48,644 nt of DNA from an uncultured Ruminococcus sp. (lineage in GTDB: Bacteria > Bacillota > Clostridia > Oscillospirales > Acutalibacteraceae). Position 1 is the stretch's first letter. Each line of letters begins with the position of its first letter. The DNA lies in the NCBI GenBank assembly GCA_905233145.1, contig CAJODI010000005.1, positions 1 to 48,644 on the forward strand, read 5' to 3'. Below, one piece after another: positions 1 to 48,644 of the stretch. Made by a program: the position numbers and the translations under genes. A model generated the notes under the pieces. That model had not been told where the DNA came from, ran no database searches, and saw only the letters and a program-made list of their open reading frames with translations.

Positions 1-681
1 TCACGGAAATTTGTGGGATGAACGAACAGAAGGGATAGACAGATAACGAATCAAGGTAAAGAAGAAGTCATCATCCCGGTAACCGTAACCGATACGTTTA
101 GCGACCTTAATCTTGTTGTTGAAGCCTTCAAGTTTACCTGTACTGATGGGAAAAATAGCATGAGCAGCTAAACCGAGAAGTCTTTTCTCCTTCTGCTGAG
201 CAAACTTGACCAAAGCAGGAATAGAACTTTCTTTAGCGGCGTCAAACCATTTTGACCATCCGTCGAGCGATTGTTGGTAGTCTTTCAGCTCATAAAGTCT
301 GCACATTTCCTCTTTCATGGCATAACAAACCGCAAGATCATGATGATCTTGTAGAATAGATTGCAGATGTTCGGTTTTTCTTTCGGAGAGCTTTTTTCCG
401 TTGGTGAGTAATGACCAACGCAGTTTCTTTAGCTGGCTGTATTCTTGCTTCTCGGCTTTAGCTTCCTGCTTGAGAGATTTTAATGTTTCCTTGTCGGTAT
501 CATCCGGAATATCTGCAAGGATTTCTTTTGCTTTGGCTTTATGCTTACGCGCTTCATCCAAACGGACAACGCCGAGAACATCTCTGCCAAATTGTGACTG
601 CATATGAAAACGATCATACACGATCTGTGCCTTTGGCAAATGCTTTGTCACAAGCTTGTTGTATGAAGCGTTCATGTCCAT
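1..681 (-). pseudogene. ISL3-family transposase, C-terminal fragment (DDE domain)
   Basis: Protein reads (IA)MDMNASYNKLVTKHLPKAQIVYDRFHM...STGKLEGFNNKIKVAKRIGYGYRDDDFFFTLIRY, typical of the ISL3 DDE transposase C-terminal half. An in-frame TGA lies just upstream of the ATG and the N-terminal half is absent. Confidence 0.85.
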
Positions 682-759
682 CGCTATCTGTCAATGAAGG
701 TTTCCGCTTGTTCATTCGCTTTCAATCCAATCACCTCAAAAACACTACTATATATATTA

Positions 760-939
760 TTATAAGTATATTACCTTAATATTCTTTTTTCGAGCGCAGG
801 ACAGCTTGACGATTATTTCATCTATTACATCGGTATATCTCCCTTGTTCGATAAAGGAGTTTTTGAGATCAATCAGGGATTTCAGCACCTCCGATCGTTC
901 TTCATTCGTTAAGTATATATGGTATTTGGGCGTTCTCAT
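760..939 (-). CDS. small conserved hypothetical protein (MRTPKYHIYLTNEERSEVLKSLIDLKNSFIEQGRYTDVIDEIIVKL...)
   Basis: ORF with internal ATG at 939 (MRTPKYHIYL). Resembles a short protein found in many copies in gut Clostridia. Confidence 0.6.
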   Translation of the reverse strand: MRTPKYHIYLTNEERSEVLKSLIDLKNSFIEQGRYTDVIDEIIVKLSCARKKNIKVIYL

Positions 940-1164
940 AAAATCACTTCCTTCTGCCATTATTATATGTCAGAAGCTGGCGCAGCTCAATTTTGCGAAC
1001 GAACTACCACCATACCGCACACCTAACTCTGTTAGCAGGGCTTTTGAGGGATTTTTCCTGCTGTTAGCAAGAAAGCGATTTTTGTTAGCAAAAACGGCGG
1101 TTTCGTGCTAACATCTGTTAGATTACCGCACACTTTTGTTAGCACGATATGGATAAGCGGAAGC

Positions 1165-1213
1165 CGTAAAAAGAGAAAAGCCGCTTTCGATGAAAATTCA
1201 TCAAAAACGGCTT
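1165..1213 (-). terminator. Rho-independent terminator downstream of tRNA-Arg
   Basis: Minus-strand AAGCCGTTTTTGATGAATTTTCATCGAAAGCGGCTT followed by TTCTCTTTTTA. Confidence 0.7.
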
Positions 1214-1217
1214 AAAA

Positions 1218-1294
1218 TGGCGTCCTCGGCGGGATTCGAACCCACGGCCTTCCGCTTAGGAGGCGGACGCTCTATCCGGCTGAGCTACGAAGAC
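1218..1294 (-). tRNA. tRNA-Arg (anticodon CCT), CCA encoded
   Basis: Reverse complement GTCTTCGTAGCTCAGCCGGATAGAGCGTCCGCCTCCTAAGCGGAAGGCCGTGGGTTCGAATCCCGCCGAGGACGCCA folds as a cloverleaf; anticodon loop CTCCTAA. Confidence 0.95.
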
Positions 1295-1367
1295 GTGTAT
1301 TAAATTTGAGATTATTCTACCACATTACCAAACACTTTTCAACCGAAAGTGTGTGTTGCAACATTTT

Positions 1368-1407
1368 CTTAGGAGGCGAACGCTCTATCCAACTGAGCTA
1401 CTGAGAC
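1368..1407 (-). pseudogene. 5' half of a tRNA-Arg(CCT)-like gene
   Basis: Reverse complement GTCTCAGTAGCTCAGTTGGATAGAGCGTTCGCCTCCTAAG resembles the adjacent tRNA-Arg from the acceptor stem through the anticodon loop, then diverges. Confidence 0.75.
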
Positions 1408-1612
1408 AAATGAAAATCCACCCGGATTTACCACTTCATTTTATCGCAAATGCTGCGGTTTGTCAAGGGAAGCAAAATAAAAACTCACACCTATCCTTTG
1501 CGTAGACTGTGTTTTGCGATACGCACAGCCTTAATAAGGGGGTTTATTTTGCTGATAAAATGATGTATAATATACATAGCTTTATCGACAAAATTCGCGC
1601 GGAGGGATTTGC

Positions 1613-4396
1613 ATGTCAACCGGCTTTGAAAAAAACTATAAAGATATTTCAGACACCAAGCTGTGGGAAATTTTCAGAGAAAAATGCAGCGATGATGAAT
1701 TTGTCGTTGCGGTCGGCAGAGTGTGCGAGGAAGGAATACTAAAATCCAAGGATATAATCCGCTTTTTTCCGAATTTCACTCTGCATGATATCACGCATAT
1801 CAGAAACGTCTGCAACTGGATGACCGAGCTGCTCGGCGAAAGGGCAAATGAGCTAACCGCACAAGACGCGGCAATGCTCTTGATGTCGGCGTGCTGTCAC
1901 GATATAGGCATGAGCGTTTCGGCAGAGCAGGAAAAGAAGCTTGAAGAAGAGTATAATTCCAAAGCGGAGCAGAGAGAATATGTCAGGCTTCACCACCACG
2001 AGCGAGTGGGAGAACACCTTACTCCAAATGTTTGGAATGATAAATTAGATAAGGACATGCATTTGCAGAAAAACGGTATCACAATAGATGATTTGATCGA
2101 CCTTTGTGAAAGTCACGGCGAGGCTTTGAAAGTTCCCACCGACAAAAAAGAATATGACCTGAGACTTTGCGCGGTATTGCTGCGCCTTGCGGATATTTTG
2201 GACTTTGATTCGTCGCGCGCGCCACAGTCGCTTTTTGAGCACATGGGGCTTGACGCGCCCGAAAATTTTGAGCAGGAAATCAGTCAGCTCGAATGGATAA
2301 AAAACCGTTCGGGAAGCTTTAAAATCGTTGACGGCGAGCTTGTTTATACGGCACGCTACAACGACCCGAACATTGAGCACAAGGTAAACGAATACCTAAA
2401 ATGGGTAAAAGAGGAAATTGAAGCTTGCAGGGAGTACATTTCAATATATGCCGGAAACTGGAACGATCTCAGACTTCCATTTAAAATCACGCCTGTTATT
2501 GTTAGGAATGGATATGAGGGCGGAGATTTTCACATCACAATGGATCAGGAACGAATCATAAATTTGCTCGCCGGAGAAAATCTTTATTCCGACTCCTGCG
2601 TATTCGTGCGCGAGCTTTTGCAAAATTCGATCGACGCCATTCTTTGGCGCGGCGAAAACGACCCGTATTTCGACGCTAAAAAGGACGGCAAAATCAAAAT
2701 TACAACGTGGCATGACGAGACCGGTCAGGGCTGGTTCAAAATCGAGGACAACGGCACCGGCATGGACGAAAATATCATCAAAAATTATTTTTTGAGAGCC
2801 GGTCGCTCGTACTACACCTCTGACGATTTTGAAAAGGAGCGCGACATTTATTCGCGCAACAAGACCTACAAGCCGATCAGCCGCTTTGGAATCGGAATAC
2901 TTTCCTGCTTTATGAGCGACAAAAACAACAAGCTTGAGGTTTCAACAAAGCGGTATTCGCACGACAGAGCAATTAAAAATCCGGGTCTGCGCCTGAGCGT
3001 GACCGGACTAAAAGGATATTATTCGCTTGCAAAAGAGGATAAACCGGGCGTATGCGACTGGCAGAAAATGCCGGTGCAAAAGGGAGAGAAAGAAGAATAT
3101 TTCAGAACCGAGCCGGGAACAACGATTTGCGTTGGCATGAATCTTTTTGACCTCGGAGATTACCGCAGTATCAAAGAGGTTGTGGATAAGTATGTTCAGT
3201 TTCCCGATATAACAATTGAATATAAAGGAATCGATGGTCCGGACAAATATCCAACCAAAGACGAGCTTATGAAAGCGATCGCAGAGCTGAAAAAGGAGCA
3301 CGGCGATACTTGTCCGATTGTTTGTAAGCACCCGATACCCAAAGAAGAATTTGAAAAGTTAAAAGCTTATTTTCCTGAGCTTGAGTGGAAATCAGTTCCT
3401 GAGTTAGTATTCAGATTTTATCCTTTGGATAATTATACTTCCGGAGATGATCTATGTGGTTTGGCAGTAAGTGGTTATTATCGTTACATAGAACTTCTAT
3501 TTCTCACCGAATTACTCAGCGAATCCGAATATGAATTATTTAATTGCCTTTTTCATAGAAGTAATAGAAATAATGCAACAACATCTTATAATGGAGTTTT
3601 TGCCGATTGTAGAGAATATGAAATTACTGATTTCACAATGATTTTTTTACTTAGAGGCATCTATGCTCCGGAAGTTAATGTTGCTCGTGATTCGATCACT
3701 AATCTCCCGATTGAAGCAGCCGTAGAATTCAACATAATACATGATTCTATTAGATTATATACTGGTGAAGACTATTATACATCAGATTATCATTATATAT
3801 CCGAAAAAGAGCTAAGTGAACTGATAAAAAAACATCCCGAATGGGAATCAAGAATTGTTTTAAAGGATTATGACGGGAATGAAAAAGCCGTATCCGAGAT
3901 AACTAAAGGTGATTCTTTTACTCTCTACCCATTTCAAAAAAAATCTCTAAATGATAATGTAGCTATAGCATTTTTAAAAGAAAAATATTCTTTATCTTTT
4001 TCAGTGGAACAAGAGGAATTTTTCATAGAAGATAAAGAAGAAAACTATTCAGATACAAGTGATTTTCCGGTTCAAATGTTTTTCAAAATTCGGTATAACA
4101 GAGAGCTTCTGGGAGTGATTTCAAACTCCATATTTAATAATGGAATAAATGTCTATTCCCCGGAGCACAGATTTTCACAATGGCTTATAAAAAATCGTGA
4201 AAAGCTTGAAAACGAATTGCCCACAGTTTACAAAAAGATATTGGAAATCATGATAATGTCAGAATATACAACAGTTGTTATAAAAAATCTTAACGAGCAA
4301 CTCACTCAGCTCAAAAACTACCGATACAATTATTTCGGGATCAGCGATGAGCTTTATCTTACGGAAACTGATTTAGCAGTACCAAATATTAGCTAA
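1613..4396 (+). CDS. HD-domain plus Hsp90-like (GHKL) ATPase fusion protein
   Basis: HD signatures: HDITHI, CCHDIG, RLHHHERVGEHL, LLRLADILDFDSSRAP. GHKL/Hsp90 signatures: VFVRELLQNSIDAI, KIEDNGTGMDENIIKNYF, SRFGIGILSCFM. Confidence 0.85.
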   Translation: MSTGFEKNYKDISDTKLWEIFREKCSDDEFVVAVGRVCEEGILKSKDIIRFFPNFTLHDITHIRNVCNWMTELLGERANELTAQDAAMLLMSACCHDIGMSVSAEQEKKLEEEYNSKAEQREYVRLHHHERVGEHLTPNVWNDKLDKDMHLQKNGITIDDLIDLCESHGEALKVPTDKKEYDLRLCAVLLRLADILDFDSSRAPQSLFEHMGLDAPENFEQEISQLEWIKNRSGSFKIVDGELVYTARYNDPNIEHKVNEYLKWVKEEIEACREYISIYAGNWNDLRLPFKITPVIVRNGYEGGDFHITMDQERIINLLAGENLYSDSCVFVRELLQNSIDAILWRGENDPYFDAKKDGKIKITTWHDETGQGWFKIEDNGTGMDENIIKNYFLRAGRSYYTSDDFEKERDIYSRNKTYKPISRFGIGILSCFMSDKNNKLEVSTKRYSHDRAIKNPGLRLSVTGLKGYYSLAKEDKPGVCDWQKMPVQKGEKEEYFRTEPGTTICVGMNLFDLGDYRSIKEVVDKYVQFPDITIEYKGIDGPDKYPTKDELMKAIAELKKEHGDTCPIVCKHPIPKEEFEKLKAYFPELEWKSVPELVFRFYPLDNYTSGDDLCGLAVSGYYRYIELLFLTELLSESEYELFNCLFHRSNRNNATTSYNGVFADCREYEITDFTMIFLLRGIYAPEVNVARDSITNLPIEAAVEFNIIHDSIRLYTGEDYYTSDYHYISEKELSELIKKHPEWESRIVLKDYDGNEKAVSEITKGDSFTLYPFQKKSLNDNVAIAFLKEKYSLSFSVEQEEFFIEDKEENYSDTSDFPVQMFFKIRYNRELLGVISNSIFNNGINVYSPEHRFSQWLIKNREKLENELPTVYKKILEIMIMSEYTTVVIKNLNEQLTQLKNYRYNYFGISDELYLTETDLAVPNIS

Positions 4397-4406
4397 CCGC
4401 AAAACA

Positions 4407-4434
4407 AAAGGCGACCGTCGGTCGCCTTTGTGTT
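4407..4434 (+). terminator. Rho-independent terminator
   Basis: AAAGGCGACC-GTC-GGTCGCCTTT followed by TGTGTT. Confidence 0.8.
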
Positions 4435-4464
4435 GGATTTATCATCTTTCGTTGGTTGCCCGGC

Positions 4465-4725
4465 TTATTTCGCCGAAGCTGCCGAATATGCTTCCCTTAC
4501 CGCTATTGCAAGCTGGTCTGCGCACGAGGTGGGGCGTCTGCCGCAGGTGTTGCCCCTCAGCTTTTCTTCGATCTGCTCGACCGTCCAGCCGTCAACCAGC
4601 TTTGAGATCGCCTTTAGGTTGCCGTTGCAGCCGCCCAAAAATTCAATATTGGTTATAACGTTGCCCTCAATGTGAAAATGAATCTCAAGCGCGCAAACGC
4701 TTTTGGTTCGATATACATAGTCCAT
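4465..4725 (-). CDS. TSCPD domain-containing protein (TIGR03905-like)
   Basis: MDYVYRTKSVCALEIHFHIEGNVITNIEFLGGCNGNLKAISKLVDGWTVEQIEEKLRGNTCGRRPTSCADQLAIAV; conserved Cys motifs. Confidence 0.85.
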   Translation of the reverse strand: MDYVYRTKSVCALEIHFHIEGNVITNIEFLGGCNGNLKAISKLVDGWTVEQIEEKLRGNTCGRRPTSCADQLAIAVREAYSAASAK

Positions 4726-4795
4726 TTTGAAATCTCCTTTTTATTGCCGCCGCGCGGCGTACATGTATACAATAATACTCATTCGCGGCAAAATG

Positions 4796-5506
4796 TCAAG
4801 CAAAATCAACATTTTCGCCCGGCTTTTCTCCTGTCAAAAACTCAATGCTGCGCTCGATCGAGTCCTTTGAGCTGCCCCATTCCTGACCCTTGCTGCGATA
4901 ATCGAACATCGAGCAAAAATGCGTGATGTCCGCCTTGAGCGAGACCAGATAATTTTTGGTCAGCGCGGCGGTGTCCGCATAAAAATCCGACAGGTTCTTT
5001 GAGCCTACTCCGCCCTTGCCCATTGCCGCGCGCATAAGAAAATCATAGTGCTTTAGGCAGATGTACGGCTGCTCGTTAAAAAGCCTTTTGAACTCGCCGC
5101 CCTTTGACCATTCAACAAAGATCGTCGCGGTAAAATGCAGCATGTCGCTTTTGATCCGGTCGCAAACATAGCAGCTCTCAAGCTCGGCTTTTATCCCGTC
5201 AAGCTGCTTTTTGTCGGGCTTTCCCTTTAGCTTTTTGGGCATATATCGGTCGATAAGCTCCTGCAAATGGCTCTCCAAAATCAGCGCGTTGGGCAGCTTT
5301 TGACCCACGGCGAACATCTGAGAAAAATGGCGGTGGCAAAAGCCCTTTTTGTTGGTCTCTATCCTAACGCTCGGCTCCATCATCGCGTCGCCGGTGATAA
5401 ACCTGACGTACTGCTCCTCAAGCATACTCTCCATCCGGCAGATCGGACAGCCGTCCTTTGGGGCAAAAATATCGTTGATCGGAATTGTGCAGATAGTTTC
5501 TTTCAT
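4796..5506 (-). CDS. DUF6062-like protein with paired Cys motifs
   Basis: MKETICTIPINDIFAPKDGCPICRMES...GFCHRHFSQMF...SCYVCDRI...YICLKHYDFLM. Confidence 0.7.
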   Translation of the reverse strand: MKETICTIPINDIFAPKDGCPICRMESMLEEQYVRFITGDAMMEPSVRIETNKKGFCHRHFSQMFAVGQKLPNALILESHLQELIDRYMPKKLKGKPDKKQLDGIKAELESCYVCDRIKSDMLHFTATIFVEWSKGGEFKRLFNEQPYICLKHYDFLMRAAMGKGGVGSKNLSDFYADTAALTKNYLVSLKADITHFCSMFDYRSKGQEWGSSKDSIERSIEFLTGEKPGENVDFA

Positions 5507-5573
5507 AAGCTTTGCTTCTCCTTATGGATTCATCAAAGTCATTATACCATATTCTCTCTGAATATGCTATACT

Positions 5574-6184
5574 TTTTAGTGTGGAGTTTGGAGTGTGGAG
5601 TGTGGAGCTTCGGTCGAGGAGACAGGTTTTCTTTGAAAAACACGTTTGTTCCCGACCGGATAATAAAGGTCGCTTTGCTCCGAAGTATTATTGTTTATTG
5701 GATGTGATACAATGAAACCGGAAAATACGATTAGGTATAAAAGTAAAAAATTCGCCGTCAGGATCGTTAGGGTGTATCGTTATTTGACGTTGGAAAAACA
5801 TGAATATGTTATGTCAAAACAGCTTTTGCGCTGCGGAACAAGCATAGGGGCAAATATAGCTGAGAGCGAGTGTGCCATCAGCCGAAATGACTTTGTTTCA
5901 AAGGTTTATATTGCGCTAAAGGAGTGCTCCGAAACCGCATATTGGCTTGAACTCTTGTTGGAAACAGATTATCTGAACAAAAATCAATTTCAATCGTTGT
6001 ATAATGATTGCATGGAAATGAAAAAAATGATGCAGGCTACCACGAGAACTATGACTGCCGGTAAGCAATTATAAATTAGGAGCGAAGCGACCTTTATAAA
6101 TCCGGTCGGGATTAAACGTCTTTTTCAAATAAAACCTTTCTCGACCGAAACTCCACACTCCACACTCCAAACTCCACACTAAAA
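5574..6184. mobile_element. intervening-sequence-like element: long inverted repeat enclosing an S23/four-helix-bundle ORF
   Basis: Left arm 5574-5680 and right arm 6078-6184 are near-complementary over ~107 nt (TTTTAGTGTGGAGTTTGGAGTGTGGAGTGTGGAG...GGTCGCTTYGCTCC). The ORF fills the loop. Confidence 0.8.
5712..6074 (+). CDS. four helix bundle protein (S23/IVP family)
   Basis: MKPENTIRYKSKKFAVRIVRVYRYLTLEKHEYVMSKQLLRCGTSIGANIAESECAISRNDFVSKVYIALKECSETAYWLELL; ATG at 5712. Confidence 0.88.
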   Translation: MKPENTIRYKSKKFAVRIVRVYRYLTLEKHEYVMSKQLLRCGTSIGANIAESECAISRNDFVSKVYIALKECSETAYWLELLLETDYLNKNQFQSLYNDCMEMKKMMQATTRTMTAGKQL

Positions 6185-6199
6185 GAAGGTTTATTATTT

Positions 6200-7042
6200 A
6201 TGGAATATATTTTACAAAACAATGGCGTCTTGGTAAAGGGCGTAACCGACCTTGACCTTGCCCAAACTCTTGACTGCGGACAAAGCTTTAGGTGGACGCA
6301 GCAGGGCGACGGCTCGTTTTCGGGCGTTGCGTTCGGGCGGAGAGTAAGCGTTTCGCTCGACGGCGACAGGTTTTTTATTCGCGGCGCGTCGGCTGAGGAT
6401 TTTGAAAAATACTGGCGCGGATATTTTGACCTTGACCTTGATTACGGAAGCATCAGAAAATCGGTAGCTGCCCTTCACCCGGTTTTGTCCGAGGCGGCTC
6501 AGTATGCCCCGGGAATCAGGATTTTGAGGCAAGAGCCGTGGGAGGCTTTGTGTACGTTTATCATTTCGCAAAACAACAACATAAAGCGGATCAAGGGCAT
6601 AGTCGATCGGCTGTGCGAAAGCTTTGGAGAGGACATCGGCGGCGACTTTGCTTTTCCGAGTGCCGAAACGCTTGCCGTGCTTTCGCCCGACGACCTTGCG
6701 CCGCTGCGCGCAGGGTTCAGAAACCGCTACATTATCGACGCGGCTCAAAAAGTGGCTTCGGGCGAGGTTGACCTTGAAGCCTGCCGCACGCTTGAATATG
6801 AGCAGGCGCGGCGCGAGCTGATGAAAATTACGGGCGTGGGCGTAAAGGTCGCCGACTGCACCTTGCTGTTCGGACTGCACAGGATAGAGGCGTTCCCTGT
6901 GGACGTTTGGATGAAGCGCGCGCTTAAAACGCTCTTTCCGGGAATGACTCCGGCGGATTTCGGCGAGTATGCAGGAATCGCTCAGCAATACATATTCCAC
7001 TACAGCCGAATGCACCCGGAGGTATTTGAGAACGATAAATAA
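6200..7042 (+). CDS. ogg: 8-oxoguanine DNA glycosylase (OGG1-type, HhH-GPD)
   Basis: TLDCGQSFRW N-domain; ITGVGVKVADCTLLFGLHRIEAFPVDVWMKRAL HhH-GPD motif with catalytic K and D. Confidence 0.9.
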   Translation: MEYILQNNGVLVKGVTDLDLAQTLDCGQSFRWTQQGDGSFSGVAFGRRVSVSLDGDRFFIRGASAEDFEKYWRGYFDLDLDYGSIRKSVAALHPVLSEAAQYAPGIRILRQEPWEALCTFIISQNNNIKRIKGIVDRLCESFGEDIGGDFAFPSAETLAVLSPDDLAPLRAGFRNRYIIDAAQKVASGEVDLEACRTLEYEQARRELMKITGVGVKVADCTLLFGLHRIEAFPVDVWMKRALKTLFPGMTPADFGEYAGIAQQYIFHYSRMHPEVFENDK

Positions 7043-7061
7043 GGTTTTTGACGCTTCGCTA

Positions 7062-7090
7062 TTGACACAACAGCGGATTGTATATATTAT
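7062..7090 (+). promoter_or_regulatory. sigma-A-like promoter
   Basis: TTGACA-17 nt-TATTAT. Confidence 0.6.
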
Positions 7091-7151
7091 TAATAAAGAG
7101 AATTATGCAGAAAGCGGCTGTGTGTGCCGCGTTAAGAAAGGAAGATTTTTG

Positions 7152-7697
7152 TTGGAAGGCTTTATAGAACAGGTTGTAAAACGTGTGAACAAGCCAAAGC
7201 AGCTGATTATCAAAATCATTGCGGTGGTTTTGCTAATCACAGTGCCGCTGGGAGTTGCTATGCTCGCGCCGATTGTGGGGATCCCATATTTGATTTATGT
7301 CGGATTTTTCATTTTTATAGGAGGAATCTATGCGGTTTGGTATGTTTTCTCTCAGCAAAAGGTGGACTTTGAATATTCTGTTTCGGACGACGAATTGATT
7401 GTTGCGAAAATCATTTCGCTGAGAAAGCGCAAGAATCTTTGCAAGGTAAAAATCCGCGACATCGAGCGGCTTGACAAGGGCAAAAAGACAATCGAAGACC
7501 TCAGAATTTCAAAAACATTTGAGGCGGCGCACGATATTGACATGGATAGCGAGAATTTTTATGCTGTTTTTAACAGCGCGGCGTACGGAAAATCTGTTTT
7601 GATTTTCTCGCCTAACGAAGAAATCTTGCAGGCAATGAAAAGATATCTTAACCGCGAAATTGTAGTAAAGCTGTTCTATCAGCAGAAGGTTGTATGA
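7152..7697 (+). CDS. membrane protein with PH-like C-terminal region (DUF6106-like)
   Basis: TTG start after AAGGAAG; LEGFIEQVVKRVNKPKQLIIKIIAVVLLITVPLG... two TM segments then beta-rich region. The track start at 6969 overlaps the ogg gene. Confidence 0.6.
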   Translation: MEGFIEQVVKRVNKPKQLIIKIIAVVLLITVPLGVAMLAPIVGIPYLIYVGFFIFIGGIYAVWYVFSQQKVDFEYSVSDDELIVAKIISLRKRKNLCKVKIRDIERLDKGKKTIEDLRISKTFEAAHDIDMDSENFYAVFNSAAYGKSVLIFSPNEEILQAMKRYLNREIVVKLFYQQKVV

Positions 7698-7698
7698 T

Positions 7699-8568
7699 AT
7701 GCTGCAAACCGACGCAAACATAGTAAAAAAAGCTTTTCCGCCGCGACCGCAGGATTCCAACAAAGGCAGCTTTGGTTCGCTGCTCAGCGTATGCGGCTGC
7801 TACGGAATGGCAGGCGCGGCGATAATGGCAGGCAAGGCGGCTCTGCGCTGCGGCTTGGGACTGCTAAAATGCGCCTTGCCCAAAAGCATATATCCGATTG
7901 CAGCGGCGCAGCTTTTGGAGAGCGTTTTTCTGCCGATTGACGAAACGCACGACGGAAAAATCAGCGCGTCAGAGCTTGAAAAACTGCTTTGTGAAGCGGA
8001 AAAATCCACAGCCGTGTTGATTGGCTGCGGACTTTCGGTGAGTGAGGACACGAAAAAAATCGTCAGGGGCTTTATATGCAATTGCAAAAAGCCGATGCTT
8101 CTTGACGCGGACGCGCTCAATTGCATTTGCGACTCTCCCGAGATCCTCACGACGGCAAAGGCAAAAATAATAATCACTCCTCACCCCGGCGAAATGGGCA
8201 GACTGGTCGGAAAAACCGCTGCTGAGGTGAATTCCGCACGCATCGAAACCGCCGTGAATTTCGCAAAAAAATACGGTGTTGTGACGGTGCTAAAGGGGAG
8301 CGGCACAATAATCGCCTCGCCGAATGGAAAAAGTCTGCTGAACACCACGGGCAACAGCGGAATGGCGACCGGAGGAAGCGGCGACGTTCTTGCAGGCATA
8401 GCCGGCGCGTTGCTCGCGCAGGGAGCCGAGGCGTTTGACGCAGCGGCAGCCGCGGTTTATCTCCACGGAAAAGCAGGAGACATAGCCGCAAATGAGCTCG
8501 GTAAAATCTCGATGCTGCCAACGGATATAATCAACTGTATTCCGGTTGCGCTGAAAGAGATTACATAA
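7699..8568 (+). CDS. nnrD: ADP-dependent NAD(P)H-hydrate dehydratase
   Basis: FPPRPQDSNKGSFGSLLSVCGCYGMAGAAIMAGKAALRCGLGL...TPHPGEMGRL...TGNSGMATGGSGDVLAGIAGALLAQG. Confidence 0.92.
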   Translation: MLQTDANIVKKAFPPRPQDSNKGSFGSLLSVCGCYGMAGAAIMAGKAALRCGLGLLKCALPKSIYPIAAAQLLESVFLPIDETHDGKISASELEKLLCEAEKSTAVLIGCGLSVSEDTKKIVRGFICNCKKPMLLDADALNCICDSPEILTTAKAKIIITPHPGEMGRLVGKTAAEVNSARIETAVNFAKKYGVVTVLKGSGTIIASPNGKSLLNTTGNSGMATGGSGDVLAGIAGALLAQGAEAFDAAAAAVYLHGKAGDIAANELGKISMLPTDIINCIPVALKEIT

Positions 8569-8603
8569 TTTTACGATCAACGTAATTAGATAAACCAAAC
8601 AAA

Positions 8604-8637
8604 AGCTCCCGATTTATTAGGGAGCTATTATTTTTTA
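8604..8637 (+). terminator. Rho-independent terminator
   Basis: AGCTCCC-GATTTATTA-GGGAGCT-ATTATTTTTT. Confidence 0.8.
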
Positions 8638-8826
8638 TTGACTTCTTTGCAATACAAAACAGTTGATTTTGAAAACGATATGTCTTAGAAAAAATGCCGA
8701 TTTCGGAATATTTGTTGAATTTGATTATGACGGAATTGTTGTTAAAAACGTGATTGATTAGATGCCGGAGCAGTTTTAGCTCGTCAGCCCCTGTTTGGCG
8801 GAATTTTTGAAGCAAAAGGACATATA

Positions 8827-9366
8827 ATGAATCGGGGTGAGCTTATGACAAAACCTGCGAAAACATTATATGTTATTTTTTTGTGCGCCTTTGGCGGCGT
8901 TTGCGTATTGACAGGCTGCGCAGGCTCCGCGCCCAAGCCGCCTGCCGCAAAGTTTTCCTCGGATTTCAGCGGAAGCTTTAATTCTCTGGGAATAAGCGGC
9001 AGAATGAATGTTGGCAGCGGAGGGCTTATGAGCCTTAGAATCGACGAGCCCAATACTATAAGCGGACTTGAAATTATCTACAAAGACGGCTGCGTTTCTC
9101 TGAGCGAGAATGAAGCGGTTTGCACTGCCGACGAAGCCTATCTTCCGTCCGGCAGCCTTCCGTCAATGCTCAAAGCGGCTGCCGGGTCAATCGCCGAAGG
9201 ACGCTTTGAAATGCAAAGAGAAACGGACGAAACGGTTACATACGTGCTGGACGATGACTTTGTTTTGGTTGCAGACAGGGAAGGACGTTACCTAAGCCTG
9301 AAAAGCAGCGGCAAAGGGCTTGAGCTTGATTTCCAAAATTTCAGTTCAACACAGCCGCAGAAATAA
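8827..9366 (+). CDS. putative lipoprotein
   Basis: Signal peptide and lipobox: LYVIFLCAFGGVCVLTGCAGS. Confidence 0.7.
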   Translation: MNRGELMTKPAKTLYVIFLCAFGGVCVLTGCAGSAPKPPAAKFSSDFSGSFNSLGISGRMNVGSGGLMSLRIDEPNTISGLEIIYKDGCVSLSENEAVCTADEAYLPSGSLPSMLKAAAGSIAEGRFEMQRETDETVTYVLDDDFVLVADREGRYLSLKSSGKGLELDFQNFSSTQPQK

Positions 9367-9526
9367 ATGCGATATACATGATTCAGACGCGCCGCAATTT
9401 GCGCGGCGTTCCTAAAAAATCCAAATCACAAAAACCGCGCCAAAAAATAAAATATAACAGCGGAAGTTTTTTCTGTATAAAATTCTGCGGATTAGCAAAA
9501 ATATAACCGTAATAGTTTTTTGGAGC

Positions 9527-9883
9527 GTGAATACCTTGAATATACGTCGCGGAGATATTTATTATGCGGATCTCAGTCCGGTTGTCGGCTCGGAGCAGGG
9601 CGGAATCCGCCCAGTGCTGATTGTACAGAACAATGTCGGCAACCGTTTTAGTCCAACTGTGATTGCCGCCGCAATAACCAGCCAGCAGTCGAAGGCAAAT
9701 TTGCCTACGCACATACCGCTCAACGCCGATTCATCGGGGCTTTCAAAGGACAGTGTTGTGCTGCTTGAGCAAATGCGTACCATTGACAAACGACGGCTTA
9801 AGGAAAAGATGGGCAGGGTTGACGATACCGCAATGAACGCAGTCAACAATGCGATCTCTATTTCGCTTGGACTAAGCTCGTAA
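9527..9883 (+). CDS. mazF: type II toxin-antitoxin MazF/PemK family endoribonuclease
   Basis: [49 protein letters not shown]...[14 protein letters not shown]. Confidence 0.93.
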
Positions 9884-9887
9884 TTAA

Positions 9888-10013
9888 AGGCAACACCGCA
9901 CAATTCATGGCGCACGCCTTGCTTGCATATTATTCCGTCAGACTGCCCAAAAATCAGTATCCATACGTCAGTATGCACACTATCCGCGCACCAGAATTAT
10001 GCGGTATTGCCTA
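9888..10013 (-). repeat. MITE-like family 1, copy A
   Basis: AGGCAACACCGCACAATTCATGGCGCACGCC...CCAGAATTATGCGGTATTGCCTA. Confidence 0.85.
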
Positions 10014-10032
10014 AAAGGTAATTTATAGTAAC

Positions 10033-10070
10033 AGGGGCTGTCGCTTGTTCTGCGACAGCCCCTTGAAATT
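10033..10070. terminator. bidirectional terminator between convergent mazF and ilvB
   Basis: AGGGGCTGTCGC-TTGTTCT-GCGACAGCCCCT. Confidence 0.7.
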
Positions 10071-10150
10071 ATCTGAGATAATTATATTGTGTGAATGAAG
10101 GTCGAGTAACAAACATTAGCATCTAAGCTTATCTTTGTTTTTCGGCAAAA

Positions 10151-11818
10151 TCACATTTCGGTTACGATTTCGTTTACGGTTTTACCCGGCGGGATCATAG
10201 GAAGAACGTTTACATCCGGGCTGATGCGGCAGTCAATTACAACCGGCTTATTAAGCTCGACAGCCTTGCGCAAAACAGCATCTATCTCTTCGCTTTTTGT
10301 GATGCTCATTCCGTCTATGCCGAACGCTTTTGCCAACGCAACAAAGTCTGTTGCTCTGTGGGGATCGGTCTGAGAGAAGCGGCTTCCGTAGAAAAGCTTC
10401 TGCCACTGGCGTACCATTCCCAAAACCGTATTGTTCATAATCAGCACCACAACAGGGAGCTCATAGGATTTGAGAGTTACAAGCTCGTTCAGGTTCATGT
10501 GGAAGCTTCCGTCGCCTGTAACAAGAAACACCCTGTTATCCGGGTGAGCAATTTGCGCGCCGATCGCTGCGCCCATACCAAAGCCCATTGTACCCATACC
10601 GCCTGAGGTGAGCAGGGTTTTTCTTTTTTCGATCCTGCTGTACTGGGCAACCCACATTTGATGCTGTCCAACATCTGTAGCGATAATGTCTGAGTCGCTT
10701 TTGATTTTGTTAAGAGTCTCAAGAATCTCCCACGGCTCCGGATATCCGCTTTTGGGCGGCTCAACATCGTCGAGCTCGTGCTTCCAGACCTCAATCTTTT
10801 CAAGCCATTCGCTGTGGCTTTGCTGTTCCATGCCTGCGGTAAGCGCAATTAAAATATTCTTTACGTCGCCGATGATATATTCGTCAACGGTGACGTTTTT
10901 ATTGATCTCGTTTTCGTCTATTTCAAGCTGAACGATCTTTGCCTGCTTGCCGAATTTTTCGCGGTCACCGGCAACCCTGTCCGAAAAACGCGCGCCGCAG
11001 GTGATCATAAGGTCGCATTCGTCGGTTACTTTGCCGGTTTCGTAGCCGCCGTGCATTCCGATATTGCCTACGCAGAGGGGATGGCTTGCCGGAATACAAC
11101 CCAAGCCCATGAGCGAGCAGCAAACCGGAGCGTCAATAATCTCGGCAAATGCCTGAAGCTCGGGACTGGCGTTTGAGCTGAGTACACCTCCGCCGGCGTA
11201 AATCATAGGTCGCTTGGAATTACGGATAAGCTCCTGAACCTTGCGGATAACCTGCGGGTTTTTTATTTCAAAGGTCAAAGGACGTTTTGGTTTTTCGGGA
11301 GTAAACTCTGTTTTTGCGGCAGTGATATCCTTTGGAATATCAACCAGCACAGGTCCCTTTCTGCCTTCCTTGGCAAGAGCGAAAGCGCGGCGAATTGCCG
11401 GCGCAAGCTCCTCAACGCTTTTGACAAGGTAGCTATCCTTAGTGATTGGCTTTACAATGTCAACAATATCGACCTCCTGAAAGCTGTCTCTGCCAAGCTG
11501 GTCGGTGTTTACGTTAGCTGTAAGGCAGACCATGGGAATACTGTCGATATTTGCTGTTGCGATTCCGGTAACAATATTTGTCGCGCCGGGGCCGGATGTA
11601 GTGATAACCACACCGGTTTTGCCGGTTGAACGCGCATATCCGTCGGCAGCATGAGAGGCACCCTGCTCGTGTGCGGTAAGGATGTGCCTGATTCGGTCGC
11701 TGTATTTGTATAACGCGTCATAGGTGTTCAGTGCGGCTCCGCCCGGATAACCAAAAACAGCGTCAACGCCTTGCTCTATCAAACATTCACAGATGATCTC
11801 TGCGCCTGTAAGTAACAT
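10151..11818 (-). CDS. ilvB: acetolactate synthase large subunit
   Basis: MLLTGAEIICECLIEQGVDAVFGYPGGAALNTYDALY...ThDP-binding GDGSFHMNLNELVTL...NNTVLGMVRQWQ. Confidence 0.95.
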   Translation of the reverse strand: MLLTGAEIICECLIEQGVDAVFGYPGGAALNTYDALYKYSDRIRHILTAHEQGASHAADGYARSTGKTGVVITTSGPGATNIVTGIATANIDSIPMVCLTANVNTDQLGRDSFQEVDIVDIVKPITKDSYLVKSVEELAPAIRRAFALAKEGRKGPVLVDIPKDITAAKTEFTPEKPKRPLTFEIKNPQVIRKVQELIRNSKRPMIYAGGGVLSSNASPELQAFAEIIDAPVCCSLMGLGCIPASHPLCVGNIGMHGGYETGKVTDECDLMITCGARFSDRVAGDREKFGKQAKIVQLEIDENEINKNVTVDEYIIGDVKNILIALTAGMEQQSHSEWLEKIEVWKHELDDVEPPKSGYPEPWEILETLNKIKSDSDIIATDVGQHQMWVAQYSRIEKRKTLLTSGGMGTMGFGMGAAIGAQIAHPDNRVFLVTGDGSFHMNLNELVTLKSYELPVVVLIMNNTVLGMVRQWQKLFYGSRFSQTDPHRATDFVALAKAFGIDGMSITKSEEIDAVLRKAVELNKPVVIDCRISPDVNVLPMIPPGKTVNEIVTEM

Positions 11819-11942
11819 ATGAAAAACCCCTTCTCATAAAAATGCATTCAATATGATTTTAACTCATTAAAGCAATAATGTCAATATGCGACGACAAATC
11901 TTCCATACATATGAGCGCAGGAGGATTGCCGGAGGTTTTTTT

Positions 11943-11980
11943 AAGGCAATCCGCGCACCAGAATTATGCGGTATTGCCTA
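11943..11980. repeat. MITE-like family 1, remnant copy B (38 nt)
   Basis: AAGGCAATCCGCGCACCAGAATTATGCGGTATTGCCTA. Confidence 0.7.
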
Positions 11981-12117
11981 AAGTTTACTATAAACAAGCA
12001 ATCAGTTTTAATATTTTTAATAACAGAATTCACTCTTTTTTGGCTATATTTTTTAGCGCAAATCTATTTTATTAAAATTACATAAAAAAATTTGTAAAAA
12101 TTCTATATCAAGTGTTA

Positions 12118-12146
12118 TTGAAGAAAATGACAAAAAGTGGTAATAT
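12118..12146 (+). promoter_or_regulatory. sigma-A-like promoter
   Basis: TTGAAG-17 nt-TAATAT upstream of the cohesin-like gene. Confidence 0.5.
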
Positions 12147-12186
12147 AAAAATTAACAAAGATTTATTTTTTTCAAGGAGGATTTTT

Positions 12187-13797
12187 ATGAAAACACTTAA
12201 ACAACTTGTCAGCTTCACACTTTCTGCAATGATGGTTTTGTCTTGCTTTGCAGGACTGTCATCAACCGGAGTTTTCGCGGCTGAGGATGAAACAATCGGG
12301 AATTCTGCTGTAGGTGCGTCGACTGACAAACTCAAAATTTCCGCTGAATCAAACCTTTTCCCTGACAGTGTTATTTCTGTTTCCGAAACGGAATTGAACG
12401 GCAAAGACGATCTTGTCACAGTTTCTTACTACATTAACACGCCTAAGCGTCTTGTTAATTTTGACTGGGAGCTTGACTATGATCCACAGGTTCTTGAATT
12501 CGCTGAGGATTATAACTTTAACGAGGATTATGACCAGATGATTATGCCGCAGGTTTCCGGCGAAATATGTCTTAACACCAAGAACCCGGGAAGAATCCTT
12601 TGCAACTATGTTTCGGTTTCTGCAAAAACAAAGCTTTCAAATAACGATGATTATGTACCTTTTGTAACCGTTACCTTTAAGGCTGTTGGTTCGGGAGATG
12701 CAAAAGTTAATCTTTCGGTTAAAGATTTATCAATCTGCGACAGAAACGGCAACTACGGTGATTACAAGACAATCGAGTCAGTTGTAAAACTGGGCGAAGT
12801 AAACAAAAATTTAAGTGTTCCGGTTTCTTGTGTAACAGCTGCCTATGCGGGAACATACAGCGCATACAAAGATGTTGAGCCGCTGGATCCCGTTAAAGAC
12901 GCCAACCTCAAATTCAAGAACTATTCGCTTTCACTCGCAAGCAACATTGAGATGAACTTTAATGTAGCTCAGTCTACGCTTGAAGGTTACGACGATCCAT
13001 ACGTTGTTGTAAATATAAACGGCGAGGAAACAACAATCGAAGATTATACAGTTTCCGGCACAAACTATGTATTTAAATTTGATAAGATTTATCCGCAGCT
13101 CGTTGGAGAAAACGTTACTGCTGTTCTTCACGCAAAGCAGGGCCGCGCCGATCATTACAGTGCTCCCTATACAAAATCCGTAAAGGGCTACTGCGAAAAC
13201 ATGTTTAAATACGATCACAATACATACGGCAAGCTTCACACACTTCTTGTAAATCTTCTTAATTACGGTGAAGCGGCTCAGAATTATGTAAACTTTAAGA
13301 CAAACGAGCTTTGCACAAGGAATCTTACTTCTGAGCAAAAAGCTTGGGCTCTCACACAGGCTGATTGCGACGAGCTTAAGTCTGTTAAAAACTATCACGC
13401 CGAGAAAGTTGCTGATCCTACAGTTGCGTTCAAGTCAGCAGGTCTTTCAATCGGAAGCACAGTTGGTATCAAGATGTATTTTACATCAACCGATATTGAC
13501 AGTACAACAATCGTTGCAACAATCAACGGCAATGAGTATAACTTCACAAGTGAGGATTTTGAACCGGTTTCAGGCTATACTGACAGATATTGCCTCACGT
13601 TCAACAATCTACTCGCTAACGATATGAGAAAGACTGTTTACTTCAGAGGCTATCAAAACGGTAAGCTGGCAGGCGACACAGCAACCTACAGCATCGAATC
13701 ATACGTTTCCGCTCATATCAATGACGGAAACAAGGTTGCCGACCTTATCAAGGCAATGTACCTCTACGGTGAAGCCGCAAAGGCGTTTGCAGGATGA
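12187..13797 (+). CDS. secreted protein: cohesin-like N-terminal domain plus uncharacterised C-terminal domain
   Basis: AAGGAGG RBS and ATG at 12187; signal peptide MKTLKQLVSFTLSAMMVLSCFAGLSSTGVFA; cohesin-like VTVSYYINTPKRLVNFDWELDYDPQVLEFAED...VPFVTVTFKAVGSGDAKVNL. Confidence 0.75.
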   Translation: MKTLKQLVSFTLSAMMVLSCFAGLSSTGVFAAEDETIGNSAVGASTDKLKISAESNLFPDSVISVSETELNGKDDLVTVSYYINTPKRLVNFDWELDYDPQVLEFAEDYNFNEDYDQMIMPQVSGEICLNTKNPGRILCNYVSVSAKTKLSNNDDYVPFVTVTFKAVGSGDAKVNLSVKDLSICDRNGNYGDYKTIESVVKLGEVNKNLSVPVSCVTAAYAGTYSAYKDVEPLDPVKDANLKFKNYSLSLASNIEMNFNVAQSTLEGYDDPYVVVNINGEETTIEDYTVSGTNYVFKFDKIYPQLVGENVTAVLHAKQGRADHYSAPYTKSVKGYCENMFKYDHNTYGKLHTLLVNLLNYGEAAQNYVNFKTNELCTRNLTSEQKAWALTQADCDELKSVKNYHAEKVADPTVAFKSAGLSIGSTVGIKMYFTSTDIDSTTIVATINGNEYNFTSEDFEPVSGYTDRYCLTFNNLLANDMRKTVYFRGYQNGKLAGDTATYSIESYVSAHINDGNKVADLIKAMYLYGEAAKAFAG

Positions 13798-13924
13798 TTT
13801 CTAATCAATAACAGTCGCTGTTGCCTTGATTATTCTGTAAATCAGATGGTTTCGGAGTAAAAGAATAAGTTCTCTTTGGATTATGAATTTATCTTTGGAT
13901 TATGAATTTATAATCCACTAGATT

Positions 13925-13968
13925 AAGCCCTTAGCTGTGCAAAGATGCAGCTAAGGGCTTTTATACTA
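13925..13968 (+). terminator. Rho-independent terminator
   Basis: AAGCCCTTAGCTG...CAGCTAAGGGCTTTTATACTATT. Confidence 0.8.
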
Positions 13969-14065
13969 TTATCTAATAAAACCTATTAACAGTGTATTGT
14001 CAAAAACAGAATAAATTTCCATTTTGTTTAATTTTGTTTAATTATAATAACCGTGTGTTTTTTAC

Positions 14066-14211
14066 TTAAGGCAATACCGCATAATTCTGGTGCGCGGATT
14101 GCGTAGTCAGATTTTTCGTCAGAATGTACAAATAATCAGTGTGCATACTGATTTTTGGGCAGTCAATATGCAAGCAAGGCGTGCGCCATGAATTGTGCGG
14201 TGTTGCCTTAA
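14066..14211 (+). repeat. MITE-like family 1, copy C
   Basis: TTAAGGCAATACCGCATAATTCTGGTGCGCGGATTGCGTAGTCAG...GTGCGCCATGAATTGTGCGGTGTTGCCTTAA. Confidence 0.88.
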
Positions 14212-14338
14212 AATATATCATTATAAAAAAATAATCAAAAATCCCTTTTGTTTGTAATTATCTTGTCACACAGCATATGCTATACTTTAGTCACAACAAA
14301 ACAAAAACAAAACAAATTTAACGAAAGGCGGAATTACC

Positions 14339-14818
14339 ATGAAACAAACAAAATTATTTAACGAGTTTAACCTGAGATATCCCGAGAATTTTAATGTTAT
14401 GAGCAAGGAAGAGCTTAAGAAGCATTTTATCGGCCGTGTCGAACGTTGGGGAATAAAGAATTCCGAACAGCATTTGATGTTTTCGGTATCGCGCTCTAAG
14501 GATATGGGCAGGGGCCTTTTTTCAAGAATCACAGATTCAAAGTCAGTGGCAAACGGCGCGGGACACCAAATGAAAAGAACTCTGCTCGACTACAAAAGAT
14601 CATATACTATCAATCAGACAATTTGCGGTTACAAGGCATGCGGCTTTGGATTTTCTTTCATGCCAAAGGATTCTGACGTAAGACAAACGGGAGAGCTGAT
14701 CGTATTCAAACGCCAAAACCGCTATTACGCAGCAGTTTTTCAATCTCCGGAAGAAACCTTTCATTCGGTTCGCGGCGTACTTGAAGGAATTCTGGACTCC
14801 TTTGAGCTTGCGGCGTAA
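14339..14818 (+). CDS. hypothetical protein (159 aa)
   Basis: ORF preceded by GAAAGGCGG RBS; MKQTKLFNEFNLRYPENFNVMSKEELKKHFIGR...; no recognised family. Confidence 0.7.
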   Translation: MKQTKLFNEFNLRYPENFNVMSKEELKKHFIGRVERWGIKNSEQHLMFSVSRSKDMGRGLFSRITDSKSVANGAGHQMKRTLLDYKRSYTINQTICGYKACGFGFSFMPKDSDVRQTGELIVFKRQNRYYAAVFQSPEETFHSVRGVLEGILDSFELAA

Positions 14819-14843
14819 CTACAGGGGATTTTCAGAGTTTCCC

Positions 14844-14997
14844 TTAAGGCAATACCGCATAATTCAGGTGTACGGATTGCGCAGTCAGATTTTTCGTCAG
14901 AATGTTCAAATTGACGTATGAGGACTGATTTTTGGGCAGTCTGACGGAATAATATGCAAGCAAGGCGTGCGCCGCGAATTGTGCGGTGTTGCCTTAA
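14844..14997 (+). repeat. MITE-like family 1, copy D
   Basis: TTAAGGCAATACCGCATAATTCAGGTGTACGG...GCCGCGAATTGTGCGGTGTTGCCTTAA. Confidence 0.88.
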
Positions 14998-15078
14998 TAT
15001 AAAAACAAGCGGCAGCCGGGCGTTTGCTCAGGCTGTCGCTTGCTTTTGATGATTCCTTATGCCGTTAGCGCAGCATAA

Positions 15079-15534
15079 TCAGAACAGAGTGAATCCGAAC
15101 AAATGAAGCGTCCAAAGAATTGCTCCGTAGATTATCGAGGCGGAAACTCCGTATACGATTACGGGTCCTGCGATTATAAAAAGCTTTGCTCCAAGACCCG
15201 AAACAAACCCTTCGCTCTTAAACTCTATAGCCGGGGAAGAAACCGCGTTCGCAAAGCCGGTTATCGGTACGAGCGTTCCTGCCCCGGCGTGCTTCGCCAC
15301 TTTGTCGTAAACTCCGAGCGCAGTCAACAGAACGCCTATGAAAATCAGCGTAACAGAGGTCAGCGTTTTGCTTATTTCCTCTGACAGCTCAAGCGAGGTG
15401 AAAATTGTGTAGAAAATTTGACCGACCAGGCAAATTCCGCCACCGAACAAAAATGCTTTTACGCAGTTTTTTACACATTTGCTGTTAGGCGATACCTTTT
15501 CAACAATTTTGCTGTATTCCTGTTTTGAAATCAT
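15079..15534 (-). CDS. spoVAC: stage V sporulation protein AC
   Basis: MISKQEYSKIVEKVSPNSKCVKNCVKAFLFGGGICLVGQIFY...KHAGAGTLVPITGFANAVSSPAIEFKSEGFVSGLGAKLFIIAGPVIVYG. Confidence 0.92.
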   Translation of the reverse strand: MISKQEYSKIVEKVSPNSKCVKNCVKAFLFGGGICLVGQIFYTIFTSLELSEEISKTLTSVTLIFIGVLLTALGVYDKVAKHAGAGTLVPITGFANAVSSPAIEFKSEGFVSGLGAKLFIIAGPVIVYGVSASIIYGAILWTLHLFGFTLF

Positions 15535-15559
15535 ACTCGTATCTCCAAAAATAATTTTA

Positions 15560-15670
15560 TAGGCAACATCGTACAACGGGCAGATCGCGTCTTGTTCTGC
15601 GAGATTCTCCGCTGATATCCGATTGAAAGCGTTTTAATGGAACTTGATATAAATTATGCGTTGTTGCCTA
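15560..15670. repeat. MITE-like family 1, variant copy E (same termini, different interior)
   Basis: TAGGCAACATCGTACAA...AATTATGCGTTGTTGCCTA; interior unrelated to the other copies. Confidence 0.6.
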
Positions 15671-15791
15671 TACAAATATCTTTTACACAGAAAAAGGAAA
15701 TATTATTAATTTTAAAAAAAACTTTATTTTTCGTTTTATATGTTGTATAATTAAAATGAATATACAATAAAAGCAAAAGGAGAGAGCGTGT

Positions 15792-16916
15792 GTGCATTAT
15801 CTTGACAACAGCGCGACAACGCGCGTATCAAAAAACGCCGCTGAAAAGGCGTATGAGATAATGACCGAGATTTACGGAAATCCGTCCTCTCTCCACCTTA
15901 TGGGAATGAACGCCGAAAAAGAGCTTGAGCTTGCGCGAAAACGCGTTTCTTCTGCTTTGGGCGCGGCAAACGAAGAGCTTTTTTTTACTAGCGGAGGTAC
16001 AGAGGCGAACAATACGGCAATGTTCGGCGCGGCATATGCAAAACGGCGGTCGGGAAAAAGGATCGTTATTTCCTCCGTTGAGCACAGCAGTGTGCTTGAG
16101 GCAGCGGCAAGGCTTGAACAGGAGGGCTTTGAGATTATCAAAATCGATCCGCAAGGCGACGGAATAATTCATCCCGGAGACATTGCCGAAGCGGTGAATG
16201 ACGGTACGATTCTTGTTTCGGTTATGCTGGTAAACAACGAAACCGGCGCGGTTATGCCGGTCAAGGATATTTTTGAAGCCGCAAGGGATAAAAACGACAA
16301 AATAATTTGCCATACCGACGCGGTTCAGGCTTTTGGAAAGCTTGATTTCAGTCCGAAGAAGCTGGGTGCCGATTTGCTCAGCGTGAGCGCGCACAAGGTT
16401 CACGCGCCAAAGGGCTGCGGAGCGTTATACATAAAGCGCAGAGTCAGGATAATACCGCGTCAATTCGGCGGCGAGCAGGAGAAAAGAATTCGCCCGGGTA
16501 CAGAGGCTTTGCCCCTTATTTCGGCGTTCGGAGTGGCTTGCGAGGAATTTGATATTGTAGCCAACGGTGAAAGGATAGCTGCGCTAAACCGGTACGCAAG
16601 GCAAAGGCTGCTTGAAATTGAAGGAGTAGTTATAAATTCACCGGAAAACGCCCTGCCCTATGTGCTGAATATTTCGGCAGGCAGGGTCAGAAGCGAGACC
16701 ATGCTGCATTTTCTTGAAGAAAGAGAGGTCTTTGTTTCTTCGGGAAGCGCGTGCGCCAAGGGCAAGCCCAGCCATGTGCTCAGCGCTATGGGGATAGACA
16801 GAGACCGCGCAGACAGCGCGCTGAGGATCAGCTTTTCAAAGCTTAACAACGAAGTGGACGTTGACGCACTATGCGAGGGGATTTCCCTTGGGCTTAAAAC
16901 CCTAGCGCATAGATAG
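15792..16916 (+). CDS. cysteine desulfurase (NifS/IscS-like)
   Basis: HYLDNSATTRVSKNAAEKAYEIMTEIYGNPSSLH...SVSAHKVHAPKGCGALYI...VFVSSGSACAKGKPSHVL. Confidence 0.93.
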   Translation: MHYLDNSATTRVSKNAAEKAYEIMTEIYGNPSSLHLMGMNAEKELELARKRVSSALGAANEELFFTSGGTEANNTAMFGAAYAKRRSGKRIVISSVEHSSVLEAAARLEQEGFEIIKIDPQGDGIIHPGDIAEAVNDGTILVSVMLVNNETGAVMPVKDIFEAARDKNDKIICHTDAVQAFGKLDFSPKKLGADLLSVSAHKVHAPKGCGALYIKRRVRIIPRQFGGEQEKRIRPGTEALPLISAFGVACEEFDIVANGERIAALNRYARQRLLEIEGVVINSPENALPYVLNISAGRVRSETMLHFLEEREVFVSSGSACAKGKPSHVLSAMGIDRDRADSALRISFSKLNNEVDVDALCEGISLGLKTLAHR

Positions 16917-16950
16917 TACTGTTCATAAACGGTATAAATCAGGAGTTAAT

Positions 16951-18120
16951 ATGAAAGAAATTTTACTGCTAAAGGACGGCGAGATCGTTCTCAAGGGACT
17001 CAACCGCCGCACGTTTGAGGACGTTTTAAAAAAGAATATAAAGAATGTGATAAGTCCGCTGGGACGTTTTGAGATCACCTCGGCACAGTCAACAATTTAT
17101 ATCAAGCCGCTTTCGGACGACGTTGACTGGGACGAGGTTTGCGAAAGAGTTGCCAGGGTTTTTGGTATCGTCAGCTTTTCGCGCGCGGCTGTTTGCGAAA
17201 AAAAGCTTGAAGCCGTGCTTGAGACCGCACCCAAATACCTTGAAAAGCAGCTCAAAATCGCAAAGACCTTTAAGGTTGAGGCAAAGAGAAGCGACAAGAG
17301 CTTTCCGTATAAATCACCCGAGATCTGCGCGGAGACCGGCGGAGTGATACTCGAAAAATTTCCGCACCTTACGGTTGACGTGCATAACCCCGACGTGACC
17401 GTATACGTTGAAATTCGCGATTTTGGCGCGTATATCCACGCAAATCCTGTCAAAGGAGCCGGAGGCATCCCTGTGGGAACCGGCGGCAAGGCGGTCATCC
17501 TTATCAGCGGAGGAATAGATTCTCCGGTGGCGGCGTATATGATGGCAAAGCGCGGCATCAAGCTTACTGCGGTTCACTTTGCAAGTCCGCCCTACACAAG
17601 CCCCAGAGCAGAGGAAAAGGTCGTGCGTCTGCTCCAAAAGGTCAGCCTTTATGCAGGCCCGATGAAGATGATAACAGTTCCGTTCACAGCCTTGCAGGAA
17701 AAGCTCAGGGACGACTGCCCTGAGGAGCTTTTTACGATAATAATGCGCAGGCTTATGATGCAGATTTCGCAGAGGATCGCCGAGCAAAACGACTGTGCCG
17801 CGCTGATTACCGGCGAAAGCCTGGGTCAGGTTGCAAGCCAGACAATCGGCGCGCTGGGCTGTACCGACGAAGCGACGGATATGGTGGTTTTCAGACCGCT
17901 GATTGGAATGGATAAGCAGGAAATTATTGATATTTCCTACAAAATTGATACTTATGAAACCTCGATTGAGCCTTATGAGGATTGCTGCACGGTGTTTACT
18001 CCAAAGCATCCGCGCACACGCCCGGTGCTCAAATTCGTAAAAGAAGCTCAGGAAAGAGCAGGCTTTGAGCCGCTGATTGAGGAAGCCTTGCAGAATCTAA
18101 AAATAACGTTTATCAAGTAA
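16951..18120 (+). CDS. thiI: tRNA 4-thiouridine sulfurtransferase
   Basis: THUMP region and PP-loop VILISGGIDSPVAAYMMAKRG; directly downstream of the cysteine desulfurase. Confidence 0.95.
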   Translation: MKEILLLKDGEIVLKGLNRRTFEDVLKKNIKNVISPLGRFEITSAQSTIYIKPLSDDVDWDEVCERVARVFGIVSFSRAAVCEKKLEAVLETAPKYLEKQLKIAKTFKVEAKRSDKSFPYKSPEICAETGGVILEKFPHLTVDVHNPDVTVYVEIRDFGAYIHANPVKGAGGIPVGTGGKAVILISGGIDSPVAAYMMAKRGIKLTAVHFASPPYTSPRAEEKVVRLLQKVSLYAGPMKMITVPFTALQEKLRDDCPEELFTIIMRRLMMQISQRIAEQNDCAALITGESLGQVASQTIGALGCTDEATDMVVFRPLIGMDKQEIIDISYKIDTYETSIEPYEDCCTVFTPKHPRTRPVLKFVKEAQERAGFEPLIEEALQNLKITFIK

Positions 18121-18154
18121 CTTTATCAATTGATTTACGGAAGGAAGGAAATGT

Positions 18155-20200
18155 GTGTTTATAGAGATTTTATCTGTAAGCAAAAAAAAGGAGATCGAAA
18201 CCGATTCCTTGCCCTCGCAAAGCGAATCCTTGCGCCGAAAGCTCGGAAAATACGGCTTTGATCTTACGGCAATCAAAAAGACCGTAATGCATCCCACAAT
18301 GATCAATTCGGCTCTCAACAGCATCGCCAAAAGCGACGAAAAGCCGGATGTAGTGATCATTGCCAATGCACTGAACACCAAGGACAGCAAGTCTTTCAGA
18401 AAGTATTTTGTCGAAACCGTTGTTGCTGCCGAACGTGCGGAGAATACCCCTGCGCCTAAGGACTATTGGAAAAGGCGCAGCAAGGCTTTTGCCAAAGCCA
18501 AGCGCGAAGGTGCCGGCGAAGCAAAGCTCAAAGAGCTTGAAGAAGAATTCAGGCTCACAAAAAAGAAAGCCAAGGTTTTTTCTCTCGGTGATTTCGGCAA
18601 CGGATACAATGGCTATTGCTTTATGTACAAGGGAGTTAGGGTCGCAGCCATACCCAAGGCGGAGCTGACAGGCGTTGAGTTCGGCGATGTTGCCGCGCTT
18701 GCCGCGGTGAGAACCGCTGAGGTTTTCCAAAATTCCGCCGAGGACTATCCGGATGGCTTTGGAATCGTTGATTATGTTCCGCCCAAAACCGGATTTGCAA
18801 ATCAGTTTATTCCCATGAAGGGCGACGGCAAAAAGGAAATCACAAGAAAATGCATCACAATCGCAGCTTTTCTTGTTTTTTTGGCGGCGTTTGCAATGCT
18901 GTTTTACAATATGTTTTTTCTCAGCTACAAGAACGCCCAGCTCAACGGCGAAATTCAAAAAATAGCCCACGGAGTTTCCGACAGCGAGGACGACCAAAAG
19001 CCGGAGGTCGGAGATTCAATCAACTGGGATGAGCTTAAGGATATAAATGACGAGATTGTCGGTTGGATTCAAATTGACAATACGGTAATCGACTATCCGG
19101 TGCTTTGGCACAAGGGCGACGACAGAACCTATCAGTATTATCTCGCTCATAACTACAAGGGTGAATATGACGCGTTCGGAAGCATTTTTGTGGATTATCG
19201 GTGTCCGGACGGAGCTCAGAGCAAGAACGTTGTGCTTCACGGCCATCATATGAACGATGGCTCAATGTTTGGCAACCTGCTCTATTACGGAGGCACGAGC
19301 GGCAATTTGGATTTCTACTCAGAATCGCCGACAGTGCGCTTTGATACCTCCGACGGCGACGGAATATATAAAATTATTTCTGTGTTCAAGACCAACACAC
19401 TCTCAAGCCACGGTGAGTTTTTCAATTATATGATGGGCGAGTTCCAAAACGAAAAAGACTTTATGAACTACGTTTATAATGTTAGGGTTCGCTCGATGAT
19501 CAACTGTCCGGTAGACGTGAACGAGGACGATACGCTGCTCACGCTTTCAACATGTTCGTATGAGTACACAAACTTCCGCACCGTTGTTGTTGCAAGAAAG
19601 GTCAGAGACGGCGAAAGCCCAAAGGTCGACGTTTCCAAGGCAAGCCTGAATGACAACGCGGTTTGGCCTCAGGTGTATTATTCGGCGCGCGGAGGCACGC
19701 GTCCCGAGGTTACGGATTTTGTGACTGCATATGAGGCAGGCGAAATCGACTGGTACAACGGCGACTACGATTTTAAGGATCAAAAGGTTATCGATCCCGA
19801 CGCCACAACCTCTCCGTCCTCAACCAAAAATGACGACAAGAGCGACAGCGAAGATAAAGATGAAAAGAATGATGATGACGATAAGGACGACAGCGAAAGC
19901 AGCGGCAGCAAGAGCGAGAAGAACGACGAAAAGCCAAAGGAAACCGAGGCGGAGGTAACTCAGCCCAAGATCTATTTGACTGTCAAATTCATCAACTATG
20001 ACGGCAGCGAGATCGACACTCAGCAAGTCGAATACGGTCATGCGGCTGAGGCTCCGGAGGACCCCGAAAAGCCAAGCGATGAGTATTATGACTATGTTTT
20101 CCGGGGTTGGGGACTGGATTTTGATAAGGTAGAAGCCAATTTGACAATAGCACCCGTGTTTGAGCCGGTGCTAAAGCCGGAGTATGCTGATCAGGAGTGA
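18155..20200 (+). CDS. class B sortase with N-terminal MoCF/CinA-like domain and C-terminal acidic linker plus InlB-type repeat
   Basis: Sortase core: NDEIVGWIQIDNTVIDYPVL...NVVLHGHHMNDGSMFGNL...LLTLSTCSYEYTNFRTVVVARKV (His/Cys/Arg). N-terminal MFIEILSVSKKKEIETDSLPSQSESLRRKLGKYGFDLTAIKKTV...KPDVVIIANAL resembles a MoCF fold. C-terminal VKFINYDGSEIDTQQVEYGHAAEAPEDPEKPSDEYYDYVFRGWG. Confidence 0.82.
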   Translation: MFIEILSVSKKKEIETDSLPSQSESLRRKLGKYGFDLTAIKKTVMHPTMINSALNSIAKSDEKPDVVIIANALNTKDSKSFRKYFVETVVAAERAENTPAPKDYWKRRSKAFAKAKREGAGEAKLKELEEEFRLTKKKAKVFSLGDFGNGYNGYCFMYKGVRVAAIPKAELTGVEFGDVAALAAVRTAEVFQNSAEDYPDGFGIVDYVPPKTGFANQFIPMKGDGKKEITRKCITIAAFLVFLAAFAMLFYNMFFLSYKNAQLNGEIQKIAHGVSDSEDDQKPEVGDSINWDELKDINDEIVGWIQIDNTVIDYPVLWHKGDDRTYQYYLAHNYKGEYDAFGSIFVDYRCPDGAQSKNVVLHGHHMNDGSMFGNLLYYGGTSGNLDFYSESPTVRFDTSDGDGIYKIISVFKTNTLSSHGEFFNYMMGEFQNEKDFMNYVYNVRVRSMINCPVDVNEDDTLLTLSTCSYEYTNFRTVVVARKVRDGESPKVDVSKASLNDNAVWPQVYYSARGGTRPEVTDFVTAYEAGEIDWYNGDYDFKDQKVIDPDATTSPSSTKNDDKSDSEDKDEKNDDDDKDDSESSGSKSEKNDEKPKETEAEVTQPKIYLTVKFINYDGSEIDTQQVEYGHAAEAPEDPEKPSDEYYDYVFRGWGLDFDKVEANLTIAPVFEPVLKPEYADQE

Positions 20201-20206
20201 GAATGA

Positions 20207-20608
20207 ATGGATTGCAAAATTGTATTTTGTTCGGCAAAAAAAACCGCGTACTGTGAAAAGACACTTAAAAAGCTTTTTTCAAAGTCGGGAATAAAACTAA
20301 AGGGAACAAGCTTTTCTATCAACGCCGAAGGACTTGGAGAGCAGCTTTGTTCCGCGCTGTCGGAATGTAAAGCTGTGTTTGTTATCGGCGGACTGGATTT
20401 GGAAGCGGAACGAAATCCGGCTGAGATTTTGAGCCGCGCGGTCAGTGCCGAAAGAGTTGACGACTGTAAACGTATTAAAAACAACGGCGGCCCGGACGGA
20501 TATTATCTTAGGGCAGGTGACAGCAGCCTGGTGCTTCTTCCGGACGACCCAAAGCAGATACAGAAAATGCTGTCGCTGTGTAATGTTTTGGATGCAATAT
20601 TGGTATGA
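20207..20608 (+). CDS. MoCF/CinA-like small protein (hypothetical)
   Basis: MDCKIVFCSAKKTAYCEKTLKKLFSKSGIKLKGTSFSINAEGLGEQLCSALSECKAVFVIGGLDLE; 6 nt downstream of the sortase stop. Confidence 0.55.
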   Translation: MDCKIVFCSAKKTAYCEKTLKKLFSKSGIKLKGTSFSINAEGLGEQLCSALSECKAVFVIGGLDLEAERNPAEILSRAVSAERVDDCKRIKNNGGPDGYYLRAGDSSLVLLPDDPKQIQKMLSLCNVLDAILV

Positions 20609-20650
20609 GTAAAATATTAATCCATGCTTAAAACAAGCAAAAATTTGATA

Positions 20651-20679
20651 TTGACATTATATCCAAAATAAATTACAAT
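20651..20679 (+). promoter_or_regulatory. strong sigma-A-like promoter
   Basis: TTGACA-17 nt-TACAAT. Confidence 0.65.
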
Positions 20680-20685
20680 ATAGAC

Positions 20686-20812
20686 AGTATTATAAGGTTA
20701 CCTGACGCGGAAATTCTATTGACGCGAAAGCTGACAGATTATGACGGGATTTTGTGTTCCCTCGCTTTATACTGTTTGTTAAGCTGTATGGTAGCCACCA
20801 TACAGCTTTTGT
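20686..20812 (+). ncRNA. candidate small RNA or leader (promoter-to-terminator unit without ORF)
   Basis: Starts just downstream of TTGACA-17-TACAAT and ends at the AAGCTGTATGGT-AGCC-ACCATACAGCTTTT terminator. Confidence 0.45.
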
Positions 20813-20814
20813 TT
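20781..20814 (+). terminator. Rho-independent terminator
   Basis: AAGCTGTATGGT-AGCC-ACCATACAGCTT followed by TTGTTTT. Confidence 0.8.
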
Positions 20815-20842
20815 TACTTAATACCTTATTTATATCTATGAA

Positions 20843-20991
20843 TTAAGGCAATACCGCATAATTCTGGTGCGCGGATTGCGTAGTCAGATTTTTCGTCAGA
20901 ATGTACAAATAATCAGTGTGCATACTGACGTATGGATACTGAATAATATGCAAGCAAGGCGTGCGCCATGAATTGTGCGGTGTTGCCTTAA
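20843..20991 (+). repeat. MITE-like family 1, copy F
   Basis: TTAAGGCAATACCGCATAATTCTGGTGCGCGG...GCCATGAATTGTGCGGTGTTGCCTTAA. Confidence 0.88.
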
Positions 20992-21013
20992 TGATTAACT
21001 GACTGTACCGGAG

Positions 21014-21283
21014 GTGTTTAGCGTGGAGGGCGAAGCAAACAAAAACCGCGTTGCGGTTATCAGCATAATCGTTGAGGAGTCCGAACGTGTTTCGGAAATC
21101 AACGACATTTTACATTCATCGTCCGATTTTATTATAGGACGAATGGGGATCCCCTATCGGGAGAAAAATATCAGTATAATAAGTATTGTGATCGACGCGC
21201 CTATGGAAACAATCAGTTCGGTTTCGGGCAGATTGGGCAGACTTTCGGGCGTGACTGTCAAGACTGCTTATTCCAAGAGTTGA
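21014..21283 (+). CDS. TM1266 family iron-only hydrogenase system putative regulator
   Basis: NRVAVISIIVEESERVSEINDILHSSSDFIIGRMGIPYREKNISIISIVIDAPMETISSVSGRLGRLSGVTVKTAYSK; upstream of hydE. Confidence 0.9.
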   Translation: MFSVEGEANKNRVAVISIIVEESERVSEINDILHSSSDFIIGRMGIPYREKNISIISIVIDAPMETISSVSGRLGRLSGVTVKTAYSKS

Positions 21284-21287
21284 GACT

Positions 21288-22346
21288 ATGAAGGTAAAGG
21301 AAATAATCAACAAGCTTGCCGAAACAACCTGCGCCGAAAAAGAGGAACTGATTTTTTTACTTAAAAATATTACTTCCGATGAGCATGAGCTCCTCAGAGC
21401 AAAGGCGCAGTCGGCAGCGCAGCAAAGCTTTGGAAACAAAATCTATATTCGCGGCTTGATCGAGCTCACAAATATTTGCAAAAACGATTGTTATTATTGC
21501 GGGATTCGCCGGTCCAATACTAAGGCTGTGCGCTATCGTCTTAGCCCTGAGCAGATTTTGAGCTGTTGTAAAACTGGATATTCACTCGGCTTTCGCACCT
21601 TTGTGATGCAGGGCGGTGAGGACGGATTTTTTACCGATGAATTGATGTGCGATATCGTTCGCAAAATCAAAACAGCCTATCCCGACTGCGCAGTCACACT
21701 TTCTCTGGGCGAACGCGGCGAAGAAAGCTTTCGGCGACTTAAGGAGGCCGGAGCGGACAGATATCTTTTGCGTCACGAAACCGCAGACGAAGCACACTAC
21801 GCGCTGCTTCATCCCCCGGAAATGACGCTGAAAACCCGAAAAGAATCGCTTTTTACACTCAAAAGGCTGGGCTACCAGACAGGCGCAGGATTTATGGTCG
21901 GTTCACCGGGACAGACAACTGAAACGCTTGTCAGCGATTTGATGTTTTTGAAGGAGCTGGAACCGCAAATGTGCGGTATCGGTCCTTTTATTCCGCACCG
22001 CGATACTCCGTTTGCGGACAGACCTGCCGGAAGCCTCGAACTTACCTTGATCCTGCTTTCGGTGATTAGGCTTATGCATCCGAAAGTTTTGCTTCCGTCA
22101 ACCACCGCGCTCGGAACAATCAGTCCGCGCGGAAGAGAAGAAGGAATTTTGCACGGAGCAAATGTGGTTATGCCCAACCTTTCGCCTGCCGAACACAGGA
22201 AAGACTATTCGCTTTATGACAACAAAATTTGCACAGGCGACGAGGCCGCTGAATGTATACGCTGTCTGTCAAACAGAATGAATAACATAGGCTATGAAAT
22301 TGTCACCGACCGAGGTGACTTTATACTAAACTCAAATAAAAAATAG
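21288..22346 (+). CDS. hydE: [FeFe] hydrogenase H-cluster radical SAM maturase HydE
   Basis: IRGLIELTNICKNDCYYCGIRRSN radical SAM motif; position next to TM1266 and hydG/hydF. Confidence 0.93.
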   Translation: MKVKEIINKLAETTCAEKEELIFLLKNITSDEHELLRAKAQSAAQQSFGNKIYIRGLIELTNICKNDCYYCGIRRSNTKAVRYRLSPEQILSCCKTGYSLGFRTFVMQGGEDGFFTDELMCDIVRKIKTAYPDCAVTLSLGERGEESFRRLKEAGADRYLLRHETADEAHYALLHPPEMTLKTRKESLFTLKRLGYQTGAGFMVGSPGQTTETLVSDLMFLKELEPQMCGIGPFIPHRDTPFADRPAGSLELTLILLSVIRLMHPKVLLPSTTALGTISPRGREEGILHGANVVMPNLSPAEHRKDYSLYDNKICTGDEAAECIRCLSNRMNNIGYEIVTDRGDFILNSNKK

Positions 22347-22451
22347 ACAATCTTTGCGGTCTATTTTCCGCAATACTTCGTTGTCGTCCTTGCAAGGCGA
22401 CAGCCTTGCGGCGTCCCAAATCTTTGTCCACTTTTTATCTGAGATTAGTAT
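22323..22451 (+). repeat. MITE-like family 2, copy 1
   Basis: ATACTAAACTCAAATAAAAAATAGACAA...TTGTCCACTTTTTATCTGAGATTAGTAT (~28-nt TIR); near-identical to 29178-29320. Confidence 0.85.
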
Positions 22452-22457
22452 TAATAA

Positions 22458-23903
22458 ATGATACAGGAGCAGAAAATGAGTAACTACGATCCAAAATCAC
22501 TAAAAGCAGAGGAATTCATCAACGACGCCGAAATTCAGGAAACCCTGAAATTCGCTGACGAAAACAAAGATAACTTTGAGCTTATCGACAGTATAATTGA
22601 AAAAGCAAAGCTCCGCAAGGGACTTGACCACAGAGAGGCAAGCGTGCTTCTTGCCTGCGAGGATGAAGCAAAGCTAAAGGAAATATATGCCCTTGCCGAA
22701 CAAATCAAGAAGGATTACTACGGAGACAGAATCGTGATGTTTGCGCCGCTTTATCTGTCAAATTACTGTGTGAACGGCTGTGTTTACTGTCCGTATCATG
22801 CTAAAAATAAGCATATCTGCCGAAAAAAGCTAACCCAGGAAGAGGTAAAAGCAGAGGTAATCGCTTTGCAGGATATGGGACACAAGCGTTTGGCAATAGA
22901 AGCCGGTGAGGATCCTGTCAACAATCCGATCGAATATATTTTGGAATGCATAGATACAATTTACTCGATCAAGCACAAAAACGGCGCGATTCGCAGGGTA
23001 AACGTCAATATTGCCGCAACCACCGTGGAAAATTACCGAAAGCTTCACGATGCCGGAATCGGCACATATATCCTCTTTCAGGAGACCTATCACAAAAAAA
23101 GCTATGAACAGCTTCACCCAACCGGACCAAAGCACAACTATGACTATCATACCGAGGCGATGGACAGAGCTATGGAGGGCGGTATTGATGATGTGGGACT
23201 TGGCGTGCTTTTCGGTCTTGAGCTGTACCGCTATGAGCTTGCCGGACTGCTTATGCACGCCGAACATCTCGAAGCAGTTCACGGCGTGGGACCTCATACA
23301 ATCAGCGTTCCGCGAATCAAGCGCGCTGACGATATTGATCCCGAAACCTTTGACAACGGAATTGACGATGAAACCTTTGCAAAGATCATCGCGATAATCA
23401 GAATTGCCGTGCCATACACCGGCATGATTATTTCCACACGTGAAAGCAAGAGTGTGCGAGAAAAGGCTTTGCGTCTTGGAATTTCACAAATCAGCGGCGG
23501 CTCGCGTACCAGCGTGGGCGGATACGTTGAGCCCGAGGACGAGGACGAAAACTCCGCGCAGTTTGATGTTTCAGACCAAAGAACCTTGGACGAGGTAGTA
23601 AAATGGTTAATGGAGCTGGGCTATATTCCGTCCTTCTGTACTGCATGTTACCGCGAGGGCAGAACCGGCGACCGCTTTATGTCGCTGTGCAAAAGCGGAC
23701 AGATCCAAAACTGCTGTCACCCCAACGCGCTTATGACTTTGCAGGAATATCTGGTGGATTACGCTTCACCCGCCACGCGCGAAATCGGAGAAAAAGTGAT
23801 AGAGAGCGAGCTTGAGAATATTCCGAAAGAAAAAGTCAGGAAAATTGCCTCCGAATATATTGAGGAGATAAAAAACGACGGTAAACGCGATTTTAGATTC
23901 TAA
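22458..23903 (+). CDS. hydG: [FeFe] hydrogenase H-cluster radical SAM maturase HydG
   Basis: APLYLSNYCVNGCVYCPYHAKNKHICRKKLTQEEV...FCTACYREGRTGDRFMSLCKSGQIQNCCHPNAL. Confidence 0.96.
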   Translation: MIQEQKMSNYDPKSLKAEEFINDAEIQETLKFADENKDNFELIDSIIEKAKLRKGLDHREASVLLACEDEAKLKEIYALAEQIKKDYYGDRIVMFAPLYLSNYCVNGCVYCPYHAKNKHICRKKLTQEEVKAEVIALQDMGHKRLAIEAGEDPVNNPIEYILECIDTIYSIKHKNGAIRRVNVNIAATTVENYRKLHDAGIGTYILFQETYHKKSYEQLHPTGPKHNYDYHTEAMDRAMEGGIDDVGLGVLFGLELYRYELAGLLMHAEHLEAVHGVGPHTISVPRIKRADDIDPETFDNGIDDETFAKIIAIIRIAVPYTGMIISTRESKSVREKALRLGISQISGGSRTSVGGYVEPEDEDENSAQFDVSDQRTLDEVVKWLMELGYIPSFCTACYREGRTGDRFMSLCKSGQIQNCCHPNALMTLQEYLVDYASPATREIGEKVIESELENIPKEKVRKIASEYIEEIKNDGKRDFRF

Positions 23904-23910
23904 ATTAATA

Positions 23911-23984
23911 TAGGCAATACCGCATAATTCAGGTGTGCGGATTGCGTAGCAAGGCGTGCGCCGTGAATTGTGCGGTGTTGCCTG
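23911..23984 (+). repeat. MITE-like family 1, internally deleted copy G (between hydG and hydF)
   Basis: TAGGCAATACCGCATAATTCAGGTGTGCGGATTGCGTAG^CAAGGCGTGCGCCGTGAATTGTGCGGTGTTGCCT. Confidence 0.85.
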
Positions 23985-24001
23985 TATAATGAGGTGATGT
24001 T

Positions 24002-25195
24002 TTGAGCCTGAATTCAACTCCTGCGGCAGAAAGAACGCATATCGGCTTTTTTGGGAGACGAAACGCCGGGAAGTCGAGCGTGGTCAACGCCGTGACAAAT
24101 CAACAGGTTTCCGTAGTTTCCGACTATGCAGGAACAACTACAGATCCGGTCACAAAGACAATGGAGCTGCTTCCTCTCGGTCCGGTTGTCATTATAGACA
24201 CTCCCGGCTTTGACGACGAGGGAAGTCTTGGCGAGCTGAGGGTTAAGCGCACCCGTCAGACGCTTAACAGGATAGATATCGCCGTTTTGGTGGTTGACGG
24301 AACGTGCGGAAAAACTGCCGTGGATGACGAGCTAATTGGTATATTTAAAGAAAAGAATATACCATATATAGTAGTATACAATAAATCCGACATTTTTGAA
24401 AAAGAGAAATACCCAGACGGCTTTTGCGTAAGCGCAATAACCGGTGAGAACATAAATAAGCTTAAGGAACGCATTGCCGAGCTCAAACCCGGCGACAGTG
24501 ACAAGAGAATATGCGACGGTATTATTAAATCCGGTGATTTAGCGGTTTTAGTTGTTCCAATCGACAGTGCCGCACCCAAGGGCAGGCTGATCTTGCCTCA
24601 GCAGCAGACAATTCGGGATATACTCGATTTTGGCGCGGCAGCAGTCGTTTGCCGTGAAACCGAGCTGTCGGAAACTCTTCAAAGCCTGGGAAAAAAGCCT
24701 TCACTGGTAATAACAGACAGCCAAGCTTTTGCAAAGGTCTCAAAAATAGTTCCCGAAAATATACCTTTGACCTCTTTTTCGATTCTTATGGCAAGATACA
24801 AAGGTTTTTTGGAAAGCGCGGTAAAAGGCGCAGCTGCAATCAGCACTCTTAAGGACGGCGACTCGGTGCTGATTGCCGAGGGATGTACTCATCACAAGCA
24901 GTGTGAGGACATAGGCACGGTAAAGCTTCCGCGATGGTTAAAGAGCTTTACAGGTAAGGAGCTGGAAATAAGTACCGCCTCGGGCAGAGATTTTCCCGAA
25001 GATCTTTCGCGTTATTCACTTATTATCCACTGCGGCGGCTGTATGCTAAACGAAAGAGAGATGAACTACCGAAGAAATCACTCCTTGGACAGCGGAATCC
25101 CTATTACCAATTACGGAACGGCTATAGCCTATATGAATGGAATTTTAAGAAGAACCTTGGAGATTTTTCCAAGTATTTTGACGTTGTTAAAATAA
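24002..25195 (+). CDS. hydF: [FeFe] hydrogenase H-cluster maturation GTPase HydF
   Basis: HIGFFGRRNAGKSSVVNAVTNQQVSVVSDYAGTTTDPVTKTMELLPLGPVVIIDTPGFDD...EGCTHHKQ...IHCGGCMLN. Confidence 0.96.
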   Translation: MSLNSTPAAERTHIGFFGRRNAGKSSVVNAVTNQQVSVVSDYAGTTTDPVTKTMELLPLGPVVIIDTPGFDDEGSLGELRVKRTRQTLNRIDIAVLVVDGTCGKTAVDDELIGIFKEKNIPYIVVYNKSDIFEKEKYPDGFCVSAITGENINKLKERIAELKPGDSDKRICDGIIKSGDLAVLVVPIDSAAPKGRLILPQQQTIRDILDFGAAAVVCRETELSETLQSLGKKPSLVITDSQAFAKVSKIVPENIPLTSFSILMARYKGFLESAVKGAAAISTLKDGDSVLIAEGCTHHKQCEDIGTVKLPRWLKSFTGKELEISTASGRDFPEDLSRYSLIIHCGGCMLNEREMNYRRNHSLDSGIPITNYGTAIAYMNGILRRTLEIFPSILTLLK

Positions 25196-25257
25196 ATTCA
25201 ATATAAACACAACAAAATGTAATAATATATAATTTAATATATATATTAATATATATA

Positions 25258-25286
25258 TTGACAAAAAGAAAAAAGTATGATATTCT
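25258..25286 (+). promoter_or_regulatory. sigma-A-like promoter (distal)
   Basis: TTGACA-17 nt-TATTCT. Confidence 0.45.
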
Positions 25287-25443
25287 AATAAGCAGCTTGA
25301 AACGATATAGTTTAACACAAGCGCACAGAATCTTTTAGAATTATTAAAGAAATTATGTTAAAATATGGTAAAATTCGGCATTTTGACGATGAACTAATGA
25401 AATTTTACCAAAGATATACTCCTATTATTGTGCAATTAGCAGA

Positions 25444-25472
25444 TTGAAAATTGCGAAAAAAAGTGATATCAT
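25444..25472 (+). promoter_or_regulatory. sigma-A-like promoter (proximal)
   Basis: TTGAAA-17 nt-TATCAT. Confidence 0.45.
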
Positions 25473-25551
25473 ATTTGTATTCTAAACGAGGTGTGTTTTG
25501 CGTGCCGTACTTTAGAATTCAGAATTTCATTTTTTATAAGGAGGAAGAAAC

Positions 25552-28500
25552 ATGCGAAACTTCAAAAGCGTAAAGAAGCTCACAAGTATTGTGCTTGCTG
25601 TTATGATGGTTCTTTCTTGCGTTGTTGTAGGCGTTAGTTCTGCTAACAATGTAAAAATTGCTTTCACAAACAACAAGGGCTGGAGCAAGGTAAATATTTA
25701 CTCTTGGGACGGCAGTTTCAACAGTTGCACGGGCGATTGGCCTGGAACACAGATTACCAATACATCGACAAATGATTATGGTGAAACTGTATACTATGCG
25801 GAAATCCCATCTAACGTAAGCGGCATTGTTTTCAATGACGGCGGAAACCAGCAGACAGCTGATATTAGCTTTAACGGTCAGCCAACAGGTTGGTATATGA
25901 CCAATCAGAATGGAAACGGAAACTGGAATGTTGAGACATGGGCTTATAGTCCTGAAGGACAGACATCAACAACAGCTACTGCAGACACAAACAATCCTAA
26001 AACAGTTTACTTCACAAACGACAAGGGTTGGGGCAACATAACAGCTTTTGCTTGGAACACATACGGTGATGCAGTTGTTGGTGATTGGCCTGGTCAGTCA
26101 ATGACTAAGGACTACACAAATGACTATGGTCAGGATGTATACAAGATAACTCTTCCGGCAGCAGCAGTAGGCGTTGTTTTCTCAAACAACGGCAGCGATC
26201 AGACAGTTGACATTACACCTGTTGATAACACCGGTTATTATGCAACAAATAAGAACGGTGAAGGCAACTACGAAGTTGGTGTATGGGCACCCGTAAAGGA
26301 CGTTCAGACGACTACAGCAAAGCCACAGGGTACAACTGCTACAGTTGACACATCAGTTGAAAAGACAATTTACTTCACAAACGATAAAAACTGGTCCAAC
26401 ATTAAAGCTTATGCTTGGGACAAGGACGAGAATGCTCTTATTGGAGATTTCCCGGGAACAGGCATGACTAAGGACTACACAAATACCTATGGTCAGGATG
26501 TATACAAGATTAAAATTCCCGCAGGCGCAGTTGGCGTTGTAATTTCAGACAACGGCGGTGCTCAGACAGTTGATATTACACCTGCTGACAACACAGGTTA
26601 TTACTGCACATCGCAGAACAGCGAAAACAAGTGGGAAGTTCAGCCGTGGTCACCTGTAAAGACAGACGGAACAACAGGTCCGACAACGGTATATGATGAC
26701 AGCGCTAAGGTAGTTTACTTTACAAACAACCAGAATTGGGCTAATGTAAAGGCTTATGCATGGGATAAAAACGATAACGGCCTCCTCGGCGATTATCCCG
26801 GTACAGGTATGACTAAGGCATATACAAATGACTATGGTCAGGATGTATACAAGATTACAGTCCCCGAAGGCGCAGTTGGCGTAGTATTTTCCGACAACGG
26901 CGGAGCTCAGACAGTTGATGTTACTCCCGCTAAAGGCACAGGTTACTATCCAACAAATCAGGGTAATGACGGCAAGTGGGAAGTTGCAACATGGGCTCCT
27001 GTAGTTGAACCGACAACAGCAGCTGCAACTACTATAGACACAACAACTCAAAAGACAGTTTACTTCACAAATAACCAGAATTGGGCTAATGTAAAGGCTT
27101 ATGCATGGGACAGCGAAGATCAGCCGCTTCTCGGAGATTATCCGGGTACAGGCATGACTAAGGACAGCACAAATGGCTACGGTCAGGATGTATACAGGAT
27201 TATAATTCCTGCAGGCGCAGTTGGTGTAGTATTCTCAGACAACGGCGGTGCTCAGACAGTTGACATCGTACCGTTTGATAACACAGATTACTATCCTACA
27301 TCTCAGAATGAAGACACCAGGTGGGAAGTTGACACATGGTATCCTGTAAAGGAAACTACCGGAACAACCGGCACGATTCCTCCGGGACCAAAGACAATTT
27401 ACTTCACAAATAACCAGAATTGGGCTAATGTAAAGGCTTATGCATGGAATAAAGACAATGATGGTGTTATCGGCGATTGGCCGGGTACAGGAATGACATA
27501 TGACCATAAGAATACCTACGGCGAGGATATATACAAGATTGTTCTTCCCGAAGGAGCAGTTGGCGTAGTATTTTCAGACAATGGCGGAACACAGACAGTT
27601 GATCTTGTTCCTGTTGACAACACAGGTTATTATCCTGATTCCAAGGATAACCTTGGCAAGTGGATTTGTAAAACATGGGCTCCTGTAATAGAAGAAGGAA
27701 CAACAGTTCAGGAAACTACTGTTCAAGAATCAACTGTTCAGGAGACAACAGTTCAAGAAACAACTGTTCAGGAAACAACAGTTCAGGAGACAACAGTTCA
27801 GGAAACAACTGTTGATCAAAAAGCTCCTATTTACGTAGAAAATCAGTTTAGACCTACTTCTTACTCACTTTCACTTAAGGACAACATTGCTATTAACTTC
27901 AGAGTTAAGCCTGAAACACTTGTTGGATACACTAATCCTTATCTCGAAGTAACAATGAACGGTGAAAAGACAGTACTTAACGAGTACAAGACTCTTGATG
28001 ACGGCACAGTTGTATTCGAGTTTGACAAGGTTTATCCACAGACTGTAATTGATGACGCATCAGCTGTTCTCCACGCATTCAAGGGTGAGCAGGAATATTA
28101 CGGCGAGCCTTATGTAAAGTCAGTTAAGGAATATGCTGTAAACAACATGGCAAGAAGCACTAATCCGAATTCACTCAGAGGTCTCCTTGTAAACCTTCTC
28201 AGATATGCTGCAGAAGCACAGAAGTTTACACATTATAAGGAAGATGACCTTGCTTCAAATTACATTGACAATTCAGCAAAGCGTTTCGCAAAGACACAGC
28301 TTAACGATTTGGTTGATGTTAAGAACTATAGCGCAGAACCTTGCCCGGGTACAGTGAAAGCTACATTTACATCCGGTACACTTGTACTTGGCAGCAATGT
28401 AGGAATCAAGGTAGGCTTCAATGTAGATTCTCTTGAGAATAAGTCAATCAGAGTTGACTTCAACGGCGAATCAAAATACTATGAGGCTGATCAGCTTGCT

Positions 28501-28731
28501 CCTAACGGCAACGGTAAGGGTACATTCACATACTCAGTTTACGCTAATCAGCTCCATGAGACTGTTAAGTTCACAGTATGTGAAGGTGCAAACCACACAC
28601 CAATCAGTGATACAATGACATACAGTGCAGCTTCCTATGCAAGCAAGTACATCACAAACGAGAATGTTGGCTCGCTCCTTAAGGAACTCATGCTTTATGG
28701 ACAGGCTGCTGAAACATACGCAGCAGGCTAA
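25552..28731 (+). CDS. secreted protein with six tandem starch-binding (CBM26-like) modules, TVQET linker and uncharacterised C-terminal domain
   Basis: AAGGAGG RBS; signal peptide MRNFKSVKKLTSIVLAVMMVLSCVVVGVSSA; six repeats of (V/T)YFTNxxxWxNVxAYAWxxxxxxxxGDxPGTGMT...YGQDVYKIxxPxGAVGVVFSDNGGxQTVD. Confidence 0.85.
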   Translation: MRNFKSVKKLTSIVLAVMMVLSCVVVGVSSANNVKIAFTNNKGWSKVNIYSWDGSFNSCTGDWPGTQITNTSTNDYGETVYYAEIPSNVSGIVFNDGGNQQTADISFNGQPTGWYMTNQNGNGNWNVETWAYSPEGQTSTTATADTNNPKTVYFTNDKGWGNITAFAWNTYGDAVVGDWPGQSMTKDYTNDYGQDVYKITLPAAAVGVVFSNNGSDQTVDITPVDNTGYYATNKNGEGNYEVGVWAPVKDVQTTTAKPQGTTATVDTSVEKTIYFTNDKNWSNIKAYAWDKDENALIGDFPGTGMTKDYTNTYGQDVYKIKIPAGAVGVVISDNGGAQTVDITPADNTGYYCTSQNSENKWEVQPWSPVKTDGTTGPTTVYDDSAKVVYFTNNQNWANVKAYAWDKNDNGLLGDYPGTGMTKAYTNDYGQDVYKITVPEGAVGVVFSDNGGAQTVDVTPAKGTGYYPTNQGNDGKWEVATWAPVVEPTTAAATTIDTTTQKTVYFTNNQNWANVKAYAWDSEDQPLLGDYPGTGMTKDSTNGYGQDVYRIIIPAGAVGVVFSDNGGAQTVDIVPFDNTDYYPTSQNEDTRWEVDTWYPVKETTGTTGTIPPGPKTIYFTNNQNWANVKAYAWNKDNDGVIGDWPGTGMTYDHKNTYGEDIYKIVLPEGAVGVVFSDNGGTQTVDLVPVDNTGYYPDSKDNLGKWICKTWAPVIEEGTTVQETTVQESTVQETTVQETTVQETTVQETTVQETTVDQKAPIYVENQFRPTSYSLSLKDNIAINFRVKPETLVGYTNPYLEVTMNGEKTVLNEYKTLDDGTVVFEFDKVYPQTVIDDASAVLHAFKGEQEYYGEPYVKSVKEYAVNNMARSTNPNSLRGLLVNLLRYAAEAQKFTHYKEDDLASNYIDNSAKRFAKTQLNDLVDVKNYSAEPCPGTVKATFTSGTLVLGSNVGIKVGFNVDSLENKSIRVDFNGESKYYEADQLAPNGNGKGTFTYSVYANQLHETVKFTVCEGANHTPISDTMTYSAASYASKYITNENVGSLLKELMLYGQAAETYAAG
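27700..27813 (+). repeat. 15-nt tandem repeat encoding (TVQET)n linker
   Basis: Repeated ACAGTTCAGGAAACA / ACTGTTCAAGAAACA units, about 8 copies. Confidence 0.85.
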
Positions 28732-28850
28732 TAGTATCAGCATTATTTATTGTTGGTCATTACCAACAAAATAGTAATTTAACTTAATAATCCTCACCTA
28801 TCAATTTAGTAGGGATTATATAAATTCAAAAAGAAAACGAGGTGATAACA

Positions 28851-28976
28851 ATGAAAGAGATGTACACAAAGGCTACAGTTGCTATCAGCGCATTCACAGC
28901 TGAGGATGTTATCAGAACTAGCGACACATCATCACAGGGTGGTCAGCAGCCAATCGAACTTCCACCAGATGAATAA
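28851..28976 (+). CDS. small peptide, 41 aa (MKEMYTKATVAISAFTAEDVIRTSDTSSQGGQQPIELPPDE); not in ORF track
   Basis: GAGGTGATAACAATG RBS/start, complete ORF, followed by a strong terminator. Confidence 0.7.
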   Translation: MKEMYTKATVAISAFTAEDVIRTSDTSSQGGQQPIELPPDE

Positions 28977-29008
28977 TTAAATTTATTTATTAAATGGAAT
29001 TTGAACGG

Positions 29009-29043
29009 AAGCCCCTCGACTTTGTCGAGGGGCTTTCGTTTTT
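29009..29043 (+). terminator. Rho-independent terminator
   Basis: AAGCCCCTCGAC-TTT-GTCGAGGGGCTT-TCGTTTTTGG. Confidence 0.9.
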
Positions 29044-29177
29044 GGCTTTTCTTTGAATAAGGCATTCTGCCATGCTTTAGGTAAAGCGAAAAAACAGTCA
29101 TATTGCGGTTAATGCAACATGACTGTATATTCTAATCTATTCTTCAAGTCATTAAAAATATAGTTTGCTTAGTTTTA

Positions 29178-29320
29178 ATACTAAACTCAAATAAAAAATA
29201 GACAATCTTTGCGGTCTATTTTCCGCAATACTTCGTTGTCGTCCTTGCAAGGCGACAGCCTTGCGGCGTCCTAAAAATATCCTCGCAAATCTTTGTCCAC
29301 TTTTTATCTGAGATTAGTAT
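29178..29320 (+). repeat. MITE-like family 2, copy 2
   Basis: Near-identical to 22323-22451, with a ~14-nt extra segment (TAAAAATATCCTCG). Confidence 0.85.
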
Positions 29321-29348
29321 AAAGTAAAATTCTTAGAGAAATCGAATA

Positions 29349-29831
29349 TTATTTTAAATCAAAATCAAGCGTAATAGTATTTCTGCTGGAAACAAACTGG
29401 GTCAGTTTAACGCCGGCAGAGGAGAGCATTTTTTTTGATGCAATTGTAGACGGAGCGTTGGCATATTTGTCATATAAATATACAACTTCTGAGATTCCCG
29501 ATTGGATTATTGCTTTGGCGCATTCGTTGCACGGAAAAAGATCAACATAAAGCTTTGCACCCTTTAGATTTTTTCCTCTGGCATTGAGAATAGCATTCAG
29601 TTCAGCATGTACAACGTAGTTGTATTTTGTATCGTCTCCGTCTCTTTCCCATGGATACAAGTCATCTGAACATCCATATGGAAATCCGTTATATCCTGTT
29701 GAAAGTATAATATTATTGCTGTCTACGATACATGCTCCGACCTGAGTGTTTGGGTCCTTGCTGCGCTTTGCCGCAAGCAGAGATACGCCCATAAAATATT
29801 CGTCCCACGAAATATAGTCGTTTCGTTTCAT
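29349..29831 (-). CDS. deoxycytidylate (dCMP) deaminase
   Basis: DPNTQVGACIVDSNNIILSTGYNGFPYGC...VVHAELNAILNA...DLFPCNECAKAIIQSGI. Confidence 0.93.
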   Translation of the reverse strand: MKRNDYISWDEYFMGVSLLAAKRSKDPNTQVGACIVDSNNIILSTGYNGFPYGCSDDLYPWERDGDDTKYNYVVHAELNAILNARGKNLKGAKLYVDLFPCNECAKAIIQSGISEVVYLYDKYANAPSTIASKKMLSSAGVKLTQFVSSRNTITLDFDLK

Positions 29832-29873
29832 GTTCTCACTCCAATTGATATTGATTTGTAATTTAAAATATAG

Positions 29874-30260
29874 TTAGAAACACAGTTTGGTCTCCCAATC
29901 ATTTTCTTTGAATCCGACCAAAACAAAATTATCGCTGATAATAATAGGTCTTTTTACCAACATTCCGTCTTGACCAAGAATTTCCAGTTGCTCGTCCTCT
30001 GTCATTGCAGGGATTTTGTCCTTAAGCGACATTTGCTTGTATAATACTCCGCTTGTATTAAAAAACCTCTTTAACGGAAGTCCGCTTTTTATGTGCCAGT
30101 CTTTAAGCTCATCTGCTGTGGGATTGTTTTCTTTTATATTGCGGTCGATATAGCTAATGTTTTTAGAATCGAGCCAGGCTTTCGCTTTTTTGCATGTCGT
30201 ACATTTAGGATATTCAACAAAAATCACCAAATAAATCACCTCGAACTGTATTAATATCAT
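29874..30260 (-). CDS. ArsC/Spx-family thioredoxin-fold protein
   Basis: VEYPKCTTCKKAKAWLDSKNISYIDRNIKENNPTADELKDWHIKSGLPLKRFFNTSG...VKRPIIISDNFVLVGF. Confidence 0.88.
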   Translation of the reverse strand: MILIQFEVIYLVIFVEYPKCTTCKKAKAWLDSKNISYIDRNIKENNPTADELKDWHIKSGLPLKRFFNTSGVLYKQMSLKDKIPAMTEDEQLEILGQDGMLVKRPIIISDNFVLVGFKENDWETKLCF

Positions 30261-30318
30261 TTTATCAAATATTACATATATTGTAAATATAATTATAAAA
30301 TAAAGTTGCTAAATACTA

Positions 30319-30347
30319 TTGATTTTTGGGATAAAAAGGTGTATTAT
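30319..30347 (+). promoter_or_regulatory. sigma-A-like promoter for trkA
   Basis: TTGATT-17 nt-TATTAT. Confidence 0.45.
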
Positions 30348-30413
30348 GACTATAAAATCAACCGCTTCATTTATGTAATTTTTAGTTGAGGCGGTAATAT
30401 GCGAGAGGGTATT

Positions 30414-31772
30414 ATGAATATTGTAATTGTCGGTTGCGGAAAAGTTGGTGCTTCTATCGCAGTGGAGCTTAATGCAGCAGGACATGATATTGTTGTCGTT
30501 GATATCAACGGCTCTGCTGTGTCACGCCTTGCCGATTCAATTGACGCAATGGGAGTTGAAGGTAACGGAGCCACCTATGAGGTTCTTTCTGAAGCCGGAG
30601 TAGCTTACGCGGATTTGGTTGTTGCGGCAACTGCGCGAGATGAGATAAATCTTTATACTTGCCTTATGGCAAAGGCTTCGGGGGCGAAGCATACAATTGC
30701 CAGAGTCAGAAGCCCCGAATATACTAATGATCTTTTCAGAATCAAAGATCTTCTCGGACTTTCGATGTCTATCAACCCCGAATTAACAGCCGCGGTTGAA
30801 ATCAGCAGGCTTCTTAGATTTTCGGGAGCGATAGAAATTGACGCTTTTTCAAAAGGTGCAGTTGAGCTTATTAAGGTTGTCATTCCGGAAGGTTCACCGG
30901 CATGTAACCGAAAAGTAAGCGATATCGACGTGCTCAAGGGAAAGGTACGTATTGCCAGCGTTGAGCGCGGAGAAGATGTTTATATTCCAAACGGCGATTT
31001 CATGATTATGCCCGGAGACAGGGCTTCGATTGTTACAAAACCTGAAACGGCAATCAAATTTTTCAAAAAAATGAATATAAACATCGGCAAGAGCAGGGAT
31101 GTTATGATTTTGGGCGGAGGTAAAATTTCGTATTATCTCGCACAAAGACTGATCAAAACCGGTGCAAACGTTAAGATCATAGAGCAAAACGCTCAGAGAT
31201 GCGAGGAGCTTTCACAAATGCTTCCGGACGCGATGATAATTCACGGCGATTGCATGGATCAGGCTTTGCTGCTCAGCGAGGGAATAACCCACGTTGACGG
31301 TGTTGCTGCTCTTATGGACTACGATGAGGAAAACATACTTATCTCGCTGTATATAAAAGGCGTTTCTAAGGCGAATATTATCACAAAAGTTAATAATCAG
31401 TATTTTGATTCGATAATAGATAAGCTTGGGCTGGAGTGTGTTATCAATCCCAAAAAGCTGACGGGTGAGTATATTGCGCGTTATATCAGAGCTATGCAAA
31501 ACTCGCTGGGAAGCAACGTTGAAACACTTTATCGCCTCAACGAAAACCGTATTGAAGCTCTTGAATTCAGAGCAAAAAGCAGCTCCAAGCTGACTGGTGT
31601 TCCGATCGAAAAGCTCAGCCTAAGGGATAATTTGCAAATTATCAGCATTTTCCGCAAGGGTAAGATTATTTTGCCCACAGGTAAGGACGCTATTTTGCCG
31701 GACGATTTAGTTGTTGTTATAACAATGCACAAGGGCTTGAGTGACCTTGACGATATTATGAACAAACGTTGA
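30414..31772 (+). CDS. trkA: Trk system potassium transporter TrkA
   Basis: MNIVIVGCGKVGASIAVELNAAGHDIVVVD; two RCK-N/RCK-C halves. Confidence 0.94.
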   Translation: MNIVIVGCGKVGASIAVELNAAGHDIVVVDINGSAVSRLADSIDAMGVEGNGATYEVLSEAGVAYADLVVAATARDEINLYTCLMAKASGAKHTIARVRSPEYTNDLFRIKDLLGLSMSINPELTAAVEISRLLRFSGAIEIDAFSKGAVELIKVVIPEGSPACNRKVSDIDVLKGKVRIASVERGEDVYIPNGDFMIMPGDRASIVTKPETAIKFFKKMNINIGKSRDVMILGGGKISYYLAQRLIKTGANVKIIEQNAQRCEELSQMLPDAMIIHGDCMDQALLLSEGITHVDGVAALMDYDEENILISLYIKGVSKANIITKVNNQYFDSIIDKLGLECVINPKKLTGEYIARYIRAMQNSLGSNVETLYRLNENRIEALEFRAKSSSKLTGVPIEKLSLRDNLQIISIFRKGKIILPTGKDAILPDDLVVVITMHKGLSDLDDIMNKR

Positions 31773-31781
31773 GGATTGATT

Positions 31782-33230
31782 ATGAATAAGCGTATAATAA
31801 TATATATTCTCGGTTGGGTTCTGATTGTTGAAGGCATAACAATGCAAATTTCGACAGTCACTTCACTGATTTACCAAGAGCATGAAGGACTGTATTTTCT
31901 AATTACCGGAGCTGTTTGCGTTGGCTTGGGCTTGCTTGCTGTAAAGGTTAAAAAACCACACAACATGGTGCTTTATCAAAAAGCGGGCTTTGCTGCCACT
32001 GCTCTGAGCTGGGTTTTGCTTGCACTGGTTGGGGCATTGCCGCTGTGCATAAGCGGAGAGATACCCTCGTTTGTAGATGCGTTCTTTGAGATGTCCTCGG
32101 GCTTCTCAACCACAGGCTCGACGATTTTGACAGAGGTTGAGCATCTCAGCCATACAATGCTGATTTGGCGAAGCTTTTCAAACTGGCTGGGCGGCATGGG
32201 CGTAATTGTCTTTTTGCTTGCTCTTATACCAAAGCTCGGCGGTCAGCAAAATATTTACCTTATGCGTGCAGAAAGCCCGGGACCCATTGTGGGCAAGGCT
32301 GTTCCGCGAATGAGGAATTATGCTGCACTGCTCTATGCGATTTATATCGGACTTACCGTATTGGAGCTGATTTTGCTCTTATGCGGAGGCATGGGATTCT
32401 TTGACGCTATTAATACCTGCTTTGCAACTGCCGGAACCGGCGGATTCGGAATCAGAAACGAAAATATGGCTGCATACGATTCCTACTACCTGCAAACTGT
32501 AATTGCAAGCTTTTTGGTCCTTTTTGGATTGAATTTCAGCGTTTATATACTGCTGATAGCGCGAAAGTTCAAGCAAGCGTTGTTGATGGAAGAGCTGTGG
32601 GTATATATTGGAGTTATTGTGGTTTCAACCGCGATCATCGCCGTAAATATTAACGATCTTTATCCTACCGTCCATGATTCGATTCACAACAGCTTCTTCT
32701 ATGTTACATCAATAATAAGTACAGCCGGATTTGGCATTGATGACGCAAACCGCTGGCCTGAGCTTTCAAAAGCGATTATACTTGTAATCACATTTTTAGG
32801 CGCGATGGCAGGCAGCACGGGTGGCGGATTCAAGGTTTCCAGAGTTATTATCCTCTTTAAAGAGGTCAAAAAGGAATTCGCGCTTTTGGTTCATCCGCGC
32901 AATATTAAGGCGGTCAAGCTAGACGGCAAGACAGTTGATCACAGCATAATGCGCTCAACCTCAATGTATCTTGTGATATACATGGGGGTTTTTGTAGGAA
33001 GCTTTGTGCTTATTTCAATCGAGGGCAAGGATTTTCTGACGAGCTTTACCAGCGTTGCGGCGTGTATGAACAATACCGGTCCGGGCTTGGGTGAGGTTGG
33101 TCCTGTGGGCAACTATGCGAATTTCACCATTTTCTCAAAATGTGTATTGATTTTTGACATGCTCGCGGGCAGACTTGAATTTTTGCCTATGCTGATTTTG
33201 TTCTCGCCCAAGGCGTGGAAAAAAGCATAA
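31782..33230 (+). CDS. trkH: TrkH family potassium uptake protein
   Basis: Multi-TM; SSGFSTTGSTIL, CFATAGTGGFGIRN, ISTAGFGIDD and GAMAGSTGGGFKVSR selectivity-type motifs. Confidence 0.93.
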   Translation: MNKRIIIYILGWVLIVEGITMQISTVTSLIYQEHEGLYFLITGAVCVGLGLLAVKVKKPHNMVLYQKAGFAATALSWVLLALVGALPLCISGEIPSFVDAFFEMSSGFSTTGSTILTEVEHLSHTMLIWRSFSNWLGGMGVIVFLLALIPKLGGQQNIYLMRAESPGPIVGKAVPRMRNYAALLYAIYIGLTVLELILLLCGGMGFFDAINTCFATAGTGGFGIRNENMAAYDSYYLQTVIASFLVLFGLNFSVYILLIARKFKQALLMEELWVYIGVIVVSTAIIAVNINDLYPTVHDSIHNSFFYVTSIISTAGFGIDDANRWPELSKAIILVITFLGAMAGSTGGGFKVSRVIILFKEVKKEFALLVHPRNIKAVKLDGKTVDHSIMRSTSMYLVIYMGVFVGSFVLISIEGKDFLTSFTSVAACMNNTGPGLGEVGPVGNYANFTIFSKCVLIFDMLAGRLEFLPMLILFSPKAWKKA

Positions 33231-33233
33231 CAG

Positions 33234-33378
33234 TAAGGCAACACCGCACAATTCATGGCGCACGCCTTGCTTGCATATTATTCCGTCAGACTGCCCAAAA
33301 ATCAGTATCCATACGTCAGTATGCACACTGATATCTGACTACGCAATCCGCGCACCGGAATTATGCGGTATTGCCTAA
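33234..33378 (-). repeat. MITE-like family 1, copy H
   Basis: AAGGCAACACCGCACAATTCATGGCGCACGCC...CACCGGAATTATGCGGTATTGCCTAA. Confidence 0.87.
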
Positions 33379-33420
33379 AATTTGTGGGCAGCCATAAAAC
33401 GGCTGCCCTTTTGGATTGGT

Positions 33421-34455
33421 GTGATATATTTGAAAAAAGCATCAGCTGCCGCAATCCTTTCTGTGCTTTGTCTGAGCTGTGTGTTCTGCGGCTGCTCTCA
33501 TGCGGAAAGTGAAGCAGACGATCGGATTTTTGCGATGGAAACGATTATGACCAACAAGGCGTTCGGCGAAAATGCCCAGGCGGCTCTTGAAAAAATCAAT
33601 GCAAAGGCAAAGTTGCTTGATGGTCTTTTGTCTGTGACAAATGAAAACAGCGAGGTGTATGCACTCAACTCAGGAAAAACACTTGTTCCCTCAGAGGACA
33701 CGCGTCAAATAATAAAGCAATCTGCTGAGTTGTGCGGATTTACCGGCGGAAGGCTTGACATTACCTCTTACCCGGTATTAAAAGCATGGGGATTTACTAC
33801 CCAAGGCTATAGGATTCCGTCTCAAACAGAGCTGGACAAGCTTTTGGATAATGTAGGAACTGAGAATATCTGCATTGAAGAGTCAGGGATATATCTAAAA
33901 AACAATGCTCAAATCGACCTTGGAGCTACGGCAAAGGGGTATCTTGCAGACCGTGCGATTGAAATCTTGGACGAAAACAAAATCGCTTCCGCTCTGCTTA
34001 ATCTCGGCGGAACTATAGTTGCGCGTGGCGAAAAGCCGAGCGGAGAAAAATGGAAAATCGGTGTTGCCGACCCGAAAAACAGCTCGTCATACTTCGGGTT
34101 TCTTAATCTAAGTGACAAAATTGCCGCTACCTCGGGTGGATACGAAAGATATTTTGTCGGTGAGGATGGCGAGACTTATATCCACATAATCGACCCAAAA
34201 AGCGGCAGACCCGTCAAAAACGGAACTGCCTCGGTTACGGTGATTTCTGATAGCGGCATCAAAAGCGACGCGCTTTCGACCGCGCTTTTCGTTGCAGGAA
34301 AAGACGAAGCAGAAAATATTTGGAAAAAAGACGGCAAAACCTTTGATTATATTATTCTGACTGATGATAACGAGCTTTTTGTCACAAAAGAGGTTTCAGA
34401 CAGCCTTAGGCTTGCAGACGGATTTGACGAGATAAAAATAAACGTTGTACAATAA
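33421..34455 (+). CDS. apbE: FAD:protein FMN transferase (ApbE), lipoprotein
   Basis: Lipobox VLCLSCVFCGCSH; IDLGATAKGYLADRAIEILDE...ALLNLGGTIVARG...ATSGGYERYF...HIIDPKSGRPV. Confidence 0.92.
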   Translation: MIYLKKASAAAILSVLCLSCVFCGCSHAESEADDRIFAMETIMTNKAFGENAQAALEKINAKAKLLDGLLSVTNENSEVYALNSGKTLVPSEDTRQIIKQSAELCGFTGGRLDITSYPVLKAWGFTTQGYRIPSQTELDKLLDNVGTENICIEESGIYLKNNAQIDLGATAKGYLADRAIEILDENKIASALLNLGGTIVARGEKPSGEKWKIGVADPKNSSSYFGFLNLSDKIAATSGGYERYFVGEDGETYIHIIDPKSGRPVKNGTASVTVISDSGIKSDALSTALFVAGKDEAENIWKKDGKTFDYIILTDDNELFVTKEVSDSLRLADGFDEIKINVVQ

Positions 34456-34477
34456 TTTCTCAATAAATTCAAATAAA

Positions 34478-34521
34478 AAATGTGGGGATAAGGGTATTAA
34501 GACACCTTTATTCCCACATTT
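34478..34521. terminator. bidirectional terminator between convergent apbE and gtrA
   Basis: AAATGTGGGGATAAGGGT...ACACCTTTATTCCCACATTT. Confidence 0.75.
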
Positions 34522-34524
34522 ATA

Positions 34525-34983
34525 TTATTCGTTTGTTTCCTTAAAAGTAAAGAAGCGCTGCCCGATATAATTGCAGCCTACAAACACACATGCGCCTATT
34601 GCCCAGCTTAGGTTGGCTGCAAAGGTGTTTATATCCATGCCGAACATTGTCCAGCCCATTGCCTTGCTCAGCTCGCTTACTGCTGTTGCTACTATAACTC
34701 TGATAAGCAGACAGGCAGCTATATTAACCGTAAATTTAACGACAGGCTTCCAACCCTTTTCGGTGCTCTTAAAGGTAAAGTATTTGTTTAGAAAATAGCT
34801 TACAATACTACCGACAACCGTACCAACGAAAGCTGCTGTTCCCGCGCCCCACGTGAACTGCTTCCAACCCACAAGGTTGAGCAAAATCAGAATTACTCCT
34901 TCGCCAACCAGAGTGTTCAAAATACCCACCAGAATGAATTTCCAGAATTTTATGTCAAAAAATTTCTTTAAAAAATTTCCCAT
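34525..34983 (-). CDS. GtrA family membrane protein
   Basis: FWKFILVGILNTLVGEGVILILLNLVG...SYFLNKYFTFKS...GQRFFTFKE. Confidence 0.9.
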   Translation of the reverse strand: MGNFLKKFFDIKFWKFILVGILNTLVGEGVILILLNLVGWKQFTWGAGTAAFVGTVVGSIVSYFLNKYFTFKSTEKGWKPVVKFTVNIAACLLIRVIVATAVSELSKAMGWTMFGMDINTFAANLSWAIGACVFVGCNYIGQRFFTFKETNE

Positions 34984-34985
34984 AT

Positions 34986-35945
34986 TTACTCCTGTTCTTC
35001 GTTGTTTTCTTCCTCAAAATTTGAAAACTTTGTAATGTATATAGGCCTGTCCTTGGTTTCCATGTAAATCCTGCCGATGTATTCGCCCAAAATGCCAATT
35101 GACATTTCGGTGATTCCGCCCAAAAACAGCACAGCACACAAGGTTGTAACATAGCCTGGGGTAGTTACGCCGAAAAACAGCGTTTGGATCAAGGTTATTA
35201 TTATGTAAATCAGCGAGATTGAAAATATTACACCGCCCATAACGGCTGTAAACCGCAGCGGAGCGACCGAAAAGCATGTGATTCCGTCAATAGCGTATTT
35301 GAAAAGGCTTGAAAACTTCCAGGTTGTGGTGCCAAGCTGGCGGTCAACTGTCTTGAACGAAATCCACTTTGTATTGAAGCCGACCCACGAGAAAATACCC
35401 TTTGAAAATCTTTGCACCTCGCTTAGCTCCAATATAGAGTCCACCATCTGGCGCGTCATCATACGATAATCCATTGCGCCATAGGGGTTTTTAACGTCTG
35501 TAAGACGATTGGAAAGGCGGAAAAACAGCTTTGAAAATATTCCGCGAAAGAAGCTTTCGCCTTCTCGCTCGTCGCGCTTTGTGGCGCAGCAATCATAGCC
35601 GTTTTCAAGAGCTTCCGTCATCTGAGGGAAAATCTCGGGCGGATGCTGCAAATCTGCGTCCATTACTACAATGTAGTCGGCGGTGGTGTGTTGCAAACCG
35701 GCATACATTGCGGCTTCCTTGCCAAAATTGCGCGAAAAAGAAATGTATTTTATGTTGTCAAACTTTTTTGCGAGTTTTTTCATAATCAGATAGGTTTTGT
35801 CGCGGCTGCCGTCGTTAATGAGGATATAGCGAAAGCTGTAGCCGGGCATTGAGGCAATAACCTTGTTGGTTTCGGTAACAAAGTGCTCAAGCCCTTCTTC
35901 CTCGTTGTAACAGGGGACAACCAAGTCGATAGTTTTTTTAATCAT
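34986..35945 (-). CDS. glycosyltransferase family 2 (GtrB/polyprenyl-phosphate type)
   Basis: IDLVVPCYNEEEGLEHFV...VVMDADLQHPPEIFPQM... plus C-terminal TM helices. Confidence 0.94.
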   Translation of the reverse strand: MIKKTIDLVVPCYNEEEGLEHFVTETNKVIASMPGYSFRYILINDGSRDKTYLIMKKLAKKFDNIKYISFSRNFGKEAAMYAGLQHTTADYIVVMDADLQHPPEIFPQMTEALENGYDCCATKRDEREGESFFRGIFSKLFFRLSNRLTDVKNPYGAMDYRMMTRQMVDSILELSEVQRFSKGIFSWVGFNTKWISFKTVDRQLGTTTWKFSSLFKYAIDGITCFSVAPLRFTAVMGGVIFSISLIYIIITLIQTLFFGVTTPGYVTTLCAVLFLGGITEMSIGILGEYIGRIYMETKDRPIYITKFSNFEEENNEEQE

Positions 35946-36313
35946 ATATAATCACCTTTTTGAAGAAAAGCCGTTGTTATCACCGTGACGGCGATAAACC
36001 GGCAAAATACTGCCGTGATTTTTCTGTATTTGTGTACTACATTTGGTTTTTGAGGCTACTTATATTTTTTACTTATGAGTCTTTCTTTTCTATTATAGCA
36101 AACCTAAGAAAAAAAGTCTATTTTTTTTAAGAAATTTCGCATATTTTATTTACCAATACAAAATTTCGTGGTAGAATATAAAAGTAAAATACTGCCTGAT
36201 TGCAAATTGATACCGGTTTGCATTTTATTCTGTTTTCTGATAAAACACTTAAAAACAGGTTTTAGCGAAAATTTTGCCGGCCGGTATAAGGCACAATTGG
36301 AGGTTAAACAAGT

Positions 36314-39097
36314 ATGTCCAAAACCAAAACTTTGAAAACGGACGCGCCGTCGCTGCAAAACCGCAGCCACAACAAGGTTACGGCGTTTCTGCTTGACCAC
36401 ATTTATGTGATCTGCACCTTTTTGGCTTCATTCTTTCTCATGACGCTGGCGTTCGGCTTGATGAACGTTTCTCCGTTTGGAACGGCGGACAAGCAGATCA
36501 TGGTTGTTGACAACTGGCACCAGTATTATCCGTTTTTGGCTGACTATCAATACAAGCTCCAGCACGGCGAATCGCTGTTTTGGAACTGGTCGGTGGGCGC
36601 AGGTGTAAACAATTTTGCTCTGATGTCCTACTACCTTGCAAGTCCGCTAAACTTTTTGACTGTATTTTTGCCTCCCGAATGGCTCAGAGAGTTTTTGATG
36701 TTCTCGGTTGTGCTCAAAATCGCGCTCGGCGGTACCTTTACTGCTTATTTTCTTCGCAAGGTCTACAACCGCAATGATATTTCGCTTGTGCTATTTGGCG
36801 TAAGCTTCTCATTTTGCGCGTTTTTTATGGGCTATTACTGGAACACTATTTGGCTTGACACGGTATGCATAACTCCGCTTGTTGCGCTTGGAGTGTATTC
36901 CCTGCTCAAAGACGGCAATTTTAGGCTATACACCATCACTCTTACTTTGTCTCTCCTTGCAAACTACTATATAGGATTTTTCACCTGTATTTTTGTGCTG
37001 CTTATATTTATTGTATACCATATTGTCCGTTGGGAAGGTATCAAGAAGCTCGCGTTTAATCTTCTAAAGGTTGGCGGCTTCTCGGTGATTGCTATAGGTA
37101 TGACTGCGTTTTTCCTTTTGCCTGCTTACTTCGGGCTTCAGAATACCAATTCATCCGGAAGCAGTTTCCCGGCTGATTTTGCAATAAACATGGGTGGCTC
37201 CAACGATCTTATCGGCGTGCTCAGAGCTTTGAAATACATTGTTGCAAACCTTGTTAATTTCTCCTGTGCCGCAACCAAGGCAGCCGACGCTATTCCGAAT
37301 ATTTCCTGCGGAGCCATTTCGGTTTTCTTTGGCTTGCTGTTCTTTACTACCAAGAAAATCAGTCTTAAGGAAAAGCTTGTGGATTTCGGTCTGTTGCTTT
37401 TCATGTTCCTGAGCTGTATTATCAGATGGCTTGACTATATGTGGCATGGTTTCCATTTTACAAACATGATCCCATACCGCTTTAGCTACCTTATCAGCTT
37501 TGTGATCATTATTATGGCGTTCAGAGCATATATGGTGATCGATTCCATATCTCTTCTCAACGTTATTTCCGCTTCGCTGCTCAGTGCGCTTGTGCTGACA
37601 ATGGCGATCGGCGACAAGGGATATGACATCACCTTTAAGGACCACCTTGATTGGATGACCCCTACAATTATCGGCTCGGCAATCATGCTCTTCCTTGTGG
37701 CGGCTATGGTCGCGCTGTTCTCAAAACGAATCATATCCAAGCGCGCAATGGCGGCTGTGCTGGTTGTTATCGTGCTTGCCCAAAGCGGAATGTCAGCGTT
37801 TTACGGTGTTACTGTCACAACCGTTACCGGAACCTATGACTATCCGCGCGGCGAGAGCAACACTGCGGCTGTTATTGAGGAAATGAACAAGCTCGAAGAA
37901 AACTCGCCGGAGCTTTGGAGAGCTGAAATGACCTCAACTCAAACTCTAAACGACGGCGCGCTTAATCACTACAGAGGTATTTCATTATTTAACTCCATGG
38001 CGAACGTTGATATGTCGCGCTTTTGTGAAAACTTCGGCATGATGGGCTGGAAGGGCGGAAATCGCTACACCTACGCCGAGGGTTCTCCTGTAACTAACAC
38101 ATTTATGAACCTCAAATATCTTATTTCGCGTGACAACACCTTTATGAACTCCTACGACTTTGATGAGGTTCACGCTGTAAACGGCGTCAAGCTTCTTAAA
38201 AACAAGCACTATATCCCAATGGGCTTTATGATCGACAGATGGATTTCAATGTGGGAAGAAAACGACAACGAGGATCAGTTCAATCCGTTTGATAAACAGA
38301 ACGAGTTTTTCAGATACGCGACGGGCATCAGAGAGGATGTTTATGAACCGCTTGAGGTCGTTTCTCAGGGTCACAGCGAAGCAAACCAAATCACCGTTAC
38401 CAAAAACGGCTACGGCGATTATTATGTAAACTGTGTTGATCAAACTACCGCGAACCATGTAAAGTGGAATTATACCGCGCCGCAGGACGGAGAATACTTT
38501 ATGTATGCCGACATTGCGAACGGCGATGATGTGACAGTTATGCAAAACGATGTGGCTCAGACCAAGAAATACGGTATGGGACGTTCGTATATTGCGGCAA
38601 TCGGTCATTTTGCCAAGGGCGACAAGATTTCGGTATACGCCGACCTTGAAGCAGGCAAGTCAGGCTCGGCAAAGGTTTATGTAAATAGGCTTAAAACCGA
38701 TATTTTTGAGCAGGGCTTTGAGAAAATCAGCAAGGATGTTATGACAACAACAAGCTATTCGGGCAACTCTGTCGAGGGTAACATCACTGTCAGCGAGGAA
38801 GGAATGTTCTACACCTCTATACCGTACGAGGAGGGCTGGACCGCTGTTGTTGACGGCGAAGAGACCAAGATCACTCCAATCGGCGGCTCACTGCTTGCGT
38901 TTCCTCTTAAGCCCGGCGAGCACACAATCAAGCTCGTTTATTATCCGCAGGGCTTCAAGATCGGTCTGACTGTAAGTATAGTTGCTTTGGCTGCGTTTAT
39001 AGCGGCGTGCATATTCTTCTGTATTTCAAAAAGGAAGAAAAAGTCCGCAAGCTCAGCCGAATCTACGCCTGAAACGGCTGCTGAAAACAACGAATAA
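36314..39097 (+). CDS. YfhO family membrane protein
   Basis: Multi-TM N-terminus with DNWHQYYPFLADYQYKLQHGESLFWNWSVGAGVNNFALMSYYLASPLNFL; C-terminal SIPYEEGWTAVVDGEETKI. Confidence 0.93.
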   Translation: MSKTKTLKTDAPSLQNRSHNKVTAFLLDHIYVICTFLASFFLMTLAFGLMNVSPFGTADKQIMVVDNWHQYYPFLADYQYKLQHGESLFWNWSVGAGVNNFALMSYYLASPLNFLTVFLPPEWLREFLMFSVVLKIALGGTFTAYFLRKVYNRNDISLVLFGVSFSFCAFFMGYYWNTIWLDTVCITPLVALGVYSLLKDGNFRLYTITLTLSLLANYYIGFFTCIFVLLIFIVYHIVRWEGIKKLAFNLLKVGGFSVIAIGMTAFFLLPAYFGLQNTNSSGSSFPADFAINMGGSNDLIGVLRALKYIVANLVNFSCAATKAADAIPNISCGAISVFFGLLFFTTKKISLKEKLVDFGLLLFMFLSCIIRWLDYMWHGFHFTNMIPYRFSYLISFVIIIMAFRAYMVIDSISLLNVISASLLSALVLTMAIGDKGYDITFKDHLDWMTPTIIGSAIMLFLVAAMVALFSKRIISKRAMAAVLVVIVLAQSGMSAFYGVTVTTVTGTYDYPRGESNTAAVIEEMNKLEENSPELWRAEMTSTQTLNDGALNHYRGISLFNSMANVDMSRFCENFGMMGWKGGNRYTYAEGSPVTNTFMNLKYLISRDNTFMNSYDFDEVHAVNGVKLLKNKHYIPMGFMIDRWISMWEENDNEDQFNPFDKQNEFFRYATGIREDVYEPLEVVSQGHSEANQITVTKNGYGDYYVNCVDQTTANHVKWNYTAPQDGEYFMYADIANGDDVTVMQNDVAQTKKYGMGRSYIAAIGHFAKGDKISVYADLEAGKSGSAKVYVNRLKTDIFEQGFEKISKDVMTTTSYSGNSVEGNITVSEEGMFYTSIPYEEGWTAVVDGEETKITPIGGSLLAFPLKPGEHTIKLVYYPQGFKIGLTVSIVALAAFIAACIFFCISKRKKKSASSAESTPETAAENNE

Positions 39098-39280
39098 GCG
39101 GCACCTTTTAGTCCGGGCAGATGAGTTATTTTAGAATCAAACTCAAAGCCCGATAGTGCCTCAATTATAATTAAACAGTAAATTGCCGAACCCCGCCGTT
39201 GAACACGGTTGTTGTCGCCGGCGTGGCTCGGACAGGCGGGCGAGAGGGCCCACTGTCACTTTTAGAAAAGAGATGACGAA

Positions 39281-40063
39281 ATGAAACGCGTAATAATATC
39301 CATGCTGCTTGCGGCAATTTTCTCGGCGGCATTGCTGTGTGGCTGTGACAACGCCGGTTCAGAGGTTCAGGAAACAACTGTTGATTCCAACGCGACTACT
39401 GCCGAACCCACAACCATAAATCCCGAAGAGGACAAGGAGGCCAACCTTGCCGCGCTGCACACATTTGACGCCGAAAACGGCGACGACTTCGCAGGCGTGT
39501 GGAAGATTACCGGAGGAAGCGGTTCTCAGCTTGAAAGCTTTGTATTTTTGCTTGACGGTCACAATAAGTCAAGCATGGTGCTTGGCAACATGGGCTTTAT
39601 GAGCAACTACAAGCTTGACACTGACAAAAACGGCAAGCCGACCTTTGAAACGCATTTTTACTATGGGCTTGAGGGCGTATACAACTATGAATTTTCAAAG
39701 GACAAGTCGTCAATCACCCTTACCAATACCAAAACCGACGAAGAATCGGTGCTCAAAAGGGTAGAGGAATACAGCTTTATTCCCGATTATCCCGATGACC
39801 CACAGCTTGATCCGCAGCTTTACGGTGCGTGGATGTCAGAAAACGGAGATTCCTATTATTTTGACAACCGCGGAATCATGTATAACAATTCTTTTGATTC
39901 TCAGTTTACTTTCATGACCTACTCTGCCGCTGACGGCGAGATTACTGCTGAATACACGGCACAGGATAAGGAAACCGACAGCTACAAATACAGTATCGCA
40001 GCCGACAAGCTAACGCTGAACGGCATGGAATACAGTCGCATAGCGGCAAGCGAGCTAAAGTAA
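39281..40063 (+). CDS. putative lipoprotein
   Basis: Lipobox AAIFSAALLCGCDN; Thr-rich linker; beta-rich domain. Confidence 0.7.
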   Translation: MKRVIISMLLAAIFSAALLCGCDNAGSEVQETTVDSNATTAEPTTINPEEDKEANLAALHTFDAENGDDFAGVWKITGGSGSQLESFVFLLDGHNKSSMVLGNMGFMSNYKLDTDKNGKPTFETHFYYGLEGVYNYEFSKDKSSITLTNTKTDEESVLKRVEEYSFIPDYPDDPQLDPQLYGAWMSENGDSYYFDNRGIMYNNSFDSQFTFMTYSAADGEITAEYTAQDKETDSYKYSIAADKLTLNGMEYSRIAASELK

Positions 40064-40181
40064 ACCGCAATATTCAAATCATTTCGGGCAGAAGCGTTTT
40101 TTGAACAGCTTCTGCCCGAATTTTCAGATATAAAGCAGTGCTTTACCGGTCGCACATATGGGCGCGACGTTACAATAAAGA

Positions 40182-40334
40182 TTAAGGCAATACCGCACAA
40201 TTCGCGGTGCACGCCTTGCTTGCATATTATTCCGTCAGACTGCCCAAAAATCAGCTCCCATACGTCAGTATGCGAACTGAACGAAAAATCTGACTACGCA
40301 ATCCGCACACCCGAATTGTGCGGTGTTGCCTTAA
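40182..40334 (-). repeat. MITE-like family 1, copy I
   Basis: TTAAGGCAATACCGCACAATTCGCGGTGCACGCC...CCCGAATTGTGCGGTGTTGCCTTAA. Confidence 0.88.
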
Positions 40335-40353
40335 GATTAATTTAAAAAAACTA

Positions 40354-40382
40354 TTGACAAATGCAGAATTGTGTGATAAAAT
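40354..40382 (+). promoter_or_regulatory. sigma-A-like promoter for 5S rRNA
   Basis: TTGACA-17 nt-TAAAAT, ~26 nt upstream of the 5S start. Confidence 0.75.
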
Positions 40383-40407
40383 CATATTTGTTGTTGAAAA
40401 CAAATAG

Positions 40408-40524
40408 TTGGTGTTGATGACGCTGAGGGTCCACCTGTTCCCATACCGAACACAGAAGTTAAGCTCAGTGGTGCCGAAAATAGTGCTCTGGCGACGGGGT
40501 GTGAAAATAGGGAGATGCCAACAC
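40408..40524 (+). rRNA. rrf: 5S ribosomal RNA (orphan)
   Basis: Contains CCACCTGTTCCCATACCGAACACAGAAGTTAAGCTC core with paired ends TTGGTGTT/GCCAACAC. Confidence 0.95.
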
Positions 40525-40532
40525 ACAAAAGT

Positions 40533-40558
40533 GTCCACCCAGTAGGGTGGGCGTTTTT
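40533..40558 (+). terminator. Rho-independent terminator of 5S
   Basis: TCCACCC-AGTA-GGGTGGG-CGTTTTTATTTT. Confidence 0.8.
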
Positions 40559-40573
40559 ATTTTGGTGGTAAAT

Positions 40574-41632
40574 ATGAACGAATTTTTTTACGGGCTTACC
40601 CCGGTCTGGGCTGCGCTGAAAAACTCAAACAAGCCGGTGGTGCTCTACGGCATGGGTGACGGCGCAGACAAGGTACTTGCTGCCTTTGAGCGGTTTAATA
40701 TAGAGGCGAGCGGCGTTATGGCAAGCGATGATTTTGTCAGAGGACAGAGTTTTCGCGGATTTCGCGTTAAAAAGCTTTCCGAAATCGAAAAGGAGCTTGG
40801 CGATTTTGTCATAGCACTTTGTTTTGCTTCACAGCTTCCCGAAGTTATGGAGACGATTCGCTTGGTTTCTGCAAGACACAAAACTCTTGTGCCAAGCGTT
40901 CCTGTTTTTGGAAGCAATTTGTTTGATGATGATTTTATTGCCAAATACAGCGATAGCATAAGCCAAGCGCGTGAGCTTCTCGCTGACGAACAGTCAAGGC
41001 TTGTTTATGATAATGTGATAAGATTTTACTACACAGGGGAGCTTGAATTGCTGGAGAAAATAACTACCGACAAAAACGAGGCGTTTGCAAATATCCTCAA
41101 ACTTGGCAGCAACGAGCTTTACGTCGATTTGGGAGCGTATAACGGCGACACTATTGATGAATTCCTTGCTCAGTCCGGCGGCAGCTACCGCAAAATTGTC
41201 GCGCTTGAGCCAAATGGGAAAAATTATGAGAAGCTAAAGCTTCATTGCGCCGGCATGGAACGAGTTGAGCTTTGGCAGCTTGGCGCGTGGAGCAAAAACA
41301 CGACCTTGAGCTTTAATAATAAAGCCGGCAGAAACAGCGCGATTTGCGAAAACGGTGTCAAAACTCCGGTTGCGGCGGTTGACGCAATTCTCTGCGGTGC
41401 GGCGGCAAGCTACGTAAAGGCAGACGTTGAGGGTGCAGATTATGAAACAATTTTGGGCATGAAAAATACGCTGAAAAGCTTTAAGCCAAAGCTAAATTTT
41501 TCAGCGTATCACAGGTTTGAAGATATTTTCAGGCTTCCGCTTTTGATAAAAAGCATCAATCCGGAATACAAGATTTATATTCGACATCATCCGTATATCC
41601 CTGCGTGGGATACAAATCTTTATTGTGTGTGA
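40574..41632 (+). CDS. FkbM family methyltransferase
   Basis: ELYVDLGAYNGDTIDEFL...IVALEPNGKNYEKL...YVKADVEGADYETILGM; ATG at 40574 preferred because the track start overlaps the 5S terminator. Confidence 0.87.
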   Translation: MNEFFYGLTPVWAALKNSNKPVVLYGMGDGADKVLAAFERFNIEASGVMASDDFVRGQSFRGFRVKKLSEIEKELGDFVIALCFASQLPEVMETIRLVSARHKTLVPSVPVFGSNLFDDDFIAKYSDSISQARELLADEQSRLVYDNVIRFYYTGELELLEKITTDKNEAFANILKLGSNELYVDLGAYNGDTIDEFLAQSGGSYRKIVALEPNGKNYEKLKLHCAGMERVELWQLGAWSKNTTLSFNNKAGRNSAICENGVKTPVAAVDAILCGAAASYVKADVEGADYETILGMKNTLKSFKPKLNFSAYHRFEDIFRLPLLIKSINPEYKIYIRHHPYIPAWDTNLYCV

Positions 41633-41679
41633 TTTTTATTTATCCTATAAAAACCGCAAAAAATTTTAATGAAAGAGTT

Positions 41680-42363
41680 TTATTCACGGTTTTTTAATAT
41701 ATCGTCAATCTCATTGTCAAGCTTTGTCTTGCGGTCGATGTCGGCAAGATATTTATCGTAATCAAAATCATCGTCGTCATTTGGGCGCGGTGATTGTTTT
41801 TTTGTACTGCGATTTTGGTTTGTGCGCTGGCTGTAACGTTGGTGGCCTGTATGCTGCGCGGAACGCTTTTGCGGAGTTTTGTGGTTTGCGCGCTGCTTGC
41901 GTTCATTTCGCTGTGGTTCTTTCTTCACGTCAGCCATGCGCTCTCTTTCGTGTTCATCGCGACGCTTTGCTTCAAGAAGAATTTCCTCCGCTTCTCGTCT
42001 TTCGCGCTGCTCCTTTTTGTGCCTTTCATCTCCAAAAGCCAAATCGCCCAAAAACAGCCCGAAAATTCCCGCGACGAGATATACTCCCAAAAGGATAATA
42101 TTAGTGATATTTGAAAAGCCGCCGCAGTAGATTATCATTGTGAACAAGAACGCGATTGGCGCAATCAGCGCGAAAAGAAAATCAAGTCCGTGCTTTGAGC
42201 AGTAAATCGCTGAGCACGCCACGGTTGTTACAAGAAAAATAAAATACAGCGCAATCCCGAAAAAGTTTTCCATCGTTTTGTTGGCGAAGAAAATCGGGAC
42301 AATTAAAAATACCGCAAAAATAATAAGTGCATAGGGAAGATATTTTTTTATTAATCCGCTCAT
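41680..42363 (-). CDS. hypothetical membrane protein with charged C-terminal tail
   Basis: Multiple TM segments then an E/R/K-rich tail. Confidence 0.65.
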   Translation of the reverse strand: MSGLIKKYLPYALIIFAVFLIVPIFFANKTMENFFGIALYFIFLVTTVACSAIYCSKHGLDFLFALIAPIAFLFTMIIYCGGFSNITNIILLGVYLVAGIFGLFLGDLAFGDERHKKEQRERREAEEILLEAKRRDEHERERMADVKKEPQRNERKQRANHKTPQKRSAQHTGHQRYSQRTNQNRSTKKQSPRPNDDDDFDYDKYLADIDRKTKLDNEIDDILKNRE

Positions 42364-42438
42364 ATTAGCTCTCCTGATTATTTTATACTATTTTCTAACT
42401 ATTATTTATTATACAATATATTCACAAAAAATCAAGTA

Positions 42439-42470
42439 ACGCCGCGGAGGAAGTTTTCCGTCCGCGGCGT
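42439..42470 (-). terminator. hairpin, probable terminator of the transglutaminase-dockerin gene
   Basis: ACGCCGCGGA...TCCGCGGCGT; on the minus strand followed by a T-rich tract. Confidence 0.5.
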
Positions 42471-42477
42471 CATTTTG

Positions 42478-42637
42478 AGGCAATACAGCATAATTCGGGT
42501 GTATGGATTGCGCATTAAAATTTTTCGTTAAGCTTACAAATGATCAGTGCGCATACTGACATATGTGTGCCGATTTTTGAACAGAAGGAATTCTGTTCAG
42601 GAAGGTCGTGCGCCGTGAATTGTACGGTGCTGCTTAA
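42478..42637 (+). repeat. MITE-like family 1, degenerate copy J
   Basis: AGGCAATACAGCATAATTCGGGTGTATGG...GCGCCGTGAATTGTACGGTGCTGCTTAA. Confidence 0.75.
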
Positions 42638-44322
42638 AGCGCTTCTATCAAAAACGCTAAATAAAGCTGAATTCTTGTCGCGTCGTCAATACTAACCATT
42701 TTGTCGTGATTTATGTCTGAAGCTGCCAGCGCGTCGTCGCCAAGCTGAATCATTCCGGCGAGGTACTTTTGAATACAGGTTACATCCTGAATACTGAGAT
42801 ATCCGTCTAAGTTCACATCTCCGAGATTGGTCTGAGTTGGTTCCGTTGGCTCTGTTGGAGTTGTAGAAATTGTTTCAATTTCTACTGTTGTGGGCTCAAT
42901 TGTAGTTGGTTCAACTGTCGTCGGCGGTTCTGTGGTCGGCGGAACTGTTGGCGGAGGTGTTGTGGTTGGATAAATTGTAGTCGGCTCGATCGTCGTTTGC
43001 TCAATCGTAGTGGGTTCAGCTGTCGTAGTTTCAGTTGGTGTAGGCATTTCGGTATAAACAGTCTCGCCCAGATAGAGCCAGCTTCCTATGCTTTGCGGGC
43101 TGTTGTTTACAGCCGCATATACTCTGCCGTTCTCAACCTTAACTCCGTAGCACTTGTTTTGAAGCTCGCTGTTGTTAGAATACAGAGCTTCTTCTCCGGT
43201 AGCGATGTTATATGAATAAACCGAATTTGGGCCGTTGTAGTACAGAATCCCATTTTCGGAATCGAGAGTGGCGTAGCTCTTTAGATAATACATGTTAGAG
43301 CCTGCGCTCCATTGTCCCGAAAGTATTTTAACAGTTTCGGTGCTGTTGTTTGCAGCGTTGTATTTTTTCAAAGTTGTGTGCTGACTGCTCTCGTTGTCAA
43401 TATAGTAGAGTTCACCGTTTTCGTAGCAGAATTTTGAGCTTGAAGACGCAAACGGAAGATTGTCATAGGTTGCGGGTGATTCAAAAAGCGAGGTGTAGCC
43501 TGTATGTTTTCTTAGATATTGGTCGTTTTGGAAGGTGTAATCGCTTTTTAGAAAGTAGTTGTGAAAAGCGTGTCCCAGGTTATCATAATAAGTATAGTTG
43601 CCGTTTTCGTCCTGCGTACGATAGGTTGTGGAATCATCCCAGGTTAAGTCAACGTTATAGTATGAGCCGTCAAGACAAACCTTGTTCCAGGCGTGATTAA
43701 TTGAATCTGACTCAACGATTTCTGAGTCAATTCCCACAAGCGAAAGCAGATAGGAATATGCTCCGGCGTATGAGCTGCACTGACCTAAGCCCTCAATCAT
43801 AATATAATCGGCTGTTGGATTGTAGGCATATTTGCCGTATACAGCGATTTCATCATGAAGAATGAGAGCCTTTTCAAAATCGCTCATGCTGTCAGAGAGC
43901 TTTGCAAGGCAAGCGTCAACCGCGGCGTTAAAAAGCTGCCTTCTGGACTGAATCTCTTCTGTGCTGTATGAATATTTTGGCTTGATTGCAACAATGTTAC
44001 CGTTTCTGGTCATATAGGAAATGCCTGAAAAATAGAATAGCTGAGGATAGTTGTTTTTGAGCACATTGATAAGATAGCTCAGTTCACTTGCCTGCACGTT
44101 ATAGGAGGATACGTCTGCCAAAGTGCCGTACTCGTCAACACAGGCGGCAACTGCCTCTACAACTGCCGGATTAACGTATTGCTCATCAACACAGTGTATG
44201 GTTCCGACCTGATTTTCCTGTGCCGAAGCTACACAAAACATAGACGAAGCCGAAACTAAAACCATTATTGCCGCAAGCGCGGCAGAGATAATTTTGCTGA
44301 ATTTCCTTTTCTTTAATAACAT
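42634..44322 (-). CDS. secreted transglutaminase-like protein with C-terminal type I dockerin
   Basis: GLGQCSSYAGAYSYLL...SINHAWNKVCLDGSYYNVDLTWDD (Cys/His/Asp triad); dockerin LGDVNLDGYLSIQDVTCIQKYLAG and ASDINHDKMVSIDDATRIQLYLAF; Thr/Pro linker. Confidence 0.88.
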   Translation of the reverse strand: MLLKKRKFSKIISAALAAIMVLVSASSMFCVASAQENQVGTIHCVDEQYVNPAVVEAVAACVDEYGTLADVSSYNVQASELSYLINVLKNNYPQLFYFSGISYMTRNGNIVAIKPKYSYSTEEIQSRRQLFNAAVDACLAKLSDSMSDFEKALILHDEIAVYGKYAYNPTADYIMIEGLGQCSSYAGAYSYLLSLVGIDSEIVESDSINHAWNKVCLDGSYYNVDLTWDDSTTYRTQDENGNYTYYDNLGHAFHNYFLKSDYTFQNDQYLRKHTGYTSLFESPATYDNLPFASSSSKFCYENGELYYIDNESSQHTTLKKYNAANNSTETVKILSGQWSAGSNMYYLKSYATLDSENGILYYNGPNSVYSYNIATGEEALYSNNSELQNKCYGVKVENGRVYAAVNNSPQSIGSWLYLGETVYTEMPTPTETTTAEPTTIEQTTIEPTTIYPTTTPPPTVPPTTEPPTTVEPTTIEPTTVEIETISTTPTEPTEPTQTNLGDVNLDGYLSIQDVTCIQKYLAGMIQLGDDALAASDINHDKMVSIDDATRIQLYLAFLIEAL

Positions 44323-44370
44323 ACTGTTCTCTCCCCTTCAATTTTGTGATTTATGTGTGTATACTATTAT

Positions 44371-44463
44371 GGCAACACCGCACAATTCGCGGCGCACGCC
44401 TTGCTTGCATATTATTTCGTCAAACTGCGCAGTCCGCACACCCGAATTATGCGGTATTGCCCT
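44371..44463 (-). repeat. MITE-like family 1, internally deleted copy K
   Basis: GGCAACACCGCACAATTCGCGGCGCACGCCTTGCTTGCATATTATTTCGTCAAACTGCGCAGTCCGCACACCCGAATTATGCGGTATTGCC. Confidence 0.85.
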
Positions 44464-44714
44464 AATTTGACAGCAAAGCCTCATCAGGCATTATTTATAA
44501 AAATATTCAAAGATTATAGTTGTTTTTCTTAAATACAACATCTTTTGATTTAATTATATCACTATTCAAAATTTATTCAACCTTACAAATCACCAAGGAT
44601 TTGTTATTTTTTTTAGCAATAATCACGATTTTCATGTGCGATTTTTATAAATAAGACAAGTGAATAATACCGCCGGCAATATCATATTATGTATTGTTAA
44701 GAGGAGGGCGGATT

Positions 44715-44993
44715 ATGAACTACGAAATAGAAAACCGCGCCGAAAAACTGGGCGAATACATAATTGAGCACAAGGCTACGGTAAGAGGAGCGGCACAAAA
44801 GTTCGGAGTCAGCAAAAGCACGGTTCACAAGGACGTTAGCCAGCGGCTGAGAGCTTTGAACCCGGCTTTGTATACACAGGTGCGAATAGTGCTCGACGCT
44901 AACAAAAGTGAAAGACATATTCGTGGGGGAATGGCAACAAAGAACAAGTATTTGCTCAGAAAAAAGCTCAGTAATGATTTTGAGAATCAATAA
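44715..44993 (+). CDS. spoIIID: sporulation transcriptional regulator SpoIIID
   Basis: MNYEIENRAEKLGEYIIEHKATVRGAAQKFGVSKSTVHKDVSQRLRALNPALYTQVRIVLDANKSERHIRGGMATKNKY; RBS AGGAGG. Confidence 0.96.
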   Translation: MNYEIENRAEKLGEYIIEHKATVRGAAQKFGVSKSTVHKDVSQRLRALNPALYTQVRIVLDANKSERHIRGGMATKNKYLLRKKLSNDFENQ

Positions 44994-45004
44994 AAATATA
45001 AAAA

Positions 45005-45050
45005 GGGGGCTGTCGCAAAATCTTTCGATTTGCGACAGCCCTTTGTGTTT
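45005..45050 (+). terminator. Rho-independent terminator
   Basis: GGGCTGTCGCAAA...TTTGCGACAGCCC-TTTGTGTTTT. Confidence 0.85.
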
Positions 45051-45130
45051 TGTGATTATACTATTTTCTGAAAAAACTTTATAACAGATGTTAAAGAGTT
45101 TTATTAGAGGTTCCCATTAGATAAAGTATT

Positions 45131-45170
45131 AAGGAAATACCGCATAATTCGGGTGTGCGGTGTTGCCTTA
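45131..45170. repeat. MITE-like family 1, minimal copy L (40 nt)
   Basis: AAGGAAATACCGCATAATTCGGGTGTGCGGTGTTGCCTTA. Confidence 0.75.
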
Positions 45171-45716
45171 ACCCTTTGCGTATTTTTCGGTGGCAGTATA
45201 AACATTATTTCCGTGGCAGTCAACCGCAACAATACACGGGAAATCCTCGATTACATATCTTCTGACTGCCTCTGTGCCCAAGTCCTCGTAGCAGAGGATT
45301 TCCTCGCCCTTTATGCTCTTGGCAATCAGCGCGGCTGCTCCTCCGATCGCGGCAAAGTATACGCAGTGGTTCTTTACAATAGAATCAATAACCTCCGGGC
45401 TTCTCGCGCCCTTGCCTATCATTCCCTTTAGCCCCAGCTCCATAAGAGACGGTGCGTATTTGTCCATGCGGTAGCTTGAGGTGGGTCCTGCCGGTCCCAC
45501 AACATATCCCGGCTTTGCAGGAGCCGGACCCACATAATATATCAGCTCTCCCTTTAGCTCAACCGGAAGCGGCTTGCCCTCACAAATCAGGTCGTACAGA
45601 CGCTTGTGCGCGGCGTCTCTGCCGGTCAGCACCGAGCCGCTAAGCAGCACGCTGTCGCCTGCCTGTAGGTTTTCTATTTGCTCGTCGGTAATCGGAAGCG
45701 TAATTTTCTTGGTCAT
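45168..45716 (-). CDS. fumarate hydratase C-terminal domain (beta subunit)
   Basis: MTKKITLPITDEQIENLQAGDSVLLSGSVLTGRDAAHKRLYDLI...YVGPAPAKPGYVVGPAGPTSSYRMD. Confidence 0.93.
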   Translation of the reverse strand: MTKKITLPITDEQIENLQAGDSVLLSGSVLTGRDAAHKRLYDLICEGKPLPVELKGELIYYVGPAPAKPGYVVGPAGPTSSYRMDKYAPSLMELGLKGMIGKGARSPEVIDSIVKNHCVYFAAIGGAAALIAKSIKGEEILCYEDLGTEAVRRYVIEDFPCIVAVDCHGNNVYTATEKYAKG

Positions 45717-45729
45717 GCTGTTTCCTCCC

Positions 45730-46581
45730 TTATATTTCCGCAAAAGCGTGTCTTGCCGCATGACAGCAGATGTTTACCGCCACCGGCATCCCGGCAATAT
45801 GAGTCGGTGATGTTTCGATATTCAGTCCCAGAGCAGTTGTATTTCCTCCGAGACCGGCAGGTCCAAAGCCCATTTTGTTGATTTCTTCAAGCAGCTCTGT
45901 TTCAAGCGCGGCGTAGTGTTCGTCGGGGTTTCTTTTGTCAATGGGGCGGAAGGTCGCTTTTTTGGCGAGCTGAGCGGCTCTCTCAAACGTTCCTCCGATT
46001 CCCACACCCACAACAATCGGCGGACAAGGATTGGGACCTGCGGCTCTTACGGTATCGAGAATAAATTTTTTGACTCCCTCAACGCCATATGAGGGAGTCA
46101 GCATTTTTATTGCCGACATATTTTCGCTGCCAAAGCCCTTGCCTCCGACAGTAAATCTGATTTTGTCTCCGCTCACGATTTTGGTGTGAATAATAGCCGG
46201 CGTGTTGTCTTTGGTGTTTGTGCGGTCAAAAACAGGATCACGAACAACGCTTTTTCTCAGATAACCTTCGGTATAGGCAAGGCGAACGCCTTCGTTTACC
46301 GCATCGTCAAAGCTTCCGCCGGCAATTACAACCTTGTCTCCGTACTCAACGAACAGCACAGCCATTCCGGTGTCTTGACAAAGCGGGATTTTTTCGTTCG
46401 CGGCTATCTTGTCGTTTTCTATAATCTGATCAAGAACCGATTTCCCAACAGGTGAAGCTTCTGTTTTTTTGGCGTTTTCGAGGGCGTTCATTATGTCGCT
46501 GCCTATAAAATAGTTGCAGTCCATAAACAATTGTCTGACAGTTTGGGTGATCTCAGACGCTTTGATTTCTCGTATATCCAT
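45730..46581 (-). CDS. fumarate hydratase alpha subunit
   Basis: [19 protein letters not shown]...[26 protein letters not shown]...[40 protein letters not shown] at 46581. Confidence 0.94.
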
Positions 46582-46753
46582 TTTTTCCTCCGAATTTTGC
46601 AATTTATTTTATATTTATATTATAAATCTTTTTCTACGGTATTTCAATATCAAATACTTTGTGATATAATTTTTATAATTCAGTCATAAATTCGTCACAA
46701 TCCCGGTGTAAAATACTGATTGTAACGCTATATAAGAGAATGGGAGAACCGAA

Positions 46754-47434
46754 ATGAGTAAAATACTTGTTGTTGACGACGAATTCAGGATTCGTCAAAT
46801 CATAAGAAAATATGCCGAATTTGAAGGCTATGAGGTTGAAGAAGCCGTTGACGGTATGCAGGCGATCGAGGTTTGCAGAAAAAACAGCTTTGACTTAATT
46901 ATCATGGACGTTATGATGCCCGAGCTTGACGGCTTTTCCGCGTGCCGCGAGATTCGCAAGTTTTGCGACACCCCCATTATCATGCTTTCGGCAAGAGGTG
47001 AGGAATACGACAAAATCCACGGCTTTGAGCTTGGAAGCGACGACTACGTTGTGAAGCCGTTTTCTCCAAAGGAACTGATGATGCGCGTCAACGCGGTCAT
47101 AAAGCGCACCGGCAGTTCGTCAGAGACCGAGCCCAAAAAAGAAGTATTTAAATATCAGGGGCTGGAGGTTGATTTTTCGGCAAGGATTGTCACAATTGAC
47201 GGCAAGCGTATTGAGATGACACCCAAGGAATATGATCTGTTTTTCTATATGGTCAAGAACCGCGGACTTGCGCTAACAAGAGAAAGTCTTATCAGCGAGG
47301 TGTGGGGCTATGACTTTTTTGGCGACGAAAGAACGCTTGACACTCATATAAAGCTGCTTAGACGCAGCCTTGGAGAATACAGCAGGTGCATTGTTACTCT
47401 GCGGGGGGTGGGTTACCGCTTTGAAACGCTTTAA
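46754..47434 (+). CDS. OmpR/PhoB-family response regulator
   Basis: KILVVDDEFRIRQIIRKYAEFEGYEV...LIIMDVMMPELDG...; winged-helix C-terminus ...TLDTHIKLLRRSLGEYSRCIVTLRGVGYRFE. Confidence 0.95.
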   Translation: MSKILVVDDEFRIRQIIRKYAEFEGYEVEEAVDGMQAIEVCRKNSFDLIIMDVMMPELDGFSACREIRKFCDTPIIMLSARGEEYDKIHGFELGSDDYVVKPFSPKELMMRVNAVIKRTGSSSETEPKKEVFKYQGLEVDFSARIVTIDGKRIEMTPKEYDLFFYMVKNRGLALTRESLISEVWGYDFFGDERTLDTHIKLLRRSLGEYSRCIVTLRGVGYRFETL

Positions 47435-48644
47435 CCGAAATTATATTCCTCTGAAATTCAAGCTGCTTTTGTATTTTTTGGTTTTCGGAGCGATTATCCT
47501 TGTTGTTTTGTGGGCATTTCAATCGTTTTTTCTGGAATCCTTTTATACAATGTCAAAATCCGCTCAGGTTGAGCGCCAGGCAAAAATAATTTCGCGCTCG
47601 ATACAAGAGAACAAAAACATAAAATCAACCATTCAAGACGTTGCTTCGTCAAACGGACTGTCGGTGTATATCTACTTATCCTCGGGATCGCTTTTGGACA
47701 AAATTTATTCGTGCGAATATGATATCCCGGCAACTGCGCTTAACCTTGAATATCATGACGTTTATTCATATTACAATGAAGCAAAGGCAAACGGCGGAAC
47801 ATATATGTGCGTTACCTCTAACAGCGAAGAGGATGTTGCAAGACAGAAAATCACCAAGCTTATCAATCAGTTTTCTTCGCCAGACAGTGCGCAAAGCGAC
47901 ATTCGCTTTAAGGTTGACAAGGAAAAAAACCGCACCAAAAATATGGTGTATACCGATATTATTACACCGCCTGACGGAAGCGAGTATTTTTTGATTATCA
48001 CTTCGTCCATAACGCCGCTGACAAACACCGTTGACATCATAAAAAGCCAGCTTATTATAGTTTCAATCGTGTTTGTGCTGCTGTCTATTCTGTTTTCAAT
48101 CTACGCCAGCCGCAGAATTGCAAAGCCGATTTCCCGTACCAACAACGCCGCAAAGGAACTTGCAAAAAAGAACTACGATGTTGACTTCAACGCAGTGGGA
48201 TATCTTGAGGTTGAGGAGCTGAACGAAACCCTTAACTACGCAAAATCCGAGCTTGCTGCAACCGAAAAACTACAGCGCGAGCTGATTGCCAATATCTCGC
48301 ACGACCTGCGCACGCCGCTGACAATGATTACGGGCTACGGCGAGGTTATGCGCGATTTGCCGGGCGAGAATACTCCGGAGAATATCCAGATTATTATAGA
48401 TGAGGCGGCAAGGCTTTCAACGCTCGTAAATGACTTGCTTGATCTGTCAAAATTGCAGTCAGGGGCTACGGAGATGAAAAAAACACGTTTTTGCCTGACT
48501 GACAGCGTAAAGGATATTTTTATGCGCTATTCAAAGCTCAGGGAGCAGGATGGCTATAACATCACCTTTGAATACACCGAGAACGTTTATGTAATGGCGG
48601 ACGAGCTGAGAATTTCTCAGGTTATTTATAATCTTGTGAATAAT
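47421..48644 (+). CDS. HAMP-domain sensor histidine kinase (truncated by window end); not in ORF track
   Basis: TTG start at 47421 overlapping the response regulator; open for 408 codons to the window edge; ELIANISHDLRTPLTMITGYGEVM H-box. Confidence 0.9.
   Translation, partial: MKRFNRNYIPLKFKLLLYFLVFGAIILVVLWAFQSFFLESFYTMSKSAQVERQAKIISRSIQENKNIKSTIQDVASSNGLSVYIYLSSGSLLDKIYSCEYDIPATALNLEYHDVYSYYNEAKANGGTYMCVTSNSEEDVARQKITKLINQFSSPDSAQSDIRFKVDKEKNRTKNMVYTDIITPPDGSEYFLIITSSITPLTNTVDIIKSQLIIVSIVFVLLSILFSIYASRRIAKPISRTNNAAKELAKKNYDVDFNAVGYLEVEELNETLNYAKSELAATEKLQRELIANISHDLRTPLTMITGYGEVMRDLPGENTPENIQIIIDEAARLSTLVNDLLDLSKLQSGATEMKKTRFCLTDSVKDIFMRYSKLREQDGYNITFEYTENVYVMADELRISQVIYNLVNN

Follow-up and report, generated by a model that had tools for sequence, protein, structure and literature searches.

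The 48,644-nucleotide stretch of uncultured Ruminococcus DNA analyzed here (the window) encodes a 927-residue protein in which an HD-CE phosphohydrolase domain is fused to an Hsp90-like ATPase, and this gene adds a new, intact member to a predicted, apparently untested kind of system, the HSP90-coupled HD-CE proteins. With moderate confidence, the fusion gene is interpreted as a stand-alone, single-gene anti-phage system, in which an Hsp90-like sensor clamp would gate a nucleotide-degrading HD effector, probably in an abortive mode. Nicastro et al. reportedly defined HD-CE in 2023 and predicted both nucleotide-targeting HD-CE effectors and HSP90-coupled systems; among the papers covered by a literature search for HD-CE plus Hsp90, none applied the name HD-CE to this domain.

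The features of the gene and of its site are collected in the table below. The ORF is preceded by a Shine-Dalgarno-like sequence and, further upstream, by a TATAAT hexamer (positions 1566-1571), both read from the sequence. With 20 homologues as input, AlphaFold2 produced a model with a mean pLDDT of 82.5 and a pTM of 0.75. A PADLOC search with the protein returned no real match, and no PADLOC model covers the fusion.

Table. Positions in the window of the fusion gene, its domains, and the adjoining tRNA block
Feature	Position	Strand	Basis or detail
~720-bp block with tRNA-Arg(CCT), half-tRNA, and conserved small ORF	685-1408		
tRNA-Arg(CCT)	1218-1294		
Half-tRNA copy, 88% identical	1368-1407		
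Shine-Dalgarno-like GGAGG, 7 nt 5' of ATG	1601-1605	+	Read from sequence
HD-CE + Hsp90-like ATPase fusion protein, 927 aa	1613-4396	+	Intact ORF, domain searches, AlphaFold2 model
HD-CE phosphohydrolase domain, aa 52-270	1766-2422	+	Pfam HD-CE (PF24391) match
Hsp90-type GHKL ATP-binding domain, aa 311-453	2543-2971	+	Pfam, NCBIfam, PDB sequence matches, fold
Hsp90-like middle (transducer) region, about aa 454-720	2972-3772	+	AlphaFold2 model, Foldseek to Hsp90/TRAP1 N+M domains
GC3 change-point, aa ~576	3338-3340	+	Drop in third-position GC, 0.52 to 0.26
Invariant arginine R692, putative counterpart of the catalytic arginine in the Hsp90 middle domain	3686-3688	+	Conservation
C-terminal region, aa 721-927, fast-evolving, candidate sensor	3773-4393	+	Sequence

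The N-terminal HD domain recognized in the original prediction was recovered almost in full by the HD-CE profile of Pfam (E=2e-46; 159.2 bits, against a curated cut-off of 27; profile positions 1-262 of 263). The predicted metal ligands H58/H62, H96, D97, H128, H168, and D194, with D97 included, are invariant in an alignment of 20 of 20 close homologues, and their counterparts are invariant across an alignment of 49 divergent homologues, all of which contain HD-CE when scanned. With these ligands intact, the protein would be classed as an active HD-CE rather than an iHD-CE, a family to which about half of the scanned relatives additionally show weak similarity; HD-CE, iHD-CE, and wHTH-HSP90_Na-assoc are already Pfam families. 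Structure prediction, proposed earlier as a check, supports the HD assignment only weakly by fold, although the support by profile is strong: the domain modeled alone (pLDDT 90.5) had no Foldseek match at E<=0.001, its best matches being an exopolyphosphatase (E=4.7e-3) and GppA, followed by SAMHD1 and cyclic-nucleotide PDEs. In two families of the host's order, standalone HD-CE genes of ~290-305 aa adjoin a gene encoding a MatE + HATPase_c_2 fusion (L060:7164-9838, L068:5615-8358); since these HD-CE genes lie next to transporters, HD-CE alone does not imply defense.

The Hsp90/GHKL ATP-binding core, also correctly foreseen, is documented by several searches. Pfam HATPase_c_3 matches residues 332-441 (E=3.5e-7), NCBIfam Hsp90-family models match the ATP-binding domain (E=2.6e-20 and 8e-14), and PDB sequence matches comprise the N-domains of Hsp90, TRAP1, and HtpG. 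The NCBIfam scores of 51.0 and 72.4 bits lie below the equivalog cut-offs of 371 and 455 for full-length HtpG/HSP90, as expected, since one domain alone matches. All three Bergerat-fold motifs (E/N, DxGxG, and GxG) are present, as RELLQNSIDA (E334, N338), DNGTGM (D379, G381, G383), and SRFGIGILS (G426, G428), and the ATP-site residues are invariant in the 20 close homologues, as are their counterparts in the 49 divergent ones. Because both catalytic sets are conserved, the HD and ATPase domains both appear to be active and to have been kept together.

Over the ATPase and middle domains, the full model matches Hsp90/TRAP1 with E=7e-12 (Foldseek). The original prediction had described a long C-terminal region without a recognizable motif; this holds for residues 721-927, which have no family match, whereas about residues 454-720 form an Hsp90-like middle region, with residues ~500-720 matching the middle domain of Hsp90. 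ATP hydrolysis by Hsp90 uses a middle-domain arginine, and the motif P-x-V-x-V-(S/A)-R-x-x-I places R692, conserved in 20 of 20 close homologues and in >=90% of the 49 divergent ones, as its putative equivalent, an assignment made from the motif rather than from superposition. Many phage RIIA proteins in BFVD matched the model (mfc63e3eaf707) at E about 1e-6 to 1e-7 across its Hsp90-like ATPase and middle domains, a hint that Hsp90-like clamps have a viral counterpart.

The C-terminal regions of the homologues fall into three main classes with 24, 23, and 20 members, and that of the window protein belongs to the class of 23. Third-position GC stands at 0.52, similar to that of host genes, over residues 1-590 and at 0.26 beyond, with a change-point near residue 576 whose log-likelihood ratio of 35.9 compares with a permutation maximum of 10.1. 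A fall in GC3 of >=0.13 behind the ATPase core was observed in about 13-14 of 34 homologues with a core GC3 >0.38, versus 1 of 98 long flanking genes, the two sets being split at slightly different places (Fisher p about 3e-8, uncorrected for kinship among the homologues). Swapping of whole C-termini was not supported as the cause of the step, given that in 0 of 432 homologue pairs was the C-terminus more alike than the core. The step may reflect relaxation of codon selection in a rapidly evolving sensor, or small-scale conversion with AT-rich DNA.

With respect to the genomic site, the tRNA-Arg and the tRNA half-gene noted in the original prediction are both real. The half-tRNA was considered as a scar of integration of the fusion gene and rejected, because the ~720-bp block containing it recurs in two congeners (97.5% and 88.5% identity) in different chromosomal contexts, with pheST or two tRNA-Ser genes coming next, and the fusion gene was not found beside the block in either of them. 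The half-tRNA predates the fusion gene and was wrongly taken as evidence for an accessory pocket, although the locus is a synteny break: on the other side of the fusion gene, DUF6062 and DNA glycosylase genes are adjacent in many congeners, without the fusion gene. Location of the fusion gene at this break is consistent with gain; no right-hand boundary was found at the locus. The hairpin described as the gene's own terminator exists (4407-4429), but the minus strand carries its T-tail and it may serve the convergent TSCPD gene, and the supposed ISL3 transposase remnant is a real transposase (PF01610, E=1.2e-38) that is interrupted by the contig end and not demonstrably a remnant. No defense gene adjoins the fusion gene within the window, where the right flank consists of housekeeping genes. 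Between DUF6062 and the DNA glycosylase, a gene for a 23S rRNA-intervening-sequence (four-helix) protein (5570-6185) carries a GGAGTGTGGAG-type inverted repeat at its flanks; in some congeners no more than about 120 bp separate the DUF6062 and glycosylase matches, and this gene has the appearance of an inserted cassette.

Distribution of the family is broad but patchy. A single-protein query of the genome collection retrieved no relatives; an alignment-based scan did, yielding at least 485, of which the best 80 come from Bacillota, Bacteroidota, Actinomycetota, Pseudomonadota, Planctomycetota, Verrucomicrobiota, and archaea. At >200 bits, clear fusions occur in 9 of 391 genomes of the class, counting the source genome, and no full-length match was found in the 59 other genomes of the genus. 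Members are also plasmid-borne, and relatives are encoded at 15 loci on viral contigs, in some cases with a match confined to the ATPase part. Three tandem HD-CE/Hsp90 homologues were observed in Clostridium uliginosum (L134:9932-21446), and two divergent homologues stand head to head at another locus (L103).

The neighborhoods of homologues are enriched in defense genes. Among the 96 proteins encoded by the nearest gene on either side of 49 homologues, matches were found to 297 PADLOC models (E<=1e-8), compared to 59 for genes >5.5 kb away at the same loci (93 proteins) and 24, each in a single protein, for HtpG neighbors (74 proteins); these figures count models rather than proteins, against imperfectly matched controls, and indicate enrichment without an exact rate. 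Recurring among the nearest neighbors are PrrC-like PDC-S06 (four proteins) and type I methyltransferases, AriA, and LmuB (three each), while plasmid copies with annotated surroundings have type I R-M, recombinases and AbiEii, Abi, Shedu, SIR2, or TIR genes nearby. No conserved operon partner was found among the neighbors, the largest recurrent cluster having four members, and this absence favors a single-gene system. On a conjugative plasmid of Pseudomonas aeruginosa (L328:6559-10325), a metallophosphoesterase gene overlaps a gene for an Hsp90-like ATPase; the pair, which adjoins an ABC three-component system, follows the same logic with a different phosphoesterase.

The original prediction of a single-gene defense or stress-sensing system is supported by these results, and neither of the outcomes it had named as counting against it was obtained: homologues are patchily distributed, occur on plasmids and viral contigs, and adjoin defense rather than housekeeping genes, and the Hsp90/GHKL fold is borne out by the model. 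As the best explanation, we infer dimerization, gating, a substrate, a trigger, and a defense role, as follows. The Hsp90-like ATPase and middle domain would dimerize into a clamp driven by ATP; an infection cue would be sensed by the fast-evolving C-terminal part together with the middle domain; and ATP-dependent closure of the clamp would release or assemble the N-terminal HD-CE domain. The latter, as a metal-dependent phosphohydrolase, would then degrade nucleotides, whether dNTPs, NTPs, or a nucleotide signal, and this breakdown would halt phage replication or host growth. Gating of the HD effector by the ATPase is a sensible supposition because both catalytic sets are retained jointly in the fusions examined. 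If correct, a nucleotide-destroying enzyme is driven by a chaperone machine that was repurposed as an immune switch; such a switch would be present in hundreds of bacterial and archaeal genomes without a PADLOC model, and the window member is a compact, single-gene version. A broader conjecture, offered as a long shot, is that of a large immune class with an Hsp90 clamp as the sensor switch in place of STAND/NLR ATPases, in which the C-terminal sensor diversifies rapidly enough to bear a distinct, AT-rich codon signature, and for which phage RIIA proteins, having an Hsp90-like ATPase fold, could be viral counterparts that poison or mimic the clamps.

A stress or second-messenger regulator rather than an immune effector, in which the HD domain hydrolyzes a regulatory nucleotide, for example (p)ppGpp or one of the cyclic nucleotides, and proteotoxic stress is reported by the Hsp90 module, would agree with the weak fold matches to exopolyphosphatase, GppA, SAMHD1, and cyclic-nucleotide PDEs, with a PDEase_I match in 3 of the 49 homologues, and with the fact that HtpG-like cores are stress proteins; however, a more even distribution would be expected of such a regulator than absence from the other 59 sampled members of the genus, and relatives of the gene adjoin defense genes; this reading is unlikely. 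Similarly improbable is a Cas3''-like nuclease that cuts phage or host DNA or RNA under ATPase control, in the manner of VcSduA, which provides a precedent (PMC12137116), or of BbrUII-type restriction enzymes. Weak similarity to Cas3'' HD domains (E=0.027-0.1) and GHKL similarity to BbrUII/HgiDII (E=4e-7) and REase_II models point in this direction, but the Cas3'' scores are marginal beside an overwhelming HD-CE match, the segment common to the restriction enzymes is the ATPase only, and there is no accompanying methyltransferase partner. Of the two activities offered in the original prediction, nuclease or phosphohydrolase, a nucleotide phosphohydrolase is favored and a nuclease is less likely.

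That the gene is a specialized chaperone or mobile-element cargo, hitch-hiking near defense genes without an immune function, is considered very unlikely. Its presence on plasmids and viral contigs and the variety of adjoining defense genes, with no single recurring partner, would fit such cargo; the HD active site, however, is invariant across phyla, and neutral cargo would not keep this invariance.

Among characterized systems, the anti-phage reading of the fusion protein finds a parallel in VcSduA (Shedu type I-D), an experimentally established defense protein in which a GHKL ATPase is fused to a PD-(D/E)xK nuclease, and for which a clamp dimer with the ATPase controlling the fused effector has been hypothesized (PMC12137116). 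Both proteins combine a GHKL ATPase and a hydrolase in one polypeptide, but the effector of VcSduA is a C-terminal DUF4263 nuclease and that of the window protein is the N-terminal HD-CE; no DUF4263 match was found in the latter with Pfam, placing it outside Shedu type I-D. In the Clover system, the effector is an HD dNTPase (PMC12265719). The DRT UG24 reverse transcriptase (PADLOC PDLC03762) aligns with HD-CE of the family near its C-terminal end (profile positions ~698-911), yet it couples HD-CE to a reverse transcriptase, which the window protein lacks, rather than to Hsp90. PADLOC TmtA, of the Tiamat system, is likewise a large single protein with a GHKL ATPase and is weakly matched by two to three distant homologues of the family; just ~100 ATPase residues of these align with the 1302-position model, and the window protein itself has no TmtA match at E<=1, placing it outside Tiamat. 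With HtpG/TRAP1, the window protein has in common the N-terminal ATPase of the chaperone, the middle-domain fold, and the arginine motif, but it differs in its N-terminal HD-CE, its C-terminal part, and a distribution that is patchy rather than near-universal. The HSP90-coupled systems reported for the HD-CE family (PF24391) are also close: the window protein has the same HD family fused to an Hsp90-like ATPase, and represents the sub-family defined by the 23-member C-terminal class, with proteins of ~930-1100 aa.
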